A stretch of DNA of 39,494 nucleotides from a virus. The DNA lies in the IMG/VR virus record IMGVR_UViG_3300047548_000450, positions 1-39,494 of that record; one strand, given 5' to 3'. Positions 1 to 39,494 of the stretch are shown here, one piece after another (position 1 is the first letter of the stretch; each line of letters starts with the position of its first letter). Position numbers and translations under genes: made by a program. Under the pieces are notes generated by a model, which saw only the letters and a program-made list of their open reading frames with translations, did no database searches and had not been told where the DNA came from.

Positions 1-1396
1 CCCAGCTCACAGGCTGGCCGGGGTTCTTCGCAGACTCCGGGATCCACAGCAGTCCAAGCTCCAACGTCGGCGCGGTCTGGTGCGCCCTCGACACCTTGTC
101 CGCTTGGCCGGGATTGTAGCCAACGGCCGGGACCTTGGCCAGCCGCAGGTCCTGCAGCAGCGACTGCCCGCTGGCCTTGGCCTCCACCAGCAGCCGGTCG
201 GGCCGCCGCCCCTTGGTGGGCATGCCGGCCTTGGGCGACTTGTCGGCGCCGTACTCGCTCGTCCAGTCCCGGATCACCTTGGTGCGCAGCTCGGGGTAGC
301 CCAGGTGCTCGTCCCAGGCGTCCAGCAGCATGGCCTGGCGCAGGCCTCGGTGCGAGAACACGCCCCAGACCGTGCAGGCCGTCGGGTCGCCGGTGGTGCG
401 CTCGGTGAACGCACAGTCGTAGCTCTGCAGGATGTACTCGAAGGGCGGCAGGCGCTGAGCCACGGGCCAGAGGTTGAACCGGTCCGCCTTCAGGATGCCG
501 CCCTCGGCCGGCGACGGGTCTTGCTGGAGCTGGCCAGCCGAGCCGTAGGTGCCCAGCAGCTGCTTGAGCTTGGTGATTTCCTTCTCGCCGAAGCGGGCCG
601 GGCAGATCAGCTCGCCCTTTTCGCGGCGCGGATCGTAGGGGCCAAGGATGGTGCTGCGGCTCTTGCCGTCCCACTCGGCCGGGATGCAGATGTGCTCCCA
701 ACCGCCAATGTCGTTGAGGATGTGGCCGCTGATGTCCTTTTCGTGCAGGCGCTGCATCACCGTGACCATGGCGTCGGTCTTGGGGTTGTTCAGACGCGTG
801 GACCAAACCATGTCGAACCATTCGAGCGCGCTCTCGCGCATGGTCTCGGACTGGGCGTCCTGGGCGCCGTGCGGGTCGTCCAGGATCAGGCGCGAGCCAC
901 CCTCACCGGTGGCGGTGCCGCCCACTGAGGTGGCCAGGCGGTAGCCGGTCTTGTTGTTCTCGAAGCGCTGCTTGGCGTTTTGGTCGCCGGCCAGCTCGAA
1001 CATGTGGCCCCAGCGCTCCTGGTACCAGGGCGACTGGATGAGGCGCCGGGCCTTCAGGTTGTCGCGGATAGACAGCGTGCCCGAGTAGGACGCGGCGAGG
1101 AACTTCTGCTCGGGCTGGGCGATCCACTCCCATGCGCACCAGGCCACCGAGACGATGGTGGACTTGGAGTGCCGGGGCGGGATGTTGATGAGCAGTCGCT
1201 GAATGTCGCCCGAGCTCACGGCCTCCAGGTGCTCACAGATCAGCTCGATGTGCCAGCTCGGCACGAAAGGCACGCCGGGCTCCATCACGTGCCAGGCCTG
1301 CTGCACGAACTCGTAGAGCGAGGCGCCAGCGCGGCGGCGGGCCTGCTCCTTGGCAATCAGGTCCAGCATGACGGCTGGGGAGACGGGCGCGTTCAT
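1..1396 (-). CDS. terL: Terminase large subunit (3' end outside window)
   Basis: ATP-driven DNA packaging motor and headful/cos nuclease. About 465 residues are visible, starting at MNAPVSP. The ATPase half shows a Walker A of the PPRHSKST type (residues 73-80) and a Walker B LILDDPH (about 170-176). The nuclease half shows an acidic strand in SYDCAFTERTTGDPTA and a second one in LLVEAKASGQ, as in the RNase H-like terminase nuclease. The reading frame is still open at base 1, at NPGQPVSW, so only a short C-terminus is missing. The ATG overlaps the stop of the 65-residue gene upstream (ATGA), and the small terminase lies two genes upstream, giving a packaging operon. The family is clear; the cos or pac type cannot be told from this. 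Confidence 0.96.
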   Translation of the reverse strand, partial: MNAPVSPAVMLDLIAKEQARRRAGASLYEFVQQAWHVMEPGVPFVPSWHIELICEHLEAVSSGDIQRLLINIPPRHSKSTIVSVAWCAWEWIAQPEQKFLAASYSGTLSIRDNLKARRLIQSPWYQERWGHMFELAGDQNAKQRFENNKTGYRLATSVGGTATGEGGSRLILDDPHGAQDAQSETMRESALEWFDMVWSTRLNNPKTDAMVTVMQRLHEKDISGHILNDIGGWEHICIPAEWDGKSRSTILGPYDPRREKGELICPARFGEKEITKLKQLLGTYGSAGQLQQDPSPAEGGILKADRFNLWPVAQRLPPFEYILQSYDCAFTERTTGDPTACTVWGVFSHRGLRQAMLLDAWDEHLGYPELRTKVIRDWTSEYGADKSPKAGMPTKGRRPDRLLVEAKASGQSLLQDLRLAKVPAVGYNPGQADKVSRAHQTAPTLELGLLWIPESAKNPGQPVSW

Positions 1397-1590
1397 TGCA
1401 GCCGAATCTCCCCGCGTTCGAGCTTGTCGCGCTGGTCCATGGCGTTGTGCAGCATCACGCGATCGTCGACCTCGTCCGGTACCGGGCGGCACCAGCACTG
1501 GCAGCTCGGCTCGTGCTCGCGCCAGTCGTTGATGGGCACGATGTGCCAGCGCTCAACGTCATCTCCAGGTGGTACCGCTGAGGCAGTCAT
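1393..1590 (-). CDS. Small conserved phage protein, His/Cys motif
   Basis: Sixty-five residues starting MTASAVPPGDD. The centre reads HIVPINDWREHEPSCQCWCRP, followed by a short acidic-basic helix (HNAMDQRDKLERGE). From memory, small proteins with this HxxPxxDxxEH...CxC layout are frequent beside phage terminases; the clustered His and Cys could bind a metal. Function is unknown. The start is fixed by an ATGA overlap with the stop of the next gene upstream, and the stop overlaps the terminase ATG in the same way, so the three are translationally coupled. Confidence 0.8.
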   Translation of the reverse strand: MTASAVPPGDDVERWHIVPINDWREHEPSCQCWCRPVPDEVDDRVMLHNAMDQRDKLERGEIRLQ

Positions 1591-1892
1591 CCGTGGTTGA
1601 TCGCTTCTTGCAACAACCGCACGGCGTCGTGCTGGGCGTTGACCCAGTGCATGTCGCCTTTGCCGGTTTGTTCCATGGCCAGCGCCTGCGCTTCGCACCG
1701 CTCCGCGAACGTGTCCAACAGCGCCAGGATACGGGCGCGCTCGTATGCCACCATCACCTCGCCGTGCGAGACAAGCAGGTCCTCGGGGTAGAGCGCCTGG
1801 AAGCGGCCGTCGTGGTCCAGCAGCGCAGGCAGCGGGGACGGGGGCAGCTCGGGTTTGACAACGGTGGGGCGAGTGGTTTCGGTGGGGTTCAT
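1587..1892 (-). CDS. Hypothetical protein in the terminase operon
   Basis: One hundred and one residues, starting MNPTETTRPTVVKPE. A Pro-rich N-terminal third is followed by a mostly helical C-terminal part (YERARILALLDTFAERCEAQALAMEQ), with no catalytic motif I recognise. The chosen ATG at 1892 overlaps the stop of the small terminase gene (ATGA); an open frame continues further upstream but only as a shadow of that gene. Its place between the terminase genes suggests a virion-assembly or packaging accessory role, which is inference from position only. Confidence 0.75.
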   Translation of the reverse strand: MNPTETTRPTVVKPELPPSPLPALLDHDGRFQALYPEDLLVSHGEVMVAYERARILALLDTFAERCEAQALAMEQTGKGDMHWVNAQHDAVRLLQEAINHG

Positions 1893-2395
1893 TCTTCGGA
1901 TCCTTTTGCTTTGGTCATGAGGACCTGCATCGTCGCCAGCTCGGCGTCGGAGAGGTTTTTGAAGTCGACGGAGGCAACCGCGATCGGCGCGCCGTCCTTG
2001 CCGGTGTGCTCCATCTGCTGGGTTTCGCGCCAGCGCATCTGGGTCTTGGACCACCAGATGGCGGCGGTCGTGTCCCCTGCCATGGCTTTCTGGTGCAGCG
2101 TGCGGCCCACGCCGGCGTTGGCCTTGGCCTTGCCGCTCACCAGCTCGTTGCTGAAATGCGTGGTCAGGGTGTCAACGCTGATGCCGTCCCGGATAAGCAC
2201 GGCGATCTGGTCAAGGGGTAACCCGTAGCCCGAAAACGCCTCGACTTGCTTGCGTTCGTTCTCGGTCGGTTCGAAGGCCGGGCGGCCTGCGCCAGGCCGG
2301 GCACCCCCGCTGTTTGGCCTGGGTCCACCGTGCCCACTGTTTTTTTGAACAGGTTTTTCAGCAAGCTCAGCCTGCTGCTTCTTCTTTGTTGCCAT
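1889..2395 (-). CDS. terS: Terminase small subunit
   Basis: One hundred and sixty-eight residues. A Lys/Gln-rich, then Gly/Pro/Arg-rich N-terminus (GARPGAGRP, about residues 31-39) precedes a helix-turn-helix-like segment (YGLPLDQIAVLIRDGISVDTL), then LHQKAMAGDTTAAIWWSKTQMRWRE, a pattern typical of small terminases that bind pac/cos DNA and hand it to the large subunit. A 29-bp overlap with the 3' end of the methyltransferase gene upstream and an ATGA overlap downstream place it in the packaging operon. The family assignment rests on this pattern and on context. Confidence 0.85.
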   Translation of the reverse strand: MATKKKQQAELAEKPVQKNSGHGGPRPNSGGARPGAGRPAFEPTENERKQVEAFSGYGLPLDQIAVLIRDGISVDTLTTHFSNELVSGKAKANAGVGRTLHQKAMAGDTTAAIWWSKTQMRWRETQQMEHTGKDGAPIAVASVDFKNLSDAELATMQVLMTKAKGSEE

Positions 2396-3671
2396 TTTTC
2401 ACCTCAGCAAAAGTCTGTCCGGTGGCCTCGAGCGTGGCCTGTTTCCCGGTGAACTGCTCCCAGCGCGTCACGATGACGTCGCAGTATTTTGGGTCCAACT
2501 CCATCAAACGCGCAATTCGGCCGTTTTTCTCGGCCGCGATCAGCGTGGTGCCCGAGCCGCCAAAGCTGTCCAGGACCTGATCGCCGCCTTTGGTGTTGTT
2601 GAGCATCTGGTACTCGAACAGGGCCACGGGCTTCATGGTCGGGTGCTCGCCGTTGCGCGCGGGCTTGTCGAATTCCAGGATGGTGGTCTGCTTGCGATCG
2701 GCTGCCCAAAGGTGGCCGGCGCCCTCCTTCCAGCCGTAGAGGCAGGGCTCGTGCTGCCACTGGTAGTCCTGGCGGCCGAGCACAAGGCTGGACTTTTTCC
2801 AGATCAGGCACTGGCGCACGGTCCAGCCGGCGTCCTTGGCCGCGCCCCGGAAGTTGTAGCCCTCGCTGTCGGCGTGCCAGATGTAGAAAACGGCGCCGGC
2901 TTTCATGACCGAGTCGGCGGCGGTGTAGGCGTCGCGCAGGAACTGGCGGAACTGCTCATCGCCCATCTCGTCGTTTTTGATGGTGAGCTTCTCTTTGGTG
3001 CCGCCCTCGTAGGCCACGTTGTATGGCGGGTCGGTGAGCCACATGTCCACAAGTTGCCCACAGCACAGCTTGGCCAGGTCGTCCATGCTGGTTGAGTCCC
3101 CGCAAAGCAGCCTGTGCTTGCCCATGACCCAGATGTCGCCTGGCTTTGTGACGGGATCCGGTGGTACCGGTGGGGCCTCGTCGGGGTCGGTCAGGCCTTC
3201 CTCCAGGGCCTCGGGCATAAGGGCGTCAATCTCGTCCTGGCTGAAACCGGTCAGCTCCACGTCGAAGCCTTGGTCGAGCAGGTCCTTGAACTCCAGGGCC
3301 AGCATCTCGTTGTCCCACCCGGCGTTCAGGGCGATGCGGTTGTCGGCGATGACGTAGGCGCGCTTTTTGGCCTCGGACCAGCCGGTGGCCACCATGACCG
3401 GGACTTGGGGCATGCGCAGGCGCTGTGCGGCCAACGTGCGGCCGTGGCCGGCAATGATGCCGCCTTGCTCATCGACCAGGATGGGCGTGGTCCAGCCCCA
3501 CTCTTTGATCGAGGCGACGATTTGGTCGATCTGCTCTGGCGAGTGGGTGCGGCTGTTGCGTGCGTACGGGATCAGTTTCTCGATCGGCCAATGCTCGATT
3601 TTGTCTGCGGGATTTCCGGTGAGTTTTTCGGCGGTGATTTTTGCGGTGGATTCAGCGGGCTGATTTTTCAT
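2367..3671 (-). CDS. ParB-domain DNA methyltransferase (beta-class N6A/N4C)
   Basis: A 434-residue fusion. Residues about 25-115 form a ParB/Srx-like nuclease-fold domain (IEKLIPYARNSRTHS, then GGIIAGHGRTLAAQRL). Residues about 175-410 form a beta-class amino-methyltransferase: catalytic DPPY at 214-217, HPTMKP at 343-348 and the SAM-binding FGGSGTT at 370-376, in that order. It methylates adenine N6 or cytosine N4 using S-adenosylmethionine; the target site cannot be read from the sequence. No restriction partner is adjacent, so it is an orphan enzyme, probably protecting phage DNA or marking it for packaging or replication. The gene lies between the terminase genes and the repeat cluster at 3732-4063. 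Confidence 0.94.
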   Translation of the reverse strand: MKNQPAESTAKITAEKLTGNPADKIEHWPIEKLIPYARNSRTHSPEQIDQIVASIKEWGWTTPILVDEQGGIIAGHGRTLAAQRLRMPQVPVMVATGWSEAKKRAYVIADNRIALNAGWDNEMLALEFKDLLDQGFDVELTGFSQDEIDALMPEALEEGLTDPDEAPPVPPDPVTKPGDIWVMGKHRLLCGDSTSMDDLAKLCCGQLVDMWLTDPPYNVAYEGGTKEKLTIKNDEMGDEQFRQFLRDAYTAADSVMKAGAVFYIWHADSEGYNFRGAAKDAGWTVRQCLIWKKSSLVLGRQDYQWQHEPCLYGWKEGAGHLWAADRKQTTILEFDKPARNGEHPTMKPVALFEYQMLNNTKGGDQVLDSFGGSGTTLIAAEKNGRIARLMELDPKYCDVIVTRWEQFTGKQATLEATGQTFAEVKNGNKEEAAG

Positions 3672-3731
3672 GCGGGATCCGGTTTTGGTGGGGGTGGGGA
3701 TATGAGTTCGGAATTATGCAACGGTTGGCCC

Positions 3732-4063
3732 CGCACAGGATCGCACGGGATCGCACGGGTAAATTCCCACTCCGGCTGTATTCTTCTTTGCGTGTGTGTG
3801 TGCGTGTGTGCATGTGATCATAGGCGTTTTATCCTGTGCGATCCTGTGCGGGGTTAAAAAACGTAATGAAATCAAAGGCTTGCGAGTTTTTTCGATCTTG
3901 TGCGATCTTGTGCGGCACAGGATTGATCTTGTGCGGCGTGAAAAAATCAGAATGGTTCGGCATCATTTTCCCAGTCGTGACGAAGCCTGATACCGACAAA
4001 AAGGTTCAATCTTGTGCGGCCGCCACCTTCCGCACAGGATGGATCGGTCGTTGATCCTGTGCG
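3732..4063. repeat. Iteron-like cluster of 10-bp repeats, candidate replication origin
   Basis: About twelve copies of ATCYTGTGCG or its complement CGCACRGGAT. Block A at 3732-3760 has three tandem copies (CGCACAGGAT, CGCACGGGAT, then a 9-bp CGCACGGGT). Block B at 3831-3850 has two tandem copies in the other orientation. Block C at 3895-3935 has two tandem, one inverted and one direct copy. Block D at 4009-4063 has direct, inverted and direct copies inside the 3' end of the primase gene. Tandem copies repeat every 10 bp, one helical turn, and an A/T-rich stretch (about 3852-3893) separates blocks B and C. This is how iteron origins look; a regulator-binding or partition site is the alternative. 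Confidence 0.8.
3790..3816. repeat. Alternating TG tract
   Basis: A purine-pyrimidine alternating run (GCGTGTGTGTGTGCG, continuing TGTGTGCATGTG) lies between repeat blocks A and B in the otherwise gene-free stretch 3672-3946. Such tracts can adopt left-handed DNA under negative supercoiling and are easily slipped. Together with the iteron-like repeats it supports a structured, non-coding control region here. No gene is visible in 3672-3946 on either strand. Confidence 0.7.
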
Positions 4064-6613
4064 GCCGTTCATCGGTTGGCTGCGCTTGATGCTCGGGAAG
4101 GCGGCCGAAAGTTGGCGGCCAAAGGACACCTTGGTGCCGGCGTGGTCCCGACCTTGGGCCTCGCACCACTTCTTCCAGGCTTTGAAAAGCTCGTCGCGGT
4201 CGACCTGTGAGTGCTCGCTGACAACGCACATTTCGTCGGCAAAGGCGCGGATGGGGCTGGTCTGATCGACCAGGTCTGAGGCCAGCTCGTCGGCCGAGGT
4301 GGGGCGTTGGAAGTAGCCGCGCTGGTTCAGCCGGGCCAGGCCCTCGAGCGCCCACAGGACGATCCCGGGCAGCTCCTTGAGCAGGCGGGCCGTGAGGCCA
4401 TGGTCCTCTTTGCCCAGGAAGCTCGTGTTGAACTTGAAGGGCAAAAATCGGTTGGCCAGGGCGGCCGAGGCGTCCGAGAAAGCGGGCAGCTCGTTGGAGG
4501 CCAAAACGAAGCGGATGGCCATCTTGCCTGACCAGGCGGTCATGTTCTTGCGGTCGATCGTGATGGTGTCCTCGCCCGAGATCCGCAGCAAGTTTTCCAC
4601 AATCGGTTGTTGATCGGCGCGGCCGGAGAGGCGGGCGTCCGAAATCATGGCCAGGCGCTTGCCGATGAGCGGCTGCAGGCCGAACTGCGTGCCAAGCGAC
4701 GCGAGGCTGGGGCTCACCCGGTTGGCGTACCCCACCAGGGCCTCCAGGATGCGCAGGATGGTGCCCTTGCCGCAGCGCGGGGGGCCGATCAGCATGAACA
4801 TCTTTTGCTGGCTGGTGTCGTCGGTCAGCAGGTAGCCGAACATCTCGGCCAGGGTGCTGATGGACTCGGGGTCGTCCGGCCAGAGGCTGTTCAGGAACTT
4901 GAGCCACTCGGTCGGCTCGTTGGCGCTCGGGTCGTAATCGAAGTCCAGGGAGGACACGCAGAACAGCCGGTCCGTCGAGGGCATGATGGTCCGCGTCGGG
5001 TGGTGCAGAAAGCCGTTTTTGAAGGCCACGATCTCGTGCGCGGGGAAGTCCCCCTGCTGCTGCTCGATCCAGACCTGGGGCTCGGGCAGGTCGGCGTAGC
5101 AGACCGCGCGCAGGGCGTGGGCCACGTCGTTGACCGTGCTGGTTTTTGGGTTGAAGGCCACCGTCTCGGTGTCGCCCGTTTTGGGGTGGGTCTTGAGCGT
5201 GACGCAGCCGGCCATGAAGTGGTACAGGCGCTGGTCGATGTAGACCCGGTCCCGGCTGACGTAGCGCGTGGCGTCCCAGCTGTAGAACTCGCCGCGCCAG
5301 TGGATGATGCGGCCGCGCTCGGGCAGCGTCTCGTGAAAAAGCTCGGCCGTCTTCATGGGCGAGCTCGAGAAGATCATCGGTTGATCGTGGGTGTCGGGCG
5401 GAATGTCGTCCGTGGCCCCGGGCGGGTTGGGCGGCGGGGGCGTGTGCCCGGCGTCGTCGGCCACGTCCTGGATGGGCGCTTCGTCGAAGTCGGGCGGCAG
5501 GTCGTCCCATGGCGGCTCGAAATCGGGTGGGAACGGGTCGGAATCGGTACCCGGGGGGGTGGGCAAATCGGTGGGCAAATCCTGCAAAGGCTGGTCTGCG
5601 CTGCCTGGCGGTGGCTCATCCGGTGAGCCTGCCTTGAGGATGCAGTCCTCGACCGCCGCCAGGCCCTCGGCCACGTGCAGGTCGTTGAAGTCGGTGCCGT
5701 TGCGCTCGCCGGACCAAACCGGGATGGCCAGCAGCGCGCCGGTGGCCTTGGCAGCCTCGCGGGCGTGCGTGATGCCAGGGTTGCCCCGGGTCTCGAAGTC
5801 GTCGTCGGCCGCAATGATCAGGCGCACGTTGGGCAGGGCCGCGCGGATCTTCAGGGCGACGTTTTCCAGGTTGCCTGCGTTGAAGGCCACGACCGTGCAG
5901 TAGTCGGTGGCCATGCGGATGGAGCAGCATGTGGCCCAGCCCTCGGCGATCACGACGGTGTCCTTGGGTTTGCCAAGCACCGTGTAGGCGCCAGCGGACG
6001 GCGTGCCCTTGAGGAACAGCTTGGTACCGTCTGGCTTGATGCGCTGCAGGCCAACCAGGCTGCCCGGGCCGTGGCGCATCGGTATCAGCAGCTCGTCGCC
6101 CAGCATGCGGGCGCCGTCGGGGTTGATCTGCTTGCGAGGTGGGTAGGGGTGGCCGGCGGGCTCCGTGGCCCGGGCCCACATCTCGGCGGCGCGGGTGGCG
6201 CAGGCCTGGCGCTCGCGCTGCGCTTGGGCTTCCTCGGCCGCCATGCGGGCCTCGCGCTCGGCGATGCGGCGGGCTTTTTCCTCGGGGTCGACCGGCTTGC
6301 GGTCCTGGGCGGTGGATCTGTAGCCGCCCTCTTTGGCCAGGGCGATCAGGGTGCCGATGGTGGCGCGGTTGGTGCCGCCGCCGGGTTTGCAGGATTTCCA
6401 AACGTCGCGGCAGTCGCGGCTGTTGTAGTTGGAGCCCTGCTGGCTCCAGGCGTCCCAGGCGTCGAAGGCTGGCTCGCCGAATTCTTCTTTGAGGATGAAG
6501 GCCATCTTCACCCAGGTGTCGCGGTCATCGACGCCGCGAACGTAGGAGAGCATTCGCTCTGCTGTCTCGAGGGAAATGGGGTCCCTTGGCCCTGTAGTTT
6601 TTGTTCGTTGCAT
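3947..6613 (-). CDS. Primase-helicase (PriCT, Toprim, D5/P4-type SF3 helicase)
   Basis: An 888-residue replication protein. Residues about 15-100 match the PriCT-2 type primase-associated domain (VRGVDDRDTWVKMAF, then WSQQGSNYN). Residues about 165-325 form a Toprim-like primase core: EGWATCCSI near 224 and the acidic IIAADDD at 266-272. A Pro/Asp-rich linker covers 330-410. Residues about 430-800 are the D5-N/P4-alpha helicase, with Walker A GPPRCGKGT (610-618), Walker-B-like LAMISDA (about 654-660) and LASNELP (about 704-710) as sensor motif. It should prime and unwind DNA at the phage origin. The last 40 codons carry block D of the repeat cluster, so origin and initiator gene overlap, as in P4-like replicons. 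ATG at 6613 is the first start after the promoter at 6711-6716. Confidence 0.95.
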   Translation of the reverse strand: MQRTKTTGPRDPISLETAERMLSYVRGVDDRDTWVKMAFILKEEFGEPAFDAWDAWSQQGSNYNSRDCRDVWKSCKPGGGTNRATIGTLIALAKEGGYRSTAQDRKPVDPEEKARRIAEREARMAAEEAQAQRERQACATRAAEMWARATEPAGHPYPPRKQINPDGARMLGDELLIPMRHGPGSLVGLQRIKPDGTKLFLKGTPSAGAYTVLGKPKDTVVIAEGWATCCSIRMATDYCTVVAFNAGNLENVALKIRAALPNVRLIIAADDDFETRGNPGITHAREAAKATGALLAIPVWSGERNGTDFNDLHVAEGLAAVEDCILKAGSPDEPPPGSADQPLQDLPTDLPTPPGTDSDPFPPDFEPPWDDLPPDFDEAPIQDVADDAGHTPPPPNPPGATDDIPPDTHDQPMIFSSSPMKTAELFHETLPERGRIIHWRGEFYSWDATRYVSRDRVYIDQRLYHFMAGCVTLKTHPKTGDTETVAFNPKTSTVNDVAHALRAVCYADLPEPQVWIEQQQGDFPAHEIVAFKNGFLHHPTRTIMPSTDRLFCVSSLDFDYDPSANEPTEWLKFLNSLWPDDPESISTLAEMFGYLLTDDTSQQKMFMLIGPPRCGKGTILRILEALVGYANRVSPSLASLGTQFGLQPLIGKRLAMISDARLSGRADQQPIVENLLRISGEDTITIDRKNMTAWSGKMAIRFVLASNELPAFSDASAALANRFLPFKFNTSFLGKEDHGLTARLLKELPGIVLWALEGLARLNQRGYFQRPTSADELASDLVDQTSPIRAFADEMCVVSEHSQVDRDELFKAWKKWCEAQGRDHAGTKVSFGRQLSAAFPSIKRSQPMNGRTGSTTDPSCAEGGGRTRLNLFVGIRLRHDWENDAEPF

Positions 6614-6710
6614 ACCTGGCGTCTGTTGGCTGGCGAATAAAAGGTGGGGCGGCCTTCGCCAGGGTCCGGCTTCGTCACCAGTGGATCAGACTGGTCAAGC
6701 CCCACCGGAA

Positions 6711-6727
6711 AGTATAAGCCTGTGCGG
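6711..6727 (-). promoter_or_regulatory. Probable leftward promoter of the primase gene with iteron-like site
   Basis: On the minus strand TATACT (6711-6716) is a near-consensus -10 box about 100 bp before the primase ATG; the -35 side (TGCGTT or TTGCGT, at 18-19 bp) is weaker. CCTGTGCGG (6719-6727), the core of the repeat found at 3732-4063, sits just upstream of the -10 box, and a second TGTGCGG lies at 6758-6764. A protein binding these could block the promoter. The promoter and its regulation are inferred. Confidence 0.45.
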
Positions 6728-6810
6728 GCGGAAAAACGCAACACCTGCAAAAATAAATGTGCGGTTTTGCGCAACGGTTGTGGTAGCATCCTCGCTGACG
6801 CCCGGCCGAT

Positions 6811-6839
6811 TTGGAGTTCAAGTAACTCGGCGATACAAT
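6811..6839 (+). promoter_or_regulatory. Sigma70-type promoter of the large RNA and tRNA
   Basis: TTGGAG (6811-6816), a 17-bp spacer and TACAAT (6834-6839). The predicted start is around 6846-6848, where the GGCGTC that can pair with the far 3' end of the putative RNA begins. It faces rightward, against both flanking leftward genes, and no credible protein gene follows, so its product should be the structured RNA at 6847-7418 and the tRNA. Confidence 0.65.
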
Positions 6840-6846
6840 CCGGTCA

Positions 6847-7418
6847 GGCGTCACATCACGCATGCGGCTTGCCGTTGGGGGTTCCCGGCGGACCGGACCA
6901 GGCCGCAGCCGTGATGGTGGAGGCGAAAGCCTGACGGAGATCCAGCCCGAGCAGTTCCTCGAACCGATGCGGCAAAAGCCTGGCAGGGCGGCTGGCACCA
7001 TCAACCAGCACGAGCGAAACGTTGAACGCGTCGAAGTGAAAGCAAGCCCGCAGGCGCCCACGGCGGGGATTCGTAGAAATATGCAACGTGACACCCCGGA
7101 GAGACGGGGACCATCATTGAAGCGGACACGCGAGGCGGTTGAGACCCAAGGGTGAAGGTAGTATTTCTGCCGAGTGGATGCCCCAAAGACCGCCTGTTAC
7201 GGGGAGCTGAGCCATGCCGGGAGTTGCGCACCGGCCCGCTTCAATGATGGTGAATGCGCAGTGCTGCCGCGTGACATTTGCCTGATGTTGTTGACCGAGA
7301 GCGTTCCAGACAGCGCGCAACGTGACTGATCGGTTCTAAGTCAACGCCGGAGATCAGCACCGGCCACCATCACCCCGCATCGGTCCTGGCCAATCGACGG
7401 GCATCAACAGGGACGCCG
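6847..7418 (+). ncRNA. Candidate large ornate non-coding RNA (GOLLD/ROOL-like)
   Basis: About 570 nt with no credible protein gene, preceded by a good promoter and followed 20 bp later by a tRNA. The 5' end GGCGTC (6847-6852) pairs with GACGCC (7412-7417), closing the molecule. Inside are: 6854-6860 with 6910-6916 plus 6863-6868 with 6902-6907; a CCGG hairpin at 6885-6896; a GNRA hairpin AGGC-GAAA-GCCT at 6921-6932; CCCCG-GAGAGA-CGGGG at about 7093-7108; a perfect 16-bp helix 7110-7125 with 7236-7251 that encloses 7133-7139 with 7189-7195, 7157-7161 with 7167-7171 and 7216-7220 with 7231-7235; 7290-7295 with 7340-7345; 7346-7350 with 7360-7364. Length, phage setting and tRNA neighbour match the GOLLD and ROOL classes, whose known members form large RNA-only assemblies. 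I cannot test membership, so it may be a new family. Confidence 0.65.
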
Positions 7419-7437
7419 GATAATCGTCACCGGCCAT

Positions 7438-7514
7438 GCCCTCGTAGCTCAGTTGGCAGAGCACCTGTTTTGTACTCAGGAGGCCGGGCGTTCGATTCGA
7501 CCCCGAGGGCACCA
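7438..7514 (+). tRNA. tRNA-Thr (anticodon UGU), CCA encoded
   Basis: Acceptor GCCCTCG (7438-7444) pairs fully with CGAGGGC (7504-7510), followed by A and the encoded CCA (7511-7514). The D arm is GCTC/GAGC with AGTTGGCA. The anticodon arm is CCTG/CAGG around a T-T mismatch, loop TTTGTAC, anticodon TGT (7471-7473). The T arm has the TTCGATT loop (7491-7497), but its stem pairs fully only if A7500 is bulged, so the arm has one extra base. It reads against the neighbouring genes, and its CCA directly abuts the stop of the VRR-NUC gene. It probably supplies ACA/ACG-type threonine decoding or is co-transcribed with the RNA upstream. Confidence 0.88.
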
Positions 7515-7826
7515 TCAACCCGCCAGCGCTCGTCTGGCATCCTCCACAGACCGCACGATCGATGCCAGCGCGCCACGCTTTTTCATGGCCGCGATGAACG
7601 CCAACTGCGCCTCGGTGGCCCGGCCCGTGGCGGTTTTCACCTCCAGGTAGAACGCCCGGGCGTCACCGGCTCTGTGGCCAAAAACATCAGCAAACCCGAC
7701 CGGCAAGCCCGAGCGCACCGGGCGGCCGTCCTTGGTGAAAAACAGCCCCACGTTGGCCCTGACCACGAAGTGCCCATCGGCGGAAAGCGCGACCATGATG
7801 GCGCGCATCAGATCTGCCTCGGTCAT
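7515..7826 (-). CDS. VRR-NUC domain nuclease
   Basis: One hundred and three residues. The whole protein matches the VRR-NUC fold of the PD-(D/E)XK nuclease group: N-terminal helix MTEADLMRAIMVALS, then GFADVFGH with the metal-binding Asp, FYLEVKTATGR with the E-x-K catalytic pair, and TEAQLAFIAAMKKRGALASIVRS. Enzymes of this type cut branched DNA, and phages often encode them beside helicases as here. The ATG at 7826 overlaps the stop of the gene upstream (ATGA). The gene ends flush against the tRNA. Confidence 0.93.
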   Translation of the reverse strand: MTEADLMRAIMVALSADGHFVVRANVGLFFTKDGRPVRSGLPVGFADVFGHRAGDARAFYLEVKTATGRATEAQLAFIAAMKKRGALASIVRSVEDARRALAG

Positions 7827-8098
7827 CGCCGGCCGTGCTCCCAAACGCGCCGCACCAGGGCCTCGAGCTCCTGGCACGCCTGCTCGCCGCGCACCTGCAA
7901 GATGCCGCGCTTGACCACCTTGCCCGCTTCCTCCCGGCCGCGCAGGTACTCGCGCCGGGCGACCTTGTCGGGGATGGACAGGATGTGGCGGGCCTCGCAC
8001 TCACGCGCCCAGGACGGACAGTAATTGCAAACCTGGTCACCGTTTATGAGCGTGACCATAGGCCCAGATTCACACCTTTGACAACCGAGACATGACAT
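7823..8098 (-). CDS. Small Cys-rich protein upstream of the VRR nuclease
   Basis: Ninety-one residues with an N-terminal Cys cluster (CLGCQRC, then VCNYCPSWARECEARHIL) followed by a basic helical part (IPDKVARREYLRGREEAGKVVKRG). The Cys spacing suggests a metal-binding knuckle. I recall similar small proteins (DUF7696-like) next to phage replication genes, but this label is uncertain. Its first 29 bp overlap the 3' end of the HNH gene upstream, and the local base composition there is A/T-richer than the rest of the gene. Confidence 0.75.
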   Translation of the reverse strand: MSCLGCQRCESGPMVTLINGDQVCNYCPSWARECEARHILSIPDKVARREYLRGREEAGKVVKRGILQVRGEQACQELEALVRRVWEHGRR

Positions 8099-8543
8099 AG
8101 GTTTGGCCTTTTTTTATTCTTGAGATTATGTTTTGACTGCAAGAAAACTTGATCGCCAGCTTGTGGTTTTGCTCTGATGAATTTTTGATTTCGTTGACTT
8201 GCGATGGAGTTAGTTTGGCTCTGACTGTTGCGATCCGCTCTTTATTTCTGCAATCGATCATGTTGTCTTTTCGAGTTCCAACAAACAGATGATCTGGGTT
8301 GATGCAGCAGCGAACATCACAAGTGTGGCAAACGTCAAATCCGTCTGGAATAGATTCAACAAAAAGTTGATACGAAGCGCGGTGAGCACCGACAACCTTT
8401 TTGTCTTTCCAAATGTCGCCATAACCACCAGACTTGATGGCTCCCATAAAAATCCAACAACCGCTTTCTGGAATTCGAACGGTCTTTTGCATCAACCTTT
8501 TGTAAAGGCCCTGGTCGGAAAGAATAGAATTTGTCTTGCTCAT
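8070..8543 (-). CDS. HNH homing-type endonuclease (copy 1)
   Basis: One hundred and fifty-seven residues. An N-terminal RIPESGCWIFMGAIKSGGYGDI motif and the HNH_3 core with CHTCDVRCCINPDHLFVGT (about residues 92-110) give the metal/His centre. The C-terminal part (LTPSQVNEIKNSSEQNHKLAIKFSCSQNIISRIKKG) looks like a DNA-binding NUMOD-like helix-turn-helix. It should nick or cut DNA lacking the insertion and so spread itself. The gene is clearly A/T-richer than its neighbours and overlaps the next gene by 29 bp, as expected for a free-standing mobile endonuclease. Confidence 0.92.
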   Translation of the reverse strand: MSKTNSILSDQGLYKRLMQKTVRIPESGCWIFMGAIKSGGYGDIWKDKKVVGAHRASYQLFVESIPDGFDVCHTCDVRCCINPDHLFVGTRKDNMIDCRNKERIATVRAKLTPSQVNEIKNSSEQNHKLAIKFSCSQNIISRIKKGQTYVMSRLSKV

Positions 8544-8579
8544 GCTGCTGCGCCCCTATCGCGGTGGTTTGGGAAGTGA

Positions 8580-8606
8580 CGCCTCGGTGTTGGTAGCACC
8601 GGGGCG
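8580..8606. other. Ten-base-pair hairpin between helicase stop and HNH start
   Basis: Positions 8580-8589 and 8597-8606 form a 10-bp stem with a 7-base loop. It is fully paired, with one G-U wobble, if read on the plus strand; on the minus strand that position is a C-A mismatch. CGCCCC at 8551-8556 can alternatively pair with GGGGCG at 8601-8606. There is no T-run, so it is not a standard terminator; it may be an RNA leader or a mobility signal of the HNH gene. Confidence 0.5.
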
Positions 8607-8616
8607 TTGCACCATG

Positions 8617-10035
8617 TTACCTCTTTTGTGCCTCCTTGGCGGCGCGCGCACGCAGCACGTGGCGGGCCCACAGCTCAGGGCGCTTCATGCCCCGGGCGCG
8701 ACCGATGCGAATCAGGTCGGCCTCGGTCTGCGACCTGCCCTGCTCCATCTTGCGCTCCTTGACCGCCTGGGCCTTGGCAGCGGCGGCGGTGATCTCCTGC
8801 AGCTCTCCGTCCACTTCCTCGATCTCGCGGCCGACGGGCTCGAAGTGGTGGCCGCAAGCGCAGTCGGTGACGATGGATGGCACCGTGGCAAAGCACACGG
8901 GGCAGGTCTTGACCGGCACCTCGGACTTCTTGGAGTTCTTGCGCTTCTCGACGGCGGCCAGGGTCCACTCCCTGGGATCGGTGGGCAGGCCATGCCGCTT
9001 CACGTTGCCGGCGTGGTCGAGAATGATGCAGTCGTCCTTGCCTGGGTGCGTGCGCAGGCCACGGCCCACGGACTGCAGGTATTTCACGACCGACTGCGTG
9101 GGAGCGAGCTGGATGATGCAGCCGATCGACGGAGCGTCAACGCCGGCCACCCACAGGGCGCAGTTGCAGACCACATCCAGGACGCCGTCGCGCAGGCCTT
9201 GCAGGGCAGCGTCGCGCTCAACGGTATCGGACTCGCCGCTGATGGCCACGGCCCGGTACCCGGCTTGCTTGAACTGCTCGGCCACGTTGGTGGCGTGCTC
9301 CACCGTCACGCAAAACGCCACGGCCGGGCGACCGTCGGCCAGCTTGCGATAGTGCTGCACGGCGCTGCCGGTGATGACGGGCTTGTCCATCGCGGCGGCC
9401 AGCTCGCCCTGGTTGAAGTCGCCCATGCTGGTGTGCACACCGGAGAGGTCCGGCTCGCTGGGGGCGTAGTAGCGAATGGGTGCGAGCAACCCCTCGTCGA
9501 TCAGGTCCTGGGTGGTGCAGGTGGGCACCAGAATGTCGGCCACCTCGTTCATGCCCCGGCCGTCCAGGCGACAGGGCGTGGCCGTGAGGTGCAGCAGGTG
9601 CGCGCCGCCCGGGCGTTTGAACTTCGGGCCCGCGCCAGCCCACTCGAAAATCTGCTGGTAGGTGTTGGCCACGGCCAGGTGCGCCTCGTCCACGATGATA
9701 AGGTCCGGCGGCTGGTACCGGTCCAGGCGGCGCACCAGGGTCTGCACCATGGCCACCTGCACGGGCAGGCGGTGGTTGCCGTCGCGGCCGGCGGCGATCC
9801 AGCCGTGGGGAATTCCCTCGTCGTCGAGCTTTTGGCTCGTGGCGTTCAGGATTTCCTTGAGGTGCGCGATGAACCACACGCGCTTTCCCTTGGCCAGGGC
9901 ACGGCGAATGATCGTGGCGCTGGCGTGGGTCTTGCCGAAGCCCGTGGGGGCGATCAGCACCGGCGCGCGAAAGCCGCGCTTGTAGGCTGCGGTCAGGTCC
10001 TCGACGGCCTTCTGTTGTCGGGGGCGCAGGCTCAT
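8617..10035 (-). CDS. SF2 DNA helicase (DEAH box)
   Basis: A 472-residue helicase resembling phage UvsW/RadD-type and type III restriction-like helicases. Motif I APTGFGKT at 29-36, motif II DEAH at 116-119, motif III TATP near 151, and motif VI QSVGRGLRTHP near 321. A zinc-ribbon-like CPVC...CACG follows at about 378-395, then a charged C-terminal helix. It likely remodels recombination or replication branches, matching the VRR nuclease downstream. ATG at 10035 overlaps the stop upstream (ATGA); an in-frame start 15 codons earlier would overlap the previous gene more and is less likely. Confidence 0.94.
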   Translation of the reverse strand: MSLRPRQQKAVEDLTAAYKRGFRAPVLIAPTGFGKTHASATIIRRALAKGKRVWFIAHLKEILNATSQKLDDEGIPHGWIAAGRDGNHRLPVQVAMVQTLVRRLDRYQPPDLIIVDEAHLAVANTYQQIFEWAGAGPKFKRPGGAHLLHLTATPCRLDGRGMNEVADILVPTCTTQDLIDEGLLAPIRYYAPSEPDLSGVHTSMGDFNQGELAAAMDKPVITGSAVQHYRKLADGRPAVAFCVTVEHATNVAEQFKQAGYRAVAISGESDTVERDAALQGLRDGVLDVVCNCALWVAGVDAPSIGCIIQLAPTQSVVKYLQSVGRGLRTHPGKDDCIILDHAGNVKRHGLPTDPREWTLAAVEKRKNSKKSEVPVKTCPVCFATVPSIVTDCACGHHFEPVGREIEEVDGELQEITAAAAKAQAVKERKMEQGRSQTEADLIRIGRARGMKRPELWARHVLRARAAKEAQKR

Positions 10036-10349
10036 GGTTTCCCCGGTTGAATCCACGCCCGATTTTCCAAGCGACGCCATGTGGATTTCTCGATCGCCTT
10101 CAAATCAGCCAAGACTTCGCTGTGCACAACCTCCATGCCGTGCAGATGCAAGTAGGCGTCGATCACGTTGTGCCTGTTTTTCTCAAACATGAATCGAGGC
10201 TTGCGGTGCATGCGCACGCGCAAACGGTAAGTGGTGGCATTGTGGCTGGCAAAGTCGTACCAAGCCCATATCAGCGTGACAGACCATGGCGTGAATCGAA
10301 AGTTCAGACCCAGGCGCAGGTAATCGCCCTCGCGGGTGTAGTGAATCAT
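10032..10349 (-). CDS. Hypothetical protein
   Basis: One hundred and five residues, starting MIHYTREGDYLRLGLNFR. The first 30 residues are aromatic-rich (FTPWSVTLIWAWYDF), the middle is basic (RVRMHRKPRFMFEKNRHN), and a helix ends the protein. I recognise no family. It is coupled by ATGA overlaps to the helicase downstream and to the gene upstream. Confidence 0.7.
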   Translation of the reverse strand: MIHYTREGDYLRLGLNFRFTPWSVTLIWAWYDFASHNATTYRLRVRMHRKPRFMFEKNRHNVIDAYLHLHGMEVVHSEVLADLKAIEKSTWRRLENRAWIQPGKP

Positions 10350-10546
10350 GGTTTCCTCCAGTACAGGGCTCGCTTGCGCTTGCGAGCGCCGCTGACCTTG
10401 CGGATGAGTGGTTTGAAAAATACCATGCGGCCTGCCGTCACAAACAGTTGAGGCGGCACAACGATGACGTAGGGGTTGAGCGCCCTGGCGTTGGCGTGCA
10501 GCGATCTCACGATCTCCGTCAGCTTTTCTTCGGTGAGCTCAGTCAT
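10346..10546 (-). CDS. Small basic hypothetical protein
   Basis: Sixty-six residues, starting MTELTEEKLTEIVRSL. A helical N-terminus is followed by a hydrophobic strand (YVIVVPPQLFVTA) and a very basic tail (KVSGARKRKRALYWRKP) that could touch nucleic acid. The ATG at 10546 is chosen for its ATGA overlap with the gene upstream. No family recognised. Confidence 0.65.
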   Translation of the reverse strand: MTELTEEKLTEIVRSLHANARALNPYVIVVPPQLFVTAGRMVFFKPLIRKVSGARKRKRALYWRKP

Positions 10547-10800
10547 TTGTATGCCATCCCGGGCTTCTCGACGATGTAACACATGGCGGTTTTGTCCCGC
10601 TTGCAGGTCAGGTCAAATTCATCCACCAACTTTGTGAAGGTGGCCAGACCATGCTCCAGGTTCTCGATATACACATCACCGATCCTGGCTGGTTCGCCAG
10701 AACGTTGAACCCGCATCAATTCTTTTTTGATGGCATTCAGGTGGTATTTGTCTGCCCACTCGTTGAGCTCGTCGATGGTGAACCATGCGCGATCATTCAT
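10543..10800 (-). CDS. Hypothetical protein
   Basis: Eighty-five residues, starting MNDRAWFTIDELNEWADKYHL. The pattern is a helix pair followed by beta-like segments (GDVYIENLEHGLATFTKLVDEFDLTC), with no motif I can name. The gene sits in the leftward run of small genes upstream of the SF2 helicase, overlapping both neighbours. Confidence 0.65.
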   Translation of the reverse strand: MNDRAWFTIDELNEWADKYHLNAIKKELMRVQRSGEPARIGDVYIENLEHGLATFTKLVDEFDLTCKRDKTAMCYIVEKPGMAYK

Positions 10801-10951
10801 CGTCGTCCTCCTGGTGATCCTGGATCAACTGGGCCTTGACCAAGTCCAGGCAACCGAGCGCGGTCGGAAGCAGCATGGTCTGGTCGTACTTGTGGACGAC
10901 GGCAAGCAGCTCGTCGACCAGGGCTTGGGTGATTGCGCCGTGGTAGTTCAT
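10793..10951 (-). CDS. Very small hypothetical protein
   Basis: Fifty-two residues, MNYHGAITQALVDE at the start and an acidic HQEDDDE tail. It looks all-helical. ATG at 10951 overlaps the stop of the gene upstream (ATGA), and its stop overlaps the next start by 8 bp, which is the main reason to accept it. No function can be proposed. Confidence 0.6.
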   Translation of the reverse strand: MNYHGAITQALVDELLAVVHKYDQTMLLPTALGCLDLVKAQLIQDHQEDDDE

Positions 10952-11415
10952 GGCAGGTCCCTCCACTCCCACCCGAACATCCGCTCGGTGTTTTCGATCT
11001 GCTCGTTGGTGGGCTTGCGGAAAACGTGGAACATGGTGCAAGGAGCACCGCTTATCCCTGGTGTTGGGTCGAGCACCCAAACGCCCACCGGCTTGGGTGG
11101 AGCATGGAACTTGATCTCGGGAAGGTAGACGTCCTTGGGGTCGATGCGCTTGCCGCCAACGCTCCAGGCGCTGCCCATGGTTGCAACGTCGCGCAGCAGG
11201 TCTTGTGCGAGCTGGCCCGGTGTCAGCTCCGGAGTCTGTGTGCCGCAGCGCACGCAACGCATGGCCATGGTGTTGTCGTTGGTGAAGTGCCAGTCGTGTT
11301 TGCAGAACGTTTTTTTGATGGCGCGCGCCATGGCGTATGACATGGCGTCGGCCATATCGCTTGCCGTGTCTGCCACAACGCGATTCATGTGGGCGTCGAG
11401 TTCTTTGTCGGTCAT
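10948..11415 (-). CDS. Zinc-ribbon-like hypothetical protein
   Basis: One hundred and fifty-five residues, starting MTDKELDAHMN. The central CKHDWHFTNDNTMAMRCVRCG resembles the HxW...CxxCG zinc knuckle seen in many small phage proteins. The C-terminal half contains VGVWVLDPTPG and ends in WEWRDLP. Start at 11415 chosen by ATGA overlap with the upstream gene; a start two codons earlier is possible. Function unknown. Confidence 0.65.
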   Translation of the reverse strand: MTDKELDAHMNRVVADTASDMADAMSYAMARAIKKTFCKHDWHFTNDNTMAMRCVRCGTQTPELTPGQLAQDLLRDVATMGSAWSVGGKRIDPKDVYLPEIKFHAPPKPVGVWVLDPTPGISGAPCTMFHVFRKPTNEQIENTERMFGWEWRDLP

Positions 11416-11633
11416 GGCCAAAGTACTCCCGATCGGACTTGCTCACGCAGAGCGGAATAGTCGCCAAGCATCGAGTCGTCGAGATGGTCGGCGATTCGCT
11501 GGCGCTCCTTGAACGCCCCGTTGTCCCAGGCGATCTTGCACATGCGCTTGCAGTGCTCTTCCATGTCGTGGCCAGCCGTGGGCGGTTGACTGCCCTCGTG
11601 GTACCACCAGTGTTCGAACGGCGTCATCACCAT
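11412..11633 (-). CDS. Hypothetical phage protein
   Basis: Seventy-three residues, MVMTPFEHWWYHEGSQP onward, helical in the middle (MEEHCKRMCKIAWDNGAFKERQRIADHL). A GGAGG ribosome site 5 bases before 11633 supports that start; an ATG two codons later at 11627 overlaps the stop of the micro-gene upstream (TGATG) and could be used through coupling. I recall similar short proteins in many phages, without function. Confidence 0.65.
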   Translation of the reverse strand: MVMTPFEHWWYHEGSQPPTAGHDMEEHCKRMCKIAWDNGAFKERQRIADHLDDSMLGDYSALREQVRSGVLWP

Positions 11634-11737
11634 GGCGCCTCCTCGGCCTCGTCGCGCTGCTGGCGGCGATAGGCGGCCTCTTGCTTGGGTGTCCAGGGCA
11701 CGGGCCCGGTTGGGGGTGGGAACGGCCACGTTTTCAT
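11627..11737 (-). CDS. Micro-gene, 36 residues
   Basis: MKTWPFPPPTGPVPW, then a charged helix (TPKQEAAYRRQQRDEAEEAPW). The N-terminus is Pro/Trp-rich. Its ATG overlaps the stop of the gene upstream (ATGA) and its stop overlaps a start of the next gene (TGATG), and these two overlaps are what support it. Function unknown. Confidence 0.55.
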   Translation of the reverse strand: MKTWPFPPPTGPVPWTPKQEAAYRRQQRDEAEEAPW

Positions 11738-12156
11738 GCTGCCACCTCGAATTTCAAATCAACGCGCTCGCAGTAGTAGCCGTTGGATTCGCCAAGCCAA
11801 CGCACATCGACATAACCCTTGCGGGTAGCAAACTTGTAGAAAGTCCATGTGTACGAATCTGGCTCGTATTCAAACGTGTAACCGGCAGGCGTTTCTCCGT
11901 TGGCCTCTTCGGCAAGCAATAAAGGCTCGCCAACCAAGTCTTGAAGGTCGCCAACGACACTTTCAATTTGAACAGACTCGCAGCAGTCTTGAAGGTGAAA
12001 AAAGATGAACGTGCCTTCTGAGCACTTGAATCGAAGTTCGTCACCATTTTGCGTCACATCGGTGAACACCAGATTAAGCATGTCCTCGATTTTTGGTTCA
12101 TAAACCAAATCACCATCCCAGCCTTTGTGCTGGCTCATTTTTTCAAGCAGGCTCAT
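11734..12156 (-). CDS. Hypothetical protein (DUF7448-like)
   Basis: One hundred and forty residues; a compact beta-rich domain (GDELRFKCSEGTFIFFHLQDCCESVQIESVVGD, later YTWTFYKFATRKGYVDVRWLGES). From memory it resembles the small phage family annotated DUF7448. A strong GGAGG precedes the ATG at 12156. Base composition is A/T-richer than most neighbours. Role unknown. Confidence 0.75.
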   Translation of the reverse strand: MSLLEKMSQHKGWDGDLVYEPKIEDMLNLVFTDVTQNGDELRFKCSEGTFIFFHLQDCCESVQIESVVGDLQDLVGEPLLLAEEANGETPAGYTFEYEPDSYTWTFYKFATRKGYVDVRWLGESNGYYCERVDLKFEVAA

Positions 12157-12175
12157 ACAGCCCTCCGTTAAAAAA

Positions 12176-12424
12176 TCAGGCGGTTAAATCCACCCGATGT
12201 TTGCACCCCACACACTTTTGATCAGCCTGGCCGAGAGCGGTGCGGGTGTAGTTGCACTCGGTGGACATGCGAAACGCTGATGGGACCATCTTGGCCACTC
12301 GGGTGTGGCCATCAAGCCACCAGCCGTCCTGCACAGGAATCATCTTGCGATACTCTGGGTGGTTGTAGCAACCATAATTTTTCATGGTTTCTGACGCTGC
12401 CATGGCTGCGACGTTTTTGGTCAC
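12176..12424 (-). CDS. Small Cys-containing hypothetical protein, GTG start
   Basis: Eighty-two residues. Cys/His residues at YGCYNHPEY and ECNYT...CVGCKH could chelate metal. The GTG at 12424 overlaps the upstream stop (GTGA), so I prefer it to the internal ATG codons. No known family; part of the leftward early run. Confidence 0.6.
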   Translation of the reverse strand: MTKNVAAMAASETMKNYGCYNHPEYRKMIPVQDGWWLDGHTRVAKMVPSAFRMSTECNYTRTALGQADQKCVGCKHRVDLTA

Positions 12425-12624
12425 GAAATCCTCGCTTGTTTTGAGCGGTACAAAAAGCAGGTGGGCCCGGGCACGCGCTCCAGGAGGCCGGCGCGAATCA
12501 GGCGCCCTAGCGAACCGTTGATGCGGCGGCGGCCCAGCCTGGTCGAAATGTCCCTTGGCAGCTCGTACCTGGTGGCCGACACAACGGCCAGCACCATGCG
12601 ATCGGTGACGGTTTTACTGGTCAC
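12421..12624 (-). CDS. Small winged-helix-like protein, GTG start
   Basis: Sixty-seven residues (MTSKTVTDRMVLAVVSATRYELPRD...). RDISTRLGRRRINGSLGRLIRAGLLERV resembles a winged-helix recognition helix and wing, so it may be a second DNA-binding regulator. Its GTG start lies in an 11-bp overlap with the Cro-like gene, implying co-expression. Function is inferred from the fold pattern only. Confidence 0.6.
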   Translation of the reverse strand: MTSKTVTDRMVLAVVSATRYELPRDISTRLGRRRINGSLGRLIRAGLLERVPGPTCFLYRSKQARIS

Positions 12625-12886
12625 TCGCCCAGTCCCCGGCGGTGCGCAGGATCAGATCTTCGGCCGTGAGCGAGAGGCCGCGCGCCTGGGCGATGGCCAG
12701 GATTCGGCCCTGCAGTGCGGACGGCACGGCCCCGGCGCTGCCGCCCTCGTCCTTGGGCTTGCGCCAGCGCACCACGGAGCTTGGGTTTCGCTCCAGGGCG
12801 CGCGCCAGCGCACGCACGCCGCCGAAGGCTGTGATGGCCTTGTCGGCAGGGGTTTCGGGGCTGATTTTGAGGGTTTCTGCGGTCAT
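12614..12886 (-). CDS. Cro/CI-like helix-turn-helix regulator
   Basis: Ninety residues from MTAETLKISPETPADK. ITAFGGVRALARALERNPSSVVRWRK (about 20-45) is a YdaS/Cro-like helix-turn-helix, followed by GAVPSALQGRILAIAQARGLSLTAEDLI, which is shared with many small phage repressors. It is the first leftward gene at the divergence point, facing the long rightward operon, and three CCCAC repeats lie between the two, so it is the likely early switch. The start at 12886 is chosen by its fit to the family N-terminus. Confidence 0.85.
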   Translation of the reverse strand: MTAETLKISPETPADKAITAFGGVRALARALERNPSSVVRWRKPKDEGGSAGAVPSALQGRILAIAQARGLSLTAEDLILRTAGDWASDQ

Positions 12887-12915
12887 GGGCCGCAAGTGTA
12901 GCGTAAAAAGCAACA

Positions 12916-12967
12916 CCCACTCGAAAATATCTCGGAGAAACCCACGCAAACCCCTTGAAGCCCACTC
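12916..12967. promoter_or_regulatory. Operator-like repeats at the divergent promoter region
   Basis: CCCACTC (12916-12922), CCCACGC (12941-12947) and CCCACTC (12961-12967) occur in the 128-bp gap between the Cro-like gene and the first rightward gene. The third copy lies in the spacer of the rightward promoter and the first overlaps the -35 region of a possible leftward promoter (TACACT at 12895-12900). They may be binding sites of the regulator. Confidence 0.45.
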
Positions 12968-12983
12968 AAAACCCGAGCATGAT
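12955..12983 (+). promoter_or_regulatory. Candidate early rightward promoter
   Basis: TTGAAG (12955-12960), a 17-bp spacer and CATGAT (12978-12983) would start transcription near 12990, 25 nt before the first rightward gene. Both boxes fit the consensus only moderately. It would drive the operon running to 24285. Confidence 0.45.
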
Positions 12984-13014
12984 GGAGTTATTGCAACACC
13001 AAACGGAGCGCACC

Positions 13015-13257
13015 ATGGATCACCTTCACCCCATCATGCAACAGGCCCTCGGGGCTTTTGGAGCCAACATGAACCGACAATTCACCGTCAACCCCGCCTT
13101 CCCGCACCCCGACAACAACGGCGAGACCGAGCCCTGGCCGCTGGGCGACGCGATCGCTTACGCGCTCAAGGTGCTCAAGGACCCCAACGCCACGCAGCAC
13201 GCCAAGAACTTTGCAGCCACCGAGCTGGACCTTGCCTGGTGCAACCACGAGGAGTAA
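13015..13257 (+). CDS. First gene of the rightward operon, hypothetical
   Basis: Eighty residues, MDHLHPIMQQALGAF at the start. The sequence WPLGDAIAYALKVLKDPNATQHAKNFAATELDLAW is helical. GGAG at 13005-13008 supports the ATG at 13015; ATGs at 12979 and 12982 are in frame but fall inside the predicted -10 box. No family recognised. Confidence 0.65.
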   Translation: MDHLHPIMQQALGAFGANMNRQFTVNPAFPHPDNNGETEPWPLGDAIAYALKVLKDPNATQHAKNFAATELDLAWCNHEE

Positions 13258-13259
13258 GC

Positions 13260-13385
13260 ATGTACCACCACCGCATCACATTCAAACCCGCATCCGAAGA
13301 AACCAAGGGCCGCATCTGGTTCACCGCTTTTTGCGGCTGCCTGGTGTTCGCCATCATCGGCTGCTTGCTGGCCTGGAGGGGCTGA
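13260..13385 (+). CDS. Small single-span membrane protein
   Basis: Forty-one residues. A charged N-terminus (MYHHRITFKPASEETKGR) is followed by one hydrophobic segment (FTAFCGCLVFAIIGCLLAW, residues about 21-39). It is likely anchored in the inner membrane. Short size and tight spacing to both neighbours are the evidence; function unknown. Confidence 0.6.
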   Translation: MYHHRITFKPASEETKGRIWFTAFCGCLVFAIIGCLLAWRG

Positions 13386-13386
13386 C

Positions 13387-13569
13387 ATGAACACCAAAAA
13401 AGCCAAGCCCGATCTGACGCCCGCGCCGCGGCCGGAGGTTTTCAACCGCCCCATCTACGACGGCAAGGAGCTGCGCCGCAATCCTGGCATCACAGCCGAA
13501 CGGTTCCGCGCCTACGAGCTGCCCAGTCTGCGCGGTGGCAACCTGATTTACCCAAAGGAGAAAGCATGA
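13387..13569 (+). CDS. Small hypothetical protein
   Basis: Sixty residues, MNTKKAKPDLTPAPRPEV, basic and Pro-rich with no hydrophobic core. GGNLIYPKEK ends the protein. Starts one base after the membrane-protein stop and overlaps the next ATG. No family recognised. Confidence 0.55.
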   Translation: MNTKKAKPDLTPAPRPEVFNRPIYDGKELRRNPGITAERFRAYELPSLRGGNLIYPKEKA

Positions 13570-13820
13570 ACACCACGATCCTGAAAACCGCCCGCCGCCT
13601 TTGGTGCGCAGGCCACGCCGACCGCGCAACGCAACGGCACAACATGCGCGCCTGGGTGCGCTCTATCCGGCTGCTGGGCAGCAAGTGGATCATGGCGGCC
13701 AACCAGCCACGCCTGCGCGCGCCGATCCCTGAAGGCCAGATTTCCAGCCTAGTGCTGCCCTTTCCGCTGCGCACGCCACGCAGCCTGGACGAGGCCTACG
13801 CAGCCCGGAGGCAGGCATGA
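13566..13820 (+). CDS. Small basic hypothetical protein
   Basis: Eighty-four residues, very Arg-rich (LKTARRLWCAGHADRATQRH, then RAWVRSIRLLGSKW). A nucleic-acid-binding role is possible but only from charge. ATGA-coupled to both neighbours. Confidence 0.6.
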   Translation: MNTTILKTARRLWCAGHADRATQRHNMRAWVRSIRLLGSKWIMAANQPRLRAPIPEGQISSLVLPFPLRTPRSLDEAYAARRQA

Positions 13821-14191
13821 CCACCGAGGTGCGCCAGCAGTACACCTGCAGCCGTTGCAACGGCACGGGCCGGTATTCGTTTAATTTGCAGCACGGCACC
13901 AAATGCTACGGCTGCAACGGCACGGGCAAGCAGCACACAAGACCCAAGGCGCCGGCGCCCAAGTGGGCTGTGTTTGGCCAACACCGCCAGACGGGCGAGT
14001 GGCTGCGGCTCTACAACGTGGTGGCGGACACAAAAAAGCGTGCGATCTGCCGCGCCCAGAACATGTACGACCAGGCCAGCACCGCCTGGAAGGACAACTA
14101 CACCATGAGCAACGCCCGAGCGTTGAAGTGGACCGACATGGCCAGCGTTGACGCGCTGAGCTGGAATGAAGCAACCAAGGAGAACACATGA
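13817..14191 (+). CDS. Zinc-finger protein with DnaJ-like CxxCNGTG repeats
   Basis: One hundred and twenty-four residues. CSRCNGTGR (11-19) and CYGCNGTGK (31-39) form a pair like the CxxCxGxG zinc repeats of DnaJ, here as a single finger without a J domain. The rest (WAVFGQHRQTGEWLRLYNVVADTKKRAICRAQ) is probably a small alpha/beta domain. It may bind RNA or a host protein. Coupled by ATGA overlaps. Confidence 0.75.
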   Translation: MTTEVRQQYTCSRCNGTGRYSFNLQHGTKCYGCNGTGKQHTRPKAPAPKWAVFGQHRQTGEWLRLYNVVADTKKRAICRAQNMYDQASTAWKDNYTMSNARALKWTDMASVDALSWNEATKENT

Positions 14192-14658
14192 AAATCATCG
14201 AGAACCTCGAAAGCTCGCTGCAATCAAAGCGCGACGTGATCACCGGCCTGGAGGACATGCGGCCGAAGTTTGAGCGCCTGGGGCGCGTCACCCGCATCAT
14301 CGAAAAATTCGCCACGGTCGGCTACGTTTTCCTGGACACCAAGGTGATCATCCGCGTCGACGTCAAAAGCATCAAGGAAATCACGCCGGTGCTTGAGGTC
14401 CTGACCGAAGAGATGGGCGCCGAGTTTGACCAAACGCGCGACGAGGCGGACCTTGGCTGGCGGGAGTTCACCTCCAGCAACATGCCATGGATTCGCGTGG
14501 ACGCAGAGCTTAGAGGCGAAGGCCCCGAGTGCCGCCGCGTGATCGTGGGCTACGAGCAAAAGCCGGTCTACGAAATCAAGTGTGGCGACGACGCGGCCAT
14601 GCCCGATGCCGCGCCGCCAGAGGTGCCACCAGCGCCAGCAATACCGGAGGACTTCTGA
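14188..14658 (+). CDS. Hypothetical phage protein
   Basis: One hundred and fifty-six residues. An N-terminal helix (MKIIENLESSLQSKRD) precedes a probable mixed alpha/beta domain (YVFLDTKVIIRVDVKSIKEITPVLEVLTEEMG), and the tail is Pro-rich (PDAAPPEVPPAPAIPEDF). No known family is evident to me. The gene sits between small early genes. Confidence 0.65.
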   Translation: MKIIENLESSLQSKRDVITGLEDMRPKFERLGRVTRIIEKFATVGYVFLDTKVIIRVDVKSIKEITPVLEVLTEEMGAEFDQTRDEADLGWREFTSSNMPWIRVDAELRGEGPECRRVIVGYEQKPVYEIKCGDDAAMPDAAPPEVPPAPAIPEDF

Positions 14659-14861
14659 TGAGCGAAAAAAACACAGGTGGGCCAGCGTTTCCTGACTGGC
14701 TGCAAGACGGCATGACCCTGCGCGACTACTTTGCGGCCAAGGCGATGCAGGGTTTGCTGGCGCAGTTTCAAGGCTGTGCGAACGGATGCGACCCAGCACA
14801 CCACGCAAAGTGGTCCTACGAAATGGCAGACGCCATGATCGCTGCCAGGAGCCAGCCATGA
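14658..14861 (+). CDS. Small conserved phage protein (GMTLRDYFAAKAMQ type)
   Basis: Sixty-seven residues. The stretch GGPAFPDWLQDGMTLRDYFAAKAMQGLL is a pattern I recall from many proteobacterial prophages, without known function. TGATG overlap with the gene before and an ATGA overlap with the gene after fix both ends. Confidence 0.75.
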   Translation: MSEKNTGGPAFPDWLQDGMTLRDYFAAKAMQGLLAQFQGCANGCDPAHHAKWSYEMADAMIAARSQP

Positions 14862-15049
14862 CCCCTCTCCCTTTCGACTACAGCCGCTGCCTGCCGGCCA
14901 CCGTGTGCGACAAATGCCGCAACTGCCGCCGATGGATGGACCACCCCAAGCAGGTCAACAACCCGCACCGCCAGTCGTTTGTGGCCGCGTCCAGCAGCCG
15001 CGACCCGGCGCGCCACTACCTTCCAATCAGCCTCCTGGAGAACAAATAA
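14858..15049 (+). CDS. Small Cys-rich protein
   Basis: Sixty-four residues. CLPATVCDKCRNCRRW gives four Cys close together, suggesting a zinc site, then a His/Asn-rich tail. ATG at 14858 overlaps the stop before it. No function known. Confidence 0.6.
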   Translation: MTPLPFDYSRCLPATVCDKCRNCRRWMDHPKQVNNPHRQSFVAASSSRDPARHYLPISLLENK

Positions 15050-15429
15050 TGCACCGAGAACCGACGGTTTTTGATCTGTGGTGGTCACGCGAAATGAAGG
15101 GCATCGCTGTGAGCCCGGATGTGCGCGAACTGATCGCCAAAGCCTACGAAGGCGGCTTCATCGACGGCATGCAAAAGCAGGCGCAGTCCAGTGTGGACAG
15201 GGCGGTCAACAGATTGGCAGACCGAACAGGCGATGCCATGGACGAAATTGCCCACCGGTTTGCCCACCGGTTGGCGCTTGATCTTGAATGCGTCCTGGCG
15301 CGGTACCAGGGCCCCTGGTACGACGAGGCCTGGGAAACGCTCAGCCAGTACCGAAGCGAGATGAACAAACTGCACGAACAGGTCAGCCCGACGTTCATGG
15401 GCGAGCCGCTGATTAAGGACACCCCATGA
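15049..15429 (+). CDS. Hypothetical protein
   Basis: One hundred and twenty-six residues. The N-terminal third begins MHREPTVFDLWWSREMK; the remainder is strongly helical (LADRTGDAMDEIAHRFAHRLALDLECVL). Helix-rich, no motif. TAATG overlap with the preceding gene supports the start. Confidence 0.65.
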   Translation: MHREPTVFDLWWSREMKGIAVSPDVRELIAKAYEGGFIDGMQKQAQSSVDRAVNRLADRTGDAMDEIAHRFAHRLALDLECVLARYQGPWYDEAWETLSQYRSEMNKLHEQVSPTFMGEPLIKDTP

Positions 15430-15560
15430 AACACTGCTCTGAATGCAAACGCGATCGCCTGCCAGAAGGCGGCATTTTCCTGACCTCCACGCGCTGGCTT
15501 TGCGCTGAGTGCTGGCTGAAATTCCTCCAGGGGCGCCGCTCCGTGAAGGAGGCCGCATGA
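15426..15560 (+). CDS. Zinc-ribbon micro-protein
   Basis: Forty-four residues with CSEC near the N-terminus and CAEC twenty-odd residues later, a minimal four-Cys zinc ribbon. Basic (RDRLPEG, then LQGRRSVKEAA). Both ends overlap neighbouring genes by ATGA, which is why I accept it. Confidence 0.65.
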   Translation: MKHCSECKRDRLPEGGIFLTSTRWLCAECWLKFLQGRRSVKEAA

Positions 15561-15775
15561 ACTGCTGCGACGAATATGGCGAATGCCGCCAAGGACGCGA
15601 CTGCCCAGCACGCAAAGAACGGGCTCAGTGTCCGTGGTGTCATGGTCTGGGATATGACGCCAGCGGGCAAAAATGCCCTTGCCAGCCAGACGACACTGGC
15701 AAGTTCCTGGCGTGGATTTTGGGTGGATTTGTTGTTGTCATGCTGCTGCTTCTGACAATCAGGAGCTGCGCATGA
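15557..15775 (+). CDS. Cys-rich protein with C-terminal membrane anchor
   Basis: Seventy-two residues. The N-terminal part holds several Cys (CCDEYGECRQGRDC, then CPWCHGLGYDASGQKCPC) in a DnaJ-like CxxCxGxG arrangement. The C-terminal FLAWILGGFVVVMLLLLTI is one transmembrane helix. A metal-binding head tethered to the membrane is the simplest reading; no function known. Confidence 0.65.
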   Translation: MNCCDEYGECRQGRDCPARKERAQCPWCHGLGYDASGQKCPCQPDDTGKFLAWILGGFVVVMLLLLTIRSCA

Positions 15776-15921
15776 CATTCATTCCGTACACCGGACCTGC
15801 CAAACCCATCCCCACACAATCTGAACGCGGTATTTTTATCGCGGAATGTGTTGTATTTTTGCTTGGACTTATCGTTGCCGGACTTGATGTTTTTGTCTGG
15901 CGAGCGAACATCGTCTTGTGA
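15772..15921 (+). CDS. Small single-span membrane protein
   Basis: Forty-nine residues with one hydrophobic segment (GIFIAECVVFLLGLIVAGLD). A short gap without a gene (15922-15971) follows, containing an A/T-rich stretch and the ribosome site of the next gene. Confidence 0.55.
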   Translation: MTFIPYTGPAKPIPTQSERGIFIAECVVFLLGLIVAGLDVFVWRANIVL

Positions 15922-15971
15922 TTTAAACGCACGATTTTTTAAACCGTAACGGAAGCTGAAAGGAGCGACCT

Positions 15972-16349
15972 ATGAAACACACACCGGGGCCTTGGCACTG
16001 GGTCAATTCCCAGACAGACGAACCATTTGACTTCGATGCGCCGTTTAACTGGAACGGATACCCATCATTACGAACCGTTGACGATTTTGGCGAAACTAAA
16101 AAAGAAGTGATCGACGGGCAAACCTATAGCAGCTTTGCGCTGCCGAAATGGATTCTCGACGCCGAGCCAATGCAGAACGGCAATGACGCAGCCAACGCCC
16201 GCCTGATCGCCGCCGCGCCTGATTTGTTGGAGGCTTGTTGGGCAATGGTGACCAGTTTTCATGCGGTTGAATACATGGAGCCTCACATGCAAGAGGCGGC
16301 CAGTCACGCTCGTGCCGCCATCGCCAAAGCAACAGGAGAGCAAGCATGA
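15972..16349 (+). CDS. Conserved phage protein (HTPGPWxWVN / NARLIAAAPDLLEAC)
   Basis: One hundred and twenty-five residues. HTPGPWHW near the start and NARLIAAAPDLLEACW near residue 78 identify a widespread short phage protein whose function is unknown. The ending HARAAIAKATGEQA is typical. The AGGAG at 15961-15965 gives a good ribosome site. Confidence 0.85.
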   Translation: MKHTPGPWHWVNSQTDEPFDFDAPFNWNGYPSLRTVDDFGETKKEVIDGQTYSSFALPKWILDAEPMQNGNDAANARLIAAAPDLLEACWAMVTSFHAVEYMEPHMQEAASHARAAIAKATGEQA

Positions 16350-16627
16350 ACATCATGCTTGGAAATTTGACCGTAGATCAAATTGAAAAACGTGCGGGTG
16401 TCACGTTCAGCAAAGAATTAAAAGCCTTAATGAATGCAACCCACCAACCTTCAGCAACCAACATCGGAGAAGGAGAATGGCACTGCTTTGATTTGCCTTT
16501 CAATCTGGTGGTTGGAGGCATGCCATTGGCCGTAAAAATACACGACCATTTAAGAGTCCACAGCAGCGAATTTTTGGAGCCGCTGCAGATTTCGCTGGCT
16601 GCGCCAAAAGCAACGGAGGCAGCATGA
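16346..16627 (+). CDS. Hypothetical protein
   Basis: Ninety-three residues. A helix (TVDQIEKRAGVTFSKELKALM) then beta segments (WHCFDLPFNLVVGG). Less GC-rich than neighbours. Coupled to both sides by ATGA. No family recognised. Confidence 0.6.
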   Translation: MNIMLGNLTVDQIEKRAGVTFSKELKALMNATHQPSATNIGEGEWHCFDLPFNLVVGGMPLAVKIHDHLRVHSSEFLEPLQISLAAPKATEAA

Positions 16628-16845
16628 CCACCATTCATCGCGTCCAATGGTTCACCAGCGGCCGAGGCCTGGTGGGCATCGTTGAGGCCACGCAGGACGA
16701 CGGCGAGCGCGGCTACTGGATATCGCCATGCGACGGCTTCAACGAGGTGATCGACGCCAACCTGGTGGCCTCACGTGGCGCCAGGTTCCCAGAGGCTGCA
16801 GGCCGCGCGCTTTTCGGACCTTTGGAGCTCGATCATGGCAACTGA
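16624..16845 (+). CDS. Hypothetical protein upstream of the recombination module
   Basis: Seventy-three residues, MTTIHRVQWFTSGRG, beta-rich (GLVGIVEATQDDGERGYWISPCDGFNEV). Its last codons overlap the start of the HNH gene. Before the HNH gene arrived it would have stood directly before the exonuclease gene. No family recognised. Confidence 0.6.
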   Translation: MTTIHRVQWFTSGRGLVGIVEATQDDGERGYWISPCDGFNEVIDANLVASRGARFPEAAGRALFGPLELDHGN

Positions 16846-17332
16846 AATCATCGTCCCCAGCAACCAGGAGCACTGGCTGAATGTTGACGCCGTCGAAATG
16901 AAAAAACGCATCGAGCGTCACATTGTCAGACTTCCAGAATCAGGTTGCTGGATTTGGATTGGCAACGCAACACATGACGGTTATGGGCGCATGATGGTTA
17001 TGAATGACCAAGGCAAGCAACATCCGATAAGGGCGCATCGCGTTTCATACGCTGCCAACAACGGGCCATTCAAAAAATCTCAGGTTGTTCGACACGATTG
17101 CGATGTTCCTTTTTGCGTAAATCCAAACCACCTTTCTCTGGGAACGCAACAAGACAATTTGTCAGACATGCGATCAAGGCAAAGGGACAACGGCGTTGGA
17201 AATTACAACAGGCTCAAGACACACTGCAACGCAGGGCATCCGCTGTTTGGTGAAAACTTGCGGATTGAGGGAAAGCGTGAAGCCAGAAGATGTAAGGCGT
17301 GTGAATCAATCAAAAAAGGGCGCAAATCATGA
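16835..17332 (+). CDS. HNH homing endonuclease (copy 2) fused to the exonuclease start
   Basis: One hundred and sixty-five residues. RLPESGCWIWIGNATHDGYGRM, the HNH core VRHDCDVPFCVNPNHLSLGTQ and a C-terminal zinc pair CNAGHPLFGENL...RRCKAC place it in the HNH_3 group, related to copy 1. Its first 15 residues (MATEIIVPSNQEHWL) are almost the same as the start of the exonuclease gene that follows (MTVEIIVPSNQEHWL). The endonuclease has thus taken over the exonuclease's original start. The body is A/T-rich compared with flanking phage genes, a mark of recent transfer. ATG at 16835 is the original exonuclease start. Confidence 0.93.
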   Translation: MATEIIVPSNQEHWLNVDAVEMKKRIERHIVRLPESGCWIWIGNATHDGYGRMMVMNDQGKQHPIRAHRVSYAANNGPFKKSQVVRHDCDVPFCVNPNHLSLGTQQDNLSDMRSRQRDNGVGNYNRLKTHCNAGHPLFGENLRIEGKREARRCKACESIKKGRKS

Positions 17333-18285
17333 CTGTTGAAATTATTGTTCCGAGCAACCAAGAACACTGGTTGCAAATGAGAAAAGCTGACGTCACCAGT
17401 ACGGAAAGCGCTGCTCTTTTTGGGATGTCTCCGTATCTGACCCACTTCGATCTTTGGCACAGGAAACGAACCGGTATTGTTCCTGAATTCAAGATGAATG
17501 AGCGAGTTCTTTGGGGCAACCGCCTGGAGGCCGCAATCGCCTACGGCATCGCCGAAGAACAGGGCTGGGAGGTCAAGCCCATGAAGGAGTACTTCCGCGA
17601 CCCCGACCTGCGCATGGGCAGCTCGTTTGACTTCGTGATAACCAACCTGCCGGGTGGGCCCGTGCATCTGGAGATCAAGAACGTCGACTACCTGGCATTC
17701 CGCGATGGCTGGCTTGAGCACGAGGACGGCAGCATCGAGGCCCCGGAGCACATCGAAATGCAGGTCCAGCACCAGATGGCCGTGTCTGGCTTTGAGCGGG
17801 CATTCATCGGTGCGTTCATCGCTGGCAACAGGGGCGTGGTGATCGAGCGTCAGCGCGACGAGGACGTCATCAAGGCGATCAAAGCCCGCGTGGCGGCCTT
17901 CTGGAAAACGGTCGACGAAGGCCTGGAGCCGGACCCGGTGATGCCAGACGACGCCGAGGTCATGATCCGCCTGAACCAGTACGCCAAGCCAGGCAAGGTG
18001 CTCAGCGCAGATGGCGACGAAACGCTGGCCGAGCTGCTGCAGGAATACAAAACCGCAGCCACAACAGAGGCCAACGCCAAGGAGGACAAGGACGTTGCCA
18101 AGGCAAAAATCTTCAAGCACATCGGCGACGCCGAGAATGTGCTCACCAGCGCCTGGAGCGTGAGCTGCGCGCTGCAGGCAGACACCCCACCAACCCTGAT
18201 CACCGCCGACATGGTGGGCAAAACCTACGGCGGCCGGGCGGGGTTCAGAAACTTGCGAATTTACCCACGCAAGCCCACGAAATAA
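17329..18285 (+). CDS. YqaJ-type viral recombinase exonuclease
   Basis: A 318-residue PD-(D/E)XK nuclease, the 5'-3' exonuclease partner of RecT. After the start come RKADVTSTESAALFGMSPY, GSSFDFVI with the catalytic Asp near 101, LEIKNV with the E-x-K pair near 115-117 and the QVQHQM helix near 145, all typical of YqaJ. It would chew DNA ends to a single strand for RecT. The first roughly 65 codons are A/T-rich and use other synonymous codons than the rest, with a sharp switch to GC-rich codons near 17520; see the HNH copy before it. Confidence 0.94.
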   Translation: MTVEIIVPSNQEHWLQMRKADVTSTESAALFGMSPYLTHFDLWHRKRTGIVPEFKMNERVLWGNRLEAAIAYGIAEEQGWEVKPMKEYFRDPDLRMGSSFDFVITNLPGGPVHLEIKNVDYLAFRDGWLEHEDGSIEAPEHIEMQVQHQMAVSGFERAFIGAFIAGNRGVVIERQRDEDVIKAIKARVAAFWKTVDEGLEPDPVMPDDAEVMIRLNQYAKPGKVLSADGDETLAELLQEYKTAATTEANAKEDKDVAKAKIFKHIGDAENVLTSAWSVSCALQADTPPTLITADMVGKTYGGRAGFRNLRIYPRKPTK

Positions 18286-18296
18286 TGGTACACTGA

Positions 18297-18309
18297 TTGG
18301 AAATTCCAA
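18297..18309. promoter_or_regulatory. Perfect palindrome before recT
   Basis: TTGGAAATTCCAA is a perfect 13-bp palindrome in the 78-bp gap before recT. A hairpin GCCGGT/ACCGGC (18328-18344) followed by GTTTTC lies just downstream and could act as a weak terminator or attenuator. A regulatory role is inferred only from symmetry. Confidence 0.4.
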
Positions 18310-18363
18310 ACAGGAATCCATCCCGCAGCCGGTCGGCCACCGGCGTTTTCAGGAGTAATCCAG

Positions 18364-19206
18364 ATGAGTAATCTCCCCGCAGTTCAAGAGGTGCGAGGCG
18401 CAATCGAAAAAATGGCGCCTCAGTTCAAAGCCGCCCTGCCGGCTCATGTAAGCGTCGACAAGTTTGTGCGGGTCACGCTGACCGCTGTGCAAACCAACCC
18501 TAATTTGCTTGAGGCTGACCGCCGCACGCTGTTTGCCGCCGCCACCAAGGCCGCGCAGATGGGCTTGCTGCCAGACGGCCGCGAAGGCGCAATTGTCACG
18601 TTTAAGAACCAAGCGCAGTGGATGCCGATGGTGGCCGGCATCATGAAGCTGGTGCGCAACTCAGGCGAGATCAGCACCTGGTCGGTCCAAGCGGTCTACG
18701 AGAACGACAACTTCGACTTCTGCCTGGGCGACGAGGAGCACATCACGCACAAGCCCGCGCTTTTTAACCGCGGCAAGCTGATCGCGGTGTACTCGATCGT
18801 CACCATGAAGGACGGCGAGAAGTCCCGAGAAGTTATGTCGGTGGAGGATGTCAACCAGATCCGCGCGCGCAGCCGCTCCGGCCAGTCTGGCCCCTGGGTG
18901 TCCGACTTCGCTGAGATGGCCAAGAAAACGGTTGTGCGCCGCCACAGCAAGCGCCTGCCGCTCTCCACCGATATCGACGGCGTGATCAAAGAGGACGACG
19001 AGCTGTTTATGCCCCCAGAGCCCGCCCAAGCCGCCCAGGAGGCGCCACAAGCCGATGAAAAGCCGTCTGCGGCCAAGCGCCCCAGCCGTTTAAATAAAGT
19101 CGCTGAACAAGCGCCAGAGGGCGCCCCGATGCCCGATGATGACGGCGTGATCGACGTGCCGCACACCGAGGTGTCTCACGATCAAGAGGCGGACAGCCCG
19201 ATCTAA
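18364..19206 (+). CDS. recT: RecT single-strand annealing protein
   Basis: Two hundred and eighty residues. The core shows the RecT signature: VSVDKFVRVTLTAVQTNPNLLEADRRTLFAAATKAAQMGLLPDGREGAIVTF and the MVAGIMKLVRNSGEI segment, then KTVVRRHSKRLPLS. RecT coats single-stranded DNA left by the exonuclease and anneals it, giving recombination or circularisation after injection. A long charged tail from about residue 220 is usual. AGGAG at 18351-18355 gives the ribosome site. Confidence 0.95.
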   Translation: MSNLPAVQEVRGAIEKMAPQFKAALPAHVSVDKFVRVTLTAVQTNPNLLEADRRTLFAAATKAAQMGLLPDGREGAIVTFKNQAQWMPMVAGIMKLVRNSGEISTWSVQAVYENDNFDFCLGDEEHITHKPALFNRGKLIAVYSIVTMKDGEKSREVMSVEDVNQIRARSRSGQSGPWVSDFAEMAKKTVVRRHSKRLPLSTDIDGVIKEDDELFMPPEPAQAAQEAPQADEKPSAAKRPSRLNKVAEQAPEGAPMPDDDGVIDVPHTEVSHDQEADSPI

Positions 19207-19222
19207 AGTTTTGGGTCGAAAG

Positions 19223-19326
19223 CTGCCCGGAAGCGAGAAGTCGCACCAGGGCAGGCAAAAGCCGATGAGGTTCCGTCCACTGCAACAATCAGCCAATTGG
19301 TCAAAGTCCCGAGAAGCGGCAGTGGA
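19223..19326 (+). other. Two adjacent RNA-type hairpins after recT
   Basis: CTGCCC (19223-19228) pairs with GGGCAG (19249-19254) and encloses GCGA-GAAG-TCGC. TCCACTGC (19276-19283) pairs with GCAGTGGA (19319-19326). The 158-bp gap 19207-19364 has no other gene. They might be mRNA-stability elements, a small RNA, or attenuators; there is no T-run. Confidence 0.5.
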
Positions 19327-19364
19327 GACAGGCAGTGAGTAGGCCCACCCAACAGGAGAAACGC

Positions 19365-19556
19365 ATGCGCGTCTACATAATCAAGCCCAAAGGCGATGGC
19401 GACATCAGGATGGTCATGGCGAAAAGCTATGCCCAGGCCATCCGTTACGCACTCCAGGATGTGTTCGAGGTATTCCCGGCCACAACCGCAGAGGTAGCCC
19501 AGCTCGTGGCGGACAACTGTCCAATCGAGGAAATCCAAACTGAAACTAAGGAGTAA
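19365..19556 (+). CDS. Small hypothetical protein
   Basis: Sixty-three residues, MRVYIIKPKGDGDIRMVM followed by helices (SYAQAIRYALQDVFEVF). The AGGAGA seven bases before 19365 supports this start; a GTG at 19335 is in frame but has no such site. No family recognised. Confidence 0.6.
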   Translation: MRVYIIKPKGDGDIRMVMAKSYAQAIRYALQDVFEVFPATTAEVAQLVADNCPIEEIQTETKE

Positions 19557-19559
19557 TCT

Positions 19560-19916
19560 ATGAGCGAGCAGAAACCAACCCCCATCAGCGTTGCGGCCGC
19601 AACCGATGTGTCCGAGTTCTTCACCGATTTGGACGGCGGCATCTTTGAGCGCAAGCTCTCGATCGCTTTGTCCCAGGTGGCAGCCGCCTGCACCGACCAC
19701 GACAAGGTCGGCGAGGTAAACATCAAGCTGTCGTTTACGCAGATTCCTGGCACCGGCCAAGTGCGCTGCGAGCACACGCTGAAATTCGTGAAGCCCACGT
19801 TGGACGGCAAGTCTGGCGAGGAAGAAAAACGCGCCACCGTGCTGCACGTTGGCAAATACGGCGCCCTCTCGCTTGCTCAGCCTTCGCTGATGGGTAAGCA
19901 AGGTGAGCTGGTTTAA
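19560..19916 (+). CDS. Conserved protein of the RecT module
   Basis: One hundred and eighteen residues. VGEVNIKLSFTQIPGTGQVRCEHTLKFVKPT is a beta-rich core after a helix (TDLDGGIFERKLSIALSQVAAAC). I recall this type of protein next to recT and DUF2303 genes in phages, with unknown role. AAGGAG precedes the ATG. Confidence 0.75.
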   Translation: MSEQKPTPISVAAATDVSEFFTDLDGGIFERKLSIALSQVAAACTDHDKVGEVNIKLSFTQIPGTGQVRCEHTLKFVKPTLDGKSGEEEKRATVLHVGKYGALSLAQPSLMGKQGELV

Positions 19917-19925
19917 GGAGTGGTC

Positions 19926-20735
19926 ATGTTTGATAAAGACACCCTTAAGTCATTGCAGGAAAGCCATGCAATTGATGCCGCAAATGACAGTATTCCTGTC
20001 GTTGGTGTGGCCGCGCTACCTTCAGACTACAAAATTCACGACGTTGAAAAGTGGATGGAAAAGCGCCGCCGCGCAATTGGATCCATGAAAACAAGCGCGG
20101 TTGATGACTTCGCTTCCTACGTTGACCAGCATGCCGAAACAGGCGCCACGGTATTTGTGAACGCAGAGGCCATGCGCGCAATTGCGGTGCTCAATCTGGG
20201 AGCTCCCGAGACGCCTGGCCACGCCGATAACACCGCCGAGTTTGCGCCCAAAGCCACGGCCGCTTTTATGGCAATGAATCAAATTGCAAACGGCCAGCCG
20301 CGAAGCCAGCAAGAGGTGGCCGAGTTCATGGAGGACTGGCCAAGCCTAGTGTCTTGCTACAACGAAGAGGGCAACATTGCAAACCCTAAAGCAATCGCCG
20401 CTGTGCGCAAGGTCACCATCGAGGCCATGCGCAAGATGGAGAGCCAGGAAAAGCAGCTCTCAGCGAGCCGCAGCGCCTTCGAAAGCGTCCAGGCCACCAG
20501 CACCGAGCCGCTGCCGACGCTGATCTATTTCGAGACCGTGCCCTTCCACGGACTGCAAAGCCGCCTGTTTGTGATGCGCCTTGGCGTCCGCACCGGTGGC
20601 GACAAGCCGGCCATCACGTTGCGCATCCAGAACATGGAGCAGCACAACGAAGATATGGCCAAAGAGTTGACCGACCTTGTCGGAGACGCCATCAACACCC
20701 TCCCCGTGCTCATCGGCACATACAACCCCAAGTGA
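19926..20735 (+). CDS. DUF2303 / YfdQ family protein
   Basis: Two hundred and sixty-nine residues. DYKIHDVEKWMEKRRRAIGSMKTSAVDDFASYVDQHA at the start and the C-terminal LVGDAINTLPVLIGTYNPK match the DUF2303 family (E. coli YfdQ), common in recombination modules and of unknown function. ATG at 19926 follows AAGGAG by a normal distance; a GTG two codons earlier is less likely. Confidence 0.88.
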   Translation: MFDKDTLKSLQESHAIDAANDSIPVVGVAALPSDYKIHDVEKWMEKRRRAIGSMKTSAVDDFASYVDQHAETGATVFVNAEAMRAIAVLNLGAPETPGHADNTAEFAPKATAAFMAMNQIANGQPRSQQEVAEFMEDWPSLVSCYNEEGNIANPKAIAAVRKVTIEAMRKMESQEKQLSASRSAFESVQATSTEPLPTLIYFETVPFHGLQSRLFVMRLGVRTGGDKPAITLRIQNMEQHNEDMAKELTDLVGDAINTLPVLIGTYNPK

Positions 20736-20740
20736 AAACC

Positions 20741-20947
20741 ATGAACGAACAAACCATCACCCTGAAGCTGACCGTCAGCGAGTTCAATTTCCTGCACGCC
20801 ATCCTTGGCGACCTGCCCACCAAGACCAACGCCTGGGTGCTCTTGAACAACTTTGAGGGCCAGGCCAAGGCGCAAGCCGAGGCGCAGAACATCCCCGTGG
20901 TGAACCCTGGCCAGCCTGCAGCAGAAGCCGCACCCGCTGCTGAATAA
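20741..20947 (+). CDS. Small hypothetical protein
   Basis: Sixty-eight residues, MNEQTITLKLTVSEFNFLHAIL, followed by an Ala/Pro/Glu-rich tail. A GTG at 20732 overlapping the upstream stop is an alternative start. No function recognised. Confidence 0.55.
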   Translation: MNEQTITLKLTVSEFNFLHAILGDLPTKTNAWVLLNNFEGQAKAQAEAQNIPVVNPGQPAAEAAPAAE

Positions 20948-20955
20948 CGCGACAA

Positions 20956-20975
20956 GGGCCGCCTTCGGGCGGTCC
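20956..20975. other. Hairpin with UUCG loop
   Basis: An 8-bp stem (one G-T wobble) closed by TTCG, between the small gene ending at 20947 and the HTH gene. No T-run follows; the ribosome site of the HTH gene follows at once, so it could delay or shape its translation. Confidence 0.5.
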
Positions 20976-20990
20976 GCAAGGAGTACCCGC

Positions 20991-21200
20991 ATGGAGAAGT
21001 TTGAAAACCAGATGCTGACGCCGCAGGAAGTCTCCCAGCTGATCAAGATTTCGGTCGGCACTTTGGAAAACTGGCGCCTGGCCGGCAAGGGTCCAAAGTT
21101 CATCAAGCTCGGTGGAGGTCCACGTGGCCACATCCGATACCGTCAGCAAGACGTTGAGGACTGGATGTTTGAGGACGCAAAAACAGGAGAGCAGAAATGA
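20991..21200 (+). CDS. Excisionase/MerR-like HTH protein
   Basis: Sixty-nine residues. LTPQEVSQLIKISVGTLENWRLAGKGPKFIKLGG and RYRQQDVEDWM form an AlpA/excisionase-type winged helix with the usual LNWR and beta-wing. It may regulate transcription or serve as a recombination directionality factor, but no integrase is in the window. AAGGAG precedes the ATG. Confidence 0.85.
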   Translation: MEKFENQMLTPQEVSQLIKISVGTLENWRLAGKGPKFIKLGGGPRGHIRYRQQDVEDWMFEDAKTGEQK

Positions 21201-21526
21201 GCATTCCACCCACAACAAATACCCCACCCACATTCCAAAAAGCTGGCGATCATTTTGACCCTTACGCCAGCGAGGCAGACACCGCAGAGCTGTTGCGCAT
21301 CGGCAAGATGCCAGAGGCCTTGCGCCTGGCCGACATGCTGGAGAGAGAAATGCAGCACCCAGGGCACGGCAGAGCCGCCGACTGCCTGCGCAAAATGCAT
21401 GACTTACTGATTGGCTGCGAGAACGAAATGCGCTACGCGGGCTGGGACAAGCGGGAAGCTGACAACCCTGCGCGGAACGACGTGTACGAAGAGGTCAAGA
21501 AATGCCTGGGGAACATAAATGACTGA
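21197..21526 (+). CDS. Helical hypothetical protein
   Basis: One hundred and nine residues. After a Thr/Pro-rich start the remainder is helical (TAELLRIGKMPEALRLADMLEREMQ). No motif or family recognised. Coupled by ATGA to the HTH gene. Confidence 0.6.
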   Translation: MSIPPTTNTPPTFQKAGDHFDPYASEADTAELLRIGKMPEALRLADMLEREMQHPGHGRAADCLRKMHDLLIGCENEMRYAGWDKREADNPARNDVYEEVKKCLGNIND

Positions 21527-21638
21527 CGCCCAGATCGCAATGCTGACCAGCAACGTGTTCTTGGCTGCTTGGATCGGCAAGCACTGGATGAACGGCGTGC
21601 TCTGCGCCTTCTATTTCATCGCCGTATGGCTCAAATGA
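21519..21638 (+). CDS. Micro membrane protein
   Basis: Thirty-nine residues; MNGVLCAFYFIAVWLK after a short helix MTDAQIAMLTSNVFLAAW suggests one membrane-spanning helix. Overlaps the gene before by 8 bp and the next start by ATGA. Confidence 0.5.
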   Translation: MTDAQIAMLTSNVFLAAWIGKHWMNGVLCAFYFIAVWLK

Positions 21639-21874
21639 ACCAGTCCCGCACCGCATCGCTGATCGAGTCCGTGTTCAACGTGGTGATCGGCTACGGCGTG
21701 GCGCTGGCCAGCCAGCTTGCAATTTTCCCGATGTTTGGCATCCACCTGCCACTGTCGGACAACCTGGCGATCGGAGCCTGGTTCACCATCATCAGCCTGG
21801 TGCGCAGTTACGCGATCAGGCGCTGGTTCAACGCGCGGCTGCACAGAGCCGCCAAGAAACTTGCAGGACTATGA
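21635..21874 (+). CDS. DUF7220-like membrane protein
   Basis: Seventy-nine residues with two hydrophobic segments (NVVIGYGVALASQLAIFPMFG and LAIGAWFTIISLVRSYAIRR). The pattern QSRxxSLIES...DNLxIGxxFTxxSLxRSYxxRRxFN is one I recall from a widespread phage family. It starts in an ATGA overlap with the previous gene. Confidence 0.75.
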   Translation: MNQSRTASLIESVFNVVIGYGVALASQLAIFPMFGIHLPLSDNLAIGAWFTIISLVRSYAIRRWFNARLHRAAKKLAGL

Positions 21875-22455
21875 AAAAACAAAAACCCAAGCGGACGGTC
21901 TACGTCTACCGATACAGCCTGATCGATGTGATGATGGCCAGCCCAACGCAGCCGCTGCCCGAATCGCACCGTGTGCACCAGCTCACGCGCATGCACCAGG
22001 GCCTGGATGCCATGGAGAAGGCCCCGGAGCCCACCACAGACGACTGGCGCGTGGTCAGCGACGCGGTCAACATCATGGAGACGCTGGTCACAAGCGGCAG
22101 CTTCTTCGAAACCAAAGTCGATCCAGAAACGGGCGAGACTTTCCAGGTTCCGATTCCTGGCCACTGGCACGGATGCGACGGCGACATGGTCCAGATCACC
22201 GACGCCTCGGGCCTGCTGTCCGACGCGGTGACGGCCATGGCGTTGGCAGGAAAGCGCCACAAGGCCGGTGGCAACATCCGTCTGGACGGCGCAGGCATCC
22301 AGGCTGTGCGTGGCGTCCTGGCCGATTATGGCGACCTGCTGGACGCGCTGCCAGCCAGAACCATGATCAAGGCACACCGCGAAACAGAGCGGCGCATTCA
22401 CGAAATACTTGCTGGCAAGAAAAAGCCGCACGATGTGGAGGTGATGGACTTATGA
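21871..22455 (+). CDS. Hypothetical phage protein
   Basis: One hundred and ninety-four residues, starting MKKQKPKRTVYVYRYS. Mostly helical (LTRMHQGLDAMEKAP, ARTMIKAHRETERRIHEIL) with a beta-like middle (ETGETFQVPIPGHWHG). I recall similar helical proteins in proteobacterial prophages. No function. Confidence 0.65.
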   Translation: MKKQKPKRTVYVYRYSLIDVMMASPTQPLPESHRVHQLTRMHQGLDAMEKAPEPTTDDWRVVSDAVNIMETLVTSGSFFETKVDPETGETFQVPIPGHWHGCDGDMVQITDASGLLSDAVTAMALAGKRHKAGGNIRLDGAGIQAVRGVLADYGDLLDALPARTMIKAHRETERRIHEILAGKKKPHDVEVMDL

Positions 22456-23105
22456 GCATCGAAGCAATGAAGCAGGCGCTGGAGGCGCTGTCCGGTGTAG
22501 CAGATTGGGTAAATACGCGCACCCGAGAACACCCGTGGGATCAGTGGCAGCGCGTAGAGCCAGCCATCACCACCCTCCGCACTGCCATCGAGCAAGCAGA
22601 GAAGCAGGAGCCGTCCGGCTGGGTCAATCACGCGAACATCGCAAGCGCAGTGGCCGAGCGGGAGCGTGGAGGGAGTGGCGACACGCATACGTGGTCTGAA
22701 TCAAAAACGGCGTACCACACTGTGCCGTTCTACACCACCCCACCCGCAGCACCCGAGGGTATGGAGGATTTCCTTACCGACTTGGAGCGCAGCCGAACCA
22801 AATACCCGAAGAACGGGCGCATGTTCGATGGCCTGATGGGTGAGGTCGATGAGTTGCGTCGTGCCTATGCTGGCGACGGAGATGTACGCGCTGAGGCATT
22901 CGATGTGGCGGTCTGTGCATTCAGAATTGCCACCGAAGGCGACGCGGGCGGCAACGCGCTACTGGACACCCCACCCGCAGCACCTGTGCAGGAGCCCATG
23001 ACGGATGAACAGATCAAACAAGCCAAGCCAGTCTGCGCCGACTTTGTGAGCTTCCGCGCTGGCGTTCGTTATGCCGAAGCCCGATACAAGGAGAAGCAAC
23101 CATGA
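22452..23105 (+). CDS. Mosaic protein with MazG-like NTP pyrophosphohydrolase motif
   Basis: Two hundred and seventeen residues. The N-terminal MKQALEAL...AIEQAEKQEP module is shared with the gene at 23260. Residues about 104-165 carry the ExxE(13)ExxD pattern of all-alpha NTP pyrophosphohydrolases: EVDE at 131-134 and EAFD at 148-151, flanked by GLMG and CAFRIATEGD. Such enzymes hydrolyse unusual or excess nucleotides. The C-terminus is another short phage module. Function of the N-terminal part is unknown; the MazG call rests on the motif. Confidence 0.72.
   Translation: MSIEAMKQALEALSGVADWVNTRTREHPWDQWQRVEPAITTLRTAIEQAEKQEPSGWVNHANIASAVAERERGGSGDTHTWSESKTAYHTVPFYTTPPAAPEGMEDFLTDLERSRTKYPKNGRMFDGLMGEVDELRRAYAGDGDVRAEAFDVAVCAFRIATEGDAGGNALLDTPPAAPVQEPMTDEQIKQAKPVCADFVSFRAGVRYAEARYKEKQP
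22457..22487 (+). repeat. 31-bp direct repeat, copy 1
   Basis: Identical to 23268-23298. A second identical block of about 30 bp is at 22584-22613 and 23368-23397. Both encode the EAMKQALEA and AIEQAEKQEP modules. They mark duplication of a small gene and could recombine. Confidence 0.85.
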
Positions 23106-23263
23106 TCTATTTCGAGCATGATAAAGAGTATGTGTTCCTCTGGCCGTCCATTGCTATCAGCACGGCTGGTGAGTTTTGGATTGGGCTTGCATGGCTGTGT
23201 TTTGAAGTTGGCTGGCGCAGCGGCGATGACGGTGAACAAGATTGGAAAGGGCGAGAGGCATGA
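23102..23263 (+). CDS. Small membrane-like protein
   Basis: Fifty-three residues, MIYFEHDKEYVFLWP, with one aromatic hydrophobic segment (ISTAGEFWIGLAWLCFEVGW). Its start and stop overlap the two paralogous genes around it (ATGA each side). Confidence 0.6.
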   Translation: MIYFEHDKEYVFLWPSIAISTAGEFWIGLAWLCFEVGWRSGDDGEQDWKGREA

Positions 23264-23757
23264 ACCACATCGAAGCAATGAAGCAGGCGCTGGAGGCGTT
23301 GGAGGAGGTGCAAGGTCATATGAACACTTCTGATTGGTTCAACGAAAGGGTTGACGCCCTCCGCACCGCCATCGAGCAAGCAGAGAAGCAGGAGCCGGTG
23401 GCGTGGCGCTGGAAGTGGGGCAACAGCGGATGGCAGCTTGAAGACAAACGGCCACACAACGCCGACAGCACCGATGCCACGGTGGAACCGCTCTACACAC
23501 ACCCAGCACCCACAGTTCCTGTGCAGGAGCCGGTGGCGTGGGTTAATCACGGTGAAAACAGAATCACCCGAGTTACTGGATGGGACGGCTATGGTGCGCT
23601 CTACACCACCCCACCCGCAGCACAGCGGCAATGGGTTGGGCTGACGGATGAGGAAATCAAAACAATCTGGCGACAGTCTGACCATCTAACGGTCAATGAA
23701 GTATGTCGCGCCATCGAAGCCAAGCTGCGCGAGAAGAACACAGGAGAAACGAAATGA
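23260..23757 (+). CDS. Modular hypothetical protein, paralogue of 22452-23105
   Basis: One hundred and sixty-five residues. It repeats the EAMKQALEALE and AIEQAEKQEP modules, then short blocks such as VQEPVAWVNHG and LYTTPPAAQRQW, and ends with VGLTDEEIKTIWRQSDHLTVNEVCRAIEAKLREK. These blocks are shuffled in many Burkholderiales phages. It lacks the MazG-like motif of its neighbour. Confidence 0.75.
   Translation: MNHIEAMKQALEALEEVQGHMNTSDWFNERVDALRTAIEQAEKQEPVAWRWKWGNSGWQLEDKRPHNADSTDATVEPLYTHPAPTVPVQEPVAWVNHGENRITRVTGWDGYGALYTTPPAAQRQWVGLTDEEIKTIWRQSDHLTVNEVCRAIEAKLREKNTGETK
23268..23298 (+). repeat. 31-bp direct repeat, copy 2
   Basis: Second copy of 22457-22487, inside the paralogous gene. 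Perfect identity over 31 bp, despite divergence around it, suggests recent duplication or gene conversion. Confidence 0.85.
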
Positions 23758-23909
23758 GCCGACTGCTTGAATTCCTGTGGCACGGGTGCTGGCACAACTG
23801 GAAGCACACAGGGTCTGGCAGCCTGACCCAAGATGAGCATGAAATCGGTCGCTTCTACACGTACAAGTGCAGCAAGTGCGAGCGGCACAAAGACATTAAT
23901 GTGTATTGA
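23754..23909 (+). CDS. Zinc-knuckle micro-protein
   Basis: Fifty-one residues. CWHNWKHTG near the start and YKCSKCERHKDI near the end form an HxW...CxxC zinc knuckle like that in the gene at 10948-11415. Coupled to the preceding gene by ATGA. Function unknown. Confidence 0.65.
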   Translation: MSRLLEFLWHGCWHNWKHTGSGSLTQDEHEIGRFYTYKCSKCERHKDINVY

Positions 23910-23918
23910 GGAGTTGCC

Positions 23919-24089
23919 ATGAGCGAAGACGAAATGAAGCTGGACATGTTGGTTGCTGAGCTGGACTACGAGAACCGGCTCCTGCGCGCGCGCAACGATC
24001 GCCTGACGGCAGAAAACGAGGCGCTGGAAAAGCAGGTCAAGGAGCTGCGGGACCGCATGGCGCAGCCGCAGGCCAGCGGTGAGCTCTGA
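23919..24089 (+). CDS. Coiled-coil micro-protein
   Basis: Fifty-six residues, almost entirely a leucine-zipper-like coiled coil (VAELDYENRLLRARNDRLTA, then ENEALEKQVKELRD). Likely oligomerises. GAGG before the ATG; overlaps the next GTG start. Confidence 0.65.
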   Translation: MSEDEMKLDMLVAELDYENRLLRARNDRLTAENEALEKQVKELRDRMAQPQASGEL

Positions 24090-24285
24090 AACGCCCTGGC
24101 CGTACATCCGCGTCCTGCTCGGCCCAGGACTTCACTGGTCAAAACCGCCTGCCGTCATCCAGGCGGCGATCGACCGGGCCGAGCGCGAAGGCCAGCGCGC
24201 GGCGGCGGATCACTTGCGCATCATCCTTGACCAAATTCGGGTTGTCGGCTTCATCACCCCGGAAGAAAAAACCCCGCCGAGTTAG
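24079..24285 (+). CDS. Last rightward gene, hypothetical
   Basis: Sixty-eight residues from a GTG start that lies inside the end of the previous gene. PAVIQAAIDRAEREGQRAAADHLRIILDQIRVV is helical. Its stop codon lies in the loop of the leftward terminator, so the two opposing operons meet here without a gap. Confidence 0.55.
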   Translation: MSSETPWPYIRVLLGPGLHWSKPPAVIQAAIDRAEREGQRAAADHLRIILDQIRVVGFITPEEKTPPS

Positions 24286-24293
24286 GGCGGGGT
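24264..24293 (-). terminator. Intrinsic terminator of the late operon
   Basis: ACCCCGCC (24271-24278) and GGCGGGGT (24286-24293) form an 8-bp GC stem with a 7-base loop. On the minus strand it is followed by TTTTTTC (24264-24270 reversed), the classic rho-independent pattern for the leftward virion operon. For rightward transcripts there is no T-run, but the hairpin may still slow them. Confidence 0.88.
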
Positions 24294-24329
24294 TAAGCCT
24301 GATTTCTCAGGCGAGGGAGACAACTGCAA

Positions 24330-26357
24330 TCATTCCAGCGTGTCGGGCGCTGTCTGTTTTGGCGCGTTCATCTTGCGCCACTCGCGCTCCAGATCGCTCT
24401 CGCCTTCGGGTACATCGGGCGTTGTGGGCATGGCGGCCTCGATGCCGGCCGAGGTTTCGCCTTCCACAGCAGGTGGGTTGAAAATCGATGTTGTGGTGCC
24501 CATCACGGCGCCGGCCTCGCCAGCCGTTGCCTTGACCGCCTTGGGCGCTTGGCCGGCAGCATAGTCCTCGAGGAACTTCACCACAGCGGCCACCTCGGCA
24601 GGGTTCTTGGCCATCAGCATGTCGGCCAGCTTGTCTGCCACCTGGGGGGTAATCGTGGCGCTGTTGGCGAATCGTGTGGCCAGCCCGGACAGCGCGCCGC
24701 TGAAGTTGCCCAGCGCGCCCTGCACCACAGCCTGGCCAACGCCCGGGCCTTCGTCTAACTCTTCGGCCATACCCTTGCGCTTGGCGGTCTGCGAGCCGCC
24801 CAAAATTTTGTTGGCCTGCTGGAACAACTGAGCCTCACGCTCCAAAGCCGCCTTGAACAGACGGAAGTGCGCGGGGTCGTCGAACAAGGGCTGGAGCTTA
24901 GCCGTCGTTTCGGGCGAGTTGATGATCCTGTTGGCCGCGTTGAAGTTGGTCGACGGATCCATGATTGTGCTGTACAGGCTGCGGGCCACACCGGTGCGGA
25001 AGGCCTCTTTCTCGGCGCTGCCCATGCCGGACACCAGCTTGATCACCTGCTCGTGGTCCAGCTTGCCGAAGTCCTGCATGCCGGCGCGCATGGCGTCGAT
25101 CACCTCCATGTCGCCAGCGTAGGCTTGGCGGGCGGTGCGGTAGGCCGACTGCTCGCCGCCGGTGGCCTCGTCGATGGCGTTCACAAACACCTTGCGCAGG
25201 TCGCGCAGGGCGCTGGCCTCGGTCTTGGACAGGCCCTTGCCCGCAAAACCGGACTCAATCGTGGCATCGATGCCGCGCTTGATGTAGTCCAGCGTGCGAA
25301 CGTCGGGCAGCTTGGTCAGCTCCAAGATTTCCGCGCCGGAGTCGGTGAACTTGCCTGTCGGCTTGTAAATCTCGGGCAGAGCGTACTTGGCCGGGTCCTC
25401 GCCACGCAGTTTGGCGGCCATGGCCTCGGTGTCGGCGATGCCGCGAGCTTTCTGGAAGAACTGCTGAAACTGCGGGTTCTTGAGCGCCTCAACGATACGT
25501 GGGTCGTCCACATCGCCCCAGGCGTAAGCCTCGTCGTAGACGTTGTTTGCCTTGGCTCGAAGCTCTTTGACCAGCCTGGCCTCGTCCTCGTAAAAATTGC
25601 CCGGCTGCAGGCCCTTCTGGACTTGTTGGTAGGTGCGCTCGCGGGCGCCGGTTTTCTGCTGCGTAAGGGTCTTTTCGACCTTGCGCGTGCCCTTGCCGGT
25701 GCGCTGGGCCACAGCCTCGGCCAGGTCGGCCATTGCCGCGTCCACGTTGGCCAGGGTGCTGGGCACATTCAAAGCGCGGTCCTTGGCCATCATCTGCTCG
25801 ATCTGCTGTGGTGTCAGATCAGATTCGCGCATGGCTTTGGTCATCTTTTCGCCGGCCCGTGCGGAAATGGTCGCCTCGGTTGGCGCAAGGCGATCGCGCA
25901 GCCACTGGCCGGCGCTCTTGGCGCTGCGCAGCACAACGGGTGCGCCGCCGCCAATCGCCGTGCCCAGCGTGCCGCCAACAAGCGCGCCTGAGCCGCGTTC
26001 ACCCTCGGTTGCCGACCCAGCGCCGGACACCGCACCTGTGGCCCCGCCAAGGGCTGCCAGGCGACCCAAAGCGCCGATCGTCGAGCGTTGCGCCTGTGCA
26101 ACAGCGGCGGGCTGCGCGCCTGGGACAAACATCATCCCAATTGCAGGAGCCATGCCGCCAGCGAACTCGGCGGCCATGGCCGTGCCAGGGTTCTCGCGGG
26201 CGTACCGAGCGTACTCCTGGCGGATCTGCTGGAGAGCTTGCTCGTAGGGCTGGTCGCCCAGCCTGGAGCGCAGCCAGGCCTCGGCCTCGTCGCCCCAGCC
26301 CATGCCCAGGCCCTGGCCCAGGAAGGCGCGGGCTGCGTTGATGGTGCCGTCAGCCAT
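24330..26357 (-). CDS. Probable internal virion / DNA-ejection protein
   Basis: Six hundred and seventy-five residues. N-terminal WGDEAEAWLRSRLGDQPYEQALQQIRQEY, then Ala/Gly-rich hydrophobic stretches (AAEFAGGMAPAIGMMFVPG, GGTLGTAIGGG at about 60-140), then a long helical body and an acidic tail. Membrane-active segments plus long helices fit podovirus ejection proteins that form a channel through the host envelope, but no direct homology is visible to me. It is the last gene of the late operon, starting in a TAATG overlap. Confidence 0.7.
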   Translation of the reverse strand: MADGTINAARAFLGQGLGMGWGDEAEAWLRSRLGDQPYEQALQQIRQEYARYARENPGTAMAAEFAGGMAPAIGMMFVPGAQPAAVAQAQRSTIGALGRLAALGGATGAVSGAGSATEGERGSGALVGGTLGTAIGGGAPVVLRSAKSAGQWLRDRLAPTEATISARAGEKMTKAMRESDLTPQQIEQMMAKDRALNVPSTLANVDAAMADLAEAVAQRTGKGTRKVEKTLTQQKTGARERTYQQVQKGLQPGNFYEDEARLVKELRAKANNVYDEAYAWGDVDDPRIVEALKNPQFQQFFQKARGIADTEAMAAKLRGEDPAKYALPEIYKPTGKFTDSGAEILELTKLPDVRTLDYIKRGIDATIESGFAGKGLSKTEASALRDLRKVFVNAIDEATGGEQSAYRTARQAYAGDMEVIDAMRAGMQDFGKLDHEQVIKLVSGMGSAEKEAFRTGVARSLYSTIMDPSTNFNAANRIINSPETTAKLQPLFDDPAHFRLFKAALEREAQLFQQANKILGGSQTAKRKGMAEELDEGPGVGQAVVQGALGNFSGALSGLATRFANSATITPQVADKLADMLMAKNPAEVAAVVKFLEDYAAGQAPKAVKATAGEAGAVMGTTTSIFNPPAVEGETSAGIEAAMPTTPDVPEGESDLEREWRKMNAPKQTAPDTLE

Positions 26358-27634
26358 TACTCAAGCCCTCCTGCCGGGGTGGTGTCGCGGTACAACCCCT
26401 GGTTGATCTCGTTGAAACGTTTTTGCAGTTTGGCCTGGCCACGCTGCAGGGCGCCGTAAGCGTTGAGCATGATGCGGCGGCGCTCTTCCTGGTTCTTGGA
26501 CTTGGCACCAGAAACCATGGAAAGCAGCTTGATGTCCGAATCGGACAGCACGCCCTTCATTTTTTCGGATGCCGAGCTGATCATCTGGTCGGTAAGCAGG
26601 TTTTCCAGCTCTTGCGTATTGACCAGGACCGGGTCCTTGGATCCTGCGGCCTCCAAAACAGTGCGAGCCGCCTTATCGGCCAAAGAGCCGGACATGCTGT
26701 TCTTGTTGAGCTCGAAAGCGCGGCTGAGGACACCCATGGAGCCTTTGACGCTGTTGAGCGCGTCCTCTGTTTCGGTCTTGAGCTTCAACTCTTGAGGTGT
26801 CAGCTTGGTGGCCTGCTGCTGCTGGAAGTCGAACTTCTGCTGGGCCAGGGCAAGGTTTGCCTGGGCGGTGCCCATCTGTGCCAGTGTGGCGTTGATGCGG
26901 CTCATCTGCTGCTCAGTGTTCATGGCTGCGATTTCGCTCACGCGTTTCTGGAACTCGGGCGTGCCAGGCTGCAGGCCCTCGTCCTTGGCCTGCTTTCCTG
27001 CGGACGACTCGGGCTGGCCGGACTTCACATAGTCCTTGATCAGCTCTGTGGCGATCGTGCGCTTGTCTTTCATGCCCTCGGCAGCCAGTGCACGCAGGGT
27101 GTTGAGGTCCTCTTTGGCGCCGGTCATGCGCAGCTTTTGCGCCTCCAGGCCGAGCTGCAGACGTCGGTTTCGCTCGGCAAGAGCCGCCTCGCGCTGCTCC
27201 TTGTTCATAGTGGCGGCTGCCTCGCCGGCCTTGCCCAGCGATTCCATGAAATTGCCCGTCTTGGTTGGCGCACCGAAGGCGGCAGCCAGGCGGAAGTACA
27301 TCTCGGCCTTGCTGGGGCCGGTGTCGCCGGGCTGCTTGATGGCGTCTTGCAGGAGCTTGTTGAAAGCCTCGGACTCGCGGGTCATGGTCTCGCGGGCGGA
27401 TTTCAGCTCGGCCCCGTACTCGTCGCCCTGCGGGAAGTATCGGCTGACCAGCGACATGAGCTGATCGTTTCGGCCGCCACTGGCGACCTGGGGAATGGCC
27501 GCCATCTGAGTCATGACAGGCTGCGCAGCTTCGGCAGTTGCAGCGGGCGCAATCGGAGCGGCCGCAATAGGAAGCCGAATCCCAGGCTCCCCGCCAATTT
27601 CGTAGTTCGAGGCCAGGTCGTAAATCGATGGCAT
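26357..27634 (-). CDS. Probable internal virion protein
   Basis: Four hundred and twenty-five residues. Helical, with Lys/Gln/Ala-rich coiled-coil regions (NKEQREAALAERNRRLQLGLEAQKLRM, INATLAQMGTAQANLALAQQ). GGAGG just before 27634 favours this start over an earlier in-frame TTG. Placed between two other virion proteins, it is probably carried in the head or tail hub; inferred. Confidence 0.7.
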   Translation of the reverse strand: MPSIYDLASNYEIGGEPGIRLPIAAAPIAPAATAEAAQPVMTQMAAIPQVASGGRNDQLMSLVSRYFPQGDEYGAELKSARETMTRESEAFNKLLQDAIKQPGDTGPSKAEMYFRLAAAFGAPTKTGNFMESLGKAGEAAATMNKEQREAALAERNRRLQLGLEAQKLRMTGAKEDLNTLRALAAEGMKDKRTIATELIKDYVKSGQPESSAGKQAKDEGLQPGTPEFQKRVSEIAAMNTEQQMSRINATLAQMGTAQANLALAQQKFDFQQQQATKLTPQELKLKTETEDALNSVKGSMGVLSRAFELNKNSMSGSLADKAARTVLEAAGSKDPVLVNTQELENLLTDQMISSASEKMKGVLSDSDIKLLSMVSGAKSKNQEERRRIMLNAYGALQRGQAKLQKRFNEINQGLYRDTTPAGGLE

Positions 27635-27649
27635 GTTTGCCTCCAAAAA

Positions 27650-29089
27650 TTAACCGCCGAGCAGCTTGCTCAGACCGGCGGATGCGGACAGGCCGGTTGC
27701 CAGCTGCTGCAACGGCGATGCCGAGTAGGTCTGACCGGTGGTCTGGCCGGTTTGCGTTGTCGACGACTGCACGTTGGGCGCCATGCCGCGCACCTGGGTG
27801 GACAGCCAGTCGAGCTGGCTCTTGGGGTACTGCAGCTCCGTAAGGTACTGCTGGTACTTTACGTCGGCCTCGCGCTGCGCAAGTTGCTGCTGAGCTGCGC
27901 CAGCGGCCTCCAGGGCAGCCGCATCGGTCGTCCGCATCTGCTGGCCTTGCTGTGCCATGGCGGCCATCTGCTGCAGAGTAGATTGCTGACGCTGCAGGTC
28001 GGCTTGCGTGAGCTGGCCAGCCTGCGACCCCAAGGACGCAAGCAGCTGCTGCTGCTGACCCGTCAGGGCACCGGTTTGCTGGGCGGCGCTCAGGAGGGCC
28101 TGCTGCTGGGCCTGAGTCAATCCGCCAAGCTGCGTGCCTATGCCGCCCAAAGCCTGGGCGCGAGCGATTTCTTGCTGCGCCGCCTGCTGCTGTGCAGAGG
28201 TAAGGGCTTGGCCGCCGGACAGGATGGCCTGCTGTTGGGCGGTACCCAGACCGCCAGCCGTCGATGCCAGCTGAGCCTGACGCGCGGCCTCTTGCTGGGC
28301 TGCGGAAACGGCCTGGCCGTATCCGGCCTGCAGAGCCTGCGACTGCTGGTTGAGGATCGACTCTTGGGTGTCGCGCAGGGCCCGGCCGCCAAACTCGCCC
28401 ATGCGCGTGCCGCCGAACTGGCCAGCACGGATGAAGGCGTCGGAAACGGACGGCAGCAGGTTCTCTTGCAGGTTCCGCGCACCGAGCTTGGCGATCTGGT
28501 TGGTGACCGACTCGGTGTAAGGGTTGAAGAACTGCCCAATGTCCTGCGCCGTGGTTTGCGCAGCCTGCTGCATGTACGGAGCGGCAGCGGTCAGGCCTGA
28601 GCCCTCCAGGCTGGCCTGCACATAAGGCGACAGCGTGCGTGCACCGGTACTGGTGTCAACGCCCGCCAGAGCGGCGGCCTGCTGGTTCAAAAACGGCTGA
28701 GCCGCGCCAACACCGGTTGTGCCTGTGGCCTGCGTGATCAAACCCTGGGCGGCTTGCAGCGGGCTCATGCCAGCGGCTTGCGTCATGTACGGCGTGGCAG
28801 CCGATACGGCGCCAGGGGCCGTTGTCAGCTTTTCAAGCCCAGTCTGGGCGGTTTCAAACGGCGCTTTCCAAAGGCCCTGGTTTGCGCTGACAGCCTCGTA
28901 GGCTTGTTTCTGTTGGGGCGTTGCACCTGCTACCAGCGTGCCGCTGTACGGCGTGAACGGCGTGTTGGCCACGTTGGTGGCCTGGTAGATTTGGTTGTAG
29001 ATGGCGTCCTGCAGCCACTTCGGGGTCTCCGTCGTGCTGGTGACGTAGGAGGTGGCTTTTTGGGGTTCACCCTGGAAAAGACTGCCCAT
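27650..29089 (-). CDS. Gln/Ala-rich virion protein
   Basis: Four hundred and seventy-nine residues. The N-terminal part (TPKWLQDAIYNQIYQATNVANTPFTPY) resembles N-termini of podovirus internal or tail proteins. From about residue 250 the protein is a long run of Q/A-rich heptads (AAQQEAARQAQLAST, LTQAQQQALLSAAQQTGALTG), a very long helical coil. Likely an ejected or channel-forming protein. Only 1 bp separates it from the gene upstream. Confidence 0.7.
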   Translation of the reverse strand: MGSLFQGEPQKATSYVTSTTETPKWLQDAIYNQIYQATNVANTPFTPYSGTLVAGATPQQKQAYEAVSANQGLWKAPFETAQTGLEKLTTAPGAVSAATPYMTQAAGMSPLQAAQGLITQATGTTGVGAAQPFLNQQAAALAGVDTSTGARTLSPYVQASLEGSGLTAAAPYMQQAAQTTAQDIGQFFNPYTESVTNQIAKLGARNLQENLLPSVSDAFIRAGQFGGTRMGEFGGRALRDTQESILNQQSQALQAGYGQAVSAAQQEAARQAQLASTAGGLGTAQQQAILSGGQALTSAQQQAAQQEIARAQALGGIGTQLGGLTQAQQQALLSAAQQTGALTGQQQQLLASLGSQAGQLTQADLQRQQSTLQQMAAMAQQGQQMRTTDAAALEAAGAAQQQLAQREADVKYQQYLTELQYPKSQLDWLSTQVRGMAPNVQSSTTQTGQTTGQTYSASPLQQLATGLSASAGLSKLLGG

Positions 29090-29090
29090 G

Positions 29091-30998
29091 TTATGCGCCT
29101 TTCAGATATGCCAACGGCGATTTGGCGTTCGCGCTGAACTTGCCCCGGGCCATCGATTTGCCTTTGTGTTGGCGAATTTTAGCCCGCATCTGGTCCAGTC
29201 GGCGAGCCCCTTCGCCCGTCGATCCGTCGCCCAAGAGTGCCACCGTCTCGGCGTCCATGACGTACTCGCCGTCCGACAGGCGGGCCGGGATGGTGTCATC
29301 GCGGCCAGAACCGCCGCCGCGCGCCAGGCGCATCAAGGCGCCACCGCGAGCAAGTTGCTGGGGCTCTTGCGCGGCTGGGTTGTCGTACATGCCGCCGCCG
29401 ACCTTGTCCCAGTTGCGGGCGATGTAACTGCCGATCGGCAGGCCCTGGATCTTGGCCGCCGCGTTGAGCGTGTCCCAATTCCAGGTACGCATCGGGCGGT
29501 TGAAGTATTCCTGCTGCTCGGGCGTCATACCGGCCACAACCTGCTGCACCTGCTCGGGCGTTTCGGCAGCGCTGAAAAGCGACAGCAACGGCAGCATGTT
29601 GGCTGCGGTGCCCAGGCTGAAGCCCTTGTTGGCAGCCGCGTCGCCGACCGTGCCTTTGACGCCAGGCGTGGTGGCAGCCGTCTGGGCCGCGATCGCGTTA
29701 AGCGGCGACTGCTGGATGCCGGTGCCCAGCTCGGGCTGTGCGCTGGCCGTTTGAGCCGTTGGTGCAGTGAGCGAGTAGTCGACGGCCATGGTTTCGGGCC
29801 CTTTAAACGTCGGGGTCCGCCCACCGGTCAGGCTGTAATCCATGCCTACGCCCATTTCCGGAATGCTGGCCGTATTCAGCGCCGGAGTTTTCAGGCCTTC
29901 GATGGCAATGTCGGACGGGGCCTTCAAGCCCAAGCCACCCGAGTCGGATGGGGTCAGGTCGTAGGGAGACTTGGGAGCCGGGGCGGTCAGGCCAGCGGCC
30001 AGGCCAGACAGAGCGCCAGCGGTGAATGCCTGCGTTGGCGTTGCGCCCATGGTCAGGGCGTTGCCAAATTGCTGGCCAGCCGTCTGCAGGCCGGTACCGA
30101 GCTTGCCTCCAACACCGCCGGCAGCGCCAGAGAGCGTGCTGCCAGCGTAGCCGCCAACACCACCCTGGACTGCGCCAGTCAGGAAGTCCCCTCCGGTCGC
30201 TGCGCTTTGTGCGCCGCCGATCAGCGAGCTTCCAATCACGTTTTTGGCTGTGTCGCTCAGCGCCATGCCTGTGGCATCGCCAACCATTCCACCCAAAGCG
30301 CCACCAGCGCCAGCGCCCAAAGCGCCGCCGATCGCGCCCTGCAAAGCGTTGCCTCCTGTCGCGGCGGAGCTTAAGCCACCAATCGCCGCACTGCCAAGCA
30401 TGCTGGCGGCCGTGCCAGCAAGAGCACCACCACTCAAAGCCGATCCGATAGCGGTTCCAACGCCAGGCGCAACCACACTCAACACGATCGGCAGAACAGG
30501 AGCCACGGCCTTGACGATCTTCTTAAACGCTTTTTTCAAGCTCCAGAACTCTGGCAAACCCGTCTGTGGATTGATCGTGCCGGAACCGCCGCGAGCACGC
30601 AACAGGCGCGCTTCCTCGGGCGTGATGTGGGCCAACATGGTGTCACCGTAGCGGCCCATGCGAGCAATCTGGTTCAGGCCGCCACGGGCAAAACGCGGCA
30701 TGTTGCCGGACTGAAGCTGGCTTTGCACGACCTTCAGCGCAATCAGCAGAACGGTCAGCAACATCTCGTCAAATTGCTCCGGAAGGTCGTCCTCGTCGAT
30801 CAGATTCGACTGGATCATGGCCATGCGCGTTTGTGGGTAAACGGCAGGGTTTTGGAGCGTGCTTTCGATAATCTGTGCAAGTTGATCGACTGCCTCCGGA
30901 GAGACGTCCTCGTCGTTCATGATTTCCTGGATGGCCTCGCCAACAGCCTGCATGGCCTGGGGGTTGCCTTGGATCAGGTTCAAAATTTCTTGATTCAT
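29091..30998 (-). CDS. Large virion protein with Gly/Ala membrane region and SDGEYV motif
   Basis: Six hundred and thirty-five residues. Helical N-terminus, a long Gly/Ala/Ser stretch (about 170-330, e.g. LPIVLSVVAPGVGTAIGSALSGGALAG) that could insert in a membrane, a flexible middle, and the C-terminal DDTIPARLSDGEYVMDAETVALLGDGSTGEGARRLDQM pattern found in many podovirus structural proteins. Start at 30998 overlaps the upstream stop (ATGA); an earlier in-frame start is possible. Probably an ejection protein. Confidence 0.75.
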   Translation of the reverse strand: MNQEILNLIQGNPQAMQAVGEAIQEIMNDEDVSPEAVDQLAQIIESTLQNPAVYPQTRMAMIQSNLIDEDDLPEQFDEMLLTVLLIALKVVQSQLQSGNMPRFARGGLNQIARMGRYGDTMLAHITPEEARLLRARGGSGTINPQTGLPEFWSLKKAFKKIVKAVAPVLPIVLSVVAPGVGTAIGSALSGGALAGTAASMLGSAAIGGLSSAATGGNALQGAIGGALGAGAGGALGGMVGDATGMALSDTAKNVIGSSLIGGAQSAATGGDFLTGAVQGGVGGYAGSTLSGAAGGVGGKLGTGLQTAGQQFGNALTMGATPTQAFTAGALSGLAAGLTAPAPKSPYDLTPSDSGGLGLKAPSDIAIEGLKTPALNTASIPEMGVGMDYSLTGGRTPTFKGPETMAVDYSLTAPTAQTASAQPELGTGIQQSPLNAIAAQTAATTPGVKGTVGDAAANKGFSLGTAANMLPLLSLFSAAETPEQVQQVVAGMTPEQQEYFNRPMRTWNWDTLNAAAKIQGLPIGSYIARNWDKVGGGMYDNPAAQEPQQLARGGALMRLARGGGSGRDDTIPARLSDGEYVMDAETVALLGDGSTGEGARRLDQMRAKIRQHKGKSMARGKFSANAKSPLAYLKGA

Positions 30999-31222
30999 GA
31001 GAGTGCTCCAACCAGCCTTTCGGCCCATTCTTTCCAGTCTGTAAATCCGTAAGGATTGGGCAAGTTTCGCCCAATCGTCGTGTTGTTCAGGAACTGCACG
31101 CCCCAGTCCTGCCAGCGGTCCGGGTCCTGCAGCCGACCAAAGGAGCCGTAGGCGTCGAGGTCAATGATGACCTGCGACGACCAGTCGAGCAGCTCCATTC
31201 CTGTGGGCAGCGTGATGATCAT
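30995..31222 (-). CDS. Small virion-operon protein
   Basis: Seventy-five residues, starting MIITLPTGMELLDWSSQVI. Contains FGRLQDPDRWQDWGVQFLN, possibly a small assembly factor or tail component. Both ends overlap large structural genes (ATGA). No function recognised. Confidence 0.6.
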   Translation of the reverse strand: MIITLPTGMELLDWSSQVIIDLDAYGSFGRLQDPDRWQDWGVQFLNNTTIGRNLPNPYGFTDWKEWAERLVGALS

Positions 31223-33048
31223 CCCAGCACCGTCCTGTCGCCTGCGTCGATGTGGCCAATGATCTGGCCCATCTGGTAGTCGCCGTACAGCGCGTTCGAC
31301 TCGAAACGCACACGCAGCTCGCGGCGCTGCTCCTTGAGCATCACGATCTGCTCGAACGGCTGATCGGCCTGCTCGGGGAACGTGAAAATCGAGCTGACCA
31401 CCTCGGGCGCGCGAGCGTTGGCGCGGCCTGTGACCTGCACGGTCATGGGGCCTTTTTGCACAAAGTCCGGCTCAATGGTGGTGATGCGCAGATAGCCGTC
31501 CTGGCCCTGCACGATCGAGGACAGATCGGCTGTTTCAAAGTACGACTGAATTGGCGCGGCTAGGGTGCCGTCAATCTCGTCGACGCCCTGCTCATGCACC
31601 CAGGTGCGGTAACCGCTGGCAGTCGGCACGGCGTCTACCAGGATGGGCGACATGAAGGCGTTGTTGTAGCCGCCGGCCGATCGGCCAGACGTTGGAAGCG
31701 CCGTGTCGTACCAGGTGTTCTCGCGCACGTTGTAGATCACGGCGTGGGTGCATTCCGTGGCGTCTCCCTTGGGGTAGGCCCACCAGATTTCACCGAAACG
31801 CGGGACCTTCCAGGCAAACACCTTGCTGTGCTGCTGCGGGTTCAGGCCTTCGAGGAAGTAGTTGATGTTCATCTGGTTTGGCACATCGCGCACCACGCCG
31901 TTGAACATGAAAAACCGGTCCACTCCGGCCCAGAAAAACACGCCGTCATAGTCCACAACAGAGTCGGCGGACAGGATCGATGTGTCGGTGGCGATCGTGT
32001 CGAACTGGAAAACTGTGGGGCCACCGGTGAAGGTGGCGCGAATCACCGCGTCGTAGGCCCAGAAGATTCCAGCCGGAGCAGAACCTGCGCCAGCGCGCAG
32101 GGGCATGCCCTTGACGATCTTCTGGCTCCAAACCCGAGCGATGCCGGAGCCTGCGCCGGTGAGGTTTGTTGGCTCGCCAGAAACAGACCAGCCGATGATG
32201 CCGGCCGTGCCGTAGTAGAACAGGTACGGGTGCAGCGCCACGATGCCGCCCGTGGCGTTGGCGCCAGGAGGCAGCTGCACGCTTTTCAGGGGCGCGGTGC
32301 CAAGCAGGTCGCCGTAGAAAATCTGGCCGCCCACGTCGTTGCACAGGCAGCGGCCGTTGGGCGAAACGTGCGCCAAGAGCGCGTTGTACTGCGTCGAGGA
32401 ATCGAACACAGCCTGGAACATCCAGCGGTTGGCGTCCGACGCCGCAAGCGCGTCAGAGCCTCCCACCATGTCGGTGTCAGTTGCTGTAATGGTGGTGGTT
32501 GAGGCCACGACCGCGTACCCGTTGGTGGCAACGCCAGCCGTCACTGCCGTGATGGTGATCACCGGACCAACGGCCACGGCAGTGTAGTTTGGCACCGAAA
32601 CGTGCAAGTTGATGTTGGTCGCCACAGCCGCAGCTGTCGTGGCCAAGTCCGTGGTGAAGGACACCGCGCCGGACATGATCTGCACGCCGTTGACCGTGAT
32701 GCCATCGACCGAGCCAGCAGCGCCGCCGGTGAGCGTCACGGTGCCAGTTGCGGCCACAGCCACCGGGGTGCGGTTGGAGATCAAGCTGGAGTTCTTGCTG
32801 GCGTCGATCGTGAAGCGCTCCAGCGTGCTTGGGCCGCCACTGTGGCAGTACTGCAGCAGCTGCTGCGTAAAGCTCATGAAGCCGCGCGAAATCTCTGTGA
32901 GGTACTTGGAAATCGAGCGATACCCGCCAATCTTGCGAGGCAGGCCACGCTGAAAACGAACCCACTGCCCGTCGACGTAGAAGTCGCCTTCGAACTTGGT
33001 GCCGTCGCGTTTGATGCCCGGCTGCGAGCGCAGGATCTGGGTTGGCAT
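31219..33048 (-). CDS. P22 gp10-like packaged-DNA stabilisation / tail protein
   Basis: A 609-residue protein. FEGDFYVDGQWVRFQRGLPRKIGGYRSISKYL near the start is the typical entry of the gp10-like tail hub family (beta-propeller-like), followed by WVHEQGVDEIDGTLAAPIQSYFETADLS near the end. Residues about 95-198 are an inserted beta-sandwich-like domain (TVTLTGGAAGSVDGITVNGVQIMSG), which the P22 protein lacks. It plugs the portal and bridges to the needle or fibre. TGATG overlap with the gene upstream fixes the start. Confidence 0.82.
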   Translation of the reverse strand: MPTQILRSQPGIKRDGTKFEGDFYVDGQWVRFQRGLPRKIGGYRSISKYLTEISRGFMSFTQQLLQYCHSGGPSTLERFTIDASKNSSLISNRTPVAVAATGTVTLTGGAAGSVDGITVNGVQIMSGAVSFTTDLATTAAAVATNINLHVSVPNYTAVAVGPVITITAVTAGVATNGYAVVASTTTITATDTDMVGGSDALAASDANRWMFQAVFDSSTQYNALLAHVSPNGRCLCNDVGGQIFYGDLLGTAPLKSVQLPPGANATGGIVALHPYLFYYGTAGIIGWSVSGEPTNLTGAGSGIARVWSQKIVKGMPLRAGAGSAPAGIFWAYDAVIRATFTGGPTVFQFDTIATDTSILSADSVVDYDGVFFWAGVDRFFMFNGVVRDVPNQMNINYFLEGLNPQQHSKVFAWKVPRFGEIWWAYPKGDATECTHAVIYNVRENTWYDTALPTSGRSAGGYNNAFMSPILVDAVPTASGYRTWVHEQGVDEIDGTLAAPIQSYFETADLSSIVQGQDGYLRITTIEPDFVQKGPMTVQVTGRANARAPEVVSSIFTFPEQADQPFEQIVMLKEQRRELRVRFESNALYGDYQMGQIIGHIDAGDRTVLG

Positions 33049-34247
33049 CAGAACGTCCCGCCCACCACAACGCCAGATGGCGCAATACCCAGAGCCGCGT
33101 AGGCGGCGTTTCCGTCAGCAGCCGTGAAAACTGCGTCACCCACAGCAGATGCGCCCAGGTTGATGCGAGCTGCGCCTGCGGTCGTTGCGCCGGTGCCGCC
33201 GTCAGACACCTGAATGGGAACAGCCAGGCCGCCGGTGTCGGCGTTGACCACATCGGTGCCGTCGCAGTAAAGGATCGAGCGCGAGCCAGAAGCCACCAGG
33301 ACGCCAGCGCCAGCGGCCGTCTTGACCGTGAAGTTGTAGGGGCCCGTGGTCTCGTTATTGACCCAGTATTGCTGCACCGTGGCCGGCACGATGATCGTGC
33401 GGTTGCCTGTCAAAACGCCCGTGAAGCCATAGGCGATGCGGTTCAATTCCGTTCCGGTCAATGTGTAGTTGCCAGAGCCCGCCACGTTGATCGAGGTGTA
33501 ATCGAAGGCAAACGTTGCGGACTGGCCAAAGCCGATCGTGTAGTAGTTGGCGCCGTCCGAGACAATGATCGCGGACTCGCCAGGCTGGAAGGACAATGTC
33601 GGGCCGCCGTCGATCATCACGGTACCCGTCGGGTCGGCAACGATGGCGCCGGAGCCAGAGTTGCGCAGGTAGCAGAACCAGTTGTTGCCAACGACCGTCG
33701 GAGCGGGCAATGTGAGCGTGCCGCCAGCGCCGGTCCAGACAAACATACGGGCGCGGTCCTGATCGCCTGCCGTGTAGTTGCTGTTGAACTCGGTGACGGG
33801 CACCGACTGCGCCAGCAGCGTGCCAGTGGCCACGATGCCGTTGCCAGCAAGCGATGATGCGTTGACCTGCGAGGTCGATGCACCGTACTGCAGCGCCACC
33901 CAGGAGCCTGCCGCCGTGCTGTTGTTTGTGAGGTAGACCTGCCAGAGCGTTCCCGAGGCAATGCTGACCACCTGCACGCCATCGGCGCGCTTGACCGTGA
34001 ACGTCGATGCGCCACGGTTGTTGAACAGGATGGTTTGGCCCGTGCCCGTTTTGTCAGCGGGCGGCAAGGTGATGGACAGGCCGCCGTTTGCAGGCGTGAC
34101 GTCCATGATCTTGGTGGCCAGGTTCTGGCTGGTCGAGGTTTCGTCGGGCCAGCTCAGCGTAATGTCGGCGGCAAGCGCGATGGCGCTGTAGTCAATCTCG
34201 CTGGGGTAGATGTTTGCCCCACCGAAAACGTCGGTGTATGTGGTCAT
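33048..34247 (-). CDS. Virion beta-protein, tail or decoration
   Basis: Three hundred and ninety-nine residues made of repeated beta-domains with patterns such as GQTILFNNRGASTFTVKRADG and IIVPATVQQYWVNNETTGPYNFTVKTAAG. The C-terminal VSDGGTGATTAGAARINLGAS is typical of tail-fibre and collar proteins. Probably a fibre base or decoration protein between adaptor and gp10-like protein; the exact role is inferred from composition and place. Confidence 0.7.
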   Translation of the reverse strand: MTTYTDVFGGANIYPSEIDYSAIALAADITLSWPDETSTSQNLATKIMDVTPANGGLSITLPPADKTGTGQTILFNNRGASTFTVKRADGVQVVSIASGTLWQVYLTNNSTAAGSWVALQYGASTSQVNASSLAGNGIVATGTLLAQSVPVTEFNSNYTAGDQDRARMFVWTGAGGTLTLPAPTVVGNNWFCYLRNSGSGAIVADPTGTVMIDGGPTLSFQPGESAIIVSDGANYYTIGFGQSATFAFDYTSINVAGSGNYTLTGTELNRIAYGFTGVLTGNRTIIVPATVQQYWVNNETTGPYNFTVKTAAGAGVLVASGSRSILYCDGTDVVNADTGGLAVPIQVSDGGTGATTAGAARINLGASAVGDAVFTAADGNAAYAALGIAPSGVVVGGTF

Positions 34248-34873
34248 GCTTCAGTCCTCTGGGCGCTGCGGTCCATGATTTTCTTGAGGTCCTCGCCGTT
34301 GAGCGCCTGGGCCGCACGGTCGTACATCTGCTGCCAGGTGCCGATGCGCTCGTCCTTTTTGAGAAACGGCGTGGCCTCCAGCAGTGTGGCGTACAGCAGC
34401 AAGTCCGGCGCGTACTCGGTGAGCCAGTTGGTCTGGAAGTCCTCACCCAAAAAGCGCGGCTGCTCGTAATAGACCACCTCCAGATTGCTGTCGGATGCCG
34501 GTGTCGGCGTGATCAGCCAGTGGTTGTAATCGTAGTCGGCGTAGAACTGAGGCGCAGCGGTTTGAGCCTCGTCAGGCCAGTAGTTGCGGCAGTACTCGTA
34601 GGAGCGCGCAAAGATCGGCGCTCCGTCAACGGTCATGCTCACCGTGTCGCGCCAGCGGTCGGGCTTTCGGTAGGTGGCAACGCCGGTTTGCAGGGGGGTG
34701 GTGACGGCCCGGATGAAGCCTTGAATCTTCAGCTCGCGCGAAATGCGGCGCTCGCCCAGGGTGATCAGGCGCGGCAGTTGCTCGTAGACGATCTGGTCGC
34801 TTTCGGCGGTAAAACCCCGCTCAAGATAGCGGCGCACATCTTCGAGCAGGCTGCTGTACGTCATCGTGTACAT
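34244..34873 (-). CDS. Head-tail adaptor (P22 gp4 / SU10 adaptor type)
   Basis: Two hundred and nine residues. MTYSSLLEDVRRYLERG, ITLGERRISRELKIQGF, then DGAPIFARSYEYCRNYWP and VYYEQPRFLGEDFQTNWL match the short-tail adaptor that binds below the portal. GGAG five bases before 34873 gives the start. First gene after the promoter at 34927-34955, so it heads the late virion run. Confidence 0.85.
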   Translation of the reverse strand: MYTMTYSSLLEDVRRYLERGFTAESDQIVYEQLPRLITLGERRISRELKIQGFIRAVTTPLQTGVATYRKPDRWRDTVSMTVDGAPIFARSYEYCRNYWPDEAQTAAPQFYADYDYNHWLITPTPASDSNLEVVYYEQPRFLGEDFQTNWLTEYAPDLLLYATLLEATPFLKKDERIGTWQQMYDRAAQALNGEDLKKIMDRSAQRTEA

Positions 34874-34926
34874 GGGGACTCCAGTTGAGTTTGAAGCCGC
34901 TGCTACAGCCGGCGCTGTGTTGCGGA

Positions 34927-34955
34927 ATTATAGGGTCCAGACGCGCCCAGGGCAA
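34927..34955 (-). promoter_or_regulatory. Strong sigma70-type late promoter
   Basis: On the minus strand TTGCCC (34950-34955), a 17-bp spacer and a perfect TATAAT (34927-34932). The start would be near 34920, 47 bp before the adaptor ATG. It would transcribe the leftward virion operon to the terminator at 24264-24293. Confidence 0.8.
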
Positions 34956-34986
34956 ACTTGCGTCGTCTGGCCTGCTGGCTGATAAA

Positions 34987-35400
34987 TCATCGGGCGACGC
35001 CCTTGGTTTTCTCGAACGACCGCATGCCAGCGATGCCCAGGATGCCAGAGAGGATCACCCAAAGCTGACCCGCGTCCAAGACTGGTGGCGGGGTCAGTTC
35101 CTTGGGTATCCAGCCGGTGCCCTGCAGGTAGGTCCAGGCCCAGAGCATGAGCGGGTACAGCAGAAACTGGTAGGCCATGGCCGCAGCGCCGATCCAGCCG
35201 ATCGCGGGTCGCCAACCCGCCACGAACACGCTGCTGTGTGCGGCCTCGGCCTTGTTGACCTCAATCTGCGCCAGGTCGATGGCCTGGTCGAGCTTGCGGC
35301 CCTCCAGCTCCAGCTGCATGCGCTCCTTGTCCGTGGTGATCAGGTCGCCAGCCACTTTGCCGACGGACTCGATCACGCTGCCGATACCCAGGATATTCAT
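34987..35400 (-). CDS. Holin, three membrane spans
   Basis: A 137-residue membrane protein. After a charged N-terminal helix (TTDKERMQLELEGRKLDQAID) come SVFVAGWRPAIGWIGAAAMAYQFLLYPLMLWAW and a C-terminal LWVILSGILGIAGM, the layout of the 3-TM holin (GTA type). It permeabilises the inner membrane to time lysis. Its ATG overlaps the stop of the HNH/AP2 gene, which has come between it and the endolysin. Confidence 0.88.
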   Translation of the reverse strand: MNILGIGSVIESVGKVAGDLITTDKERMQLELEGRKLDQAIDLAQIEVNKAEAAHSSVFVAGWRPAIGWIGAAAMAYQFLLYPLMLWAWTYLQGTGWIPKELTPPPVLDAGQLWVILSGILGIAGMRSFEKTKGVAR

Positions 35401-35894
35401 GTGGCGCTCCGGTGGTGACTGTGATACCGGACTTCGGCAGCCTTACGAGCGGCCACCGCAGCATCGACAGATTCATGCAGGCCCAAGTAAATCGTGTTTC
35501 CAAGGTGGCGAATCTGGGCCATGTATTTGTTGGCCTTCTTGTGCCAAGAGACACCTAAGACGCCAGTCTTGCTGTCTGACCTAGCCTTGGTGCGTTGGTT
35601 GTTCTGCGCGTTGGTCGCCGGCCTCAGGTTGCAAAAACGGTTGTCGTCGCGCCTGTGGTTTACGTGGTCAATTTGGTCTTCAGGCCAGCTGCCTGTCATG
35701 TACAGCCACGCGAGTCGGTGCGCGTAATACGGTTTGCCGGCAACGCAGAGCTTTCTGTAGCCGGTCGAGCTGTCCAACGCGCCAGCTGACACAGTGCCAG
35801 CCGCTGCACCTTTACCTGTGCCTTTGAGCCTGGTGAACTCCCCCGTCTCCGGGTTGTAGGAAACAAATATCTTGAGTGTCTGCTGGTCGATCAT
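35397..35894 (-). CDS. HNH endonuclease with AP2 DNA-binding domain (copy 3)
   Basis: A 165-residue homing-type enzyme, distinct from copies 1 and 2. YYAHRLAWLYMTGSWPEDQIDHVNHRRDDNRFCNLR is the HNH core (DHxNxxxxDNRxxNLR), and the C-terminal SKTGVLGVSWHKKANKYMAQIRHLGNTIYLGLH is an AP2-type DNA-binding fold. It occupies the place between endolysin and holin and overlaps both by ATGA, so it is fitted into the operon without disrupting its neighbours. Confidence 0.93.
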   Translation of the reverse strand: MIDQQTLKIFVSYNPETGEFTRLKGTGKGAAAGTVSAGALDSSTGYRKLCVAGKPYYAHRLAWLYMTGSWPEDQIDHVNHRRDDNRFCNLRPATNAQNNQRTKARSDSKTGVLGVSWHKKANKYMAQIRHLGNTIYLGLHESVDAAVAARKAAEVRYHSHHRSAT

Positions 35895-36409
35895 GCCAAT
35901 CCCCTCAGTGTGCGCGAGATCCAGCCCAATAAAAATTTCATCTGCGTGCGGTCGCGGGTCACAATGTCCCGGTACCGGGCGATCTTAGCCAGGGCGTAGG
36001 CCATGACGAACTTGTCCGGATCGCAGGCGTTGATGGCCTGGATGGTGGCCGGACCAAGGATTCCGTCCGGCGTTGCCCCCACAACCAGCTGCGCGAGCTT
36101 GATGGCCACAGTGGGCCGCTTGGGCGCGCTGGAGTTGACCGCAAAGTTGAAGATCGAGGACGCGATCGCCTGGCTGGTGATCTGATCGCCACAAATCGGG
36201 GCCCAGTAGCTCGTGTGGTACCAGTTGCGCACCAGGGGCGTCGGCGGCGTCTCGCGCCGGTCAACGTACTCCCAGCCTTCCCAGTCCGGGTTGAAGTTCC
36301 TGGCGATGCCTGCATAGGTCTGCCCGCCACGATCGCCAGGGACGTTGTGCAGCACGTAGCCGCCCTCGTCCTGGATCATGGCCTCGAAAGCCGGCAGGAA
36401 ATCAGCCAT
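35891..36409 (-). CDS. Endolysin (glycoside hydrolase 108 type with peptidoglycan-binding end)
   Basis: A 172-residue lysin. MADFLPAFEAMIQDEGGY places the catalytic Glu (residue 15), followed by GDRGGQTYAGIARNFNP, typical of GH108 muramidases. The C-terminal VVGATPDGILGPATIQAINA is a peptidoglycan-binding motif. It digests the cell wall at lysis. Start 36409 is chosen because the protein then begins with the family N-terminus. Confidence 0.9.
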   Translation of the reverse strand: MADFLPAFEAMIQDEGGYVLHNVPGDRGGQTYAGIARNFNPDWEGWEYVDRRETPPTPLVRNWYHTSYWAPICGDQITSQAIASSIFNFAVNSSAPKRPTVAIKLAQLVVGATPDGILGPATIQAINACDPDKFVMAYALAKIARYRDIVTRDRTQMKFLLGWISRTLRGLA

Positions 36410-36497
36410 ACAGAACCCCCATGAAAACGCGGACGAACCAAAGCACCACACCGACGATCAGGACGGCGGCGATCAGTGCTTCGGCCCAGTCTCTCAT
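36402..36497 (-). CDS. 31-residue membrane peptide of the lysis cassette
   Basis: MRDWAEALIAAVLIVGVVLWFVRVFMGVLYG is a single hydrophobic span. Its ATG overlaps the preceding stop (ATGA) and its end overlaps the endolysin start by 8 bp. It may act as a pinholin-like or antiholin helper; that is inference from place and hydrophobicity. Confidence 0.55.
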   Translation of the reverse strand: MRDWAEALIAAVLIVGVVLWFVRVFMGVLYG

Positions 36498-36832
36498 GCT
36501 GACCAAGGCAGCGGCGGAGTCACCACCGGCGGATTGATCTGCTGGTCGATCTGCTGCTGCACAGCGGCTTCGGTCGCGGTTTTGTCCACGCCGTTGGCCC
36601 AGCACCAGCCCAGCACTTGATCTTGGGTCAGATCAGCATAGGGGGTGAACTGGCTGCCCTCGGAAGGCTGCGGGAACGAGCAGGTGCCATAAGAAGTGCC
36701 CGTGTAGTCGGTGCCACCTTCGGTCTGAGCGCCGTTGCAGCGCCAGCCAGCGGTCAGCACCACCTCGGGAGGGTTGGAGGTGGTAGGAGTGGTTTGCATC
36801 CACTCGATGACCCAAGTGATTGTTGTGCTCAT
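36494..36832 (-). CDS. DUF7936-like protein
   Basis: One hundred and twelve residues. TITWVIEWMQTTP at the start and YADLTQDQVLGWCWANGVDKTATEAAVQQQIDQQ near the end match a small protein found after tail-fibre genes in phages (DUF7936-like, from memory). Possibly a tail-fibre assembly or virion accessory protein. Confidence 0.7.
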   Translation of the reverse strand: MSTTITWVIEWMQTTPTTSNPPEVVLTAGWRCNGAQTEGGTDYTGTSYGTCSFPQPSEGSQFTPYADLTQDQVLGWCWANGVDKTATEAAVQQQIDQQINPPVVTPPLPWSA

Positions 36833-36843
36833 GGTTTTTCCTT

Positions 36844-39069
36844 TCAGGGGTTGGATTCAAGTGCCGCGACACGGGCGGTCAGGGCGGTGATGATGGCTTG
36901 CTGTTCTTGGATGGCTTTGACCAGCGTGGGCAGGATATCGCCCATCTTCAGCGACTTCTTGATGATGTCGTTACCGTCTTCACCCTTGTTGTAGACGTAA
37001 TCCGTCACAAGCTCTGGCAGCACTTGCTCTACTTCTTGAGCAACAAAACCAGCCACGTTTTTTGCGTCACCGTTTTTCCAATCAAAGCGGCGCGGCTTAA
37101 GTGCCATGACTTGCGACAGGCCCGTTTCAAGATCGCGTATGTTCTCTTTGAGCGTGCGGTCAGAGATGGCGCTGATGCTGGTGCTTTGGGCAAAAATGGT
37201 TCCGCCCATACCAACATAAAACCTATAAGCCGCCGCCCCTGTCGAATACAAAACATAATTCAACGTGGCATTCGTGGATTCAGCGCGAGTCGTTGAGACT
37301 GTGCCGCCAGCAGAAATGTAAGAGCCGACCGTTCCATCGCCAGTCGTGGTTTTGTTGAAAATGAAGTTACCGCTGGAGTCGATACGGGCGCGTTCGGAGC
37401 CGCCAGCGTAAAAGGCAAGTGGGTTTGTTTTTGCATCCACAGCCGACACGGAAGCATCGCCGTAAAGCGAAATCCTATCAGTGCCGCTTGAGCGCATTAC
37501 CATCTGAACAAAACCGGGGTAGTCCAGCGTCAGTCGTGTTGCGCTTGCAGGGCTGGTAGTTCCCACCCCCAAGTTCCCACTCGCATCCAGCGTCATCGCC
37601 TGCGTGAAGCTGATGGCGTTGCCTGCGGTGCCGGATGGGGCTGTGTACCACTGGTGAGAGCCGCTGTTTTGTCCGTAAATTGAAGCGTAGCCGTTGTTGT
37701 TGTAAATAAACGATCCGCCTGAATTTCGATACCCGTTCTGCGTTAAGTTCAAGGCGCCGGAGCCAAAAGCCTCAATATTTCCACCGACGAGTTGCAAAAC
37801 CTTACTGCTGCTGTTCCACGCACTCGGCGTAACCCCCAAGCCGAGGTTGCCTGCAAAGTAATTATCAGCAGTTCCGTTGGCGTAGAAGTTCCAGCGGCCT
37901 GTTCCTGCAGCGATGTTGCTGTAGAAGCCGTAGTTGTTGGTAGCTCCTGTCAGAGATGCGCCTGCACTAAAACCATATTGGTTAGTGACTGAGGACGTTG
38001 CTCCGATAGTTCCTTGAGCCGCTGCAAAATGCTGAAGTGTCGGAAGCGTAAACGATGCTGCTTGTGTGTTGAAGAAGGAGAGAAACCCACTGGCTTGCGT
38101 CGTGACATCGCTTTGGATTGTCGAAGAAATATTCACCGAAGCAGAAGTCGCTCCTCCAGTTGTATTTTTTGCAATCCGCAATGTTTGAGACGCACTGCCG
38201 CCATCACCGATACTGATGTTGCCATCGCTGCGGATTCGCATCCGCTCAGTAGGCGTACTTGCGCCGGCAGCAGTTGTGCTGAACACCAGACGACCGGGCA
38301 TATTGTTGGTGCCGGGAATGCCGTCTACCTCTGACTTGATTTCAGCTTGAGCGACAAACTGCGTTCCATCGTAACTGGAGAAATCCAAAATACCCGCAAT
38401 AGAACCGGAGGCAACAATTGCTGGAGAAGCAGTTGTTCCATAAGCCTTTTGGAACGTAAAGCGGTTACCGGAAGCTGAACTCGTATAACGAGTTGAGAAA
38501 ATTCCGGAAAAACCATCACCGCTGATATGAAGGGCTGCTGACGGAGAACCGGTGCCAACACCAACCTGCCCAGAAGCGTTCACCACAAACGGCGTAGCGT
38601 CCGGATTCGCTGAGTCCTCGACCACCAGCGCATTTCCTGCGCCTGTTTGGGTGATCCGCAAAGCATCAGACGAAGTGCTGGTATTAAGCACCATAGACGA
38701 GCCATCAAACGTCAGCGCAGACCCAGTGGTCAGGACTTTGGAGCCGTTGAGGTAGGCCACGCCGTTGGCGGTGCCTGCGGACAGAGTTGGATTGCCGCCT
38801 AGCGTGAGAGCAGTGCCGTCAAACGTGAGGTTCGACGAGCCGGCCAGGGCGCCGTTGTTGTTGTACTGCACCTGCGTGTTCGAGCCGCCGATCGAGCCTG
38901 CGCCCTTCGTGGCCAGCACTTGAACCACACCGCCGTTGTCCTTGTAGAACAGCTTACCGTCGGTGATGTTCAGCGCCAACTCGCCGTTGGCCAGGTTGCC
39001 AGCGGATGGGGCGGCCGATGCCGTGGTGCTGAAATACAGCTGGATGGGAGTAAATCCACTCTGGGCCAT
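36844..39069 (-). CDS. Tail fibre/spike with S74 intramolecular chaperone
   Basis: A 741-residue receptor-binding protein. The N-terminal part (PIQLYFSTTASAAPSAGNLANGELALN) is the usual fibre attachment segment. The body is a long beta-helix-like stretch of short repeats (GNLGVGTTSPASATRLTLD, SGQVGVGTGSPSAALHIS). The C-terminal ISDRTLKENIRDLE (about 635) starts a Peptidase_S74 domain whose Ser-Lys pair (S636, K641) cleaves it off after trimerisation, ending in a coiled coil. Confidence 0.94.
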   Translation of the reverse strand: MAQSGFTPIQLYFSTTASAAPSAGNLANGELALNITDGKLFYKDNGGVVQVLATKGAGSIGGSNTQVQYNNNGALAGSSNLTFDGTALTLGGNPTLSAGTANGVAYLNGSKVLTTGSALTFDGSSMVLNTSTSSDALRITQTGAGNALVVEDSANPDATPFVVNASGQVGVGTGSPSAALHISGDGFSGIFSTRYTSSASGNRFTFQKAYGTTASPAIVASGSIAGILDFSSYDGTQFVAQAEIKSEVDGIPGTNNMPGRLVFSTTAAGASTPTERMRIRSDGNISIGDGGSASQTLRIAKNTTGGATSASVNISSTIQSDVTTQASGFLSFFNTQAASFTLPTLQHFAAAQGTIGATSSVTNQYGFSAGASLTGATNNYGFYSNIAAGTGRWNFYANGTADNYFAGNLGLGVTPSAWNSSSKVLQLVGGNIEAFGSGALNLTQNGYRNSGGSFIYNNNGYASIYGQNSGSHQWYTAPSGTAGNAISFTQAMTLDASGNLGVGTTSPASATRLTLDYPGFVQMVMRSSGTDRISLYGDASVSAVDAKTNPLAFYAGGSERARIDSSGNFIFNKTTTGDGTVGSYISAGGTVSTTRAESTNATLNYVLYSTGAAAYRFYVGMGGTIFAQSTSISAISDRTLKENIRDLETGLSQVMALKPRRFDWKNGDAKNVAGFVAQEVEQVLPELVTDYVYNKGEDGNDIIKKSLKMGDILPTLVKAIQEQQAIITALTARVAALESNP

Positions 39070-39088
39070 GATCTGTTCCTCTCAAAAA

Positions 39089-39494
39089 TTAAAACGTGCC
39101 GCCGGAAATGCCCGACCACACTGGTGTGCCTGCGCCCGCCGATGTGAGCACCTGCCCGGCTGTGCCATTGGCGATGAAACCGGTCGCGCCCGCGCCGGTT
39201 TGATACGGGATCTGCGATGCTGCGCCGCCTGCCAGGTTCGTTGCCGACGTTGCATTGCCAGACAGCGATGCGGAGATTGTCCCCGCGCTGAAATTTCCAG
39301 AGGCATCGCGCGCGACCACCTTGGAGGCCGTGTTTGCCGATGTTGCGTCCACATCAAACGTGCGAGAGACGGAACCATCAAAAGTTCCGGTCGAAGTCAG
39401 GTAGCTTCCTGCCGTGAGCGCGTTGGCAACCGATCCGACCCCCGTGATAGAGCCGGTTGTAACGTTGGTCCAATACGTCCCGTTGTACTGGATC
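39089..39494 (-). CDS. C-terminal part of another tail fibre (5' end outside window)
   Basis: The open frame runs in from base 39494 (IQYNGTYWTNVTTGSITGVG) to NGTAGQVLTSAGAGTPVWSG and ends at GGTF. The GNFSAGTISASLSGNATSATNL pattern is typical of phage tail-fibre beta-repeats. It lies just upstream of the S74 fibre and probably forms a second part of the same adsorption apparatus. Only about 134 residues are visible. Confidence 0.8.
   Translation of the reverse strand, partial: IQYNGTYWTNVTTGSITGVGSVANALTAGSYLTSTGTFDGSVSRTFDVDATSANTASKVVARDASGNFSAGTISASLSGNATSATNLAGGAASQIPYQTGAGATGFIANGTAGQVLTSAGAGTPVWSGISGGTF

Follow-up and report, generated by a model that had tools for sequence, protein, structure and literature searches.

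The window analysed here, an IMG/VR record of 39,494 bases, encodes a primase, a helicase, a ParB-methyltransferase protein, a RecE-like exonuclease and tail-fibre genes. The closest primases in the phage collection share less than 40% identity with that of the window, and the host is therefore not fixed by primase comparison. The ParB-methyltransferase protein (2367-3671) is a single protein, separate parts of which match ParB-like and DNA methyltransferase families. A noncoding stretch (6614-7514) containing the RNA locus, which is read on the plus strand, is located between the leftward primase gene (3947-6613) and a leftward nuclease gene (7515-8000). Several small ORFs run across the RNA region, and no ORF in 6614-7514 has a PHROGs family match on either strand, in agreement with the original prediction that a credible protein gene is absent; on this basis a protein-coding reading of the region was rejected. 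A tRNA had also been predicted downstream on the same strand, and a tRNA-Thr gene indeed begins 20 bp after the claimed end of the RNA, its terminal CACCA being followed by TCAACC as at module ends (Table 1). Rfam covariance models otherwise return chance matches in the window, even at E<=10 with permissive filters. The upstream promoter, originally described as near-consensus, matches the consensus at three of six positions in TTGGAG and five of six in TACAAT and is not listed by the sigma-70 scan, and a terminator scan of 6600-7800 found no intrinsic terminator on the plus strand.

Table 1. Features of the RNA locus and its surroundings in the window.
Feature	Position	Strand	Elements	Evidence
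Candidate promoter	6811..6839	+	TTGGAG-17-TACAAT	weak, 8/12 consensus bases
A module	6854..6916	+	outer helix 6854-6860/6910-6916 (CATCACG/CGTGATG), then CAT/AGC internal loop; inner helix begins GCGGCTTG 6864-6871 paired to CAGGCCGC 6899-6906	fold; covarying relatives
First Y module	6912..7003	+	closing stem TGATGGTG 6912-6919/CACCATCA 6996-7003	sequence, fold
Small hairpin before second unit	7094..7109	+	CCCCG-GAGAGA-CGGGG	fold
X module	7110..7251	+	closed by perfect 16-bp helix 7110-7125/7236-7251	sequence; fold
B module (second Y module)	7245..7372	+	closing stem 7245-7252/7365-7372; AA 7253-7254; D-arm-like hairpin 7255-7259/7269-7273; T-arm-like hairpin 7346-7350/7360-7364; kissing pair TGCTG 7262-7266 with CAGCA 7355-7359	covariance model, covariation, sequence matches in unrelated phages and plasmids
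Hypervariable insert of B module, 72 nt	7274..7345	+		aligned position
tRNA-Thr (anticodon TGT)	7438..7514	+		ARAGORN and Rfam

The locus had been interpreted as one closed unit of about 570 nt. The whole 571-nt stretch folds with a z of only -1.83 against shuffles, of which 4/100 were as good (other strand, z -0.27), whereas single modules fold far better, with z values of -4.3 for 6852-6917 (A module) and -3.3 for 7107-7254 (X module), each matched by 0/200 shuffles, and -2.5 for 7243-7376 (B module; 4/200). The two ends proposed to close the unit, GGCGTC (6847-6852) and GACGCC (7412-7417), are complementary over 6 bp, but their pairing is unsupported because the spacer (7005-7107, z +2.0) and the 3' end (7376-7437, z +0.3) fold no better than chance. 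Since the modules fold one by one while the spacer and the end pairing do not, the locus represents an array, and a single closed 570-nt fold was rejected. Two local elements of the earlier description persist within the array, namely the perfect 16-bp helix, which is present in the sequence, and the GNRA hairpin, seen as a GAAA hairpin in the fold of 6907-7005.

Comparison with relatives shows that the locus encodes a putative structured noncoding RNA, on the plus strand, composed of tandem units, each consisting of a long helix module (A or X) followed by a predicted tRNA-like Y module, and that the second Y module of the window belongs to the B type. We estimate a probability of about 0.9 that it belongs to a modular family of structured RNAs not described before. 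The proposal of a noncoding structured phage RNA beside a tRNA is supported by homologues with compensatory changes, paired positions covarying in both the A and the B modules, and by the lack of a coding signature. The accompanying suggestion of a new class in a proteobacterial phage survives as a new modular family, although not in the kind and shape first described.

The A module is a two-storey helix with a CAU/AGY internal loop that is invariant across relatives. Searching the fetched loci for it yielded 55 matches at 46 distinct sites, against none in shuffles, which serve as a fair control because site selection required pairing. Among 31 distinct sequences, 11 of the 16 pairs changed on both sides, and the window likewise has the covarying outer and inner helices around CAU/AGY. 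One pair is U-G in 28/31 sequences, so only the plus-strand RNA can form it. The first Y module, whose 5' strand overlaps the 3' strand of the A module, holds the GAAA hairpin and is the weakest part of the array (fold z just -0.9). Short hairpins like that preceding the second unit were also found ahead of units in L014, L077 and L112 by comparison by eye.

A blastn search of the region against plasmids and phages returned short matches in noncoding parts of unrelated phage-like elements, all at the motif GCCGGAGATCAGCACCGGCCACC. This motif is the T-arm-like half of the B module; the other half, GGTGAATGCGCAGGCTGATGCGC, lies 6-178 nt upstream. The module plan, 5' to 3', consists of a 7-8-bp closing stem, AA, a D-arm-like hairpin with loop AGGCTGA(T), the insert, a 5-bp hairpin with loop AGATCAGCA and the closing stem, as derived from 122 occurrences for which a script located a candidate for the module's other half; the closing stem comprises 7-8 uninterrupted pairs in 97 of them. 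Comparison shows that the insert takes the place of the anticodon arm of a tRNA. The window contains each of these elements (covarying closing stem, AA, D- and T-like hairpins with kissing loops, insert), and its D-like stem includes two G-U pairs. A covariance model built from 52 sequences, including the window, matches 7244-7374 with 42.5 bits (E 1.1e-10), and membership of the window had been found earlier and independently by blastn.

Across 52 distinct cores, 12 of the 24 pairs in the closing stem and the D- and T-hairpins changed on both sides and 94% of cells were paired, values matched by 0/500 shuffles; sliding the partner by one column reduced pairing to about 30%. Column pair 5-58, for example, is UA in 36 cores, GC in 8, AU in 6 and CG in 2, with no unpaired case. 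When searches for loops departing from the common sequence were included, the T-loop/D-loop combinations TCAGC/GCTGA (130), TCAGT/ACTGA (28) and the G-U-containing TCAGT/GCTGA (31) contrasted with just 4 cases of the mismatch TCAGC/ACTGA, and thus the kissing contact itself covaries. The T stem occurs as GCCGG/CCGGC (148) and GCTGG/CCAGC (32), and the invariance of the kissing loops and T arm in A1 is partly a product of the search motif. Furthermore, a scan based on geometry only identified 134 modules in about 3.2 Mb, counting both strands, and 0 in shuffled sequence.

Upstream of 20 other B modules, a helix of 13 bp or more lies in identical register but differs in sequence (e.g. L089, L099, L006 and L055), as exemplified by CCATCATCAAAGCGG/CCGCTTTGATGATGG in L089. 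When an internal loop was allowed (score >=14), a helix was found ahead of 92/185 B modules vs 13 in shuffled sequence. The 3' strand of the X helix is also the 5' strand of the B closing stem, so that the two pairings are mutually exclusive over 5-8 bases; in the first unit, 6912-6916 is likewise common to the A helix and the Y closing stem.

The exact 19-mer GAGATCAGCACCGGCCACC occurs in at least 119 stretches of IMG/VR, and 58 stretches of genome contigs carry the motif, including contigs of Pseudomonas, Enterobacter, Pantoea, Erwinia, Variovorax, Acidovorax, Comamonas, Pseudoxanthomonas, Halomonadaceae and others; the few matches in other phyla look like chance or misbinned contigs. The element is also present in 126 phage records, in prophages and in phage P1. 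The predicted tRNA-like building blocks recur, unannotated, in hundreds of proteobacterial phages and prophages, where they lie in regions lacking annotation or beneath ORF calls of doubtful value. In P1, the genes plp and upl (L301, 1273-1842) are annotated antisense across a tRNA-Thr and the RNA array and probably do not represent real genes. Of 5,426 complete E. coli genomes, 1,229 contain sequence resembling one enterobacterial member, some matches covering just part of the query. Prevalence in whole genomes, counted with the exact motif, was 6/198 in family genomes around an Enterobacter prophage carrier, 2/300 in order genomes around an Acidovorax carrier and 1/369 in class genomes, namely the seed; in an actinobacterial control it was 1/296, again the seed alone and without model support. 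Homology was detected at the level of the modules, on which the evidence for a family rests, and not for the 571-nt arrangement as a whole.

The genomic context of the modules varies. They follow the antitermination gene Q in L003 and L125, and in an E. coli prophage (L130) they separate a repressor gene from yfdP. In L001 they are close to terminase and head genes, in L124 they belong to the tRNA region of Ackermannviridae, in P1 (NC_005856, about 68.9-70.2 kb) they lie between dmt and tciA, and in the window between primase and nuclease. The lack of a fixed neighbour would make a cis-regulatory leader unlikely, and the varied context argues for a trans-acting RNA. A tRNA gene was located within 1 kb of 32/284 modules of the fetched loci, on the same strand in 31 cases, with about 12 expected. 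The tRNA neighbour of the original prediction thus reflects a tendency across loci but no rule, and constant association with a tRNA was rejected (just 11% of modules). In Stutzerimonas stutzeri KOS6 (L132), a DUF3800-VII RNA (RF02967; 2852-2963) starts within ten bases of the end of a B module, with an int-alpA RNA 800 bp upstream.

Related loci hold one to several units, and L077 and L039 have repeated A modules. The inserts of relatives range from 6 to 178 nt and fall into 149 clusters among 206. In 26 locus pairs the insert is common but the flanks are not, and in 5 pairs a flank is common but the insert is not. Furthermore, the P1-like plasmid of E. coli H8 (L128, 1502-1720) differs from P1 (L301) by one extra unit of ~196 bp between 99%-identical arms, with a shared 23-nt repeat, and the last (STnc100) unit has a different insert from that of P1. 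The ~196-bp difference at the 23-nt repeat is direct evidence of unit gain or loss. Taken with the insert and flank comparisons, it shows that phages gain and lose units and inserts and exchange them with one another. The exchange of cassettes and the indel of unit size flanked by direct repeats would also suit an element acting at the DNA level, i.e. a platform for recombination or integration of cassettes whose inverted repeats form DNA hairpins; this is very improbable, since one-strand G-U pairs (the A-module U-G pair and the 31 G-U kissing pairs) need RNA and the siblings of the locus are expressed sRNAs. The high divergence of the inserts, together with the small ORFs crossing the region, could alternatively indicate non-functional debris of tRNA genes or of a short protein gene, a reading that is contradicted by the covariation and the absence of a protein-family match and that we consider scarcely credible.

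Considering these features, we tentatively favour, at somewhat less than even odds, a model by analogy with PasD/STnc100 in which the conserved modules would form a scaffold that folds, protects and presents an exchangeable insert. The RNA would act in trans during infection or lysogeny, with the inserts conferring specificity, most likely by pairing to RNAs of the host or the phage, like the sibling prophage sRNAs PasD and STnc100. The base-pairing function is borrowed from this sibling, since STnc100 lacks B-type arms. Possible roles of the competing helix are timing or gating of the fold and the marking of a processing site. Strong structure was not seen in the inserts (mean fold z -0.5), which suits accessible segments but proves nothing, and anti-Shine-Dalgarno seeds are not enriched in B inserts. 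The latter result weighs against the model, as do the weak promoter and the missing plus-strand terminator.

Several arrays also contain GCGACTTTGCGG...TTTAGAAACTGACCA...AAAT followed by GCA AAC GAT GAT, four hydrophobic codons and GCG GCN TAA, which encode the tags ANDDLMMVAA*, ANDDLMLMAA*, ANDDVVLMAA*, ANDDVILMAA* and ANDDAVLMAA*. The SsrA tag of E. coli is ANDENYALAA. This element was identified in P1 (L301, NC_005856, about 690-790) and in L124, L128, L170, L107, L030, L143 and L302-L305, and similar sequence occurs in 449 phage records, including the BASEL phages Bas77-81. The element is missed by ARAGORN, and its Rfam tmRNA scores fall below the threshold. In the window, the tag element was not seen and ARAGORN found no tmRNA. 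An exhaustive search in 2014 reported mycobacteriophages and Bacillus phage G as the only viruses with ssrA (PMC4131195).

The tRNA-like order of the B module could alternatively reflect mimicry of tRNA or tmRNA, whereby modules bind or sponge SmpB, EF-Tu, RNase P or a tRNA-cutting defence nuclease, so that trans-translation would be inhibited or phage tRNAs shielded and the inserts would be drifting filler. A closing stem, a 2-nt linker, a D-like arm, a variable part and a 5-bp T-like arm without linker follow the order of a tRNA, modules tend to adjoin tRNA genes, and the arrays of P1, Magnus and other loci carry the unannotated tmRNA-like tag ANDD....AA*. Precedents are a tmRNA of mycobacteriophage DS6A that is nearly TLD-only and a similar molecule reported to inhibit tmRNA, perhaps by titrating SmpB (PMC4131195). 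We nevertheless regard mimicry as rather unlikely, as tRNA and tmRNA models give the B module no score, its loops form a 5-6-bp kissing pair instead of canonical T and D loops, a free CCA end is lacking (N73-CCA fits 23/254 module tails) and the window shows no tag. Canonical tRNA T-arms were rejected as a general feature of the modules, with 11 non-tRNA matches vs about 4 in shuffles. In the Salmonella phage Akira (L303, about 1610-1860), a Y module has a long insert flanked by apparent D-arm and TTCGATT T-arm sequences and could possibly be an intermediate between a tRNA and the B module.

A wider picture, less likely than not, would be a hitherto unrecognised and very widespread class of modular phage RNAs with arrays of tRNA-like scaffolds, exchangeable inserts and a built-in helix switch. 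In some phages, among them P1, these would be accompanied by a tmRNA-like RNA carrying a degradation tag of its own, and together they might constitute a toolkit aimed at host translation or host RNAs. The module recurs in numerous phages, prophages and phage-plasmids that are not related to each other, the textbook phage P1 among them, and phages would thus carry a modular RNA kit of exchangeable tRNA-like blocks. Such a family would explain hypervariable noncoding gaps beside phage tRNAs and, as P1 and relatives carry the module, is testable at once in laboratory E. coli.

Compared with known RNAs, the B module shares with tRNA and the tRNA-like domain of tmRNA the order of closing stem, D-like arm, replaced anticodon region, 5-bp T-like arm and closing stem. 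Contrastingly, models of these RNAs do not recognise it, a 5-6-bp Watson-Crick kiss joins its D and T loops, and the array RNA runs on past the closing stem; only 7438-7514 qualifies as a tRNA in the window.

GOLLD and ROOL are likewise large phage RNAs, often near tRNAs, with kissing loops and a variable linker (PMC12286853), but each has one large conserved fold rather than repeated small units. The original prediction considered membership in these classes, which was dismissed as neither they nor any other Rfam family match the window RNA at the gathering cut-off or at E<=10. As ROOL and GOLLD have conserved kissing loops together with a variable linker that is disordered (PMC12286853), and as the competing strands could pair between molecules, the array might oligomerise into a scaffold or cage in which kissing loops and exchanged strands link the units and the inserts form disordered loops of cargo. 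This is improbable, given that sequence or model similarity to GOLLD/ROOL is absent, that modules occur singly and in varying number, unlike a fixed cage monomer, and that the kissing loops lie within one module, fitting an intramolecular contact.

The nearest known siblings of the modular RNA are STnc100-type sRNAs, and the base-pairing scaffold that we favour is modelled on them. PasD and STnc100 share ancestry according to a 2026 preprint, and tRNA and STnc100 matches are frequent around Pas genes (PMC13192938). PasD depends on Hfq for its stability and has partners in RIL-seq data (PMC8550237), and an STnc100 copy was verified in EHEC by Northern blot (PMC5331693). The last unit of P1-like arrays is scored by the STnc100 model (RF02076; E 2e-6 in L128 and 1e-3 in P1), and Magnus has STnc100 above the gathering score within its array. 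In a Klebsiella Ackermannviridae phage (L124, 3854-4068), STnc100 also exceeds the gathering threshold, within about 2 kb of tiny predicted ORFs, an arrangement resembling a long RNA array. Like the array, STnc100 and PasD are prophage-borne, lie near tRNAs and the Q/lysis region and contain a variable insert, and the closing stem of STnc100 (GGTGAA...CACC), which follows an X helix, is of the same style. STnc100 differs in having no B-type kissing arms, the window has no RF02076 match even at E<=10, and Pas sRNAs end in terminators (PMC13192938), whereas none was found at the window locus. The corresponding papers treat single E. coli sRNAs (PMC13192938, PMC8550237, PMC5331693). In the literature searched, which mostly excluded preprints and subscription papers, a modular family, a kissing tRNA-like module or arrays were not described beyond STnc100/Pas. 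STnc100 and PasD are known as single enteric sRNAs of ~200 nt and not as a modular family across Proteobacteria; they would become single units of a larger modular system.
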